A stretch of 64,000 nucleotides of DNA. Origin: Pachyseris speciosa (taxonomy: Eukaryota; Cnidaria; Anthozoa; Scleractinia; Pachyseridae). The notes beneath the pieces are model-generated. The model had not been told where the DNA came from and did no database searches. It was given only the letters and a program-made list of their open reading frames with translations. The stretch's first letter is position 1; the number at the start of each line of letters is the position of its first letter. A program made the translations under genes and the position numbers. The stretch is from positions 1 to 64,000 of the forward strand of contig JAEMWC010001017.1 in the NCBI GenBank assembly GCA_016490735.1. The letters are read 5' to 3'. Shown in pieces: positions 1 through 64,000 of the stretch.

Positions 1-3000
1 TTTTTTAGGCGCACGATAAAAAATGTAGTCGCATGTGTGACCAGCTAGTCGCAAACTTTGAGCCCTGGCGCTAGATTTTCGCGGTACCTTTTAGGGCATT
101 GAGCCAAGAGATGAGCCGTCTTAACTGCTTTAAAACTTGTCAAGCGGTGGTACCTTTTCGGGTTGAAAAATTTGGGTGGCCACCTTTTTGGTAGAGTTTT
201 TAAAATTTCAAATCACCCCCATCACTTTTAAAGGGGACTCCCTTGTTTCATTTCCACAGGGAATGGCCTTGAGCTGGAAAATGCACATGTGAATAGTTCG
301 CACTTATTACGAACAATTGTCATAAAATTATAGGGAACATAATGGAAATGTATAAATTAGTGTTACATGTTCGAATTATTCCTCCCTCAACAGCTCAATT
401 AATCTCTCCTTGGAGACAAATTTTGTCTTATCTCTACTCAAACTCTTATCCCTAAAAAGGCCATGCACTGATAGTACCACTATAGCCCCGTAAATTGACG
501 TCAAATACATGATGCAAACACGGGACGTGCAAGTTACGTTCAACAATCAAAATCTCAACAAGTATAATCGACGATCATGCCATCCTTTCTCGGTGGTTAC
601 CGAATGCCAGAGGTGCATCTAGAGTTTTGAGACTTGAAGTTTATCCCTTCTCACCCAATCACCTAATGAGGAACAATTAACAGGATTGTTCTTGCAAGGA
701 AGTTTTTTATTATTGAAGAACAACGATAATTTGAAAACAGAATAACGCGCCATATCTTTAATTAAGTAAAGTTACAAACGTACAAAACTGCCAGTTTAAC
801 AGATTTGTAAGTGTTAAACGCGATAAATGGTAATCTTTCAACTGAACTAACACAGAATTATTCAGCCTGTTCCTAAAAATACTTCCCTGCTACCAATTTG
901 TCAAACCCTACTTATGTGAACAACCATTTGACAATAGCCAAGTGTAGCTAGGACCAATCGATCCTACACAGAAAAAAAGCATCAAAACAATTGATCATAT
1001 ATCTGTAAACATTCACGCTAAATGTTTAATAATTATGTAAATGATGCATTAATCACGCAGATGTATTTATTCTGGCTAAGCCCTTGAAACATCGCAGTTG
1101 TGCGAAAAAAAAAACTATAGAATTCCCCATCGAATCTGAACTCTTCTAAAACTAAATTGACCATCACTAACTATGAAATACTGAAACACCCAGAAAGCTG
1201 TATCAAAATTGTTCTGTGAACTAAACTTGTACCTATATCTGCCAGTACTGAAGCTTTTATTTTACAGAAAGAGTAGGATGTGCTCACATGCAGGGGCGTA
1301 GCTACGATGAGATATATATTTCTAATATCGGATTCTATTATTTGTGTATTTTATCACTATAGTTTCCTAGGAACGATCATTCAACGAATTCAATAAAGTT
1401 AAAGTTAAAGCTAGGGGTGGTTTGGGATGACCATGACCCTATTTTAGGAGAAATAACCTTCACGTTTAGTATCTTGGGCGTGACTCGCAGTTTGACTCCC
1501 ACAACCCTCATTAAACTGTCCTAGCTACGCTCCTGAACGATATTTATACTGCAATGTTAAATGTTCTGACAAGCAACCGCGTACAATAATCCCGCTGGAT
1601 CTTTGGGAAGCGCTGCGCGATCTAAGCAATGTATCATTATCATTATCATTATCAATATAAGTTCTTTCAAACAAGTGCATTAAACGGCGAAACATAGACA
1701 AGAAGACTCGCATAAACTTTTGTTATTAGGCCATCGTAGCTTGGTTAAAATTAAAACACAAACAGTGGAGATAAATAGGACAAACCAACGCATTTTTTAC
1801 AGACTTGACAATTAGTATGCTACATGTAAGCAACTTGCATTTTCAAAGTGACCACTACAAGTTTCGAAAGCTATTTCTGCTATTTACGTACTGTTAATTC
1901 AGGTTTTGAAGCGAGGTTAAGAAAACAATGACTTAACAACAAAGCTATAGAAGGATACAACAGATTGATCAGAAGTAACAGTTTTTTCTTTTAAAAATGT
2001 GTGTCGCCTACTAGCATACGAAACGTCAAGTCTATAAAAAGTGCGTTGGTACTCAACTGTGTTTAAGGCTTGACCCATTTTGTTTCAAAGGGAATGATTT
2101 ATCCGATCGTACCCAACTTGGCGAGCAATTTTAGTACCCGCATGTTTGCCCTTTTCACTAGCTCTTTCATCTGCAAGTCTTTAGTCGAAGACAAGGTAGG
2201 GGAAGCTATCTTGAACAAATGTTTTTTCTTTCTTTGTTCTCTTACTCCTATTGAGGGCTTCACCGCCGCCTTTTGATCATATCCACGTGTTTTCGGAGAC
2301 GATAAATGAAGAATAGTTCACGTGACATGCTTTCCGTCTAAATATCTTTCACTAAAAATGACCTACACCACATTAAAAGACCGAACTGTAATAAAATGTT
2401 TATTGTAAACACTCTGAAGCTTCCTGACGTCTTTAATCGAGAGATGTCACGTGACAAAAAGACAACTTTCATGTGGTCAAACAAGTGAAATAATTTCTTA
2501 AGTCAGGGGCTCCTGCTTACGTCAAACTTTATGATAAGGATAAGTCATTTTGTTATGCATAAAATGGAGGCACTTTCAAATCTTTTTTTCTAAATTATAA
2601 ATATCCAAGCCTTGACACACAGGATGAAAGTAACATCAGGGCCCAATAAGTAATGGTAATAGGACTGAGTGGATTACAATTCACGGAGTAACCAAGTAAG
2701 TGATTTCCAATTGGCTGCGCGCGTAGCTGTATAGCGAGATATTGATTTGAAATCACTTACCTGATTACTCCCTGACTTGTACGACATGGAGTCCGTTTAA
2801 ATAACAAATTGTGCCAATAACAAAACGAGAGACTGCATATTTCAACTTCAACAACTGGATAGTTTTCTTTCATTCCAAAGAAAATAAGTCATTGGACAGT
2901 TAATTTCGTGTTTCTCTATTTTCAATCTGGACTTGGTCAACCTGTTGAATTAAGAAAGTTTCGTTGATTTTGATTGGCTAGCATGGGGCTAGGTGCTGTC

Positions 3001-3330
3001 CGAATTAGCTTGTCCAATTACCAGTTTATAATCGGACAGGTCAAATCGGATAGTTTGGACCTGAAACAGCCAATTATTCAAACATTTGGTTATTGGCACA
3101 ATTAGACGCCGAATGATTTTAAATTCTATGAAGTACAAATATAGTCAACAAAATTTAAAATTATTCTGCGATGTATCGTTCCCTGCCTTTATATTCTTCA
3201 TTATACCGGATTATGAATTTCATACTGTAGAGGAAAGCAGGCCAAAAAGTTTTGCATACTTTGCTGAGGAGGGCCTGCCCTCCACTGTCGCCACATCTGC
3301 TCATCCAGGTAGGATTGCATGTCTTCTTTC
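1..3330. other. Non-coding host DNA with no recognisable gene
   Basis: I see no open frame with a recognisable domain and no splice-consistent exon series here. The stretch is AT-rich, with a short ATTATC simple repeat near 1,630 and one MITE-like element (listed separately). The segment around 2,640-2,780 looks like dispersed repeat sequence but I could not define its ends. Confidence 0.5.
1291..1535. repeat. hAT-like MITE with CAGGGGCGTAGC termini
   Basis: The left end reads CAGGGGCGTAGC and the right end is its near-perfect reverse complement (GCTACGCTCCTG). There is no coding capacity between them. Termini of the CAGGGGCG type are common in non-autonomous hAT elements of animals, so that family is inferred from the ends alone. 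Confidence 0.45.
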
Positions 3331-3331
3331 T

Positions 3332-3796
3332 TTATTCCTCTTCGCATTTTTGGCCCAATTTTAGGTTGTTCCAGCAGGACTCAACCTCTTGCGTGTGAAT
3401 CCCCGTTACTGGATCCACAAAGTGCCTTTGGTGTACAACGGCTCTGTGTACCGCGACGTTGTTTATTTGGCGGTCCATGTTTCTGTAGGCCGCCCAGTCG
3501 TCGGTGTGGACTTCTGTCCCGGGTTGAACGCACCTTGCAATGATTGGGTGTAGTGTGGCCACATCACGTCTATCGACGACTTGGAAATAACCCCTTGCCG
3601 GACTAACCTCGGTAGTTACAATACCAAACACCCACGTGTCCCTCGCTGCTCTCCTCCCTCTGTTTACTGAGAAAAAATAAATAATGGATATTACATGGCC
3701 GCGCGGAATTACAAAACTCCTCTTTGAGTCTTGAAAAATATGAGTTAACAGGAGTAGAGAAATTTCGTAGCTCTAACCGGCATGTAATATCCTCTA

Positions 3797-3827
<31 letters not shown>

Positions 3828-4443
3828 CCATTTCAGTTTTGCTGCGAAAGGCGCCATCTACCATGTAACCATAGCAATGCTGATCTTCTCACGTGTGAGG
3901 ATAACATGATTTGTCACATTTTTCGCCCATTTCATTGCATCGGGTTTATATCATAATTGTTGTGTGCCTAATCACGTTTGATAGAGCGTAATGGTTACGA
4001 AACATGCAAAAATTGGGTTTTGTTCTCTATAGCGTTTGCTGCCTTTACCGCAACATAGCCTGTTTAAATTTTGTGATGAACTTGAAATAAACGAGAGAAT
4101 CTCTTACCTTGCTCTTGTGATTAAACTTGCTCTCGTCACATTTAACGACCACACCGGGGCCTCCAAAAGGTGTGATTGACCTATTTACCAAATCTCTGGA
4201 ACACACATCTTGTAATCGCCTGAAAATCTTGGAAACTAATCCTGCGTCTAGACTTAACGTGCGCGAAGTTTTCCTCTGCGAATCGTCCGCGATAAAATGG
4301 TGAATGGTTAGGAGCAGAGTGCCTAGTGCAACTTTGGGAAACTCTTCGAAAAAACTGTTGGTACGCAAGCTTCTTTTTTTCTTACATCCGCTGCAGCGCC
4401 TAGGGAAACATATGAAACAACAACATTTCAAAACAGACGACAA
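3332..4443 (-). mobile_element. Merlin-type (IS1016-like) transposase remnant
   Basis: Two minus-strand blocks match the ISXO2/Merlin DDE transposase family. The upstream block (4,443 to about 4,109) ends in a CDESKFNHK segment, which holds the first catalytic Asp region, followed directly by a GTAAGA donor. The downstream block (about 3,664 to 3,332) begins [14 protein letters not shown] and contains the VHTDDWAAY second Asp motif and an [10 protein letters not shown] end, where the last acidic residue lies. In the family these three acidic residues cut and join the DNA. I could not find a phase-matched acceptor joining the blocks, and the N-terminal zinc ribbon is only half present (RRCSGCKKKRSLR). 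The copy therefore looks 5' truncated and probably inactive. Terminal inverted repeats were not identified. Confidence 0.75.
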
Positions 4444-5459
4444 CAGATATTAATTTGCCACATCCGAGAGAAAGGGGTTAGTTTCCAAATAAAGTACTGT
4501 TTAGCTCCGTTCCGTTCGGTTTTTAAACTTGTGTTAGACATGCAACTCAAGCAGTTTAAGGCTTGGATCAGGGGCGATTAATAGAGAAAACGGTTTTTGT
4601 GTAATAAAACATTCCAGAGGAATGACACTGAAACGAAATTCGGCACATCGGAAGTTCTCATCAACCTTAACATTTTCATGTACAATAAACGTTATCATAA
4701 ATCACTTGATGTGTCACGTGACCATTTCTTTGAAATTATCACTTATTTGAGGAGTAGGTGAGGGTTGTAGGATATGATATCGAAAAAAAAAACGCTTTTC
4801 TTATGCGTATTAATTATTTCCAGCGTCTCACGTTTGGAGTGACCGTCCATCGTTCTCAACAAAAAAGTTTCGAGGGCAAAGGTTATTTTTTGTCCCAGAA
4901 TTCAACCCTTAGCTGTTGATAATTTAAGGCTAAAACTCGAGAAGGAGAGAAAGATATTGGCGATCAACCATATTTCTGAACATATTTCTAAACCCAGGCC
5001 TTAAACTGCTTGAGAAATGCGGTATTTAACTTCATCTCGGCAGTTGGTCCTGAGAACAGGCATCTTAAAGTTCTTCGACGCCAAAATTCATTCTTTGGAG
5101 ATATGTCAAGGATAAATAGCGTTTGCAAAACATTTTCAGCCAATCTTCTCAACATTTTTAGCAAAATAGTTACTACAAATGCACAAGGGTGAAGAGTCGC
5201 AAATATCGCAAGAAAAACTAATTTAGCAAAGAGAAAATGAAGCCTCGAATTACCGGTACGCAAAAATCGCAAAAAAAGTAAAGAATTTTGTCTGCAATGA
5301 CAAAAATCCTCTTAGAAAGAATCACAGATATCGCATGAAGAACAAATTTAGCATACGAATTAAAGGAGCCGTGAAAATGAAAAGGCAAAGATGGCCCTCT
5401 GCGATATGTGAATTTCGCAAAAATCTTAAAAGTAACAAGGGTTTCGTCTACAACGACCG

Positions 5460-6480
5460 GTTACCGGCGGGATTCCACAAGGGTCAGTACTGGGCCCCAC
5501 GTTGTTCGCCTTGTACACTAACGATCTACCTAGTGCTGTTACCTCTGGCTCTATCTTTATGTACGCGGATGATACCACTGTTTATTGCATTGGCGACACT
5601 GTCGATAACACTAGTTAGTGTCTAGAGAACTCTTTAACCCTCACTCGGCTAAGTGCGAAGCTATGCTTTTGATGAGAAAACCGCACATCGGGCCGCTAAA
5701 TTCTGTGACTATTGGAGAGGATCGGATCGAGTGGGTGAAACACACTCGTCTTTTGGGCGTTACTATCGACAACAGGCTTTCCTGGTTAAATCATCTCACA
5801 GATGTAAACTCAAGAATTTTGTTAACAAACTGGACCTCTTGAAAAGGAGTTTTTCCTAACCAGAAATGCGTTATTGGACTTATACTTTAAGATAATATTG
5901 CCATCATTTCTATATGGACTGCTCCTTTGGGGCGCCTTTCCAAATGCAGACCTTCTACATCCTCTTTAGAAGTACTTCACCGTAGGGCAGCTAGAATAAT
6001 ATACAACGTACCTCGAGATATGCATAATGATGAAGTATACCCCGACACTCGAATTTGAACACTATAACCTATATAAACTTCGTTTAATTAAACTACTCCA
6101 TAACGTGTTTATAGGTGAAGCACCTGCGGCTCTTTCTTACTTGACAAAAAAACCTTGCACTGCGTGCAACTTCAGAAGAAGTAATAATATAATCGTCCCG
6201 CGTTTTATTTATTTATTTATTTATTTATTTATTGCCACACACAATGAACTGGAATGAGTAATAAATTTTGAAATCGACGTTTCTTGCTAACTCTATTAGC
6301 TACAGAGGCGCAATTCTTTGGAATGCTGTCTCGACACATTTTACGCGCCAGTTTAATAAATTTTATCGTGCAGTGAAGAAGGACTTTTATTTTAAGGGGC
6401 ATGATTTTAAAGCACAGTCGGCCCAGTCGCTGCCCACGCATTACGAGGGATTTTGGATCCTGAATCAAAAGGTGGAACTT
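5460..6480 (+). mobile_element. CR1/L2-like LINE reverse transcriptase fragment
   Basis: This is a decayed reverse transcriptase spread over several frames. Around 5,470-5,600 one frame reads a PQGSVLGP motif followed by a YADDT catalytic motif. Next come a thumb-like segment (LLGVTIDNRLSW near 5,750) and C-terminal pieces at 6,030-6,200 and 6,290-6,460 (YRGAILWN), as in L2/CR1 elements. A run of TTTA repeats (6,205-6,235) interrupts the last part. At least two frame changes and a gap around 5,620 show that it is dead. The endonuclease domain is absent. Confidence 0.75.
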
Positions 6481-6489
6481 TGAATCCCA

Positions 6490-8960
6490 AAACTTTTGAA
6501 TTCGGAAAGATTAGTCGTGCATGTAGACGATTTGAATGGACGAATCCGGACATTTTTTTTTTCGCCTGTTTGGTAACCATTCAATCAGGAATGTTCCCGG
6601 AGTTATCTACGTGTGTAAACGATTACAGCTGTAGGAATCCGGATACCCATTCAGTGTAAACGCCCAGGAATCCGATAACCCAAAAATGGATGAATCCGTA
6701 ATCATTTATGAATCTGAAAAAATATCATCTAGTGTAACCTAGTCGTACAATCAGCGAGTCGTTTTCGCTTTAAAAAGCTTTTAAAAGAATCTGAAAAAAC
6801 CTTCCTACTACATTTGTCATTTTTGCTACATTTGCTACTTTTGTTGAAGGTTTTTGCTAGCAATGTCTTGTGTTCATTTTTTGCTGAAATTGCTATCGAG
6901 TTTTACTAGCAAATTTTTTTATAACGTTCTCAATCCTGCACATAATTGATTCCTTGCTACACTTGTGACCAATCAAGCGCGCAGTGTAGTCACAACTGTA
7001 TCCTTTGTTCAAGTTAATAATCAGAATAGTCGTGCGAAACACTTGTTAGATTGCTAAAAATTGATATTTGCTTAATTTGTAAAGCTACTATGAAGTGTAT
7101 ATAGCACCTGTTGTTTAATTGCGAAGTTGTTCAGAGTTGAAGGAGAAAAAAAAGCGAGAAGTTAATTCCTAGCTCGTTCAATAAGTTTTACATGCAAATG
7201 GGCGCTCAAACAAGTGAAGTTGTCAAAAGTCCTTTTTAGTAGGTTACAAGATCGTAAACGCATTTTATACCCTCGATAGCTTTCATTTGCTTGCGCGGTT
7301 TAACAGTGCCTTAAATTGCTCCAGGATCGATACAACTTAAGGGCATTTTTAAACCGTTGAGGGCTTTTGTTTGCTTGTCACATATCTAGTCGACTTCAGG
7401 GATTATAAGAATGTATATGTTTCGGTTGGTAAAAGAAAAAAACTCAAACATGCAGGCTGACTGGATTATTATCAGTCCGTTTTTTGCGGGTATATGTACG
7501 AGGATTACTGGCCATACCTTGTCCCAGGAAACGTTCGGTAAAAGCCAAATAACACGTTATGCGCTCAGTTTTATGGCGTGGCCATTAGCTATTCCAACGA
7601 TGACTGTTAGTAGACATAGGATCTTTTGCTCTTAGAAGGAAATTCATATCTGATCTTTACTTACCAATGGAAACCATCAATATGATTGCCGCTCCTCTGC
7701 TTCAATTCCATGTCGTGATTGCACACTGCGCACCTGAGTGGGTTGGCCATAAGAGACCGTTGCTGAAGCCACTGAATCAAATTCAGCCGTGGACCCCGTT
7801 GCAAATCTATACATTCGAACAGATCCATGGTTTTTGCAAAACGATTAAACGATCGACACTAGATTTGGCTATCGCAATAGACAGGAAATAGACGGAATAT
7901 ACCAGTCCGTATTTACGTTCTATCTAACACATCAACGTTAAGCGAAATCGGACTACACTTCAAACTAGTTCGATTGATTTTGAATTGTCTCAGATAGTAG
8001 AATCGCGTTTTGATTGGCTGATTGCAGCGCGTGCGTTAGCTTTTGCTCAGTGCATCTTTTGTCTCTATTCTTTAACCTGTTGTCGGTGTCCTAAGTGTCA
8101 TTATTGAATTTCATTCGTGCGAGAATGTTTTGTCCCAGTAACAGAAATATTTCTTTTTAATTGGGACTAATAGGCTTTCGTGTGCATGGACGTTTCTCTC
8201 TCAGTACCTATGCTAAACCGAATTAGCTGTTCCTTGTGGAGACCTAATGACTTCGATGCTGCAGCTTTTTGCGTTTTACCATCATAACAGTTTCCCTCTT
8301 TGAGTTTCCGACAAAAATATCGTTCCAGCGCAGAAGCTGAGCATAGGACATAAAGAAATGGATAGAGGGGGTTAGTTTCTAAAGAAACTATGCTGCTACG
8401 TCGGTGGAGGAGTGAAACTCGAAAATTTGGTTCATCTAAGGACCTGACAATGTAAACTGACAACCGTACAGGGATTCAAAAAGCTGACGTTTCACGCTTT
8501 AGCCCTCGTCAGAAATAATTAATGCAAGAATTTTCGTACAAACAAATTTTTGCAACACTTTATCAGTTCGCAAAGCAAAATGAAGTTCCACAGAGGGATA
8601 GTTCGCTAATTTAGATTTTTTTCATGAAAAAGTGCCGTCATAACATTAAAAAAATAAAATTCAATCGTGATACTAAATTTTCCAAGCTTTCTTCGATCGG
8701 GAGAGTAGGCGGCGCTTAAAAAGTCTAAGCAAGCGGAAACACATAATCGTCAAATGGGCCGACAAAAGTGGCGCGATAGTTGTTTGGCAGTCCGACCTTT
8801 AACAAGAAGAAGCCACAGCGGCAACTTTCTCACACTTCCTTTAGTGGTAAAGTTGAGAAAGATCTTACTTCCCCCAACCAAACAAATTGTCAAGCACACT
8901 ATTCAGAACCCTATGGTTAAGCAATAATTACCGATCACTACTCATAGTCTCGTCATTACC
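6490..8960. other. Non-coding host DNA, repeat fragments only
   Basis: I see no gene here. Around 8,390-8,520 there is a diverged partial copy of the repeat that forms the long hairpin at 19.3-19.5 kb: it shares an AAAATTTGGTT segment, the 'gtacagggattc' block and an 'agctgacgtttc' block. The rest shows nothing I can name. Confidence 0.4.
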
Positions 8961-8980
8961 ACTCCTAGAAGCTCGTTTAT

Positions 8981-9290
8981 TTACTTTATGTCCGAAATCC
9001 ACAAACTTAACAACGCGGGTCGACCAGTCGTTTCTGCCTGTAGTCACCCTACTGAACTTATTTCTAACTATTAAGACAAGATTATGGCGCTCATCGCGTA
9101 TTCTTTGCCTTCATGCATTTAAGACAGTTATCACGCACGTACAAATTTCCGCGGTTTCAATTTCCCCGGCGAACACAAACTAATTTTTACTATGGACACT
9201 GCATCTCTATACACCGTCATTTCCAAGGCAAAAGGTCCTCAAGCACATAAGTATTTTTTCCTATCAACGTACTGTCAGATAGCCAAGCTC
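8981..9290 (+). mobile_element. Penelope-like element reverse transcriptase fragment
   Basis: One plus frame gives EIHKLNNAGRPVVSACSHPT, then a segment resembling ISxYxDKI, and near 9,190 FTMDTASLYTVI. The order IHK...GRPxVS...FTMDxxSLYT is characteristic of Penelope-like reverse transcriptases, with the catalytic Asp in the last motif. In-frame stops are present (for example near 9,070) and neither the rest of the palm nor a GIY-YIG domain is recognisable, so this is a short dead fragment. Confidence 0.6.
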
Positions 9291-9419
9291 GGAAACTATA
9301 CTTTTCCTACCCGAAATGTTAAAAAGAAACTTAACTCATCATCATGTTTATTTATTCACGAAATTATATCATGCTATTCTTAAAAGTTAAGAAAATATAC
9401 AATAAAAACTTACATGAAT

Positions 9420-9788
9420 TCATAGAAATCTCTCCCTTGCAGAGAAGTTTTGAAGTTGTTCAAACTAGGTTGGTGTCTGATCTTTAATGGTATCCTGTTC
9501 CCCAGAACAGATCCCCTGTAATGTAATCTACTTTTTGCCTATTCAGTTCTCGGTCTATGAATGTAGTAATTTGATTCAGAATCTTGAGCCGTTGAGATGT
9601 TTTACATTATACAGCTAGCTGTTTTAATCTTAAGTTTTCTATCTTTCCCAGCCAAGCCCATCCCACAAGTCACTTGAGCGAATCTCATAGTCAAAAGGGA
9701 TGGCAATCCTGGTGGCCCTATTTTGTAGTTTTGAAGTTTGTCGGATATGCTCTTGCCAATATTGCCCATATAATTGAATTAGGGCAGT

Positions 9789-9822
<34 letters not shown>

Positions 9823-10640
9823 AGGGAAAATATTTGGCTCGAGGTCATGGTGTACGGACCGAACGCAGGTCTGGCCTCTTTACACTGTTCATGAGCACGT
9901 AGAAGATGAGGTTTATTACAAAAAATCGCACAAATTTGCACAGAAAATTGATCTAATATGTTGTTTGTATTTGTTTTCTAGTTGTAAAATCAATTTACAT
10001 GGTTAGACGCAACGAAATTCGTATCGCTCGCGCCGTCCGTTTTCCTGGCAGGGCTGTACGGCTTTTTCCGGCCCTGCTCGCGCTAAGGCGTACGGCCCTC
10101 ATACGGGCATTTTCTCAATACTCTGACAATGAAAGCGCGCGCAGGGCCGTACGGGTCATATGATAATTAAATTTATTCTAGTATCAAAAGGTATGGCAGC
10201 ACTGATGCGCTCTAAGACTGCAAGACTAGCAGATATTTTCTTTGTAGCATCATTGATATGTGAACGTCAGGTAAGAGATTCGTCAATGGGAACTCCGAAG
10301 GTTTTATGTTCAGATACCCTCTCTAGCGATTTATTATTTACTTGTGCAGTAAAGTCATTATTTACTTGAGATAATTTGCAATTACTCCCAATAAGCACGG
10401 AATATTCAGAGTCAACTTGTTAGCCGTCGACCAAGACTGGATTAATTTCATGTCATGATTCATTTTGTATTCAAGAGCATGTGACTCCTCTGCGGATGAT
10501 GTGAGAGTGGCATCATCGGCATACACCCCACAGGTCTTGAAAACAAGTTACATGAGGGGAGGCCATTATTAATTAATATATATAGTAAATAAGAAGGGGC
10601 CCAAGATAGTGTGGTGATGTTGCACCTACATTGCAGTTTA
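9420..10640 (-). mobile_element. CR1-like LINE reverse transcriptase remnant
   Basis: Read on the minus strand, the segment near 10,490-10,530 encodes a YADDATLTSS motif, the catalytic palm motif C of LINE reverse transcriptases. Further along, near 9,650-9,760, comes the C-terminal signature resembling QNRATRIAIPFDYEIRSSD followed by GLGW, typical of CR1/L2 ends. The frame is broken repeatedly and only the 3' half survives. A GC-rich block at 10,010-10,150 with no reverse transcriptase similarity may be a later insertion. Confidence 0.6.
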
Positions 10641-10679
10641 TATCGCCAATAATAGCGACCTCCATTTTATATATATAAA

Positions 10680-10737
10680 ATACATTACATTACATACTTT
10701 ATTATATACTATATATATATCCCCTCCCTGCCTTACT

Positions 10738-10796
<59 letters not shown>

Positions 10797-10797
10797 C
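10680..10797. repeat. Microsatellites (TACAT)n and (TA)n
   Basis: A TACAT-rich stretch is followed by a pure TA run of about 54 bases (10,741-10,795). It sits just beyond the 3' end of the minus-strand LINE at 10,867-11,770 and could have grown from that element's simple-repeat tail. Confidence 0.85.
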
Positions 10798-10866
10798 TAT
10801 TTACAATTAAGAATAAGAATGACTAAAATAAGGTTCTAAAATTATAAAAATACATAAATATAAAAA

Positions 10867-11770
10867 TTACAGTTCTTTAAGTAATTTGGTCCTCAGGCGA
10901 TTTTTAAAAACTGTGACTGAATCACACAGTATAAGAGAATAATCTAAAGTGCTCCATAAATTAACTTTTCTATAATAAAAGGTTCTTTGGCCGCTAGCGG
11001 TTTTAAAAAGTGGAATGTTCAACAATTGTGAGTTTGTGGTACTACGACCGCTGACCTCGGCTCGCTTTAAAGATTTTGAAGACGGGTATTCAGGGGCGTG
11101 GCCCGTCATACACTTAAAGGCCATCGTCGCGCTTCGGTAATATAGCTGGTTTGCCACAGGTAGCCAATTGAGTTCTTTACGAATGGGCGTAATATGGTCG
11201 TATTTGCGCGCGCCGCTCACAATGCGGCAAGCGAAGTTTTGCACGGCCTGCAGTTTGTTAATGTTACACTTCGATGTGCTTGTCCGTACATTAGAACAAT
11301 AATATAATTTACTAAAAACTATAGAGTTAATAATCACCAGGAGTGTACGTTTGTCAAAAACATGCTTAACGCAGTTTATTTGGCCGAGGCGGGACATGCA
11401 TGAAGAAGCGGTTTTAATTATGTGTTCATCGTAAGTTAAATTAGAATCCAAAATCACGCCCAGGTCTTTAGCAGTGTCTGTAGGGACGATGCCCTTTCCC
11501 ATAAAGGGAAATTGCAATTTTGCACGCATTTGCCTTCTGCCAAATATCATTAACTTGGTTTTGCCAGGATTGAGTAATAAGAGGTTGTTGGAGCACCATT
11601 CTCCTATTTTAAACAGGTCGTCTTTCAAATCAGTAATTGCATCGAGATTGTCTTTTAGTTGAAAGGAAGTAATGAGTTTCGTATCATTTACGTAACTCTG
11701 AGTGCTGCATTTCTGTGGTATCGAGGAAAGATCGTTCGTATATATGCTAAATAAATCCAGGTTTTGTAAG
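10867..11770 (-). mobile_element. CR1/L2-like LINE, reverse transcriptase C-terminal half
   Basis: About 300 codons stay open on the minus strand. The frame starts in the palm (FSIYTNDLSSIP), where a catalytic YxDD-type motif is expected but YVNDTK is present. It continues through LNPGKTKLMIFG and the LGVILDSNLTYDEH thumb motif and ends with the NRxA-like C-terminal region (LQAVQNFACRIVSG, ELNWLP). The first Asp of the motif is replaced by Asn, which would abolish catalysis in this family. The endonuclease and fingers are missing. This is a younger copy than the neighbour at 9.4-10.6 kb because its frame is still open. Confidence 0.8.
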
Positions 11771-11774
11771 ATTA

Positions 11775-13900
11775 GTCCAAATTTGTTCATTGTTTCGATA
11801 ATGGGACCCTCTGGTAACTGGAATACCCAGGGTTGGCTGTACAAACATATTATTTGAGGCATCTTTGGGTAAGTTTTTTAGGGTTGTTGGATGGAATTGG
11901 CCTGTGGTATTCAGCACAGTGGAAATTGAATAATCATTCATACTAATCGTAGACCATGTGCCAAGATCACAGTAAATAGGGCTTCCGCCTTCTGAAGCTA
12001 GGTTATAGCATTCAACTCCTCTGTCAGGGATAGCCAGAGATTAGGTTAAAGAGCCCAACTGATAAAAATTACTGGAAGGATGGAGCATCTACGGGGTACG
12101 GGGGCATGCTCCCCAGGAGATTTTGAAAAGTTACTTCTTCGAAATACGTTTTCCAGCGTTCTGAAAGGCAAACCAAACTGTTTTAATAGGTTTGAGTTCA
12201 AGTCTCTTTTGCCAGTTACTTCCGATTTAGTAAGCCTAATAATAATAACCGAGCCCAGGGACGCGACGAGTGACGCAGAGAAAAATAAAAACCTGTCGCC
12301 TGATACTGACTGTTTTAATACATGGATAAGTGTGAACCCTTTTATGTGAAAATAAAATTTATCCTCATTCAAATCAAGAATTATTTTTACACTTGGCCTC
12401 ACTTTCAAATTGAGCGTCTATGAAACTCTGAAATCGTGGGCCTTTCATTTCTTGTTTTATTCCAGTTACATGTTCTTTTTTATAAACACGGCTGTCACGC
12501 TAATCAAAAGTCACGAACTTGTTATTTAAAATTTTAAATGATATTTGTTGTTAAGTAAAAAACCTTTGTACGAAGGTGTTTGCCTCCTCGGTATTTACAA
12601 GTACAATCCTAAAAGATATCATTGTAGGTTGTTCGAGTCGATCCGTTACTGGAAGGAGTTCTCAGTGACTGTGAGATTTAATGCAAGAATACGCACTTAA
12701 AAGAAGTTAACATAGCCTTAAGCTACACTTTTATCAACTACAATAACTAGAAGCTATAAAAAACTTAATCATATAACGGACAAGTACTCTTACACACACT
12801 TCGACCTACGGACTACGGGAATCTGGAAAGCCTTGGCTGTACTAAAGAACAACATGACATGCTAAACAGGTCTTCATGGCTGGCAAAAGCATATATAACA
12901 ATTGAAACTAAAAAATACTTTTAAAAGGGGTAAAACCAAAACTGGGTTATTTCTCGATGTCCAAGAATCCTCAAACATATAACATACAACATATAAACCT
13001 TATTCCAAACTGGCGGCCAATTAGCCCTCTTTGCCTCGTTTTCATTTGATTTTGTACATGCTGACGAGTCCAAGAGGGGTAATAAACATGCAAACAAGGG
13101 TTTAATATTGACCGCCATTTTGAAATAAGGTGTATTTTTCGAAGTCTACAAACGCTGAACGCTGACTTAAAGTGAATCTAACTCGAAAATAATTTTCCGG
13201 TAAAATAGATCCCTGCACCTGTTCGAAAAGCATTTATTTTCGAGCAAATGATGACTTTTCATATGCTTTGAAACTTAGGCAAAAACAAATACATAAATAA
13301 ATAGCTAAATATCATTTGTTTCATAACCAAGTCAAAAGGGTCGTGGGCGTATTCCTGATCTTATGTGACAAATTAATTTGCATCGCATTAAGTTACAATC
13401 AGTTGCATAGTGCTCATTCATGAAGAAATTTGAAATTAGGTGCACTTGAACAAGCACATAAGATGACTTGCTATTACAAATTTATCGGCGGCCTATACTT
13501 TAAAACCAACTTATTAGTCGGCCTAAACTATAGACTAACGGGTCTCAACTCTGACCTTGGGTGGCACTACCAACCTCTTTCACAATTGTGTCCACATTAA
13601 GTACTGTTCTAGATAACAACTAGGCAGAGAAAATACAAGGAATCGAAAAAGAGGTACCAAAACAATTAAAAGTTATCCCAACGATAAATTCAAAACGTCA
13701 TCACCGTGACAAGAAAAAAATTGCCAATTGTTTTTTTTAATAAAACCTTTGGCCTATTTTTAATTGATCGTTCTATTACGTTTCTGTCATTGGAAACAAG
13801 CACCAGTGCGATCCCTTTAACTGCGCTGTATTTTTGTATTTGTCCTTTACGAAAAATTGTGAAACACGTATCGTGTTTTTTGCCTAGTTATTACGTAGAG
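11775..13900. other. Non-coding host DNA with one MITE
   Basis: The open frames here (for example 12,046-12,408 minus and 12,080-12,349 plus) overlap one another, lack recognisable domains and show no splice context. I see only the short palindromic element at 12,996-13,134. Confidence 0.4.
12996..13134. repeat. Short MITE with ACCTTATTCCAAA termini
   Basis: The ends are inverted (ACCTTATTCCAAACTGGCGGCC on the left, GACCGCCATTTTGAAATAAGGT on the right). It is the same family as the better preserved element at 27,111-27,298 and shares the internal 'tagccctctttgcctc' block with it. Confidence 0.65.
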
Positions 13901-13906
13901 CATTAC

Positions 13907-15900
13907 TTACTTCTCCTTTAAATTGTAGTAACACATGACGTATTTCACACACATTATCCCATCTTGGATAACGTTGTAAAAATCGGAAGATGGAATTTTT
14001 CCTATAAGCTGCCCCTCCTTTATTTCTCTGGCTTTGAAAGAATATATCTTTTCCGAAGCTGTACCTGGCATCAAGACAATCCTACAAGAAGAAATGTAAT
14101 TTAATCAATGAACTAAAACTAAAAAAATGTAAAAATGTACGTGTATGAAAATGCATCGACAACTTTGGTAATTGTACGATTGGTTGCCTGTTTGTCAGTG
14201 TCGCTTTAGGTCAGTCGATGGTATCTTCTTTTCCTCAGTCTTTTTAATTTTGTTCGATTTTAGATTCTAGCAGTGGGTTATGTATGCCATTCAAACAACA
14301 CGAATGGGCCGGTTAAATCCAAGAATCTCAAATTGTTATCGGCGAGGAATTATTTACCCTCTGACTCGCTCTAGCAACAAAATAATAACAGCTTTTTACT
14401 CAATGCAATGTGCACCTTACCTAGCTCCGACTATCACTGATGTAACAGAGGACACCAGTTGTAGGGATAGGTGGAATTCTCCTCCATTAAGGGTAAGTAA
14501 CCCTCTCCACCTGTTTCCATTTGAGCATCGATAGTCGGTACTCGCTACGGACTTGGCAAGGTTCCTGCAGTCGTCAGCCTTCCAACAGAAGGAGACCACG
14601 CTCTCTTCCTGAAGAATCCAGGTTGGCTTCATTCTCTGAAAATCAAGAGAATAGTATTGATGTTAATTTATTCCAGTGCTACACTGTAATGGAAACTTAT
14701 GCAGCAAACACATTTATCTGGTTTTTTTTTTTTGTGTGTGTGTTTTTGTTTTTTGTTTTTTATCTCGAATGTTTTGCTGTATTGTTCACAAATGAATCTA
14801 TACCGGCCGTTCAATCAATTTCTTTTTCAACAATGACCACAGGTGGTACCGGATTGAAATTGTGATGATGTGTATCAATACTTTGTTGTTCTTGTGGTTC
14901 TTCTTTATTTACCCTTTTGTTTTTCTATTATAAAAACCAGTATCGTATCTAACCTTGAAATGCATCAGGCCCCGTAGTTTTTGCACTTCTCCTGCCTGGA
15001 GGACAGCATGGGTCGATGCGGCGGTCGAGAGATGTTCCTGTGTACTTTTTCTTTTTACGATGGTAGCACAGCCTTTGACCGTGCATTGCACAGCCTTTTC
15101 AGGGCACTCGCTCAAATGAAGCGTCATATAACATCTGTAAAAACAGAGAAGTTCAAAGAAAAAGTTAAGTCGTCTTAAAAGCGCCAATGGAGATGTCTAG
15201 TTTCCATCATTTTCATTGACTTTTTAAACAATATGTTTTGTGAAATGCAATAAGCGGTGTGTATAAAATTGCTGATAAAATTTTTAGAACATGCCAAAAT
15301 GCAAACCGGCCCAAGTGTCGCTCTTTTGCCAAAGACAGCGCTACCGAATCAAAATAAAAACAAAAACAAACAAACGAACAAACAAATAAAATTAAATTAA
15401 AAAGAAAATTAATTATATTATGTAAAACATACCGTGGCAGGTTTGTTCCGCAGCTAAGCGGACAAGGGATTCTTTTGTGTGAGCACAAAGAATTAATGTG
15501 CTCACGCATAGAATCCCTTGTCACGCTTTTCCCGCAGTCTTGACAAGCAATATCCTGTTTCGCGCACCGAGAAACGTGCAGTGTCATTTGATCTCGTTGC
15601 TTGACTTCGCTGCACCCTCTGTTGGGACAATTCACGGGGAGTTTTCCACATGTGTTGGAGTGTTGGGTGTGGTTCTCCAGAGTGCCTTGCCATTGGCAGC
15701 CATTGTTAGTGCACTGAATGTCCAACTTGTCAATGATGTCATTGAGGATGATATTGACATTCAGCGCAGTGGCGCGAGGAAGAAGCTTTTTACAAAGTGG
15801 ACATTTGGGTATTGATTCCAAATTAATCAACTTTGCAAAACAGCTCTGGCAACCGGAGTGCCCACACACTAGAGTCACAGGCTTCAGCATCGTTGACAGG
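13907..15900 (-). CDS. TRAF-like protein: partial RING, TRAF zinc fingers, MATH-like domain
   Basis: Four minus-strand exons join in phase: 15,900-15,433, 15,134-14,954, 14,635-14,421 and 14,081-13,907 (stop TAA at 13,909-13,907). Exon 1 encodes the second half of a RING finger (VCGHSGCQSC ... CPLCKK) and then Cys/His-rich TRAF-type zinc fingers with repeated C-x4-C...H-x-C spacing. Exon 2 completes the finger array (HLSECPEKAVQC). Exons 3 and 4 give about 130 residues whose pattern (SFCWKADDCRNL, RCSNGNRWRG, a hydrophobic C-terminal strand) suggests a divergent MATH/TRAF-C domain. TRAF family proteins couple receptors to ubiquitin-dependent NF-kB/JNK signalling in the cytosol. The first RING cysteines and the start codon must lie in an upstream exon, which I did not find. 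All three introns have GT-AG ends. Confidence 0.75.
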
Positions 15901-16265
15901 CTTTGAAATAAAGAAATCAATCCAAAAAAAAAAAACGTTACCAAAAATATATGATTGGTTTTTTTCTTTCATTTCATTCTTGTATTATTTCACTACAAGA
16001 GTACAAATAACGACAACTCTAAAAATAAATTTTGTATCTAACGTTAATAAGACCTGCCGAAAAAGGTGTTCCTGGAAATAATGCAGTGCGTCTAACCAGT
16101 AAAATGAGATGCTATTACATATTGAAACATGCAAATAATTGAAACAAAATATATTATAAAAATAAATAAAACGGAGGTTAAGAAACATATCTAAACGTCA
16201 ATCAACACAATGAAAAGTCCATACAAGACATTCTCCGACCAGAAATAGTATGTGTCATTATAATA

Positions 16266-16278
16266 GGCCATTTCCGAG

Positions 16279-16320
<42 letters not shown>

Positions 16321-16380
16321 TTTTCATATGAAAATAAGTTTCCATTCATATGAAAATGAGTTAAATTTGCATGTGAATGG

Positions 16381-16456
<76 letters not shown>
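16266..16456. repeat. Near-perfect 191-bp palindrome (fold-back MITE)
   Basis: The arm starting GGCCATTTCCGA and running through CTTTGGCCTCTTTTTCAAAG is repeated as reverse complement on the right, ending TCGGAAATGGCC. The arms match almost base for base, with a short spacer of 'catatgaaaat' repeats near 16,360. It has no coding potential. Confidence 0.8.
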
Positions 16457-16899
16457 AATTAGGGGTGCGTCATGTAATGTTCAACCTTCATTCCGGGGTA
16501 GGTAACTCAGTGTTGTGTCAAAAGAAGGGGGTGAGTCATGTGCTTTTTATACCCCAGAATTCCAAATGCTCCGGCAACCCCCCTCTCCCCCTGTACTTTT
16601 TGGCGGTCTCTAAAGCTGGCGAAATCCTAACCCTTTATATTCCTAAAGCGTGCAAAAGGTACTCCTTTCGTACTGAGCCTCCCTTTAGGGAGTATTCACC
16701 GGGCCGTACCCGCTCTTCTCGCCTCTCGATCGTTGTTATTGTACTTCGCATGAGGCCCTGCCAGAGTAAATTCCGACAAGCGACATGGCCCGACGAGAGA
16801 CATCATTCCCGGCAAAATTCCGACAGTGGCATCAAGACCGAGAATTAGCGATTTAAACACCGACGCGGAAGATTTTAAAATTCAGACAAGCGCCAAAGG

Positions 16900-17095
16900 A
16901 CCCCCCCCCCCCCCTCCCCTCCGTGGAAGGGCCTCTTGCTTGCATTCGTGGAGATTCTAGTTTTTTAGAAGAACGCACAATGTTGAGCTGAGGCTGGCCG
17001 TTCGTCTTCTTCTTCTATCCTTCTTTTCTTTCTTTCTTTCTTTCTTTCTTTCTTTGTTTCTTTGTTTCTTTCTTTCTTTCTTTCGTTTTTTTGTT
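16900..17095. repeat. Poly-C tract and (CTTT)n microsatellite
   Basis: A run of 14 C residues lies at about 16,901, and a CTTT repeat with TTTG variants at 17,020-17,095. Lys-rich open frames on the minus strand across this stretch are products of the repeat and not genes. Confidence 0.9.
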
Positions 17096-17387
17096 TTGAG
17101 TTGAGGGGTGGGGGGATTTGAGTGTGGAACGTTCTCAAATTGCATGGCACAGTGTGCTGCCCTCGTCTGATGAGACCCTGCCAGGGGTGGGTCCCATGTC
17201 GCTTGTCTGTGGGATATTAGCCTTTGTAGGAATATCAGTTTGTTGCCCAAAGCTACTTCTTGCATATTTTCGGTCTTCAATTTTGTGTCAAGATATGCCA
17301 AATCGCCTTTCTTTGCCGCTAATTCTCGTCCTTGACGTCCCTATCTGAGGTTTGCCTAGAAGGTGTGTCTTTCGTCGGAAGTCTATT

Positions 17388-17705
17388 TAAAGCCGTGGCT
17401 ACACGAGCGATTTTTCGCTCGCGCCGGTGATGCGATTTTTTCAATTTTGTCGCGTCGCCAATCGCAAGTGTAGCCACCCTTGAACTTGCAACGCAACAGG
17501 TAAAAAATCGCAAGAAAAAAATCGCGAGAAATTGAATGATTTTAACTTTTCGCGATTCTTTTTCTGCGATTTTTTGAGCTGTCGCATCACTTGTGCGAGG
17601 GTGGCTACACGGGTGATTTTCACCGCGCGCCGGCGACGCGACAACTTTCCAAAAAAATCGCATCACCATCGCAAGCAAAACATTGCTCGTGTAGCCGCGG
17701 CTTTA
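17388..17705. repeat. MITE with TAAAGCCGNGGCTACACGAG termini
   Basis: Both ends carry the same inverted sequence (TAAAGCCGTGGCTACACGAG and its complement). The interior holds further inverted copies of a 'ttttgtcgcgtcgcc' block. A second copy lies at 19,924-20,165. The frames that stay open across it are by-products of the palindrome. Confidence 0.8.
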
Positions 17706-18247
17706 TGTGCTGTCGCTATTTTTTGTGCTTCGTCGCTTGCCATCGAGCCAACTAGACTACGAATGAACTGAGAAAGCAAGAGAGACAAACCCTGCAGAGG
17801 AAAGGCCGTGCCTTTCGAAATATTGGAAGATATATTTCACTGACCGTTAATTCAGCCTTGCTTTCTCAGTTCATATGTTCCAGTAACATGTTTTTTTTTT
17901 TTTAATGTTGGTTACTTCCAAAATAGCAAAATAATCGCCGTATACTGCATTGCCATACTGCTGGAGGGCTGAGGTTTGTCAGGCCGCGCATAGCCGAGCC
18001 CAAGATCCAAGCAAGAGGAGTAAGAAATAGAATTATTATGTATTTCTAGCTGACTTACCAGACACAGCAGTTCAATAGCGGATCCGGAGAAGAAGAAAAT
18101 TTAAAATGAAACATTGCAAAACCACTAGCTATCTCAGCACGAGGGAAAAACCAACTGGTGAATAAAATTTACTTAAAGTTCACACGCAGATGATGTGGCA
18201 TGAAACAAAAACCGGCTTTACCCCGGGAAATAAAAATTGTCTATTGT

Positions 18248-18637
18248 TAAAGGGGCAGTGTCACGCTATTGTACCATCACTTTAAAAAGCTTTAAACTGC
18301 CAATGCATCAGTGGAAACCTTAAAATAATGGTCTAGTTTTGTTGCCAAAGACTGTAGTACTGCATTGACACCACAAAATTCTGTATTCCATGTAAGATGA
18401 CGAGGATGGAAATGGATTGAAATTTGAAAAAACTTGCCAGTTTTTTCAAAATTTCAAGCTATGCATTGAAAAATCACCAAAAAAATTATTATGGTTATGT
18501 CTTCCTGCTAAAATTTCATTGGAATTCATCTTGCTGATTCTGTAGGAGCATTTTTTGCACGATAACAGGTAAAAGGCAGTAATTTTGGTGGAATTGAACC
18601 AAAAACAGCAAAAATCCCGGTGACAGTGCTCCTTTAA
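18248..18637. repeat. MITE with TTAAAGGGGCAGTGTCACG terminus
   Basis: It begins TTAAAGGGGCAGTGTCACGC and ends TGACAGTGCTCCTTTAA, with an internal region around 'ggaaatggattgaaatttgaaaa'. A second copy in the opposite direction occupies 26,714-27,110, and the two align over their whole length with scattered differences. Confidence 0.85.
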
Positions 18638-18822
18638 CCAATAACCTATAACCAGATAAGCTTGTTTAGTTGATGAATCGATCTATTGTTCCTTAAGTGG
18701 GATCAGTTTTCCTGTCCCTTGGGTGCGGTTGGCCAAACGTGTCAAGATTTGTTACAGCGTGCCTTTCGTTGTTCGTCGCGTCTGATTTTCCTATCGGGAT
18801 CTAAGCTAGTTTATTCGCTAAG

Positions 18823-19343
18823 ATGAGTTATAGCAAGCGTGCTTTCTCAAGGACTTTTGTTTTCTTGGACAAGAGACGAACTTCTGTGCCGAGCAACGCC
18901 GAAGTGAGCCGGTTGATAAGTGCAAGGCGGGTCATGGAGATATCGTTCACCAAAAATAGCACCTCCGCCGAGATGGGCGACAAGATTGTTCGTGCTTTTC
19001 CATCGCTGACTGGAAAAGACCTTAGTGGGTAAGTTTGATTTTCCCAAGGTTAACTATCTGTAGATGTCTTATAGCCTTTGAAATAATTGCTCCCACGAAA
19101 ATTTAAAATCTGCCTGATTGCTTATTGTAAAGTGATCGTTTGATCGACTTTGTTACTGTTACTTCCCCGGGTTTACTTTCAAACAGAAAGGAAGAAAGCG
19201 GCATAGATATTTTCTAGAACACCAAACGTTAAACTTAGCGAAGATGAAAAAGGGAATTTAAGGCAATTAAAGTTTTTAATGTAATAGATTCAGTCCAGTG
19301 AAAGTGATTCTTGTCTATTATACGAAAATTTGGTTTATCAACG

Positions 19344-19374
<31 letters not shown>

Positions 19375-19480
19375 GGATTCGATTAGCTGACGTTTCGAGC
19401 GTTAGCCCTTCGTCGGAGCGAATGGCGAACCATTCGCTCCGACGAAGGGCTAACGCTCGAAACGTCAGCTAATCGAATCC

Positions 19481-19511
<31 letters not shown>

Positions 19512-19543
19512 CGTTGATAAACCAAATTTTCGTGTCTCACTTC

Positions 19544-19575
<32 letters not shown>

Positions 19576-22500
19576 GCTAAAAAACCTTTATTCATTTCTT
19601 GTCTATTATAATCTCGTGTCAAAAGACATTGTGTGCGTGTATCCCATACCACGCTTCAAACCTCAAGCACAGAGTTACTATCCCGGCATTCATTATACGT
19701 TATTTTCAATTCTGGTGACCTTGTTTGTAAAAATGGTAAAGAGACGCTGTTGACCGGTGCTCCGGTAGCAGCAGTGGCGCCCCAATCTCTTCGTGCCGCT
19801 GGCACGAGACTGACTCCGTAAGACTACTTGTGAACAGGGTTTAAAGTATAAAGCCTGGTTTTCACTAGCGACGCAAGCACAAGCGCAAACATAAGTAGCT
19901 TATGCCAAGTGAAAACGAACACTACACGGCTACACGAGCAATTTTGGTTCGCGCTGGTGATGTGATTTTTCCAAATTTTGTCGCTTCGCCAGCGCGCCAG
20001 GGTAGCCACGCTATGCGCGCGCTACTTGCAATTTTTTCAGCTGTCGCATCACCTGTGCGAGGGTGGCTACACTTGCGATTTGCATCGCGCGCTGGCGACG
20101 CAACAAAATTTAAAAAAATCGCATGACCGACGCGAGCAAAAAGTCACTCGTGTAGCCGCGGCTTAAAGGTGCAGTAAAACGGGCAACAAATTCGGGTAAC
20201 TTTCCGTGCAACATTATTGTGGTACGAGTTGAAGAGCGATGTCGCCCGTTTTACCACCCGCACGAGAAACTGGTCACGCAAACATTTTGTAGAAAGTAGA
20301 ACAGCCCTATACTTTGCGCCTGGGCAACATCGCCCTATAAACTCCTATCGCAATAATCTTGCGCGGAAACTTGCATGAATTTGTTGCCCGTATTACCGTG
20401 CCTTAAGCGCAAGCACAAGGAAAAGAAAAAATCTTGATTTTGCACCTTGTGCTTGCGCTTAGGCTTGCGTTTCACGGTGAAATAAACGCTCTCGTGCTTG
20501 CGCTTATCGACAATAACGAAATTTAAATCTTTTCCCTTTTGGATGAGTTTAAGACCAAATAATGCATTCCGGTAAACTTAAGAGATGCCTTAAAAAATAC
20601 ATTGCTTACAATTATACATCATGCACATACGGTCACAGTGCGTTTGGAAACACTTTATTTCTTTCTTAAACACTTCTATAGAAATATCGATACATGTAGT
20701 TCATTAACAATAACCGGTTTTAGAGTGAAATTGGTCAAAACAAGACATCTTTCACGTGTTTCAGTATTTGCTGGCTTTTTGTATCTCTCTTCAAAATTCA
20801 CCCCCACAAAAACTGCAGGTATTAGATAATGTATTTAACAGAAACCATGTGCTTGCTGGGATTATGAATTTATGTCCCAGTAACTGTTGTGGTTCAGCTT
20901 TATCCTTGGTTCAATTTTTATTTTCCTTTGTTTTGTACTCATTATCATACATTATCATACACAAGAACAAAAGAAAAACAAAAGATTGAACCAAGGATAA
21001 AATTGAACTACAACATAACCACAATTCTACCTATATCACAGGAAAATGCCTGGTTATAGCACTGACTGTGTCCTCGATATTTCATTACACCAGTTTAGAA
21101 TTAATTGTCTCATATGACAAAGGGCATGCCATGGCGAGGGTTGCAACTGGCCTTCAAAGTGGAGCTCAAATCATGGACCTCTATCGGGGAAACAGAAAGA
21201 AAAGAATTTACCTTTTCCTACCAAGTTCAGGTATGTAGCTTTTATTTTAATCACTGAGGGCAAAATTACGGAATACTGATTGGCTGGGACAAAGGGCATT
21301 TTTGGTAATCAAGAAGTCTCAGTGTTTGGTGATCAACTTTTGGTAATCAGCTTTTGGTAACGTTTTGTTGTCGTTGTTAGCCTGGACGTTTCAGTGATTT
21401 TGGTTGAGAATTTATTGGCTAGTTTAATTTGATTGAGATTTGTAGTTGCACTTAGTGGCCTTTCCAGAAATAAATAAACTCCATGCACAATTCCTTAATT
21501 TTGCCCTTTTAATGATGAACAGGAAATTACTTGTGTCCTTGTAAAATTAAGGACTACCGGTAACTATTCCTTCTGTTACCTTACATGTTAAGTGGTCGAA
21601 AGGTTTGAAAACTGGCATGATGATTAAAATATATGTAATTCTAATTGGCCCCATGCAATTATAGATACTCATACAGTACCTTGGTACTTTTTTGTTATGA
21701 CATACCCACAGTCAATGGTTTTTATACATGTAGCATTGATGTCAATACCTATGATTTGTGCACGGAGAAGTGGCGTCATTTTGCAGATAATAGACACACA
21801 CACATGAGAAACATGTTTGTTTTGCTGAAGCTTAAGTGGAATTGTATTACCAAAAGTTTTACTAAACGTTTTTACCAAAACATGTTTTTGAGTGAGATTC
21901 TGTAAAACAAACTTTTGGCTTGGTTTGTATTACCTACCAAACCTTTACGTCATGGTAGATAACACAAACCTCAACCATGATAATTCTCGTTATCATTGTC
22001 AAGTTAATCAACCAATCATTGTTTATTATCAGTCAGAGTTGGAGATGGGATTGCGAATGTTTGCATTTAACACAATCAGAGTGCTTTGGTGAAGCTTTAT
22101 TTGTATACATACATACATACATACATACATACATACATACATACATACATACTTTATTGAGACTCCCTTCAACAGGGCTTTTCAGTCACCTTCAACAGGG
22201 CTTTTCAGTCACAATGTTAAAGTGCCTCTGAAGCGAAATTTGTTTCTTGCTAATTTTAAAGTTTACCCCTAAAAACGCAAGAATCTCAAAATATGAGGTG
22301 CTTGTGATTAAAATTGTTGATTTTACGAGCGTTTGAAGTTGGGCTATTTTGCCTTTAAAAATGGTCAGGGGTCTGGGTCGTGATGTGACGTCATTTTGGG
22401 TACAAAAATGTGTTTGCGCTTATGAATTATAGTGAAATAGTTGGAATTCTTGTCCCCAAAATTACGTCAAAATTACGTCACAGCTATTGTCACGTGTCTT

Positions 22501-25500
22501 TTTGGCCGCGCGATTCAAATGCCATTTTTGAGGGCAAAATAGCCCAATTTCAAAGGCTTGTATAATCACCAATTTTAATCAACAGCACCTCAAATTTTGG
22601 AATGTTGAGTTTTATGGATTAAACTTTAAAATTAGCGAGAAACAAATTTCGCTTCATAGGCACTTTAAGAGAAAAGAAAACTTATTTACAGTAATTTAAT
22701 TAAAATCAAAATATATTCAAAATCATTCAAATTTACTTCGTATAGAACATATTCTTAAAAAGTGTTCGCTTAAAAATGTCAATTTCTTAAGTATTCTTAA
22801 TGTTGTCAGGTAACCCATTCCATTCCCGTGGACTGCGAAAATAAAATGCCCTTTGTCCCATCGACAATCTACATCGGCTGGTTCTTCTGAGTTTCCTTCT
22901 TTGGGTACAGGTATCACCTCAGCAATTTTCCATGCTTTAGGAAAAGCGGCCGTATTAAACGAATTATTCACCAGTCTGGAAATCACAGGTGCAATGCTCT
23001 CACAACTGTCTTTCAGGACTCGCGCAGAGATTTTATCATATCCTGGCGCTTTGTTGGCAGCTAAACTCTTAATGACAGTCTTGACGTCAATTTCTTTTTC
23101 CTCTTAAAACTCACATTCTTCTGTTTCAGCATGCAGGCCAGTGTCAATACTTTCTTCCCTAAGACCACAATCAATTGTCAAATTGTCAATTTCTTTTTCC
23201 TCTTAAAACTCACATTCTTCTGTTTCAGCATGCAGGCCAGTGTCAATACTTTCTTCCCTAAGACCACAATCTTTATCTTTATCCAAACCGTGTTCCCTTG
23301 TTATCAAGTTCGCTTTTTTGGCAGTAATATATAAGTTCTCCTACTGAAGTAAAATACTTATTAAATTTATTTGCCAAAGTCTCATGGTCCTCAAAAGTGC
23401 TTGGACGTTTAGCAATACCACGAGACATACATCGATTTAAGATCTTCCAAGTAGCGTTTATATTACCTCTACTGTTAGCTATTTCGTTTCTTAGATAGAT
23501 TTTTTCAGCAAGCCTCAGTTTGCATTCACTTCTTGTTGGAAGAAGTGATATCCGTTCCAGCATAGTTTGTCATTTGTCTGAATGGCTTTCTTATGCCAAA
23601 GATCCCTGGTCTTCATGACCTGCTTTATTTCTGGTGTTGTATGTTTACCTTATTGAATTTAGTGTAAGTAATAGGACGGTATTATTTTCTTAACTTTGTT
23701 TTTTTGTCTTTCATTCATTCAGCTGCTACATCCACTGGTAGAACAACAGCTTCAGTCACCACACAATCATCCACATCTTCATCCATACCTCCACCCACTC
23801 AACCATCAACATCTTCATCCTCATCTGCAACCAGAGTAACACAATCGTCGTCCACATCTGCATCCTCATCTGCCCCGCCTACCATACAACCACCCACATC
23901 TGCACCACCAACCACACAATCGTCAACATCTGCATCCCCATCTATATCCACATCTGCACCATTAACCACACAATCGTCCACATCTGCATCCTCATCTGCC
24001 CTATCTACCATACAACCACCCACATCTGCACCACCAACCACACAATCGTCAACATCTGCATCCCCATCTATATCCACATCTGCACCATTAACCACACAAT
24101 CATCCACATCTGCATCCTCATCTGCCCTGTCTACCATACAACCACCCACATCTGGACCACCGACCACACTATCGTCAACATCTGCATCCCCCTCTACATC
24201 CACATCTGCACCATTAACCATGCAATTGTCCACATCTACATCCTCATCTGCTCCTCCAGGCACACAGTCATCCTCATCTACATCCTTATCTACACCCTCA
24301 GCCATACAATCATCCTCATCTGTATCCCCAATCACACTTCCCTCCACATCTACACCGACCAACTTGAACTCAGTGCCAAGGGGTGGAGGTAACTGAAATA
24401 TAAAAGTATCCTTATTCTTCATGTACCAATATATTTATTTTTTAACGATTTTTTTTATAGAAATGTTAGTTTGGCTATTACGTTTAAGTTTAAACTCATT
24501 AAGGAGATTTAAACAACTTTTTAATGCTTTTATACATTTGAGTACTTTATTACATTTTTAAATAGACCAAATTGCAAATTATTTGAAGGCTTTATGTTAC
24601 TCTTTCTTGTGAGTATCCTCTTTCAGTGGGAGGTTGTTCCAAGGTTATAGCAACTGACACATCAAGTTGTTGTTCTTTTTAATATTATTGTTATGTTAGA
24701 AGATATAATTAACATTCAAATAATAATAATTATAGTATGAAGGGTTTTGTTGACTTTTTGCACTTTAAGAGGTTGGCATTATATGTTATCCTCTCTCTCT
24801 ACTGACTATAAATGTCTTTGAGATTCTTAGCTGCCACCAGACAATATTTAACAGCCATGGCAAGTGCTGCAGGCTTAACATTTGGTATGATCAGTACACT
24901 CTTACCTTCTTGTTTGTTTGTTTCGCTTAAGTCCTTTTTGGGGGGACGGGGGGGGGGGGTTGTTTCTACTTTTTCAGCATGTATGTATCACATGTACTAA
25001 ATGACTTAATGCAAGTAATTTCATGTCAACAGATGACAGCTCAGATTCAGATGCAAGTCATGATGGTGAGTTAGGAAAACTATTCTATGATGTACAATTA
25101 ATTAACCGTTCATGCAGGCTTATTTTATCTGGTATTTAGAAACTAAGCTTATCTTTACTTTAACACTATATTCTAAGAAATGATTGGTTTCATCTCTTTT
25201 GCCAGAGCCAGATCAACATACAAACAGATATGTTACAATATCTTCTGACTCGGAGGATGAGTGCACTGTTGGTACGTAGTAACAACAAGGTCGACTTCTA
25301 CACTTTATGATTTTAAGTGACAATTGATGCAAGAGATAGGCATCTCAAAATAAAAGTGATGACCAATTATGCAAATTTTACTAATTCTGATTGGCTGTTG
25401 ACTGGTTGTAGAGTCAAAAGTCAAAAAACAAAAAGACCACCACTTGTCCTTGTTCACTAGTTTAGTGCTAAGCTCATAGCCAGCATTGTAATGTTTCTAG

Positions 25501-28500
25501 ATGCATAGTCTTGTTGCCATGGCATACATGTCAATTCCCCATACAGACATAATTATTTCCATCCTGTGACTAAAAGGTGCATGGGCATTCAAACACTGAA
25601 CACTGTGGTAGTTTTAAATCAATCAAAAACACATTAAGCCTATCTCTTGTGGGTATCATTACATAAAGAAAGTAAGGACTATGAAAAGTTGTCATATATG
25701 AATTAAGAAATACTGACTGCAAAGCAAATTGCAAACCCACCACCAGTCACTCATCATCAACACATGCCAATGGTAGAAATTAAGCAAGTACAAGGAATAA
25801 TTATTATCAGCATAAAACACTGTCATGTGCTTGTAAACCAGGAATGAGTTGTTCTACTGATGTGCAAGTATTTATGTTTAATTTTCATTTGCATTGATTA
25901 CCATGATAGAATACATGTATACAACTTACATTATTGTGGGATGATGATCTGTGGTGAATCCTGGGGTAATTTGGCCAAAACCCCTAAACTAGTGAAATGA
26001 AAAACAATTATACACAGTCATAATGTCCTGTTGTCCTACACCGCCGTTCTTTGTGGATCATCATGCAATGCTTCCCATAAGGAGTGTTGCGTGAAGACAC
26101 AAAGAAAGACTGTGTAGGGGACTAAATAAATGCTTTCCTGAACAGACCAAGAGTAATACAAAAATAATATAAACAACATACACAAAAACACAGTTTTTTC
26201 CACATTGTGTGTACTTGTGATACATGACATGAACAAGAGAAATGCAAAGGCAAAAGGTGCAGTGGTGAAAAAAGTTGAGTTTTTACATAAATTATATGAT
26301 ATATCGAAAAAACCGGCAACTTATATACAGTGTGATGTTATTGTATTAAAGGCCACATGCTAAAATACAGCTGATTTGGAGAGGACATTTTTGCCGCCAG
26401 CCCTTCATTCATAATATTGTTTTTCATTAGTATTATTGTTGATGTTGCTATTGTTTTTGTTCTTATTGCATTTTTACTGTAACTTGTCACACTTCTATCT
26501 TTACAGAACGAGGTGATGAAGGTCAGGAACCAAGCCTTTGTAAGTGCTTTTCATTTCATACCGCAGGTGAAATGAAAACTGGTAAAGATGATGTTTTTCA
26601 AGCACCAAGAGATATAAAAACAAACATCGGCAGTCATTATTGTCTCTATATTATCTGTTATTGTTGCATGTTGTTGCATTGGCCAAAGCATGGGTGGGTG
26701 TTCTTTAATTACTTAAAGGAGCACTACGTACTGTCACTGGGATTTTTGCTGTTTTGGGTTCAATTCTGCCAAAATTACTGCCTTTTACCTGTTATCGTGC
26801 AAAAACCGTTCCTACAGAATCAGCAAGATGAATTACAATGAAATTTTAGCAGGGAGAGCTAACCATAATAATTATTTGGGTGATTTTTCAATGCATAGCT
26901 TGAAATTTTGAAAAAACTGGCAAATTTTTTCAAATTTCAATCCATTTCCATCCTTGCCATCTTTGATGGCATACAGGAGTTTATAGTGTCATTGCAGTAC
27001 TACAGTCTTTGGCAGCAAAACTAGACCATTATTTTAAGGTTTCCACTGATGAATTGGCAGTTTTAAGCTTTTTAAAGTGATGGCACGATAGCGTGACACT
27101 GCCCCTTTAATACACCTTATTCCAAAATGGCAGCCAATTTATTATTCTTGTCTTTGCATTTTAATTAGCCCTCTTTGCCTCATTTTCACTTCAAAATTCC
27201 GTTGTATTTTTTATACTTGTTGATGACGCAAATAGAGGGCTAATTAACCTGCAAACAAAGAATGATAAATTGGCCGCCATTTTGGAATAAAGGGTATATA
27301 TATTAAATTTTTCATTGTGACATTTCAGATGGATATGTGACTGATGATTTATCCACTGTGGGAGTAATCACAGGTACGCTTAAAATAACTAGACAATTGC
27401 AGCACATGTAAAGCCTGGTTTTCACTAGCAAGCACAAGCATAAGCACAAGCATAAGTAGCTTATACCAAGTGAAAACGAGCACTACGCAAGCGAAAGCAA
27501 GCATAAGTGCAAGCACAAGGAAAAAGAAAAATTTTGATCCTTGCTTTTATGCTTGCATTAAGCCCATTTTCACATTGAAATAAGTGCTATTGTGTTTGTG
27601 CTTATGCTTACGCTTGTGCTTGCATCGCTAGTGAAACCCAGGCCTATACACAGACACATATTATGTAAGCTAATAGTAATAACATATCTGGGAAGGCATT
27701 ATCAAGTTGAAAACGCATAAACTCAGTCTCCAAACCTGTAGTATCTATGGTATCTCCTTAAGAAGAAATTCACTTTTTTGCAGATGAGAATGTTTCAAGT
27801 AGGACAAATGAAGTCCTTAAATGCATTGAGGCATTGGAGGAGGGAGGACAAAATGCATTTCTTCCATTTTTAACAAACACATTTGAAGAGGTAGGTTATT
27901 AAGGCATGCACATACAGACAATCATATTGAGATTTGCTGTTGTCTTATTGCCCTGTTCCACAACCATCTGAGACAAAAATTAAAGGTCTAGACAACATCT
28001 TTATTAGCTTTTCCTGTTTTCTCTTACATTTGTAAGTTCACATGGCAAGGTACAGAGGACTCAAGGGTCATGGTGGTTGTACTCTTGCACTTCAATTGTT
28101 CTCCTCAAAGCAAGAGAACCTTGGTTAGGTGAGTGGTCTTTAAACTCATCTCATAGTGTTGTTAGTAAATCCATAGTTAATAGAGGGAAATGGTTAGACC
28201 CCGCAAACATCAAAGGAGCAAGACAAAGAGGCCAAGATTTATGTTGGAAAGTCCATGACCATGCACATCTTTTGTTTTGCACTCATGTACTATGCATGAA
28301 TTACATAATTGGAATGTTTCTATTGGTTAGTTGCATGAACATGCGTAACCTCCTATTGTTATTTGTGCACGGTCAGCCCCCAAAATAGCAAACAAAAACA
28401 TATAAAAAAGACCTTTGTTAGGTTTCATAACCATTTCCATCTATGAACTACAGTGTATGGTAAATCATGTATGGTTAAGTTCACAATCTAATTTAAAAGA

Positions 28501-31500
28501 GAAAAACTTGGTTCTTTTCTTGTGAACTACACCCATGCAAAGGAAAAGGTGACTTATTGGATTATATATAATATACTTAGAAATTAAAATACAACATCAC
28601 TCACCAGTAAACATAGATGTTCTTAAATAGTCATACAATCTTCAGGTGGTCCAAGCCTGAGAAAAGGGCAATATATTATTGAGAATGAATGCCCTTATAT
28701 GAAAACAATATATTTGAAAAGTTCAGAGGATTAAAGAATGAATGTAAATTATGTGAATGATCATCACAGTCATGAGCACTACTTGAGCAGTATTAATAGT
28801 GAAAATAAAGCCCAACAAGCCTGAAATTTTTTCAGGCTTTCTTTTCACTATTGCATAAGCAGTGCTCATAACAGTGATGATCATTCACATATTCAAAAGG
28901 GCAAGTGATAAAAATATTGGTTTAGGATATCAGTGGAAATTGAACAAGGTACTGAAAAAACAAATCACACACCAGGGTAGCGCGAGTCATTTACCTTTAG
29001 TTATGTTAAGGTCGGCACACACGAGGGGACTAGTCCCTGCGACTAGTCCCTGCAACTAGTCCCCTGAAGAGTTTACACAAAGGGACTGGTCGCAGGGACT
29101 AGTCCCTGCAACTAGTCCCCTGAAGAGTTTACACAAAGGGACTGGTCGCAGTGACTAGTCCCACGAACAGTTCACACGCAGGGACCAGCATAATTTGAGG
29201 GGACAAGTCCCTGCGACTTGTCCCACGAATTCAAACATGGTTTGAATTCGTGGGACAAGTCACAGGGACCAAAATTTGGTCCCTGCAACTAGATTTTGTA
29301 ATTGAATGGGTAGTTCACACGAAGGGACTTGGTCCCTGGGACTAGTCGCGGGGACTAGTCGCAGGGACTAGTCCCTCCGTGTGTGCCGACCTTTAATGTT
29401 TTTGTGTACTTTCAGTCTGTTGAATAAAGTGGCTGAAAGGAACTGCTATTTATGGATTACAGAAATAAAAAGCAAAGAAGCAGAAAAAGGTATGTCTGGT
29501 CACCTAATATTTACAAGTGCTGGATAAAGTCTATTACTATCGGGGTCTTTTTATTGTGGTGTACATTTTCTACAGACTGAGAAAGAAATACTGAATAAAA
29601 TGCTTCAGAAAACTTAGTAGGTCATATTTTTCACTTACTGGTATTTGACTTTCAACTTACAGTGAAAGTGAAGTATGGGTTGAAAACCCCTCAATCTTCC
29701 CTTCTTGTGCTGGCACCATCTCACAGCAGGAACATGCCTCGGTGTGTGGAAATATTCAATGGTTAGTAACTAATGATATATTGAAATTTAACTCTTCTGC
29801 GATTGCCACGTAATTTCCCATACTTTAGACATTCCCGGACGATAGTTTGACCAGCTGAGGGAAAGAGCACACATCAATGACATGGTAAAGGGGTCAATAC
29901 TTCACAGCAGCTTTCTATATTGCTTTCTAAATTGTATATTATTCTTAGCCTTTTCAAAGACTACTTGGTTCAGTGATTCGACAAATACGAATTGACTGAG
30001 TGGTATACTTTGTTCACCAAGGTAACAAACATCTTTAAAGTGACTTATGACTTAACATTGAATTTCTTTTATAAGACCATGTGCAGTGCAGCCAACTGAT
30101 TTAAATAATTGATTTAACAATTTTCAAGAGACCAACTTACAAGGTGACAGACTTCAAGAGTCAATAACCACAGCACAAGATTTGTGTAATGCCGTGGAAG
30201 ATGAACGGTAAGAGAATGATCACAATATATAAAGTATATAGAGACATGTAGACCATCATTATTTTACATGTATGTCTTGGGGTCTAAGTGTGCTCTGTTT
30301 TCAATACCAGTACTTTCTTTTGTCTCATTCAACTAATATGTCTGCTGGTCATATGAGTGAAGACTTATTGCTTTTACAGAGTGTTGTACTAAAAGTTGTG
30401 CGTTTATTACACAACATATGAGATAGCAATTGAAGGAAAATAATCTGTTTTCATTAATGAAGAAAATGTTCATGTAAGATTCACAAGTGAAGGTTGTCAA
30501 CTTACATTTCTTAACAGCAAAAGGCTGAAAGAATGGCGCAAGATTCGCCATGAACAGGACTTGCAATTCCAGGTATGCTAAAAATAAGTTGGATAAAATT
30601 AACTTAGAATAACATTGTACTTTTATGCAATTAGATAAAGAAACAAAAAAAAAAAGGTTTAGTTGACCTACTGCCAATGTCACAAGGTTATAGCTTAATT
30701 TGTAGCAAGATTTTATTGTTTTTTCTTTCCCGATGAGCCTCCAGTGAATATAAAAGCATAACAATTAAGAAATGCTGGAATTTCCATGAGAGAGCTTGGC
30801 AAATTTGGTTGATATAAGGGTCCCTTCCAGTGCTTTAGTCAAAAGTTACAATACAATGTCGAACGTATACTCAATACACATACATCATGTGAAATAAACA
30901 GTGAGTGCTATATATTGTGACTCCCAAAACAAGTTTACAAGCAATGTTGCTCTACTGGCTACTTCATAAAAACACCTTGAATATGTAACAAAGAGAAATC
31001 ACTATTATTAATAATATAATAATCAACAAATTTGTAGGTTGCATTAACAACAACCCGCAGTTGCATGAACAGCAGCAGGGTTAGCAGCAGGATCAACAGC
31101 ACCAGCACTAGCACCTGCACAAAACTGACCACTGCCAGCAGCAACAGGATTGCAATGCCTATATACACAACCACCAGCAACACACACCTTACTCCACCTA
31201 CTACTACCACCATCCAAAGCAAACAACCTACCACTACAACCACCCACAACACACAACCTACTAATACTACCACCCACAACACACAACCTACATGTACTAC
31301 TACAACCACCCACAGCACACAACCTACTACTACAACCACTCACAGCACACACCCTACTACTACTACTACTACCACCAGTAGCATCCACCCTTCAACATCA
31401 ACTACATGTACCATCAGCAGCACCAACACCAACAGTACATGTACCTCAAACACCACTACCACCACCACCACCATGACAACATCCAACATTGCCAATGAAA

Positions 31501-31858
31501 AACAGCTTCAATCTTTGGTAGGGCAATAATGCTTCCTGTGTTTTAATTATCTCTGCTTTAATTTTCTTTGATTTATTTATCTTCTTATGTATTGGAATGT
31601 AATACAGTGTATATCAACCCTTGTTCTATTTTTTGAAGCAATGTGATGTTATTTTTTTCAACAGATTAAGGGTTTCCGCAAAAGCAGAGTGGGCTCAGAA
31701 CAGAATGATGGAAATGGCATACAAATTGCCATTCGCTTCAATGGTGGGAAAAGGGTTACAAGGACTTTTTCCAAAAATTCATTTTTTCAGGTGAGCATAA
31801 AATATTATATGCTACAAGTACACAATTATGATGATGGTGTTCATAATGATGGTGATGG

Positions 31859-31894
<36 letters not shown>

Positions 31895-34013
31895 CCATGA
31901 CAGGGGCAGAGGCACTGGTGGTGGTGATACCATTGATCACATAACCCAGATGTTGTTACAAATCGTATTGTATGGTAATCATAAAACTAATACTGACATA
32001 CTTTATTTATTAAAACAACAGGAAGTCTATGACTGGGTCGGGTCACTGGAGGAGGTGCCGTTGCACTTCACACTGCAACGAGGGAAAGAGGTGGTGAGGC
32101 ACAGTGATCCACTGGAGCAGGATGAACTCTTGGACCTGGCGGAAAGAGTAAGTGGAAATGACAGAGTGAGCATTAAACAATCACTGAACAATGACCTATT
32201 GTAGGTAGCAAATATCACTTATGTAGGTATAAAGGGCATACTTCATGAGCTTAAGAAAGTTTTCAACTGCTGTCTTCTAGTTGAAACCGAGGTTGGCGGT
32301 TTAGGGATGGACGAAAAGTCACATCATTTATATATTTTAATTGCTGTATTTTTCAAAGTGAATCAACCAAATTCTATATTTCACGTGGAACTATACTTTG
32401 GTGAAGGTTACCCTGTACGTTCAGGGGTGTCTCTAATCTAAGGGTTGTAGCGGCTCCTGATTACAGCCCTGATACCATAAACCCCGCATCATATTAAAGC
32501 TAACTGAACTAGCTACTCAGATATTGTACTAATTTTGTAAGAAAGAGAGTCATTGAACTTAATGCTCCATCAAGTATAAACGACAACTAAATGTGCTTTT
32601 GTAATAGGGAATTTGATATTTTTCTCTAAGTCTGGAACTCAGAAACTAAAAAAAAAAAAACAACAGGTTGGGGTTTTCCTTTATTCAACTGCCTTCAAAA
32701 GTGACAGAGCATTTTCAAATATGCTACAAAAAAATACAGAACAACTGCACAGAAATGGTTCTCAGTGAAAAATGGTTTTGATATCCCATTTCTCAACACG
32801 TATTTGTCAAAGATAAATTAATCTGACTAGCGACCTTCCAAATTTGCTCAAAATCGAACAAAGTGCCCTTGAGTTGTAACTCCTCCTCTTCTAATACAAA
32901 ATAAAGTTTGCCAAAACAGCACTTGAAAAAAATCTTCACTACACAAACAAACACTGCCCAACAACACCTCTATCAACAATCAGCCAATCAAATTAAGCTA
33001 ACTTAACTTCCTGCCACCAACTGTGGAAATTTTCTGCATAATTTTATCTGCAGGCAAACACTCCTGCTTCAAACAGCTCGCTGATTTATCATTTTGTTAC
33101 ATATCCTCTGGCTTCAACTAAGTTTACCTGGCCCATCATCAGAGCCAGAAAACTAAGAGCGCACAGCCTTCATGAAGCAAAGCAAGTTTTTTTGCATCCA
33201 ATAATTCCTGTGCAAATCGCTGTTGTCCGCAGTGGCATTAACATACTGTCAACGTCTACATTCGGTGCTTATAGGTTTTTTTCCCAATATCTGAGCGACT
33301 ATTTACTCGTTTTGAATTGTTTTTTTTTTTCGTGGTAAAAAGTTCATTTTATGGAGAAAAATAAAAAATCTAAAATTTTATACCTTGAATGTACACAGTA
33401 ACATTGACTTGCAATAAGCATCAGAGATTTGTGCATTCTTTTTAACTGATCATTATTTTTGGTACAATCTTAGAGTGCTGTGGAAATGACTGAGCGGCTA
33501 CAGACTACAGTAAGTGTTAATAGCACTAGTTACAAAGAGACATGTCAAATTGAGAGCTACATGTACAAGGGCTCTTTGTTTTTCATCCGCTTATTATTAA
33601 AACACTTTGTCAGCTGGGGCACATGTACAGTAGAGTCTGGTGAGACTATAATTTACATACTGACTCACCATGACAGCTTTGTCTTTTGTTTGTCATATTG
33701 GATCTGTCGTGTCTTTGCCTCATTCTCACACATATATAAAGAGATGTTTCGCATGCCTACCTTTTTAAATTCATGGTGGTTGACTGTGCTATGTATGGAG
33801 AAAATGGATCCCATCAGGTGAGTTTAGCCATTTGCTTTTTGTGTGATTTTTAATACAATATACCTTTTCTAGCTAGATTATTATATTGGTGAAAGACTAT
33901 AAGCAACTTTTTTCTCTTTCTTTTCTTTACAGGCTTATCCTGGAATTACAAGAATGCTTAATCTCGAAAACCTACACACAAAACTACCAATTGTGCACTG
34001 GCCTGCACTATAA
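18823..34013 (+). CDS. FAF-like UAS-UBX domain protein, many exons, one with an in-frame stop
   Basis: Exons with GT-AG ends join in phase: 18823-19028, 21094-21230, 23723-24388, 24831-24884, 25033-25065, 25206-25271, 26507-26539, 27329-27373, 27784-27890; then, after one unfound exon, 29416-29489, 29663-29761, 29829-29884, 30131-30207, 30518-30572, 31038-31517, 31665-31790, 32022-32147, 33474-33509. A final exon may be 33933-34013 (stop), or the gene may continue to 37.8-42.6 kb. Order of parts: an N-terminal module I cannot name, a Ser/Thr-rich repeat exon, an acidic SDSED linker from tiny phase-1 exons, a thioredoxin-like UAS domain (LWITEI...VLAPS...RCVEIF), a charged helix (KEWRKIRHEQDLQFQ), a Thr-rich exon and a UBX-like fold (IAIRFNGGKRVTRTF...PLHFTLQRG). 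Family members (FAF1, FAF2, UBXD7) recruit p97/VCP to ubiquitinated clients. TAG at 29843-29845 interrupts the UAS domain, so this allele may be null. Confidence 0.7.
19322..19533. repeat. 212-bp near-perfect hairpin in intron 1
   Basis: The left arm, starting ACGAAAATTTGGTTTATC, is repeated as reverse complement to the base at the right end. Arms of about 104 bases meet at a loop of about four bases (cgaa) between AATGG and CCATT. Partial one-armed copies lie at 35,950-36,050 and, more diverged, at 8,390-8,520. They share the 'gtacagggattc' block, and the 36-kb copy also shares the downstream 'cccaccgacgcagcaccac' flank. Confidence 0.9.
19850..20515. repeat. Nested stack of three MITEs
   Basis: An outer element starts AAGCCTGGTTTTCACTAGCG and resumes near 20,405 (family of the copy at 27,409-27,648). 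Inside it lies a second copy of the 17.4-kb MITE (19,924-20,165, ending GTGTAGCCGCGGCTTAA). Abutting that is a third family at 20,163-20,406, with inverted ends TTAAAGGTGCAGTAAAACGG and CCGTATTACCGTGCCTTAA. The outer element's right terminus is not intact. Confidence 0.7.
22103..22152. repeat. (TACA)n microsatellite
   Basis: About 12 tandem TACA units, followed immediately by a tandem duplication of 'cttcaacagggcttttcagtcac' (about 22,168-22,212). Confidence 0.95.
22218..22667. repeat. 450-bp fold-back MITE with long inverted termini
   Basis: The termini are TAAAGTGCCTCTGAAGCGAA and its complement, and the inverted similarity extends more than 130 bases inward on each side ('ttgggctattttgcc' opposite 'ggcaaaatagcccaa'). 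The centre has CACGTG and two TGACGTCA/TTACGTCA-like boxes. It lies in intron 2 of the UAS-UBX gene. Confidence 0.85.
22690..23620 (-). mobile_element. LINE fragment: linker and start of reverse transcriptase
   Basis: The minus strand near 23,560-23,280 encodes a segment of the region between endonuclease and reverse transcriptase (NSRGNINATWKILNRCM...TLANKFNKYFTSVG). After a gap it continues at about 23,100-22,850 with the fingers motif NKAPGYDKISARVLKDS and VINNSFNTAAFPKAWK-like sequence leading to EVIPVPKEG. It then stops short of the palm. An 83-bp block is tandemly duplicated inside (23,089-23,171 and 23,188-23,270). The fragment lies in reverse orientation in intron 2 of the UAS-UBX gene. 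Confidence 0.75.
23723..24388 (+). repeat. In-frame Ser/Thr-rich tandem repeats forming exon 3
   Basis: A unit of about 120 bases encoding (TSAPPTTQSSTSAS)-like sequence is repeated about three times between 23,890 and 24,240, flanked by shorter ACATCTGCATCC-type repeats. The exon is bounded by a CAG acceptor and a GTAACT donor and enters and leaves in phase 1. It is therefore compatible with the UAS-UBX message. The product would be a disordered, probably heavily O-glycosylatable or phosphorylatable spacer. Confidence 0.7.
26714..27110. repeat. MITE, inverted second copy of the 18.2-kb family
   Basis: It reads TTAAAGGAGCACTACGTACTGTCACTGG-like at the left and CGTGACACTGCCCCTTTAA at the right, the reverse complement of the element at 18,248-18,637. 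Both copies lie within or just before the same host gene. Confidence 0.85.
27111..27298. repeat. 188-bp palindromic MITE with ACCTTATTCCAAAATGGC ends
   Basis: Left ACCTTATTCCAAAATGGCAG mirrors right GGCCGCCATTTTGGAATAAA. An inner pair 'tagccctctttg' / 'aaatagagggcta' is also inverted. It directly abuts the MITE to its left and ends 30 bases before exon 27,329-27,373. Confidence 0.8.
27409..27648. repeat. MITE with AAGCCTGGTTTTCACTAGC termini
   Basis: Left AAGCCTGGTTTTCACTAGCA and right GCTAGTGAAACCCAGGC are inverted. The interior is built from AAGCACAAGCATAAGC-type repeats. This is the reference copy for the outer element of the nest at 19,850-20,515. Confidence 0.8.
28751..28890. repeat. 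Imperfect palindrome
   Basis: The left arm 'atgtgaatgatcatcacagt' pairs with the right arm 'acagtgatgatcattcacat'. The inner AGCCTGAAA / TTTCAGGCT forms a tight hairpin at about 28,818-28,842. The element lies in an intron. Confidence 0.7.
29006..29395. repeat. MITE with TTAAGGTCGGCACACAC termini and ACTAGTCCC repeats
   Basis: The ends are inverted (TTAAGGTCGGCACACACGAG and GTGTGTGCCGACCTTTAA). Inside, a unit of about 64 bases containing GGGACTAGTCCCTGCAACTAGTC is duplicated in tandem, and SpeI-site palindromes (ACTAGT) recur about ten times. It ends 20 bases before the exon at 29,416. Confidence 0.85.
31038..31517 (+). repeat. Thr-rich low-complexity exon of the UAS-UBX gene
   Basis: Repeats of the type ACCACCCACAACACACAACC encode long Thr runs. 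A TTTGTAG acceptor and a GTAGGG donor bound 160 codons in phase 0 at both ends. The segment therefore fits between the charged helix exon and the UBX exon without changing frame. The donor and acceptor are only moderate, so inclusion in the mRNA is an inference. Confidence 0.5.
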
Positions 34014-34569
34014 TTTATCATAGTCAAAACAAACTAGTGTTAGATGTCACATTTGAAGGACTGAGGTCAAGAGAGGCCTTTAATCTTTCAGTGCTGCTAG
34101 AACAAACAAGGAGGATCGACAGCATTACTGTAGAGGGAGAAAGAGATTTAGAAAATCGTAGGGTAAAATTTACAAGCCACTCTCATTTGTTTTCCTGAAC
34201 AACAACAAGCGAAAGAAGAAAAATAAATAATATAATTGCTACCCAACCAACCGCTATATGCTCTTGTCCCCAGACTTAACTTTTTGTGTTGTTATTTTTG
34301 TATAAATTTATTCCTTTGCTAGCAACACAATGACTGTCACGAGTTGACATCACAAATACACAGAAGTTATACTTCTATAATTATTCAAGATCGATCCTCA
34401 AAACAAATTCGTTACCTGACTGCCAAGAACAATGCTATTTGTATAGTGAATCACATGATTTCTCGTGCAATTTGGAATAAATAAGCACAAGTAAATTTTT
34501 TCAAAGACTCACAAAATTGCACGAGCCCTTAGGGCGAGCGCAATTTGTGGTCTTTGAAAAAATTTACAA

Positions 34570-34605
<36 letters not shown>

Positions 34606-36014
34606 GTGATTACTTATTAATAATATACATGAAAAAATTGCGAGATAGCTTGTTAACGTTGCAGAAGCAATGCAACGAAGCTAAGGTGAACCAAAACAAC
34701 AGTTTTCTCGATGTTTTTAAAACGTTTAAATTAGCTGTAAAAACTGGCTAAACAATTACAGGCTATAGCTATAAGGCTACTTTGTTTGCTAAGCGTCTAT
34801 CAAGCGCTGTAATCATTACCTTCAGGCTTTCTAGTTCGTTATCTTCGCCTTGTTTGTCCTTGTTTGTTTATTAATCTCGGCGTCACTCCATCAACGGACT
34901 GGTAATTCCAAATACGTCGGTAATTCCCTTCTCTGGACACCACTGTTTCCAAACAGACAGCTAAAATACAGTGCTTTTCGCAGCCGTTTCTCTTTTTTAG
35001 AGCTGTTTTGCAGCTTCTCTGCTGTTATTGCGGTCACGAAGAAAGAAAACCTGCTCAAAAAGCCAGCCATTGTTTTCACTCGCAGAGTCGCTTGCAGCTC
35101 TTCAGACTTTGCGCCATTCAGAGGCCGCGTTTGATTGGCTCAATCGCAGCGCCTTTGTTTATCAACCAATCAGAATCCTCAGTTTTTTTCCTTGTTTTGC
35201 ACTGTATTTCCTTTTTTCTGCACTGAATGACCTTTTTTCTACACCAGTGTTTCCTAAAAACTGCATTTCTCTTAGCCAATCAGAATCGAGAAATTTGCTC
35301 ATGTATATCATTAAAACCGACAAAAACAGCAACCCATTGCCGACAGTGGTTCTCATCAACTCTTGAATGCGTCCCAGCTGACATATCCCTTAAATGATTG
35401 TTCAAATTGTTCCTATTTAGTTTTACACCAACTTAGGAAAACAAGGTCCTTATTCCTCATGAACAGATTTGTTTGGTAAAGCCATGCGTGAACTAGAGTG
35501 CTTTGTAGGCAAATTTAATTTAAAAACAAATTTTATTTCCATGTTTTGCTGTTAACCGTTTGCTGAAATAAGAGTATTTTGTCATCTGGTGTTATCTTTT
35601 CTTTACAGCTTTCAATTGATAAACATGAGCTTTAACAAAAGTTCTCATTACCATGTGAATTTTGCTGGAAATCAAGTGATAAACAAAAAATTCAACTAAA
35701 ACAATGTTTAAAACTATATATGACCTAACACTTTATATGTAGTTAACCAAGACCTTTATTGTAGAAAATTTGAACAAATAAAAATTGTTCCTCACATACC
35801 TTTAATCAATATCATAAAAGCACACCTCCTGTAAAATGCTTTTGAAGATCCTACAAAATAATGTGGTAAAATAGTAATAATCCTCATTATTGTTTTTGGT
35901 GTAGCAACAAAGTAAGTTAAATCACTTTAATGACTAGCACTATTTTCTTCATGAAAATTTGGTTTATCAACGGAGTTGATAATGTAAATTGACCACCATA
36001 CAGGGATTCGATTC

Positions 36015-36056
<42 letters not shown>

Positions 36057-36539
36057 CTATTTTCTTCATGTCTTGCAGTATGTGACAAATGCTGACTCAT
36101 TCAGTAAAGCAAAACATAAATTACATTAATCACATATCAACAAAAATTGGTCTTGAAGTGAAGGTTTCTAGGCTGTAATCCTGATCTCTGCCTAACCTTA
36201 ATTCTAATGAAGCTTTTCAGTATTCTAACCCTTAACCTAACTGTAACCTTAATGCCTAGATGTCCAAAGACTTTAAGACCTTTTGTTGTTGATATTGTTA
36301 AGCCCTGTCACAAGAAGGAATATTAACTGTCTTTAAGCAAAATATCAAATATAAAGGAAGCTTTTAATTACCAGTAGTTGGTAGTGTTATCAAAGTATAG
36401 AGAGTAAAAAAATGCCATCTCCACATAGGAATTGTTCAGGTTATAGATTAGACTGACCCAGACTGCATTCCAATTAAAAAGTAGCCTAAGACAGGTAAAA
36501 TAAATTTTGCAATTGAACCAGGATCAAGACAAACTGGAG
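34014..36539. other. Non-coding host DNA, repeats and possible exon scrap
   Basis: An open stretch at about 34,040-34,162 (LDVTFEGLRSREAFNLSVL...) ends exactly at a GTAAAA donor-like site and could be an exon of the upstream gene, but its frame does not match the preceding exon as I read it. The remainder holds the palindrome at 34,450-34,610, a repeat rich in 'accaatcagaatc' at 35,110-35,290 and a truncated copy of the 19.3-kb hairpin family at 35,950-36,050. Confidence 0.4.
34450..34610. repeat. 161-bp palindromic MITE
   Basis: The left arm ATCACATGATTTCTCGTGCA, continuing to 'ggaataaataagcac', is mirrored on the right, ending TCGTGCAATTTGG reversed and AATCATGTGAT. The loop contains a smaller GCCCTTAGGGC palindrome. 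Confidence 0.8.
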
Positions 36540-37290
36540 CAATAGGTTCCTAATTGAGCCAGGACTTCTGTGACCAGGCTCTTCACGGGCCAGGACTTTT
36601 GTGACCAGGCTCTTAGGAATGTAACCCCAGATGACTGTGTTCCTAATTGAGCCAGGACTTCTGTGACGAGGCTCTTCACGGGTCTGGACTTTTGTGACCA
36701 GGTTCTTAGGAATGTAACCTTAGATGACTGAATTCCTAATTGAGCCAGGACTTCTACGACCAGTCTCTTCATGGGTCTGGCCTTTTGTGACCAGGTTCTT
36801 AGGAATGTAACCCTAGATGACTGGGTTCCTAATTGAGCCAGGACTTCTGTGACCAGGCTCTTCACGGGTCTGGACTTTTGTGACCAGGTTCTTAGGAATG
36901 TAACCTTAGATGACTGAATTCCTAATTGAGCCAGGACTTCTATGACCAGTCTCTTCATGGGTCTGGCCTTTTGTGACCAGGTTCTTAGGAATGTAACCCT
37001 AGATGACTGGGTTCCTAATTGAGCCAGGACTTCTGTGACCAGGCTCTTCACGGGTCTGGACTTTTGTGACCAGGTTCTTAGGAATGTAACCTTAGATGAC
37101 TGAATTCCTAATTGAGCCAGGACTTCTATGACCAGTCTCTTCATGGGTCTGGCCTTTTGTGACCAGGTTCTTAGGAATGTAACCCTAGATGACTGGGTTC
37201 CTAATTGAGCCAGGACTTCTGTGACCAGGCTCTAAATGGGCCAGGACTTTTGTGACCAGGTTCTTAGCAATGTAACCCCAAATGACTGAA
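36540..37290. repeat. 93-bp minisatellite, about eight units
   Basis: The segment TTCCTAATTGAGCCAGGACT recurs every 93 bases (near 36,547, 36,640, 36,733, 36,826 and onward). Two unit types alternate ('gtgaccaggctcttcacggg' and 'atgaccagtctcttcatggg'), giving a 186-bp higher-order period. Because 93 is a multiple of three, the minus strand stays open for 206 codons. That frame has no recognisable domain and is probably not a gene. Confidence 0.9.
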
Positions 37291-37763
37291 TCTGAATAGA
37301 TGACTGACTTCTCAGAAACACATTAAGGGACTTCAACATAAGATACATCAGATACTTCTTAAATTAAAGTTTCGCAATAAGTCATTTCATAGAACAATAT
37401 AAAATTATAAATGAATCTAATTAAGCTTCCATTAAATTAACTAGTGAATATCTACTGAAATACAGAATGTGTAAAAGTGACAAACTGACAGTTGGCAGTC
37501 AAAGTTATAATCTTTTACAATTTCCTTCAAAATGGAATTGTGGCTGAACAGCTTCAGTTTTCAACAACAGATTCTTAAGTGACGCCACTATGTTAGTTGA
37601 TTTTATAAAGCAATTTAATTTTTAAAGGTGTTCCAAAAATCAAACATTGTCATCTACAAACTTGGCTACATGTGCACCCTGTCTCGTGAGGGAGGTATGC
37701 TACTCGCGAGGCCAAACTGGCCTAGCGAGTAGTATACTTCCCTCTACCTATGTTTCATTGCAG

Positions 37764-38309
37764 GTGTCATTCAGGGGAAACTTTGGAGAAAACAGAGCAG
37801 AAGATCTCTCAAAAACCTTTGAAGGTAAGTACACAAGTCATGCAAACCTCTATAGAATTGTTGTATCAATAGCCTCTATAAAACCATCCCCGTAATTGAG
37901 ACTGACCACCTCCTTCAAGGAACAACTTGTCAAAAGTGCAAAACTTTCGAAATCAATATTCATTGCCTGGATTTTCGCATGCTACAACAACTATTTTAAT
38001 TTTCAGTAGGCAACCAATTTTAACATGATCAAAACTTAGTTTGGGCTCTACTTGGGTAGCAGGACTTGTTAAAAGCCCAATAATAATATTAATAATAATA
38101 ATAATAATAACCTATCATTTTCTTTTTTCCTGGAAACAAAAGATGAACAAAAGGTCCAAGAAGAACATGAAGGTGATGTCAATGCTGATGGCGATAATGA
38201 TAAGAATGAAGAAGGCAGTGGAACAAGGAAAAGAAAAAGGATGAGGAGAGATAAGAGAACAAACAAAGAGCGCAGAAAAAAACAAAAAAAGAATGAAACC
38301 CCACAATAG
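37764..38309 (+). CDS. Candidate 3' exons of the UAS-UBX gene, Lys/Arg-rich tail
   Basis: The exon 37,764-37,824 has a TTTCATTGCAG acceptor and a GTAAGT donor. It starts in phase 0, which fits the end of exon 33,474-33,509, and ends in phase 1. A second block, 38,143-38,309, follows in phase 1 after an AAAAG acceptor with a weak pyrimidine tract. It encodes an acidic stretch (EEHEGDVNADGDND) and then a very basic tail (RKRKRMRRDKR, ERRKKQKK) ending in TAG. The tail looks like a nuclear localisation signal. I recognise no domain. Assignment to the upstream gene rests only on phase and strand. Confidence 0.45.
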
Positions 38310-39274
38310 GCATTATATTTAAGGGCCCTCTGACCCATCTTTCACATGTTTGCAAGGAAGTGAAATCCCAGTTCCAGTTTATCTTGTTACCATCTTTTTA
38401 ACCAGGCATCGTGCTGCTAATTCATGTACAAGTCTGGCAAATTCGAAAGCACTACATGGAAATTTGTTACTTAACAAGTGAAATGCCAATGCACAACTAA
38501 AATAATTCCAATTTGCCTGATTTTGAAGAAACTATCAACATTTGGAACTCAAACCTGATCTTAACTATTGCAGCAAAGCAAACAAACAAAATCTCAGCAT
38601 AGTTTAATGTGAATCTATACAGGAACCATAAATCCACAGAAGAGGTCATCAAAATAATACATGTCCACACAGGATTATAAAACTCGTCGTTTTTGGTCAT
38701 GTGATCATGGGCATGGCCAGTGACACCATTATTCACTGTTGATATTAATAACAAGATATGTCCAAGTTAAAACACAAACAATTTCCTTAGGAACAGCTTC
38801 TAAGGAGAGGTCTGGGGGCCCTTAAATTAGCTACATCAAAACAGATTTGGTGATTTTTTTTCTCAATTTAACTATTTCGCTCCCAAGATCTGAAAACTAA
38901 TTATCCTGAACGATTGTCATACATACCGGTATTACCGGTAAATATTTTCTTTTTAGATTATTCCTGAAAATTTGGTATTATATCAAGAGCATGTGCACTA
39001 ATAATATTGACTATTTCCTCTCTGCTTGACAGTATAGTATTATTACAATTGTAAAGAGAATTTTAATGCTGGGAGTGAAAAGGTTAAAACCACATGTCAG
39101 TTTTGAACAATGAGTGTGAGATGCAGAATTTGTTTAAGAGTCTGTGTATCTCATTTCATTCTCTTTAAAATGACAGCACACATTAGAGCAAAAAACCGAG
39201 TACTTGCAAACTTCTTAATGAGATTGCAAAAACATAGAAAGAAGTATTATAATGTTTATTTGTGTTGAACATAC

Positions 39275-39515
39275 TACAGTTGAACCTTGGTTATCCGGAC
39301 CTCGATTATCCAGATTTTTGAAATACACAACATATAAACCTGGTCCCAGTTTTTCATGAATATTAATAAGCCATATTTAAGATCCACAGCAAAATTCACT
39401 CAAATTAAGTCAGTTTTGGATCATTAATATTCATATTTTCGATTGTCCGAACTTTCGATTATCCAGACTGTTCAGCTCAGTCCCCATGAGTTCGAATAAT
39501 CGAGGTTTAACTGTA
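39275..39515. repeat. pogo/Tigger-like MITE
   Basis: It is flanked by TA dinucleotides. The left end reads CAGTTGAACCTTGGTTATCC and the right end is its near complement (CGAATAATCGAGGTTTAACTG). Internal copies of CTCGATTATCCAGA are also inverted. TA target sites and CAGTxGAACC ends are typical of Tc1/mariner pogo-type elements. Confidence 0.75.
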
Positions 39516-40086
39516 GTCATGCTTGAAGGAACACAAATTTAAATAGAATGAAATCTCAAAAGTTATAGTTTGAATGGTGTCATTTTGCATTTTCAGAAAA
39601 TATACATAACCCCCCCACAGAAGGTTGATGACAAATCCAAAGGTGAAGAGGGCTAGCAAAATCAAAAGTTTTGTGAGAAAAATATGGTACTAAGTTGGAT
39701 TTCTGGAGGGGTGAGACAGATAAATCGTTTATGATAAAAAAATACATCGCAGTCCGAAGACTGAATTATGTGTTGAGTTTTTCTATGAGATTTCAATGAG
39801 AGGGTGTAAAACAAAAATCTCTTGGGGTTATGTATATTTCCTGATACCACACATTAGTTAGGTTTATACTGCAGCCAGGCACATTGCACATAGTGAGAAT
39901 CACCCGTCAAGTAATTTGCCAATATTATTTGCAAGAGGCATTAGCTTTGTGTTTCATAGTTCAATTTGTGAGACAAAACATGACAGATGACCAATAGCTC
40001 AAAACCAAAACTGTGGTGTTGGATGAGCCCACATGGTCTTGCAATTATGGTGATAAAATAATGGTGAGTTTGTATTGGATTAACAC

Positions 40087-40149
40087 GATTACAACATTTT
40101 ATTACATTAACTGCATGGATGCAGTTAATGTAATAAAATGTTGTAATCC
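40087..40149. repeat. Perfect 63-bp hairpin
   Basis: GATTACAACATTTTATTACA continues to ACTGCAT and is mirrored exactly after a loop of one to three bases. It is not flanked by a T-run, and I see no transcript context for it. Confidence 0.85.
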
Positions 40150-41654
40150 AATGAAAGAAATCCTTCTTTGCATAAATATTAACAATAATAAGCTTGAAAG
40201 AAGCAGGATTTCAGATAAGATTTCAAAGCAGGGCGTCAAAAAGGAATTCCAACAGGTCAAATTCTCACTGCTTCCACCAAACCATTATTATTGTATTGAT
40301 TTGATGGGTTACATATTTTACCATTATGTTTTTTTGATCCGAGAACACCCTCTTATCTGGAACACTGAAGAAGTCTTTTAAGGCACTTTGTCTGCTGCCA
40401 TTACTTTTGTAATCTGAATTTTCACCATAATTTATCCACTGTTTAACTAGTAAATGTTGAACGGTAAACAAACCCCAGGAAAGAATATCAAGCTAGTAAA
40501 TTGGCCCAGTTAAAACTCAACCTATTTCAAATAAAATTAAAGTTATACTTTGGCCTGGTTCATAGATCGTCACTCATTCTGAACCATTCCCAGTGTAGTC
40601 TGCGATCAAGCACTGTACTCCCAGGGGCAGGAGGTGGGGAAGGGAAGGAAAGAAGGATCTCCCTTCCCCCATTCCCTGAAAGACCTTGCTCGTAAGCTAT
40701 GCTCAGTGTGCTTAAGTAAATGCTTACTTTTGGAGTAAATGAAAATATATGTGACAAATACAAGTTTAATTAAAGCACGTTTTGTAGTGCAACCATAGTT
40801 TATCGAGCCTCAGAATAAGATGAAGTGCACTGCTGTACATGTATTTCAGAATTTAATACCAAGATTAAAATGTGTATAAATAGCGATACGTAAGCTCAAG
40901 TTAATGTTTCTCTGCCAACTCATGGCATAAGCTGTCCTGAGTTAACTAAGATAGTAGTACACTAAAAGATCATGTAAACCTAAGCTCGTAGGTAAGTTCA
41001 AATGATCGTTCATGTTTTAACCCGTCTGAAAATAGAAACATAAGCTTAATTTTAATATGAGAGTTCATTTGAGGAAAACAGAAGAATAAATATGTACACC
41101 ACCTTGTATTTCAATAATCTTTGCTTCTTGTACGCAAACCATGTTAAATTCCACGAAAACAAAAGTGAATTGCCAAAGTACGCCTTGAAGTTTCTTCTCG
41201 TTGCGTTCGTGGTATTCGTTCCCAGGTCTCTCCAGTATTAACAGCCCGGTAATAATATTGCAACATGATCTCATCTTTCAATTAACGATTACTGTTAATT
41301 GTCAAGTTGCTTTGAAAATATGATTATCGTTAATTTAGAAGACTGTTTCCCAGGACATTTCAGAAACGAACAAAATAAAAAAATTGTACCATTTTGGACT
41401 GGATTTCAACCCGGAACTACAACTAGTAAGAACGGCTACTTACCACCAGAACACTGAACAAAAAAGGACTTTGAACGCTTTCAGGATGCATGCACCCACT
41501 GAAATTTTTTTTAATAAAATGTCCTCTGAAATGGCTAGAAATGCATTTAAAACTAACATGGCATGGCTTGGTGAAACTTACATACTTTCAGCAATAAAAG
41601 AGCGGTATTTTAAAACAAGAATTCAATTATCTTTGAGATAAAACGTCAAATGTT

Positions 41655-42430
41655 CAAAAGTGGGGGGGGGGGGGGGGTAGGGGAGTAAAGGTCCCCTCCC
41701 AGCTCCTCCTCCTCCGCGGTCTCTGTCATTTTATTTCTCATTCTTTCAATTTCCCTTAAGCCATCCAATTCGAGCTCGATTTGTCTTAATCGAGCTCGAA
41801 TGTATCCCCTCTCCCCTCGGGAAAAAAACGTATCCTCACATACACGAGCTCGATTCTACTCGAGCTCGAGTGGATTTTCACTATCGAGCTCGATAGCTGA
41901 ACTAGCTCGAATTGGGAGTGAGCTCGAGTTTTTAGTAGTCGTGCTCGATATTTCGAGTGCGATTTCTATCTGAGCTCGAATAGGTACTCGAGCTCGATTG
42001 ACATAAGTCGAGCTCGGTTTCCCAGAATCAAAATGTGATCCCTCTATTTACGTATATCGAGCACGGTTGCCCAGAAAGTAAAATTGATCCTTTCTCTCTC
42101 TCCCCCGGAAAGTAAGTAGGCGGACTCTGATAGTGGAGCTCGACAAGCTATCGAGCACGATTATGTATTCCCGAGCGCGCCTAGGATTCGAGCTCGATTT
42201 ACTGCAAATTGAGCACGCCCAACCGAGGTGGAATTGGAAGTAGTGGTCGATTTGCATTCCGAACTCGATTTGCGTATATCGAGCTCGGTTGCCCAGAAAG
42301 TAAAATTGATCCAATAGTGCTCGATAGCTTGTCGAGCTCCACTATCAGAGTCCGCCCACTTACTTTCCGGGAGGAGAGAGAAAAGTCAAATCAAGCTCGA
42401 TTTGGTCAAATCGAGTTCGGCCAACTCTTA
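41655..42430. repeat. GAGCTC palindrome field with an inverted duplication
   Basis: After a poly-G run (about 41,661) the sequence contains well over a dozen copies of TCGAGCTCGA-like words spaced 15-60 bases apart. Blocks around 42,085-42,160 ('ccggaaagtaagtaggcggactctgatagtggagctcgacaagctatcgagcac') and 42,315-42,380 are inverted copies of one another. A direct repeat 'ggttgcccagaaagtaaaattgatcc' occurs at 42,065 and 42,288. I find no coding potential. Confidence 0.8.
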
Positions 42431-42518
42431 TCGAGAGGACTCTGACAGAGTATATTGCGAAGTGGGAAAGTGACTGATTCATTGTCATTGTCTTTTTTTT
42501 TTCGTTTTAAATTTATAG

Positions 42519-42601
42519 GGAATCAAGAAAGTCTCAAGAATGGTGACAGAGACAAGAAGAGAAAAGAGAGAAGGCAAAGAAACGCACATAACAAATTTTA
42601 A
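42519..42601 (+). CDS. Alternative 3' terminal exon with basic tail
   Basis: A strong T-rich tract (TCTTTTTTTTTTCG) and ATTTATAG acceptor precede 28 codons ending in TAA: GNQESLKNGDRDKKRKERRQ and onward. It enters in phase 1, as does the block at 38,143, and both encode a short acidic/polar lead followed by a Lys/Arg cluster. It could replace that block as the last exon after 37,764-37,824. The evidence is splice signal, phase and similar composition only. Confidence 0.4.
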
Positions 42602-43382
42602 TTTTTCCAATTAGCAGATATTTTTTAACAAATTACAGCTTAGGAGTAAATATGCAGTGATACTACAAACTCAAAGATTGACTATCTAACTTTTCTCTCA
42701 GTTCCGAAAATCAACGTTAACACGGTTAATTGAAATCTTTCGAGGGATTAAAACGCTTTATCTTCCCTGAATTTATTACAAGTAAAACTAGATAATGGTA
42801 GCTGACAGCAGTGTCCAGCTCTTATGCTTTTATAGGTCACTACTAGCTTCCTTTTAGCACCAAAGATGATGAAGCCAGCAATACCAATTTTTTCGTCATT
42901 ATTTTTGAAACACGGGCTCAGGGACATTGGCTGTAACAGTCACGCCGTTTGCTCCCTTCCGATTGGATGATAACAAACAATGCCCTTTCAAAACATCGTC
43001 CCGAGGGAAGGGGAAGTAAGGGCAAATAAACAGCAGCGATCTTTCTACCAACCAGCCTATTTATTTGCCCCTACTTCCCCTCCCTATTTCCCTCTACTAT
43101 ACGCTCAGGTAAACGTCTCGCGCAAAACTCTTGAAACCGCTAAAATTCGCCGTTTTCAGCTACCAGAACGACAATACACAACATTTCACGTAAAAAGACG
43201 TTTATTTTGATCTTATATGTGGATATAAACCGTAGCATATTACGAGAATATGAATCTTTTCGATATTCCCATACATTTCAACTAAACTCAAAATACCCAA
43301 CGGTCACACAGTTGTGTGGGCTCCCTGTGGTAAAGCGAGGTTGAGCGTGCTACTCAGATCAAAGAAAAATGTCCATTGTTGG

Positions 43383-43442
43383 CTTTCCGTGGTACCTTGA
43401 TGTCGATCTCTGCCCTTCCCTGCATCAAGGTACCACGGAAAG
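43383..43442. repeat. 60-bp hairpin
   Basis: CTTTCCGTGGTACCTTGATG pairs with CATCAAGGTACCACGGAAAG around a 20-base loop. Confidence 0.85.
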
Positions 43443-45557
43443 CGGTAAAAATCTCGAGCAAAAACTTATCTTTCAAATCGGCCCACGGTACCATGTTACC
43501 ACCAATAGCGTAGCTCCATATTCTGTATATTTAAATCCCCTGGGGGTGGGGGCGGGGGGGAAGGAGCGAGGAAAGAATGAAGGTGTAACTTGTTCCCATC
43601 ACCCTCCTCCCTCCATCCCTTAAAATTAATATTTGCAATGTTATGCTTGTAGCCAAGTGGCTATTAAAGTATGCGCAGAAAAAATATCGTAATGAAGCGT
43701 TAAACATTTTCAGAAAAATATAAAGCTAAATACAAGATTTTCATGTACCGGACTGAACATTTTTATTAAGTTAAACATTAAATCGATAGTTTCTCCTTAA
43801 TTTTTTTTCAATTTTATTTAAAGTAGTGTGTTGAATTAGATCAGGCTTTTCACAGTGAGTGACGTTTGCTTTCAGTTGCGGTTTTCGATAAGTTGTTTAT
43901 GTCAGACTTATGTCAACAGCTTACTCAACAAGAACGGAAGAAAAAAGAAGATATCAGCAGCCATTTCTTTCTTCCTCCAGTTACGATGACAGCGTTGTTT
44001 CTTTACGAAGAATGCGTTGCATTGTTTTGTTAGTAGCATATTATTCAGTGCTGTATTCAGTGATGGTTATTGTCACATATAATTAAAAACATCACGCCCT
44101 AAGTTCATGTTAGACTCGAACTTTGATCAGAGAGCACGATGTTCCATTTATTTCAACCTGTTGATATGATACTGGTAACCGTTTTGTGCGAGTGTGGATG
44201 TGAATAATAATAATAACTGCAAACTGAGTGGTGTTAAAAGGAAGCCGTTACCGCGGATTTGACTCGTAGTTGTTCGCAAGCCGGCTTAATTAAGGCCGCG
44301 ATTCCACAATGCGATTGACAGCTTGCAGCTATTGGAAAGATAAAACGATTTGCATTGATGTCGCCACTCCTCGGGAAAAGGAAAAATCAGAGAGGTACGT
44401 AAAACGTAGTTATATATAATACATGCACGTGACACTTACGTTGATAGTATTTTTGTGGACCATGCATTGTCCTTGAGATAAGCTACAAGTACACCAGTTC
44501 TAAGGAGAATTTGTATACTTATCCCATGGTAGATAACAAAATTTGTTAGCTGGAAAGTGCGATTGTGACTGACTCAAAACGGATACCCGACGGATTCATA
44601 AAATTGCCGAACAAGAGTTTTGGTTCAGTTCTTCTGAGTCTCTTCTGATAGCATTACTACACGGTGCGAAACACGTGTATTTCGAAGTCAAATAATTTTA
44701 AGTTAATTACATGGTGTTTATCTATTGTTATAATAAAGTTTCGATATAACGCGCGCTCTGATTGGTTAAAACAGCGTGTTTTATGACAGTACAGATGCAC
44801 GGCCAGCTACGCACTCCATCGACCCAAATGGAATTTCCGAAGTTTTCTGCCCTTGGTTTTTATTTTGACCCAGACTTCTTGTACGACGTAGAAAACGAGT
44901 ATGAAAACGAACGTTAGCCTTAATGGATTTGGAAGACGCTTCTGCCGGTAAAACCACAAATAACAGCATGAAAATCAAGAGTATTTTCAGAAATTGCTGA
45001 AAGTTGAAGTTGAAGTTAAAGTTGTCCGAAAGTAGTTCGTGCCAGCGTCTTTAAATGCTGCTCTGCGTTTTGGATTTTAGTGCTTTTGTCCTCAGTAAAT
45101 CAGGTTCAAACACAAAGGACCAAAGTCGCTCAAGGCTGCATAAAAGACTGATTTTTTTAATAATGTTTTTCAACGTCTTACTTATTTCATTTCATCGTCA
45201 CTTTTAGAATGTTAAGCAAAGTAATTTGCAACGAGTGAGTACTCTTTAATTTCTCCACAGAGAGAACGGAGATACATTCGTTTCAAGCTTAATTTAAAAA
45301 ATTAACCAATCATTTGATTACTATTTTTAACCTATGCATATATGCTTAGGAAATACCGTTTTTGCTTTTATGATTTATTTCTTGTTCAAAGTTTGTCAGA
45401 ACTGAAGTCATAATAATGTGTGAATAGCACCAACTGGTGTGTTGTACAATTATCACAGTCAGAAAACCGACTGCAAATCCCGAATTCCGAATTTGGGGTA
45501 GTGTCATTTGGAAACTGTCAGGGGCCTAGCGAGGTTTTTGAATAGTTGTAGGCCTGG

Positions 45558-45679
45558 AGGGCCCAGTTGCTCGAAGCATGGCTAGCGTTAACCGGGTTTA
45601 AATGCCATGACAAACTGTCGGTTTTAATACATCTTAACCAATGGTTAGCGCTAACCACGCTTTAAGCAACTCAGCCCTG
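45558..45679. repeat. Short MITE with AGGGCCCAGTTGCTCGAAGC terminus
   Basis: Left AGGGCCCAGTTGCTCGAAGC is mirrored by GCTTTAAGCAACTCAGCCCT at the right. The inner 'ggctagcgttaacc' is mirrored by 'ggttagcgctaacc'. Confidence 0.75.
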
Positions 45680-46032
45680 TTTTCAACGTGAGAGTCGTTA
45701 TCACGCGAAGGCGTGTATCGAGCGCCGAAGCTGCGAGCTCCTATAGGGGGTTGGGGGGGGGGGGAGGGGTTCCTCGGGCATGCTTTCCCGGGAATTTTTT
45801 TTCCTCAGTAGTATAGTGTTTGGGGGTACCAGATCAAAAATTAATCAAATGGAATCACATACTGATTTAGGGGGGTGTTTTAGCAAAATGATCTCGTATT
45901 TTTGGCAATCTATAGTTTATTAAAAATGCGTGACTTTCTCGGAAAAATCACCAAGCGTGACATTCTCGGAAAAACAGGAAATGAGTCATGTGTTAGTAAC
46001 ATATAAAATAATATCTCATATAATAGTATAGA

Positions 46033-46533
46033 ATGATTTGTAATTCAGATATCCATATCAAATTGATATCAAATGGAGAATATCATTGTCCTTTTTGTGA
46101 TGAGAGAATAGCAGAACATAACGTTAAAAAAGAGGAACCGTGTTGTGATGAACAGAATGTGTTGAATGATAATGGAGCGATTATATGCGTAAGTTGTGGT
46201 TCAGTTCATGGTTACAATGTTGTGAAAGAATACATTGATTTTCATGACAATATGTATAAAATAAAGAGAAAGTCTGTATATCACCGGAAGTATCATATTG
46301 AAAATGTAATAAATAAAATATGTCGCAAGAATGGATTTCAAATTTCTGTAAAAGATAAGGGTAAAATATTTAAAATATTCGAAGAGATAGACAAAGTGCT
46401 TCCCTTGGTGAATAATAAACGTAAAAGAATGATTAGCACTAAATTTATGCTTAAGCAAATATTTTTAATGCTTGATCTTCCATTTGATGAAATAATAGTT
46501 ACTAGATCAAAAAAAGACGCTTGGATTTTATGA
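46033..46533 (+). CDS. VLTF3-like late transcription factor
   Basis: This 166-residue open frame has no breaks. It has a CPFC pair (residues 19-22), then CC (37-38) and CVSC (52-55) that could form zinc-binding sites, and a conserved-looking aromatic/basic stretch (YHRKYHIENVINKI). The layout IICVSCGSVHG plus YHRKYH is that of the poxvirus late transcription factor VLTF3-like family, found in large DNA viruses and some smaller relatives, where it acts at late viral promoters. The N-terminal CPFC segment may be an extra zinc knuckle. It is the first gene of the element, on the plus strand, converging with the minus-strand cluster that follows. A motif ATAATAGTATAGAATG, resembling the element's promoter motif, immediately precedes the start. 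The assignment rests on motif pattern only. Confidence 0.7.
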   Translation: MICNSDIHIKLISNGEYHCPFCDERIAEHNVKKEEPCCDEQNVLNDNGAIICVSCGSVHGYNVVKEYIDFHDNMYKIKRKSVYHRKYHIENVINKICRKNGFQISVKDKGKIFKIFEEIDKVLPLVNNKRKRMISTKFMLKQIFLMLDLPFDEIIVTRSKKDAWIL

Positions 46534-46586
46534 TCGATATTGGGTTGAAATTTTATTGTTAAGATTTGATGTGATTATTGGTATTA

Positions 46587-47059
46587 TTAGACAGTGAATT
46601 TTTCATCATATTTTAGTAAGTACTTATCAATAACAGGACTGTTGTCAGTCACATAATCATCAATGTTCTTCATTGTGTTATGGATGCTGGACTCATTGAA
46701 ATTACCACTTCTCATTGTGTCTTTTATGGTATTGAGTAGATGTTGATAGCTTTGATAAGCATATGTGCAATTTTGGATTTTGAGATCGAGGTTTTTATGC
46801 TTCATCCACCCTTGTATCAAAAGTGCTGCTGTACTGATGGCTACCAAACTAACACCACCAGTTGCTATATAGACAATATAGACAATGAGTTCCCCAGTAA
46901 TTTCCATTTTTTGAACTGTTTCACCGCCTGTTTATGAGCCCAACACTTTCTGTGATATGTGTGGTAATAGGCTTTTACTTCATTTACCTGATCTTCTGTT
47001 AATTCACCTGAAATATGGTTCCAGCTGAATATACTTTTTCTCTCTTTCATATATATCAT
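46587..47059 (-). pseudogene. Small membrane protein, frameshifted
   Basis: The first frame (47,059-46,865) encodes a charged, Tyr/His/Trp-rich segment (AYYHTYHRKCWAHKQAVKQF) and runs out just where a hydrophobic helix would begin. A second frame (to 46,587) carries a membrane-spanning helix (GGVSLVAISTAALLI) and an Asn/Tyr-rich tail. The second frame's apparent start lies inside the first frame, in an A-rich run, and lacks the viral promoter motif. I therefore read these as one gene broken by a single frameshift near 46,880-46,900. Proteins of this layout, with a basic amphipathic head followed by one or two membrane helices, are frequent in Polintons. Function unknown. Confidence 0.55.
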
Positions 47060-47482
47060 TTATACAATAATTCTATTAAAAATGCAATAAAGAATCCCAG
47101 ATATTTGGCCAGATAATGGAGATCTTTTTCTTCGCTTTGATGTAAATAAACAAGGTATTGCATAACAATGTCCACGGTCTAATGAACAAGCATTATAGAA
47201 TCTTCCATATGCATCATGAAGTATACCATGTGTTTGTAATGTATCAATCCAACCAAGTGTATGTTCCAAGAAATGTGTCAAGCATCCACTACCAGGCCCA
47301 ATAAGTCCAATATCCTTGTGAGTATATAAAATACAGTTGATTGGGATAAATGTATTGAAATGCTTGTGATACAGATATTGGTAAACCAAAGCTGATTTCA
47401 AAATTGAGTCATCAATATTATGATGTTGTTGTTTTGTTTCTTTAAAAAAGAATTTGATATATTTAATTGCTTCTTTTATCAT
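47060..47482 (-). CDS. Unknown Polinton protein with HDAYGRF motif
   Basis: A complete 140-residue frame. The start is supported by an upstream TATAGTATATG, a weak version of the element's promoter motif. Its ATG overlaps the stop of the fibre gene before it (ATGA). Recognisable features are a Gly/Pro turn (GLIGPGSGC), a Leu/His-rich helix (THFLEHTLGW), the HDAYGRF motif and a C-terminal basic cluster (SKRRKRS) followed by a hydrophobic end. The HD pair recalls phospholipase A2 active sites, but there is no calcium loop and the context differs, so I do not assign that function. It is followed immediately by the membrane protein gene. Confidence 0.55.
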   Translation of the reverse strand: MIKEAIKYIKFFFKETKQQHHNIDDSILKSALVYQYLYHKHFNTFIPINCILYTHKDIGLIGPGSGCLTHFLEHTLGWIDTLQTHGILHDAYGRFYNACSLDRGHCYAIPCLFTSKRRKRSPLSGQISGILYCIFNRIIV

Positions 47483-48626
47483 ATACTATATCGTTGTATT
47501 AAAATTTGATGATGGTCTAAAATTGTTTTATCATCTAATATGAAATCAAGATAGACACAAAAGAAAGCAATGGAGCCATCTAAAGGTGCAATGGAGTTTG
47601 GATTCAAATCACCAAAAGTCATTTGTATGCTGCCAGTTCTATTAGCTGCTGTAAAACTTCCAATATGTTTTTTGTTCCAATAGATTTTACTTTTGTTTGT
47701 ATTAGGAGAAGATAAATTGTCCCAGTGAACAGATAAACAGTGCCAAACATTAATTTGGCCTAAATCATTTACTGAATAATCTGCTATTTTTCTGAAACTT
47801 TGTATTGATGCTTCTGGACCAAAATATACACAATTTGATTGATCAACACCACTTATAACTCAATTTGAACCATTGTAATAACTTACAAACTTATCATAAC
47901 CTCCATTATCATGACCAAAAAGCCCATTTTTCCATGGATTTCCACCAGTATTTGAATTTAATTTGTAAACAATGAAAATATTAACAGCATTATTATTTAA
48001 ATTGAGTTGACTTATCATTCTATGTGATCCATCAAACTTTAAAAAATAACGTCCATTAAGTTTCTCAGCCTTGGTACAAATAGTGGGTCTTAAGTTTAAA
48101 GTTGATTGTGTTGCATTATTTTCTTCATTAGAGAGATCGTATAATGTTTCAACTTTTCTGTTTCGTTCATATCTACAAAATTATTATTCGCTCTGTCGAT
48201 TTGATATACACATTTTGAGTACAATCTAATAAATTCAGAAACCCACAGATCCAAAAAACTATCTCTAACAATATCAGAAACTTGTGATTTGACAACAACA
48301 TGATTGTCATCATTGCCAGATTTTACATTAGTCAAAAGCTTGTTTCCAAGATCATAGTTTCCATCTTGTGTTAATGTAAATCCATCACCTTTATCACCTT
48401 TGGGGCCAACAGAACCTGAAACACCTTGTGGACCCTGTGGGCCTTGTGGGCCAACTGGACCTTGTGGTCAATGCGGACTTTGTGGACCCTGCGGACCAAC
48501 TGGACCTTGCGGACCTTGTGGACCAATTTGACCAATATCACCTTTATCACCTCTATCACCATTATCACCTTTTGGACCTCTTTCACCAGTGCTATCTGAG
48601 GTTGGTAAATCATTAAATAATCCCAT
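47479..48626 (-). pseudogene. Collagen-like fibre protein 1, broken
   Basis: It starts MGLFNDLPT at 48,626 under an exact copy of the promoter motif. A collagen-like Gly-X-Y tract of about 45 residues follows, interrupted by an in-frame TGA at 48,470-48,468. The same frame continues with a helical region to about 48,130, where a frameshift occurs. The next frame contains a lectin/LamG-like beta-sandwich, interrupted by another TGA (near 47,860), and ends at a TGA overlapping the next gene's start. The first residues match fibre gene 2, so the two are paralogues. Collagen-like trimer followed by a globular head is the usual build of viral fibre or receptor-binding spikes. The adhesion role is inferred, and this copy cannot make the whole protein. 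Confidence 0.7.
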
Positions 48627-48642
48627 ATAATATTATTTTAGA
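48624..48642 (-). promoter_or_regulatory. Promoter/initiator motif ending in the start codon (fibre 1)
   Basis: Minus strand TCTAAAATAATATTATATG, an exact match to TCTAANNNAATNNTATATG. The final ATG is the start of fibre 1, and the upstream end abuts the stop of fibre 2. Confidence 0.75.
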
Positions 48643-51600
48643 TTAATTCATAATTACTTCAAGAGTGAATGTTGTATCAAATGCTCTACTATTGGGATGT
48701 GAATAGTCAATTATAAAATAGCCTCTCGATAATGATTTGTTGATGTTGACCGTTGTGATGTTTCTATTTAAAGAAGATTGTCTGTGTTCATAAATAGTTG
48801 CTGGTAATGGCAAAGGCCCACCACCTTCAGCTTTTGTCTTGAAATAAAATATTCCGGGCTTGTTCTTTGTATGATATACATTTTCTTAATATAAAAGTTA
48901 TTGTTATGAATAACTAAAAAATCAGAGCCATTTATCAATACAGGCTTTAAAACATTCTTATTATGTCCTTGTTTGGCTTTGACAGAGCAATTTAAATATT
49001 GTATTTGACCGATTATTCCATTCCCATTCAAATTTAGATCACCTCCTAATTTCGGTCTGTAAAGAGCAAATCCACCCAAATCGAAAGCTGTTTCCATAGT
49101 TACACCTGTAACGCTTGAACGAAATAGATTCAAACTATTATTATGAATTCTATAGCCATTCAGATTTAAATCACCACCAAGTTTAGCCTCTTTTATTAAA
49201 TAGCTGTTCATATTAATATTATTCAGCATTGTCAATTCGCCATTGTCTCCACCAAACAACCAATTTTCATTTTCTTTCACATCAAAAACAATCAAATCTA
49301 AATCAGTTTGTAATTGTATTTTTTCATTTACGATTTTATAAGCCTCTGTGAAGTCGTAAACACTTGATGGAACGTCTCCAGCTTCAAAATCAATACCATA
49401 TGCAACACAATGAACTTTGTACTTATTTGGATAAGTTGGGTTAGCATTAATATGTATTGTACAATATAAATATTCAGGTGGTGAACTTACTGAAGGTTTT
49501 TCAATCCATAATAAATATCTCGAATGATCTTCATTTCTGTTGTCAAATTTTCTCCCTACAGTTTTATGAATTGTAATTCCACCATTTGCATTGAATGTTA
49601 CACTACTAAGACTCATTCCTTCATAATCAGGAAATAGCCATTCAAGAATGAAAGTGTATTTTCCATCTTTTATTGTATACATATTAAAACCAATTCTAGC
49701 TCTGTAAATATGATTAGCTTCTTTATTCAAGTCTATATCAATGACCTTTTTTGAAATCAAATGTGGTGAACGAGGTAAATTGACATATCCATTAACTGTC
49801 AAGCCATATTCAGTACTAACTTCATCGATATCATTCATCAAATATTTGAAAGCATTCTTTGGATGAGAAGCAGATGAAATATGACTTTTTTCTAATTGAT
49901 CTAAATTTACGGCATCAGTTTTATTTGTTCCTTCTTTTAAGTCAATGATTTTATGCCCTCCAAGTTTTAAGTCTGCAGCCATCGCATTTGTTCCATTCAA
50001 TAATAAAGTGTTTGCTCTGATGGTTTGTGAAGCTCGATTTAAAACTCTAAAGTTCACTGCATCAGTTTCATTCACCACGTCCGCTAAATTCGTCACTCTA
50101 TTTCCACCCATCGACAAATTTCCATACATCGCAGTCGAACCGTCTCGTCGAAGAAAATACTCGTCGGCATACCTTTTTGTCGCCGCATCGTCTGCGTTGA
50201 CAGGTGGAGCAAGATCAGTAATGGCATTGTTGTTCATATTTAGATTTTGTTGTGCAATCGTATCGAGTTTGGTTTGCAACCTCTGGTCCACATAACTTTT
50301 GTTTACAGCGTCTTGTGGGTTTGAGGGGTTATCCTGCAGGTTGAGGATTTTGTTTAATTTCATGTCAACATTACTACCAAACGCAACATGACCGTTTTCA
50401 ATTTCATAAGCTGGGTCATGGACAAAGTAAGACAAGTTGGTATGAAAGCCATAAGCTCCATAAACAATGATATGTGTTTTGGTGTTAGACGCAGGAGCAG
50501 TGCTGGAAAGTTCCACCTGTATTGCCGCTTGCCCACCACTGGTTTTTCGATTCGGAAAAGCTTCTTCATATAACCATCAACGTGTGGAGTTTGGGGAAAA
50601 GGTTTTTGAAATGGCTGTCCCGCATCTCGTATATTTACAGTTGGAATGAATAAATCAATTGTTGCATTTTGAGGGTTGGAGGGTGAGAAAAACTCAGTAA
50701 CAAATGTATACTGTCCATTTCTTAAAGATGTCACATTAAAACGAATTTTGGATGTAAAGTTGCCTCTTCGTTTGATGAAAAAAGACAATGACGACTTGTT
50801 TATGTGGTATGGTGATTTGTCAAAATTCTCAATTTGAAGGTTTTCCACACCACTGACTGCAGAAGACTTGGATATGTCTTTTAACAGAAAAGCGAATGGG
50901 TTGCGTTGAGTACCAGATGCTGAAAGAACAAGGTCATCAACATACTTTTTGTTGGCAGAATCTTTATCAGAGTTTGGAGATCCAACATTTGTTATTTTAT
51001 TGTCACCCATGTCAAGATCACCAGTCATTACAACACTTCCATCTTTTTTAAGAAATGGAGAAACATCAATGCCAGCAATACCAGCAATTTCAGTATCAAC
51101 ATACCCCTTTGTGGCTGTATCATCGTTTGCAGTTGGTGTTGATACATTAGTCAATTTGTTACCTCCAAGATTCAAATCAGAAGTCATCGCAACACTTCCA
51201 TTTAGTTTCAAAAAATTATTGTTCACATAGTTTCTATTTACAGCTGAATAACCGAATCTTGGGTTATCTGGTATGCCAAATAGATCATTTCTATTCATGC
51301 TGACAGGTGCATAAATTACACCACCAGTGTTTTTATTAAGGAAATCAGCTGTTTTATTATCAACGTAAGATTTGTTTACAGCGTCTTGTGGGTTTGAGGG
51401 GTTATCCTGCAGGTTGATGATTTTGTTTAATTTCATGTCAATTTTACCATCGAATGCAACATTACCATTTTCAATTTCAAAAACAGGATCGTGAATATGT
51501 GATAAAATGATATTTGAAAATCCGTAAACACCATAAACTATAACATAATGTTTTTTATTATTTTGTAAATATGGTGAAATCAACAATAACTCCATTGATG

Positions 51601-52272
51601 TTGACCATTACTTGTTTTTTCAAGGAAGAATATTCTTTTGAGATAAGCCTCTACAATATGAGTCTCTGGAAATGCTCTTTTTATCGAATCTTTTCTTTCA
51701 ACTAAATTGGATGACAAAGCATCATCATCAACTGTTGCATTATTTGGATTACCGTTTGTATAAAACTCAACAGCAAAAGTGTATCTTGAAACTTCCAATT
51801 GTGACAAATCAAAACGAAGAACAGTTGTCTGGCTAGCAGTAGGAATAACAAAAGACAAGGCTTTTTTATTTATTAAGTAAGGGCTTTTATTAAAATCTTC
51901 CAATTTGAGATCATTTGCATTTCTAATAATAGTTGTTTTTGATATATCTTCAAGAAGAAATTTAAATGGATTAACACGTGTTCCTTCAATTGATAAAACA
52001 GCATCGTTGACGTATCTCATATTAACAGCATCTTTGTTTGAATTTGGTTCTCCAACATTAGTCAAGCGTTTATTTTCAAGATCATAGTTACCATCTTGTG
52101 TTAATTTGAATCCATAACCCTTATCACCTTTATCACCTTTTGGACCAGCAGGACCTCTATCACCTTTATCACCTTTTAGACCTTGTGGACCAGCAGGACC
52201 TCTATCACCTTTTGGACCTATTTCACCAGTTCCTATATTGTCTGGAGTTGGTAAATCATTAAATAATCCCAT
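48643..52272 (-). pseudogene. Collagen/tail-fibre protein 2 with repeated modules, frameshifted
   Basis: It starts MGLFNDLPT at 52,272 under an exact promoter motif. After a short Gly-X-Y tract come phage-tail-fibre-like repeats with signatures DAVNKSYVD, DDAATKRYADEYF, LGGNKLTNV and GDLNLNG. They alternate with a beta-sandwich of about 120 residues (NPFAFLLKDIS ... YTFVTEF). There are three tandem sandwich modules. The reading frame changes near 51,590 and 50,510 and again near 48,850, with stop TAA at 48,645-48,643. The apparent starts at 51,595 and 50,516 lack the promoter motif, supporting a single broken gene of about 1,200 codons. A block of about 70 bases is almost identical at 50,300 and 51,380, pointing to recent duplication or gene conversion. 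A capsid fibre role is inferred from architecture. Confidence 0.75.
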
Positions 52273-52288
52273 ATAATATTAGATTAGA
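52270..52288 (-). promoter_or_regulatory. Promoter/initiator motif ending in the start codon (fibre 2)
   Basis: Minus strand TCTAATCTAATATTATATG, an exact match to the 19-nt consensus, ending in the ATG of fibre 2. Confidence 0.75.
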
Positions 52289-52924
52289 TAACACCGTAAA
52301 AATTTCTCTTCACTGTTTTCATTGGTTTGTCAACATAACAGAAGGAATACGGTTTTTTGGTTGCTTCAATATACTTCTGCTTATCGATTGCTAGTTCTTG
52401 GGAGATACAGTTTCTCTCTCTTGTGGATGGGAAATCATAAAGACAGAAATGGCTACAATTAAGCCTAACAGATTTTGGGCAACCGTAAAATGACTGTGTT
52501 AGGTACAGCACTGAACAATTTTTATGGCGACCTTGAATGAAATAGCTTATGATTTGATCTTGTTTTTTATCAGTCACGAAATCATCAAATACAACCAGTC
52601 GCTGTAAATCAGTGTCTTTGATTTGTTCAACAGGAAGTATTTCATCTTGACTGCATACTAAAACAGGGTAACCAACCTCTTTGCTTATTCCATCCATCAC
52701 TTGCTGTAAATATTTATATTTGTCTTGATCCAAGTTTTTGGCGTATAGATGTATTTGATCATAATAGACAAAGGTTCCATAATCAGATGCAAGAACAAGG
52801 TTGTCTTTCCAGATCCAGAATTTCCAGCCAATAACATTCTGAATGTATCTTTTGGCATATACGGATACAACTGTCTGAATGAATTATTTGAATTCTGAAC
52901 GATATCATAATTTGGAATTTCCAT
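52284..52924 (-). pseudogene. FtsK/A32-type DNA-packaging ATPase, frameshifted
   Basis: The first frame (from 52,924) carries Walker A (LLAGNSGSGKTT) about 30 residues from the start. The second frame (to 52,284) carries Walker B (RLVVFDDFV), a sensor-like segment (GRHKNCSVLYLTQSFY) and a C-terminal YSFCYVD. The frames switch near 52,780-52,790. In Polintons and adenovirus-like or NCLDV lineages this enzyme pumps the genome into the capsid. Length (about 210 codons in total) fits the compact Polinton form. It is divergently transcribed from the coiled-coil gene with only 35 bases between the two start codons. Confidence 0.85.
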
Positions 52925-52939
52925 ATGTAATAGTTTAGA
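52922..52939 (-). promoter_or_regulatory. Degenerate promoter motif of the packaging ATPase
   Basis: Minus strand TCTAAACTATTACATATG, one base shorter than the consensus with ATT for AAT. It ends in the ATG and is back to back with the plus-strand motif at 52,944. Confidence 0.55.
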
Positions 52940-52943
52940 TTAG

Positions 52944-52962
52944 TCTAACACAATTGTATATG
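52944..52962 (+). promoter_or_regulatory. Promoter/initiator motif (coiled-coil gene)
   Basis: TCTAACACAATTGTATATG, an exact consensus match. It decides the start codon as the ATG at 52,960 and not the TTG two codons upstream. Confidence 0.75.
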
Positions 52963-53784
52963 GATATAGAACGTATGAAAAGGCTTCTTGAAAGTGGAAT
53001 TGAAGCGAAAAAAGTTCGTGAAGCTATCAAGACTTATGAATATGCAAAACAGGATGCATATGATACAACATCAGAATTACTTAAACCCTCTATTGATGTC
53101 CAGAAGAGTGTGAAAGAAAGTGTTGACAAAAAACAGGATAAAGTCATTGAACAGTTGAAAGAAAACCAGCAGGATTTAAAACGAGGACTTGATGATGTTA
53201 TAGAATCTAATATAAGAGCAATTACAATGGGAACGGAACTTCCTTTAGCCATTGAAGCGCCTAAAGAAGATGAAATGAGGGCAAGAAACCCAGCATTTTA
53301 AATATCGATAACTATTTCGATAAAGATGACAGAATTATATTGAAAAATAACAAGCTTTTGAAACCATCCGATTTAACTCAAGTCACCCCACAAAAACTTC
53401 TTGAAGAAAGGAAAAAGCTTCAAAAATTGCCCAAGATCTAGGAAGAAGAAAAAAAAATCAATCACTGTAGAAGAAAATTAATCTCATAAAAGAGAAATAC
53501 AAGCTTTGAAGAAATATAGAGAAACGATTACAGATGTATTGAGTTCTTACAAATACAAAACAGGGCAAGGAATGAGAAAGAGAAAACAATATGGAGCTAA
53601 TGTTGTCCATTATAATAATATCAATGACTTGCTTTCAAGACTACAGTTGCTGGTGGGTCTTTTTGCTGGCAACAACAGTATGAGTGTCAGAAATGAGTTT
53701 GTAAAGATATTGCATACTTTAAGCAGACTTGGATTAGTTGGAAACGATGAGCTGAATAAAATAATGATGAAATATCTAATGTAA
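52960..53784 (+). pseudogene. Coiled-coil structural protein, broken
   Basis: The first piece (to stop at 53,301) starts MDIERMKRLLESGIEAKKV and is a long charged coiled coil with a VQKSVKESVDKKQDKVIEQL segment. Beyond the stop, coding-like sequence continues in other frames (KPSDLTQVTPQKLLEE near 53,370; KKYRETITDVLSSYKY from 53,506), ending with TAA at 53,782-53,784. The second large frame begins without an ATG and without a promoter motif, so I take all of it as one gene with at least two breaks. It lies next to the packaging ATPase and penton. A coiled-coil gene of this kind in the structural cluster is usual for Polintons. A capsid-associated role is inferred; the exact function is unknown. 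Confidence 0.6.
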
Positions 53785-53793
53785 TTGTATATG
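53775..53793 (+). promoter_or_regulatory. Promoter/initiator motif (penton gene)
   Basis: TCTAATGTAATTGTATATG, an exact consensus match. It overlaps the last codons and stop of the preceding gene and sets the penton start at 53,791. Confidence 0.75.
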
Positions 53794-54575
53794 ACAGAAA
53801 TTTCATTACGATTCAACAGTAAAAACAGAGACAAAATTGGTGTTAGTAAGAGTCATGATTTTGAAAAAAGATTCAATACACCTATCAAATTAACGAATGA
53901 TTTGAAATATGAAATGGCTGTGAATGTTATCAATATGACATACAGTTGGTACAACATCAGAGAATTTTTTGGGAATAATCAAATTAAATATAGCTATGAC
54001 AAAGGTGTAAACTGGGAAACAATAACATTCGTTGACGGGATGTATTCATACGACGATATCAATAGTTACATTCATGAGTATATGAGTAAAAATAGCCATG
54101 TACTGAATCCATCTGAAACAGACAAATCAAAATTCAAGTATGGTATCAATATATATTTCGTTTTGTCAACATACCGCATTTTGATTGAACTCAATGAAAA
54201 TTATCGTGTGGATCTGAGAAATAATGATTTCAGAAAACTTATCGGTTTCGATTCAAAATTAGTTTCAGCAACAGAATATGGAACAAATCTACCAGATATT
54301 ACAAGAGGAGTGGATGAAATTTATATCAATTGTGATAATGTGATAGATAGCATTGTTGATGGAAATAGTACAAATACAATCGCTGTTATTCCAGTCACAG
54401 ATCTCGTCAGAAGTTTACCTTTCACTTACAAACCTCGTTTTCTTTCATGGAATCCTATCTCAACACACACAATCAGCTCAATACGTTTTTATGTCACTGA
54501 TTCTTCTAGACACCAGTTGATTTTAATGGGATAGATTGGTATATTGAGTTATTCTTGAGAGGTGTGGAATTATAA
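53791..54575 (+). pseudogene. Penton (minor capsid) protein, frameshift at the C-terminus
   Basis: About 245 residues are open from MTEISLRFNSKN. Late signatures are VIPVTDLVRSLPF and WNPISTHTISSIRFYVTD, which match the pattern of Polinton penton/minor capsid proteins with a single jelly-roll fold that form the capsid vertices. The frame then runs to a stop at 54,532-54,534. The expected C-terminal strand (FNGIDWYIELFLR) is present in the next frame, ending TAA at 54,573-54,575, so a single frameshift lies near 54,510. Only the last 20 or so residues are affected. The gene sits between the coiled-coil and basic protein genes. Confidence 0.8.
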
Positions 54576-54591
54576 AACCTAATAGTATATG
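54575..54591 (+). promoter_or_regulatory. Partial promoter motif (basic protein gene)
   Basis: AAACCTAATAGTATATG keeps the 3' half of the consensus (AATNNTATATG, here AATAGTATATG) and ends in the ATG at 54,589. The TCTAA half is degenerate and closer. Confidence 0.5.
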
Positions 54592-54837
54592 AGGAGATTT
54601 GAATACGTGGAATATGAAAAATATCACACAAAACAGGGTAAAGGAATAGTGAGCGATGCTGTCAAAACAGCTGTAAAAAAAGCAGCTACAACAATTGGTG
54701 AACATGTTGGCAAAAAAGGTGGTGACAAAATAATAGAACTTTTAAGTAAGAAAAAGAGAAAAAGTGGAACTGAGAGTGAGATTAAGACTGGGGGTGAGAT
54801 CAAAAGAAAGAGAGGTAGACCTCGAAAAATTAAGTAA
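54589..54837 (+). CDS. Basic AT-hook protein, candidate DNA-condensing core protein
   Basis: A complete 82-residue frame. The middle is an Ala/Lys helix (GIVSDAVKTAVKKAATTIGE) and a KKGGDKIIELLSKKKRK segment. The end is an AT-hook (KRKRGRPRKIK), which binds the minor groove of AT-rich DNA. Its position between penton and major capsid genes, small size and charge suggest a core protein that packages DNA, like adenovirus core proteins in role but without clear sequence similarity. The Gly/Ala helix could instead indicate a membrane-active peptide. The start is supported by the partial promoter motif. No breaks. Confidence 0.65.
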   Translation: MRRFEYVEYEKYHTKQGKGIVSDAVKTAVKKAATTIGEHVGKKGGDKIIELLSKKKRKSGTESEIKTGGEIKRKRGRPRKIK

Positions 54838-54843
54838 CTTTTA

Positions 54844-54862
54844 TCTAACACAATAATATATG
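54844..54862 (+). promoter_or_regulatory. Promoter/initiator motif (major capsid gene)
   Basis: TCTAACACAATAATATATG, an exact consensus match. It differs from the copy at 52,944 at only two bases and ends in the ATG of the major capsid gene. Confidence 0.75.
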
Positions 54863-56144
54863 TCAAACTATCGCGACTCAAAATATATCGAACGATATGA
54901 AGATGTTGTCTTTGAGCTTGAGACAGCACTTAATACAGTGGTTGCAAACAATGCTCATCAGAGGAAAACAGGTTACCGATTTGTTGTTGATAACAGTGGA
55001 GAGACAACACCATTCGATTGGTATAATGCCCGTTTTGAAATTGATTTTATTGTCAAAAAGCTTGCAAATGGAAACGCAATAGATGCAAATGATCAAAACG
55101 GTATTGTGAATTCAGTATATTCTCTCATTAACACTTTGAATGTGAAGGTGAATGGTATCGATGTTTATGAATGCCGAGATGCTAACCAAGCTACAAATAT
55201 TCAAATCATTACTTGAATATTCGGGTTATGCTGCAAGTCAGGGAACCAATGAGTTCTTCTATCTTGACACAAACAGAAATGCTGATGACAGAGCAGCTGA
55301 AGATGCTACTCGCAACGCAGGTTTCACAGCCAGAAAAACTGTTGACCGGTGCCAATGGAAAAGTGTATGCAGAAGCATCATTGAACAGATACGGGTTTTT
55401 TCAAGAGCCTTTATGGTGAAATCCTACCCAATTCAAAAGTCGAGCTCAATGTAACAGTTAGAGTGATGAAAATCTGATTTGGCTGGCTGCCGATGATTGT
55501 CGTGTGGTGATCACTAGATTCCAGCTGTTTGTTCCAAGAATAATTTTCAATTCTGCGGGAAAGTCTTTGTACATGGGCACTTATCTTGACACTAGGAAGT
55601 GGACTTACATGAGAGAAATGGTTGAGAGAGGTAATTCAACAAGACAACAGACAGCTAATTTCCGTATTTCAACAGGAATAAACAAACCAAGGCATGTATT
55701 TGTTTTCATCATCAATGATGCTAATGATGCATCTCAGACAGCCAATAAATTCTTGTATAACACATTCTCTGTTGCAAATAACCAGACTTTGACTAATTGC
55801 TATCTAGAGGTTGGAAATGGAAACGATTATCCAGAGGTTCATTACAAACCATCAACAGAGCCCACAAGGGTATTCAGAGACGTTTTAAATTATGTTCGTG
55901 TTGTGAATGAATTCAATGAAAACACCCTGCTGACAGAGGTAACTTTGGTACAATATTCCCTTTCATTTATTTTGATCTGACAAAACAGAAGCAGGACATA
56001 AAAGATGGAATGACAAAACTGACTTTCAAATACACTTTGAGTGGTGTAACAAATGCTGATTGCAGTGTGTATGCACTTGTGCTGTATGAACAGGATGTTG
56101 AAATGAGAAAGACTGATGGAAAACTTATACTGAGATCTATGTAA
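54860..56144 (+). pseudogene. Major capsid protein (double jelly roll), multiply frameshifted
   Basis: Coding similarity runs through the whole interval but in six successive frame segments, with changes near 55,200, 55,345, 55,405, 55,470 and 55,940. Recognisable parts are the N-terminus (YEDVVFELETALNTVVANNA, NARFEIDF), a central Asp/Arg-rich loop (DTNRNADDRAAEDATRNAGF), a second jelly roll (VVITRFQLFVPRIIFNSAGK) and the C-terminal strands (SVYALVLYEQDVEMRK) ending TAA at 56,142-56,144. In Polintons this hexon-like protein forms the icosahedral shell. With five frame changes it cannot be made here, and it is the most decayed structural gene of the element. The identification comes from position plus sequence pattern. 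Confidence 0.8.
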
Positions 56145-56261
56145 ATGGAATAATTAATTAAATAATTAAATTAATTAAATAAATTAAATAAAATAAATAA
56201 TTAAATAATTAAATTAAATCATTATTTATATTAAATACAATTTAGTATAAACATATATTAT

Positions 56262-57568
56262 ATGACTACTTATCATCCTCATGGAGTGACACTGTCACAA
56301 GGTCAGAAAGAAAAGCTGGCAAAAGCTATTAAATCAAATTCAGCGGTAACATTGAGGCTGACTCATGATGAATTATCTGGCGGTGATCAACTTATGTTGA
56401 CAAAGACACAAATCAACAAACTGACAAAATCAAAAAGAATGGAACTGGTTCAGATTTGAAGATATCAAAAGCACAAGTCAGAAAGGCGGTTGTATATGGA
56501 GGTTCTCTTTGGTCAAGTCTTTTTTCACTTGGAACAAGACTATTACCATATGCAGGTAAGGCAGTAGCTAAAGCGACTCCAGCATTGGCCACAGGTGCTC
56601 TTTCTTCATTAGCAAGTCTCGGCATTGATAAACTATTTGGGAAGAAACAAAAAGGAGGATTCATTATTCCCAATGAAAACTTGCCCCAACTATTGAATTT
56701 TGGAAATTTATTGAATGTGAGACAAATGGCTGATCTTGTAAATGCAATGCAGTCTGGTGGACAACTTGCTATCAAACCAACAAAAACTCAGTCTGGTGGG
56801 TTTCTTGGAACACTTTTAGCAAGTATTGGAATTCCTCTACTTATGAAAGCCTTGACTGGAAAGGGTTTGCATGTTGAACACAGCCGTTCTAGACGGTCAA
56901 TACCAGTTCATGTTCCAGATCACATTGCAGTCAAAAAAAATAAAAGTGGTGGGAAACATGCTATGATTCCATGGCAATCACCCCCAGTTGTTGGTACATG
57001 GGATAACCCAATCGGTTATGGAATGAAAAAAAAAGACCAAAAAGGGAAAAGGGCTTCTACTAGGGAAAGACAGTCCATTCAATTCAATCCCCATACTAGG
57101 AACCATTTTGTAAATAAACCATTATCCAACCTTGATTTGATCAATTGGGTGAAACAACTTGGAATAAAACATTTTAGAGGAGTATTTTCAAGAGACAATC
57201 TGCCGAGACAAATAAAAAACAATGAATGTGGGATAGTCAATCTTGATTCCAAAATTGGACCTGGTACTCATTGGGTTTGTTATAGGAATTTCAAAAATGA
57301 TAAATACGGTGAATACTTCGACTCTTTCGGTTTAATGATGCCAACAGAAGTTCAAATGTATATGACTACAAGCGGTAAACAACTTGAATACTCTGGTGAT
57401 GAGATACAAGAAAGGGAATCAGTATTATGTGGATATTGGTGTTTATACTATCTTCTTGAGAGACAAAAAGGAACATCTATACTGGATATAATACACAATT
57501 CCAGATTCAATCCAGCAGATGTGAGTGTCATTCACAGATTCATCATAGACTACTTTGAAAATATGTAA
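56262..57568 (+). pseudogene. pVI-like minor capsid protein joined in frame to adenain-like protease
   Basis: The first frame (56,262-56,459) starts MTTYHPHGVTLSQGQKEKLA. A frameshift near 56,440 leads into a 370-residue frame. There an amphipathic, Gly/Ala-rich pVI-like part (TRLLPYAGKAVAKATPALAT; GGFLGTLLASIGIPLLMKAL) occupies roughly residues 1-190. A cysteine protease of the adenain/Ulp1 type (C5/C48) occupies about 215-370, with His272 (GTHW), Asp289 (FDSFG), Gln318 and Cys325 (LCGYW). The Gln-to-Cys spacing of seven matches adenain. In adenovirus pVI disrupts endosomal membranes and activates the protease, which matures the particle. As far as I know the two are usually separate genes in Polintons; here no stop separates them. 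The second frame's start lacks the promoter motif. Confidence 0.8.
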
Positions 57569-57580
57569 CTTATATGTATA

Positions 57581-57739
57581 ATGGTAAAATCATATTGTGT
57601 GAAACAGAAGAAGCAGACTGAGTGTGTACCAGGAAGCGAAACATACCAAAAGACTAAAAATGGAAGAGCCATGATGAAATGCAAGTGTGCTGAGTGTGGG
57701 ATCACAAAGACTAAGTTTGTCAAAGGGAAGGGAAACTAA
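57581..57739 (+). CDS. DUF5679-like zinc-ribbon protein
   Basis: A 52-residue gene starting MVKSYCVKQKKQTECVPG and ending CKCAECGITKTKFVKGKGN. The pattern of a lone YCV and ECV cysteine pair followed by C-x-C-x2-C and a basic end is that of the small DUF5679 family seen in several double-stranded DNA viruses. It is Lys-rich and probably binds metal and nucleic acid; its role is unknown. It starts 12 bases after the protease stop, at GTATAATGG, a weak form of the element's initiator. No breaks. Confidence 0.75.
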   Translation: MVKSYCVKQKKQTECVPGSETYQKTKNGRAMMKCKCAECGITKTKFVKGKGN

Positions 57740-57740
57740 T

Positions 57741-57763
57741 TAGCCCGTCTGAAGGGGCGGGCA
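57741..57763. other. GC-rich stem-loop between DUF5679 and PLA2 genes
   Basis: TAGCCCGTCTGAAGGGGCGGGC can pair GCCCGTC with GGCGGGC (one G-T pair) around a loop of about six bases. It is strikingly GC-rich for this AT-rich element. It could be a transcript end, a translational element or chance. Confidence 0.4.
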
Positions 57764-57783
57764 TACTAGATTCAGCAGCAGAT

Positions 57784-58338
57784 ATGGCACTAACAGGATT
57801 CTTGGAACATGGGGTCCCTATTTTGGCAAAGAAAGGTGTTGAAATGGGGAGGTATTATGCATCAGAAGCATTGAGAAATCCAAAGTTGCAGAAAAAATTG
57901 ATTGATAAAGGACTTTCACTTGCAAAGCCGGCTATCACAAAGGTTGGGTCAGAAGCTTTAAAACAACTGTCAACAAAAGTGAGACCAAATATTCGTTACA
58001 AAACAGATATCAAGGGATTGGATTACGGTGGAGCTATTGATATCCACAAATTGATTGGCAAGCTTCCTAAAACCAAAGCTGGATGGACACCCAGTAAGTA
58101 TAATTATATGGGACCATACAATCCGTTGAATGAACAGTTGGAATATGATAAAAATACAGGTGAGGTTACAAAATGGAATGTCCTACCTTACAATAAAGTG
58201 GATGAGATAGCAGCTTACCACGATATTTGTTATGACATGAAAAAAGACAAAGGAGACTGTGATAGAACAATGATTAAATCTCTTGATCAGATTCCTTATG
58301 GTGAGATGCCAAAATGGGTCAAACAGCTAGATTCTTAA
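57784..58338 (+). CDS. Parvovirus-type phospholipase A2 domain protein
   Basis: A 184-residue open frame from an ATG. After an Ala/Lys-rich leader (about residues 1-75) come a calcium-loop-like YMGPYNPL (108-115) and the catalytic AAYHDICY (His146, Asp147) followed by DKGDCDRTMI. This is the VP1-unique phospholipase A2 signature of parvoviruses, also found in Polinton/adintovirus proteins, where it hydrolyses endosomal phospholipids during entry. The catalytic residues are intact. The frame ends soon after the domain (WVKQLDS), but the next frame continues with coding-like basic sequence up to about 58,430. The C-terminus was therefore probably longer and lost by a frameshift near 58,325. Confidence 0.85.
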   Translation: MALTGFLEHGVPILAKKGVEMGRYYASEALRNPKLQKKLIDKGLSLAKPAITKVGSEALKQLSTKVRPNIRYKTDIKGLDYGGAIDIHKLIGKLPKTKAGWTPSKYNYMGPYNPLNEQLEYDKNTGEVTKWNVLPYNKVDEIAAYHDICYDMKKDKGDCDRTMIKSLDQIPYGEMPKWVKQLDS

Positions 58339-58362
58339 TTGATAAAAAACAGAAATTAGGTC

Positions 58363-59341
58363 TTGGTGTTCCAAAAAACGGAAAAAGCCGTCGAGGAAGA
58401 AAACTGGCAAGAAAAATTAGCAGATGAATTACATGCACCCATAAAACGCAATTTTACTCCGCGGCGTGTGATTGTAAATAAAATTGATGAAATATGGGCA
58501 AGTGATCTAGTTGAAATGCAACAGTTCAGTAAATGGAATAAAGGTTATCGATATCTTCTTATGGTTATTGATGTCTTCAGCAAATATGGTTGGATTGTCC
58601 CATTGAAGGATAAGAAAGGTGAATCTGTCACTGAAGCATTCAAAACAATATTCAAGGAGGGCAGAAAACCGCAGTATTTATGGGTCGACAAGGGAAAAGA
58701 ATTCTATAACAAACACTTGAAGGACTTGCTAGGGAAACATAGTGCACAGATGTACTCAACTGAGAACGAAGAGAAGTCATCAGTAGTTGAAAGATGGAAT
58801 AGGACAATCAAGTCCAAAATGTGAAAGCAGTTCACTCTTCAAGGTAATACACAGTATTTAGACATGTTGCCAAAATTAGTGAAACAGTATAATAATACCA
58901 AACATTCAAGCATAAAGATGACACCTACAGAAGCTAGTAAAAAGAAGAATGAAGGAACTGTTTACTTCAATTTGTATGGTGATATGGAGCCATTAAAACA
59001 GAAACCAAAATTTAAAATAGGTGATAAGGTCCGGATATCTAAGTATAAACGGAATGTGTTTGACAAGGGCTATACACCAAATTGGACAGAAGAAGTGTTT
59101 ACAGTTGATAAGATCCAATACACTAATCCAATAACATACAAACTAAAAGATCTGAAAGGTGAAGATATTGAAGGGAGTTTTTATGAACCTGAATTATTAA
59201 AAGCCAGACAGGATGTTTTCCGTATCGATAAAGTCATTTGCAGAGACTATAAGAAAAAAACAAGCTTTGGTGAAGTGGAAGGGATATAGTGATGACTTCA
59301 ACAGTTGGATACCGATCAAGGATTTAAAAGAAATATTATAA
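58363..59341 (+). pseudogene. Retroviral-type integrase with C-terminal chromodomain, broken
   Basis: The RVE core has IWASDLVEM (Asp48), LWVDKGKEF (Asp109) and ENEEKSSVVERWN (Glu143), numbered from 58,363. The frame carries an in-frame TGA at 58,822-58,824 and then continues unchanged (LVKQYNNTKHSSIKMTPTEA) into an SH3-like region (FKIGDKVRISKYKRNVFDKG). A frameshift in an A-run near 59,255 moves the last part, a chromodomain-like ALVKWKGYSDDFNSWIP, to another frame ending TAA at 59,339-59,341. Such integrases insert Polintons with a 6-bp target duplication, and the chromodomain may direct them to modified histones. No ATG is evident at the start: GTG at 58,363 opens the frame, and the true start may lie elsewhere. 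I see no N-terminal HHCC zinc motif. Confidence 0.85.
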
Positions 59342-59493
59342 AGAGAAAATTATCTAACATATATATAAGTAGACCTTACAGTAGTATATACTGTTATTTG
59401 CTCACGGTAGCCAAGAATATTATTATTCCTGACTATATTTAAACACAGGTTGAAAATGAATTAAAAAATAAATTATTATAATATAATATACAA
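59342..59493. other. Intergenic spacer with an orphan half-motif
   Basis: No gene. TCTAACATATATATAAG at 59,353 resembles the promoter motif but has no ATG at its end. An A/T-only stretch precedes the start of the Bro-N gene. Confidence 0.45.
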
Positions 59494-60270
59494 ATGCAAA
59501 AATATTCCTACGATAATAAAGAATTAGATGTATCAATAGATTGTTATCTTGATGATAAAAATGATATATGGTTCAGAGGTAGAGACACAGCTATTATTCT
59601 CGACTATAAAAATCCACAAAAAGCAATCAAGGATCATTTTTTATCTGATGATAGAATCTTAAGAGACCACAAAATCAGCATAAATTCACGATGTAACAAA
59701 ACGTTACCTCGTGCTGAGACCATCGAAAAAACTTTCAGATGTTTTTTTATAAATGAATCAGGATTTTATTCACTAATATTATCTTCTAAAAAACAAGAAG
59801 CTGTAAAATTCAAACATTGGGTTACATCAAAAGTATTGCCATCAATCAGGAAACAGGGATATTACAAACAGTTTAATGACAGAAGTAATAATATGCTATT
59901 AATTGAATGTGAAAATGATCTGCATTATAAGATTGTTTCATTCATCAGAAAGAAATATGAAGACGCATTACTTATTGCCGGATTAGGTGAGAATCAAATA
60001 AGCCCAAACATGAGAATCAGAAGTTATAACAAAGGATATATGGCTGGTCAGTGTGATTTGATGTTATTGAATCCAACTGAAAAATACAATGCTCTGTGCC
60101 TGGAATTCAAAAGCCCTACTGGCATCTTCGCTGTATCCAATAATCAACTTAAAATAAAGGTAATGTATGAGAAAAATGAATGTCGGTACCTCATGAGTAA
60201 TTGTTTCGAGGACTTGATCCACGAAATAACCAAGCATATGGAAGAAAGCAGAAGATATATAAAAGGATAA
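59494..60270 (+). CDS. Bro-N domain fused to PD-(D/E)XK nuclease-like domain
   Basis: A 258-residue frame without breaks. Residues about 1-120 have the Bro-N pattern: IWFRGRDTAIILDYKNPQKA, a basic loop, FFINESGFYSLILSSKK and KFKHWVTSKVLPSIRKQGYY. This DNA-binding domain is common in baculovirus BRO proteins, phage antirepressors and large DNA viruses. Residues about 140-258 contain CDLMLL (Asp188), LEFK (Glu204, Lys206) and SNNQ (Gln218), the Asp...ExK...Q layout of PD-(D/E)XK/VRR-NUC-type nucleases. The active-site residues look complete. The protein could cut or process DNA in replication or integration, or act on host or competing DNA, but the substrate is unknown. An A/T-rich ATAATATACAAATG precedes the start. 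Confidence 0.75.
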   Translation: MQKYSYDNKELDVSIDCYLDDKNDIWFRGRDTAIILDYKNPQKAIKDHFLSDDRILRDHKISINSRCNKTLPRAETIEKTFRCFFINESGFYSLILSSKKQEAVKFKHWVTSKVLPSIRKQGYYKQFNDRSNNMLLIECENDLHYKIVSFIRKKYEDALLIAGLGENQISPNMRIRSYNKGYMAGQCDLMLLNPTEKYNALCLEFKSPTGIFAVSNNQLKIKVMYEKNECRYLMSNCFEDLIHEITKHMEESRRYIKG

Positions 60271-60298
60271 TAAATAAATATATAGTTTAATATATATA

Positions 60299-60508
60299 AT
60301 GGAGAATCAAAATATCAAAAGAGGCAAAGGAAGACCTAGAAAATATGAAACAAAAGAAAAAGCAAAAGAAGCTTTCAGAATATATAAGAACAATTACATG
60401 GTAAATAAAGAATGGTACTGCGAAGTTTGTAATAATGGTAAAAATTACACACTGGCAGGCAAAACTCTTCACAATAGAACAAAAAAGCATCAAAGAAATA
60501 TAGTTTGA
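60299..60508 (+). CDS. AT-hook plus single zinc-finger protein
   Basis: A complete 69-residue frame. Residues about 8-15 form an AT-hook (GKGRPRKY), and the C-terminal half is a C-x2-C...H-type finger (WYCEVCNNGKNY ... LHNRTKKHQRN). Both parts bind DNA or RNA, so a small transcription or chromatin-associated protein is likely. It starts at ATATATAATGG, a weak initiator-like sequence, and lies between the Bro-N gene and the polymerase. Confidence 0.65.
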   Translation: MENQNIKRGKGRPRKYETKEKAKEAFRIYKNNYMVNKEWYCEVCNNGKNYTLAGKTLHNRTKKHQRNIV

Positions 60509-60639
60509 ATCAGTTCAAAGGATTCCAGTATTTGGGATCACTTGAATTCTCACCCCTACTTAAACGCGCCATTGAAACTCACTTAAAATAAAAAATATAG
60601 ATATATAATAGATGGAAAAAAATTATCTCACGCATTAAT

Positions 60640-63600
60640 ATGAATAAGAAAGAATACAAAAAACTGAGCAAACGACAGCTCATCGAAATGTTAATCAAAA
60701 TGAATGAAAGGCTTGAAAAAATTGAGAAGCAACAGAAGAAACCAAAAATAGTTATCGTGAATGATACAAAACCTGTGCCTGCACCTCGCAACAAAATAAT
60801 TCTTCCACCAATGGAATTCAGGGACAAACCAACCCAGCACCTCGCAAGAGTGTAAAGCAGATGGCTCAAGATTATGAAGACAACATAATTCCTCCGCCAA
60901 TAGAGTTCAGAGACAGTCCTGTGCCAACCCCAGAACCAAGAGACCAACACCTGCACCGAGGACTAAGATTATACAAACAGAGAAAGCTCTAAAGGGGTAT
61001 ACCAAGTCTTTTGAAATTGATATAAAAAATGACAAAGACCCGCTAGAGCAACTACTAAACACAAGAATGGCAATCGAAACACACATTAAAAAATTGTTAA
61101 ATGAAATGAAAGGACTGAAATTTGTTGAAACACTCAAGGTAACATTCACAAAAATGACTAACGGAGCAATAGAATACAAAACCGCATATTTCAACAGTCA
61201 AGCTGAAACACTTGTGAATAATCTGGAAGTCACTGAATCACTGCAATTGTCAAAACAGCAAATCTTGAATAAGATAGCTCAATGGATATCTGAAGGTTCA
61301 GGTTGGACTGTTGATTCAGTTGATAGTCATTATATCAATGTTGTCAAATATCAACCAATGAGAGGTTCTTCATACATAAAACTACCGGCAGAATTACGAA
61401 ATAGTGCCAAAGGTTTAGTTAACTTGAAAAATGAAGATAATGAATGCTTCCGGTGGTGTCACATCAGACACTTGAACCCACAAGAGAAATACCCACAGAG
61501 GATTAAAAAAGTTGATAGGAAATTTATTGAAAATTTAGATTATTCAGGAATTGAATTTCCAGTGACTACCAAACATTACAATAAGATTGAAAAACAAAAT
61601 GAGATCAACATCAATGTTTTCGGTTATGAGGACAAACAACCATATCCAAAATATGTATCAAAAGAGAAATATGCAGACTGCTTGAATCTGCTTCTAATAA
61701 CTGAAAATGAAAACAAGCATTATGTGCTAATCAAAGATTTCAATAAGTTTATGTACAATCAAACAAAGCACAAAGAAAGAAAACACTTTTGTATGCACTG
61801 TCTTCAATGCTTCAGCTCTGAAAGGGTTCTGAACGATCACAAGGACAACTGCATGCAAGTAAATGGCACACAGGCAATAAACATGCCAAACAAAGATAAC
61901 AACATACTGAAATTCAACAACTTTCATAAACAACAGCAGGTACCATTTGTGATCTATGCTGATTTTGAGGCCATCACTGAAAAAATACACGGTTGCCAAC
62001 CCAACAGTGATAAATCATATACTGAAGCGCATTAGAAGCATACTGATTGTGGATATGGTTACAAAGTTGTTTGTTGTTATGATGATAAATACAGCAAACC
62101 AGCAGTAATATACAGGGGTGAAAAGGCTGTGTACAAATTTATGGAAGCTATGCTGGAGGAAGTCAAATATTGCAAGAATGTTGTGAAAAAAAATTTTAAC
62201 AAACCATTGAAAATGACTAAAGATGATGAAGAGAAATTCCAAAAAGCCAAAGTTTGTCACATTTGTGATAAAAAATACACTGACAAAGATATCCGAGTTC
62301 GAGATCATTGTCATATTACCGGCAAGTATAGAGGTTCTGCTCACCAAGATTGTAATCTGAAACTCAGAGTGAACCCAGATGAAATAAAGATACCAGCCAT
62401 ATTTCACAATCTAAGAGGCTATGATAGTCATTTTATTATGCAGGAGATTGGAGCCATTGTTAAGAAGCACACTTACAAAAACAAGAAAGGTGAAGACTGT
62501 CAAATGAATATCAATGCTATCCCAAATAACATGGAGAAGTATATGGCTTCCATGCTTGGTAATCACTTGACCTTCATTGATAGCTTCCAATTCATGAGCT
62601 CAAGTTTGGAAAAACTTGTCAGCAATCTTCCAAAAGAAGCCTTAAAATACACCTCACAAGAGTTCAAGGGAAAGGATCTTAATTTGATGGCGCAAAAAGG
62701 TGTTTATCCTTATGACTATATGGATAGTTTCGATAAATTTAACCAAAACCTGCCGTCAAAAGAAAAATTTTATAGCATATTAAGTGATGAACACATCAGT
62801 GATGAAGACTATGCGCATGCTCAAAATGTGTGGAATACATTCTCAATCAAAAATATGGTCGATTATCATGATCTGTACCTTAAAACAGATGTACTCCTAC
62901 TGGCTGATGTATTTGAAAATTTCAGAAAAACATGCCTTGAGTACTACAAACTGGACCCGTGTCACTATTTCACATCTCCAGGGCTATCTTGGGACGCCAT
63001 GCTTAAAATGACTGACATTAAACTAGAGCTTATGGTTGATATTGATATGTTTCAATTCATTGAAAAGGGTATGCGTGGAGGAATCAGTTATATAGCCGAC
63101 AGATACGGAAAAGCAAACAATAAATACATGAAAGATTACAATGAGAAGGCGCCCTCGAAGTACATCATGTATCTAGATGCAAATAATTTGTATGGTTGGG
63201 CTATGAGTCAATATTTACCAACCGGTGGTTTCAAATGGTTGACAGAAAAGCGGATCAGCAAGTTAGACCTGGCTGTCTATAAAGAAGACAGCAACAAAGG
63301 TTTGATACTTGAAGTTGATTTAGAATACCCCCAAGAGTTACATGATCTTCACAATGACTATCCACTGGGACCGGAAAAGGTCAAAGTGACTGGGGACATG
63401 CTATCAAATTACTGTACAAACATCGCGAAGAAATATAAAATATCAACTGGTTTGGTACATAAACTGATACCAACATTAAGCAACAAAGAAAAATACGTGC
63501 TCCATTATAGGAACCTCCAATTATACACTGATCTCGGTTTGAAAATAACTAAAGTCCATCGAGTTCTAAAGTTCAATCAGTCCCCTTGGCTCAGACAGTA

Positions 63601-64000
63601 CATCGACTTCAACACTCAGAAAAGAACTGATGCTAAAAATGCCTTTGAGAAAGACTTTTTCAAGCTGATGAATAACAGTGTATTTGGAAAAACGATGGAA
63701 AACCTCAGAAAGCGAGTAGACGTCAGATTAGTCACCGATGAAAAGAAACTATTAAGAATTGCTGCTAAACCGACATATGTTAGCAGTAAAATCTTCAATG
63801 CAAATTTGGTAGCTGTTCATAAGATAAAAGAAACACTTACTTTAAACCGGCCAGCATATGTAGCAATGTGTATCCTTGATCTAAGCAAGACACTGATGTA
63901 CGATTTCCATTACAACTACATTAAAGAGAAGTATGGAAACAAGGCGAAGCTGCTCTTCACAGACACAGACTCATTGACCTATGAAATTGACACCGGAGAC
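60640..64000 (+). pseudogene. Protein-primed DNA polymerase B (pPolB), runs off the window
   Basis: The N-terminus (MNKKEYKKLSKRQLIEML) and a Pro-rich PVPAPR-type linker lie in three frames with shifts near 60,830 and 60,935. From about 60,940 one frame runs to the window end except for an in-frame TAG at 62,033-62,035. Motifs in order: a C2H2-like finger (HFCMHCLQCF, 61,790); Exo I YADFEA (61,960); an endonuclease-VII/HNH-like insert (CHIC...RVRDHCHITGKYRG, 62,255-62,350); Exo II with RGYDSHF (62,415); Exo III YHDLYLKTD (62,865); palm motif A LDANNLYGWAM (63,175); motif B KLMNNSVFGK (63,665); motif C FTDTDS (63,955). This family replicates linear genomes from a terminal protein. The TAG separates the N-terminal region with Exo I from the rest. 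Confidence 0.93.

What the first reader, a model, noticed from the sequence alone, without database searches (positions are those of the whole stretch)
48624..54862. A 19-nt motif fused to the start codon marks the Polinton's genes
TCTAANNNAATNNTATATG occurs exactly at five gene starts, with the final ATG as initiator: 52,944, 53,775 and 54,844 on plus, and 52,288 and 48,642 on minus. Weaker versions end in the ATG at 54,589, 52,924, 47,482 and 56,262. It sits on both strands and always points into the gene. A motif with 14 fixed positions found five times exactly at starts is unlikely to be chance. Because the conserved bases reach the ATG, transcription probably starts at or just before the start codon, as in poxvirus late promoters (TAAATG). 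I know of no described motif of this kind for Polintons. The function is inference.
Basis: partly seen in the sequence, partly recalled or inferred. Interest (0 to 1): 0.88.

Follow-up and report, generated by a model that had tools for sequence, protein, structure and literature searches.

The report
Start-codon promoter of Polinton genes
A virus-like mobile element in this genome, probably an animal's, carries the same short DNA signal at the start of many of its genes, together with a gene resembling a poxvirus late-gene activator, so it may bring its own viral on-switch.

Summary
TCTAANNNAATNNTATATG occurs five times exactly in the Polinton, each ATG starting a gene; 300 dinucleotide shuffles gave none. 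The 984-Mb source genome has 5,388 exact sites against 8 for the reversed pattern. The 100 sites listed form 28 clusters, no singleton. Of copies chosen by protein, not by motif, 19 of 20 major-capsid starts have it within one mismatch. Fixed positions change less than N positions and flanks.

New here: it is two boxes. Box A, TCT[AC]A, also precedes PolB (18 of 20). The exact two-box form precedes capsid (16 of 20) and the element's Pox_VLTF3-like gene (15 of 20), not PolB (0 of 20). At VLTF3 the ATG lies 2-5 nt beyond the motif, favouring a promoter over a translation signal.

Most likely: an initiator-type core promoter, plausibly served by that VLTF3-like factor, akin to mavirus/CroV 'TCTA' and mimivirus late promoters. 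Transcription starts were not measured and no other species gave a relative to test. New variant of a known kind.

The parts
45807..45989 (+). left terminal region of the element, most likely beginning AGTAG at 45,807; the element runs off the right edge of the window
   Evidence: blastn against 43 own-genome loci: matches begin at 45,797-45,807 in 11, later in the others, with breaks near 45,985-45,989
45982..45988 (+). TGAGTCA, AP-1 type site upstream of VLTF3 (CRE TGACGTCA in many other copies)
46014..46035 (+). promoter variant TCTCATATAATAGTATAGAATG at VLTF3; the two boxes end before the ATG
46033..46533 (+). VLTF3-like gene; open frame 168 codons here, 189 in most listed copies
   Evidence: Pfam Pox_VLTF3 6.3e-5, 23.2 bits, cut-off 25; 33 of 41 aligned proteins, this one included, match
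47480..47498 (-). weak motif, 3 mismatches, gene 47,060-47,482
48624..48642 (-). exact motif, collagen-like fibre gene A (frame ends after 52 codons)
51580..52272 (-). collagen-like fibre gene B, open piece
   Evidence: Pfam Collagen 4.2e-6, 26.9 bits, cut-off 27.2
52270..52288 (-). exact motif of fibre gene B; its TCTAA contains the stop codon of the ATPase gene
52284..52924 (-). A32-type packaging ATPase, in two pieces here
   Evidence: Pfam Pox_A32 1.7e-7 for 52,284-52,697; 213-aa homologues in L009, L016, L019
52922..52939 (-). 18-nt variant of the motif at the ATPase start
52944..52962 (+). exact motif, gene 52,960-53,301, divergent from the ATPase
53775..53793 (+). exact motif, gene 53,791-54,534 ('minor capsid' is my label; no Pfam match)
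54573..54591 (+). motif with 2 mismatches, gene 54,589-54,837
54844..54862 (+). exact motif, start of the major capsid protein gene (frames broken here)
   Evidence: homologue in L016 matches Pfam DJR-like_dom at 3.9e-6, 26.7 bits, cut-off 27
56246..56264 (+). motif with 2 mismatches, gene at 56,262
60623..60642 (+). box A only (TTATCTCA) before the PolB start at 60,640

Best explanation
The motif is a compact two-box core promoter of a Polinton. Box A (TCT[AC]A, usually after W-A) lies about 14-21 nt before the start codon of virion, VLTF3 and PolB genes. Box B (AATNNTATA) follows at fixed spacing; it overlaps the ATG of many virion genes, ends just before that of VLTF3, and is not seen in this form at PolB. 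Transcription probably begins in or just upstream of the TATA, giving nearly leaderless mRNAs, as in poxvirus and asfarvirus late genes. The element's VLTF3-like protein probably recognises it or brings polymerase to it. No RNA polymerase subunit appeared among the 19 pieces scanned with Pfam; the rest of the element lies outside the window, so the polymerase is probably the host's or a helper virus's. Shown: the motif, its conservation, its place at starts, the VLTF3-like gene. Inferred: promoter activity, start site, the factor, the late timing.
For: Genome-wide 5,388 against 8; 100 of the 100 listed in clusters; 5,388 of 5,414 TCTAANNNAATNNTATANG sites have the ATG. Protein-picked capsid starts 19 of 20, shuffled mean 0.04, maximum 1. 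Pairwise difference 0.073 at fixed positions (mean over nine genes), 0.274 at N positions, 0.394 in flanks; for capsid 0.021, 0.341, 0.532. The marked gene products are not similar to one another except the fibres. Divergent starts 35 nt apart each carry it. VLTF3 genes keep it with the ATG moved 2-5 nt. Exact two-box form: VLTF3 15 of 20, capsid 16 of 20, PolB 0 of 20. VLTF3-like gene in the element: Pfam in 33 of 41 aligned proteins; 150 copies scored of 1,865 first-look candidates, 131 of the 150 without a stop by my count.
Against: No transcript data. Binding of VLTF3 to the motif is untested; the link is that both are in one element and VLTF3 carries the motif. Box A at PolB weakens a purely late reading. 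Of 79 protein-anchored virion starts 34 have two or more mismatches and 7 three or more; the exact two-box form is in 33 of 79 and box A in 54 of 79. For the gene at 47,482 fixed positions differ in 0.273 of comparisons. In the VLTF3 set at up to two mismatches, the best of 300 scrambled motifs scored 18 of 20 (mean 1.17) against 17 for the true motif. L012, with the most diverged VLTF3 of the copies, shows no clear motif there by eye. The window's VLTF3 hit is under Pfam's cut-off. Copies share ancestry, so counts are not independent.
Confidence: 0.6

Rival explanations
1. Virophage-like dependence: the motif imitates the late promoter of a co-infecting giant virus, whose polymerase and factors transcribe the Polinton, as proposed for mavirus with CroV.
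For: mavirus and type 4 EMALEs carry 'TCTA' flanked by AT-rich DNA, the CroV late motif, reported upstream of all mavirus genes; ChlorV shares it. The Megamimivirinae late motif contains TMT-N10-TAKA, the spacing of TCT-N10-TATA here, seen in 49 of 79 virion starts; all 6 VLTF3 starts tested match the published pattern within one mismatch, 4 exactly.
Against: The element has its own VLTF3-like gene. Only 12 of 79 virion starts match the published mimivirus pattern within one mismatch (shuffled mean 2.0, maximum 7), and one of 2 Bro-N starts, which lack box A, matches it exactly. A Sputnik paper finds the shared promoter not to be the main mechanism of the transcriptional changes in the giant virus (passage). 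No giant virus of this host was looked for. The spacing comparison is post hoc.
Confidence: 0.15
2. Host RNA polymerase II reads the motif as an initiator-type promoter through host factors, and VLTF3 acts elsewhere.
For: The elements are integrated in the genome; VLTF3 has CRE or AP-1 sites in 43 of 51 unique upstream regions, which fits host control of at least that gene.
Against: Among the 100 sites listed none lies outside a cluster, so no sign of use at host genes in that part; I recall no animal promoter of this kind.
Confidence: 0.13
3. A 5' untranslated or translation-start element, such as a ribosome or reinitiation signal on longer mRNAs.
For: The ATG is fused in nearly all exact sites; one motif contains the stop codon of the gene before it.
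Against: At VLTF3 genes the boxes keep their spacing while the ATG moves 2-5 nt; at one MCP (L013) the ATG is shifted by one; the divergent pair leaves 35 nt for both promoters, so a promoter must lie there or inside the opposite gene.
Confidence: 0.1
4. Chance in AT-rich DNA, or plain common descent of copied start regions without function.
For: The DNA is AT-rich, copies are related, and up to 3 mismatches give many chance hits.
Against: Shuffles give none; 300 scrambled motifs give a mean of 0.03 of 20 capsid starts, maximum 7; in 88 IMG/VR stretches 3 of 92 exact sites start a frame of 60 codons or more; fixed positions differ less than flanks, N positions and third codon positions.
Confidence: 0.02

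Closest known systems
Mavirus / EMALE type 4 and CroV late promoter 'TCTA' (passages seen in PMC8547959, PMC10945749, PMC6723459, PMC5294985)
   Same: TCTA flanked by AT-rich DNA upstream of genes; for mavirus upstream of all genes; Polinton-related integrating element
   Different: Here a second box, AATNNTATA, at fixed spacing next to or over the ATG; a VLTF3-like gene in the element; host apparently an animal; no helper known
Megamimivirinae late regulatory motif (passage seen in PMC11464507)
   Same: Two-part; TMT-N10-TAKA spacing equals TCT-N10-TATA; AT-rich flank
   Different: Published pattern met within one mismatch by only 12 of 79 virion starts
Poxvirus late and intermediate promoters with VLTF3 (passages seen in PMC5294985)
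   Same: Initiation sequence TAAAT(G/A) with no 5' UTR, upstream core element; a VLTF3 factor (recall for its role)
   Different: Sequence differs; no RNA polymerase gene seen in the part of the element in view
[quoted passage not shown]
   Same: TATA-like sequence needed at the initiation region; two-part structure
   Different: Start site not measured here; the passage names no TCTAA box
Adintovirus-like elements of Amoebidium with VLTF3 (passages seen in PMC11244446)
   Same: Polinton-related element with VLTF3, capsid and PolB genes
   Different: No promoter motif in the passages I saw; host is a protist relative of animals

Membership tests
Polinton/Maverick element | family B DNA polymerase | tested here: met
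   DNA_pol_B_2 1.3e-19 at 62,036-64,000; many rows with open frames of about 1,260-1,296 aa at PolB starts. Protein priming not tested
Polinton/Maverick element | retroviral-type integrase | tested here: met
   rve 1.6e-8 at 58,516-58,824
Polinton/Maverick element | A32-type ATPase | tested here: met
   Pox_A32 1.7e-7, above cut-off
Polinton/Maverick element | double jelly-roll major capsid protein | tested here: inconclusive
   DJR-like_dom 3.9e-6 for one of one homologue scanned, 0.3 bits under the curated cut-off; window pieces no match
Polinton/Maverick element | terminal inverted repeats | tested here: inconclusive
   left end near 45,807; right end outside the window
Polinton/Maverick element | adenovirus-type cysteine protease | tested here: not met
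   no Pfam match for 56,726-57,568 or the 453-aa homologue in L009; a diverged protease is not excluded
VLTF3 family | Pfam Pox_VLTF3 match | tested here: met
   33 of 41 aligned proteins at E 0.01 or better, best 2.5e-10; window copy 6.3e-5, under the curated cut-off
VLTF3 family | late transcription factor activity | not testable with these tools
   needs biochemistry; structure prediction was off
CroV/mavirus-type late promoter | TCTA with AT-rich flanks upstream of genes | tested here: met
   TCT[AC]A in 19 of 20 MCP, 17 of 20 VLTF3, 18 of 20 PolB and 54 of 79 virion starts; most VLTF3 and part of the PolB starts have TCTC in place of TCTA
CroV/mavirus-type late promoter | late expression driven by a giant virus | not testable with these tools
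   no expression data
Megamimivirinae late motif | published consensus within one mismatch | tested here: inconclusive
   VLTF3 6 of 6; virion starts 12 of 79, shuffled mean 2.0, maximum 7
Poxvirus late promoter | TAAAT initiator at the start codon | tested here: not met
   gene-balanced profile ends AATANTATATG

The most novel reading that the evidence does not exclude
An animal Polinton carries a self-contained nucleocytovirus-style late transcription switch: a VLTF3-like factor, itself under the same promoter and behind host CRE/AP-1 sites, turns on the virion genes through a start-codon initiator. Host stress would raise VLTF3, and VLTF3 would raise capsid genes, on borrowed polymerase. 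This would be a living link between Polintons and giant viruses.
Probability: 0.35. Interest if true: 0.92.

Novelty: new variant of a known kind. Interest (0 to 1): 0.82.

Why it matters
How animal Polintons express their capsid genes, and whether they still make particles, is open (recall). A promoter candidate defined to the base, with 5,388 exact copies in one genome and a late-factor-like gene in the same element, makes that directly testable with ordinary RNA and reporter data. [quoted passage not shown]

Tried and rejected
Relatives elsewhere: four protein scans of viral contigs and one of genome contigs confirmed no relative, so the motif is shown in one genome only. A motif scan of viral contigs gave 88 stretches; the 80 listed have one hit each, and of 92 exact sites in the 88 stretches 3 start a frame of 60 codons or more. 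PDB by sequence gave nothing convincing for VLTF3 or MCP.

I first took PLA2 as a gene without the motif. As a negative this was wrong: in L018 the PLA2 domain lies inside a 282-aa frame whose start has a two-mismatch motif. The integrase start could not be fixed and is not used. Bro-N (2 copies) and the gene at 60,299 (3 copies, by eye) lack box A; too few to lean on. 'Late only' was dropped once PolB showed box A. A protein-picked test of the gene at 53,791 and a genome count of TCTAA at other distances from ATG did not complete (127).

Sampling: L009-L022 were chosen from motif hits. VLTF3 (20 of the rows listed, which overlap), MCP (20 of 94) and PolB (20 of 151 matches) were chosen by protein and spread by hand over the lists. 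In one search L165 was anchored 3 nt before its ATG and counts as a hit; with a narrower frame one search counts 18 of 20. The miss is L162.

Literature searches: in a library of openly licensed papers only. PMC11071308 had no occurrence of the terms I sought; in PMC12220804 and PMC12721341 they occur only in reference lists. PMC12945077, PMC11998528 and PMC5636890 were seen in passages.
Full report
The element. The right part of the window holds a decayed Polinton that most likely begins at 45,807 with AGTAG and runs off the right edge. Pfam finds a Pox_VLTF3-like gene (46,033; under cut-off), an A32 ATPase (52,284-52,697), collagen-like fibre pieces, a PLA2-like domain, an rve integrase, Bro-N and PolB. 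A homologue of the gene at 54,860 matches the double jelly-roll family 0.3 bits under its cut-off, which supports calling it the major capsid protein (MCP). 'Minor capsid' for 53,791 is only my label. The genome is 983,672,442 bases in 2,368 contigs; from recall these figures fit the coral Pachyseris speciosa, which no call confirmed. A TRAF-type zinc finger gene at 15,213-15,965 fits an animal host.

The observation. Five exact sites lie at the stated places and each ATG opens a gene, though from 48,626 the frame stops after 52 codons here. Dinucleotide shuffles of the 18.1-kb element give 0 in 300. Genome-wide there are 2,699 + 2,689 exact sites against 5 + 3 for the reversed pattern. The 100 listed fall into 28 clusters (gap under 6 kb) with no singleton, which extrapolates to roughly 1,500 clusters. 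Letting any base precede the final G raises the count only from 5,388 to 5,414.

Conservation. In the window and 14 stretches of other copies there are 47 exact sites: 43 start with the N terminus of one of four gene classes, 1 is collagen-like, 3 open short frames with products unlike the rest. Anchoring starts by protein alignment, 45 of 79 virion-gene starts match within one mismatch and 72 of 79 within two; shuffled upstreams give means of 0.28 and 3.1, maxima 3 and 10. The mean pairwise difference over nine genes is 0.073 at fixed positions, 0.274 at N positions, 0.394 in flanks and 0.258 at third codon positions; the gene at 47,482 is the exception with 0.273 at fixed positions. These stretches were chosen by motif. 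To remove that bias I took 20 of 94 MCP matches from a protein search: 16 exact, 19 within one mismatch, shuffled mean 0.04; differences 0.021 fixed, 0.341 N, 0.532 flank. Scrambled motifs reach a mean of 0.03 and a maximum of 7 of these 20.

Two boxes. The gene-balanced profile reads about TWATCTAA NNN AAT A N TAT ATG. Of 20 VLTF3 starts picked by protein, 15 match TCTAANNNAATNNTATA within one mismatch (mostly TCTCA) and 17 within two, and in these 17 the ATG lies 2, 3, 4 or 5 nt beyond the motif. The looser count is weaker evidence: the best of 300 scrambled motifs reached 18 of 20 there, mean 1.17. Genome-wide the VLTF3 form TCTCANNNAATNNTATAGAATG occurs 327 times against 2. Of 20 PolB starts picked by protein, 18 have TCT[AC]A at -14 to -18 (shuffled mean 1.0, maximum 5), but none matches the whole motif within one mismatch and 5 match within two (shuffled mean 1.9, maximum 6). 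The exact two-box form is in 15 of 20 VLTF3, 16 of 20 MCP, 0 of 20 PolB and 33 of the 79 virion starts. So box A is shared, and box B separates capsid and VLTF3 genes from PolB.

Why a promoter. The motif is on both strands, on genes whose products are unrelated apart from the fibres. The divergent ATPase and 52,960 starts are 35 nt apart in the window with their TCTAA boxes back to back, and 46-79 nt apart in L012, L013, L016 and L018 (positions). Little else fits between them. A TATA box this close to the ATG cannot act at the usual -25 to -30, since transcripts would begin after the start codon; an initiator role is the natural reading. The moving ATG at VLTF3, and a one-base shift at the L013 MCP, speak against a translation signal. 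These are inferences from anatomy.

The factor. The VLTF3-like protein has 268 relatives at E 0.01 or better, 120 of them listed, 80 of those 120 with PF04947 by my count. Of 41 aligned, the window's included, 33 match Pox_VLTF3 (best 2.5e-10) and 3 the TFIIB zinc ribbon. In this genome there are 1,865 first-look candidates; of the 150 scored, 131 have no stop by my count. A PDB sequence search found no convincing relative. VLTF3 lies next to the left terminal region. Upstream of it 43 of 51 unique copies have a CRE or AP-1 site, most at -42 to -53 and in either form at the same place; shuffles average 0.59, maximum 4. Copies are related, so this is a lead only.

Known relatives. Mavirus and type 4 EMALEs share 'TCTA' with CroV late genes (passages); ChlorV has it too. 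The Megamimivirinae late motif reads T[AC]T-N10-TA[TG]A inside a longer pattern, the spacing seen here in 49 of 79 virion starts (spacing 12 also scores, 36 of 79, which I put down to the TAT just before the CTAA). The full published pattern fits 6 of 6 VLTF3 starts within one mismatch but only 12 of 79 virion starts, and one of 2 Bro-N starts exactly. Poxvirus late promoters have TAAAT at the initiation site, which is not what is seen here. In megavirus chilensis VLTF3 falls in the expression cluster before that of the virion genes (passage), which would suit the order proposed. VLTF3 in a Polinton relative has one precedent that I saw, in Amoebidium; an mBio 2024 passage says it was not detectable outside Nucleocytoviricota. 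In the listings and passages I saw, no Polinton promoter of this kind is described.

Verdict. The finding is real and reaches further than claimed. Promoter function is likely, the VLTF3 link plausible, late timing and start site inferred. New variant of a known kind.

Noticed in passing
45,982-45,988 and upstream of VLTF3 in own-genome loci: CRE (TGACGTCA) or AP-1 (TGA[CG]TCA) sites upstream of VLTF3 in 43 of 51 unique copies, mostly at -42 to -53; 8 of 51 have none. A possible host stress switch.
   Followed up: partly
L010 9145-, L020 5520-, L021 8013-: Short frames (75, 52, 59 codons) between ATPase and fibre gene with products unlike the other genes, each with an exact motif.
   Followed up: partly
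L011 4,628-6,352: PLA2 and integrase domains lie in one 575-codon open frame; in the window, L014 and L018 they are in separate frames.
   Followed up: no
G000 whole genome: Roughly 1,500 motif clusters by extrapolation, with many open VLTF3, MCP and PolB frames among the listed matches, which may point to recent activity.
   Followed up: partly
54,589-54,837: Product contains KRKRGRPRK, an AT-hook-like stretch (by eye); perhaps a DNA-packing virion protein.
   Followed up: no
48,768-52,272: Fibre pieces combine collagen repeats with phage tail-fibre-like and YadA-stalk-like repeats.
   Followed up: no
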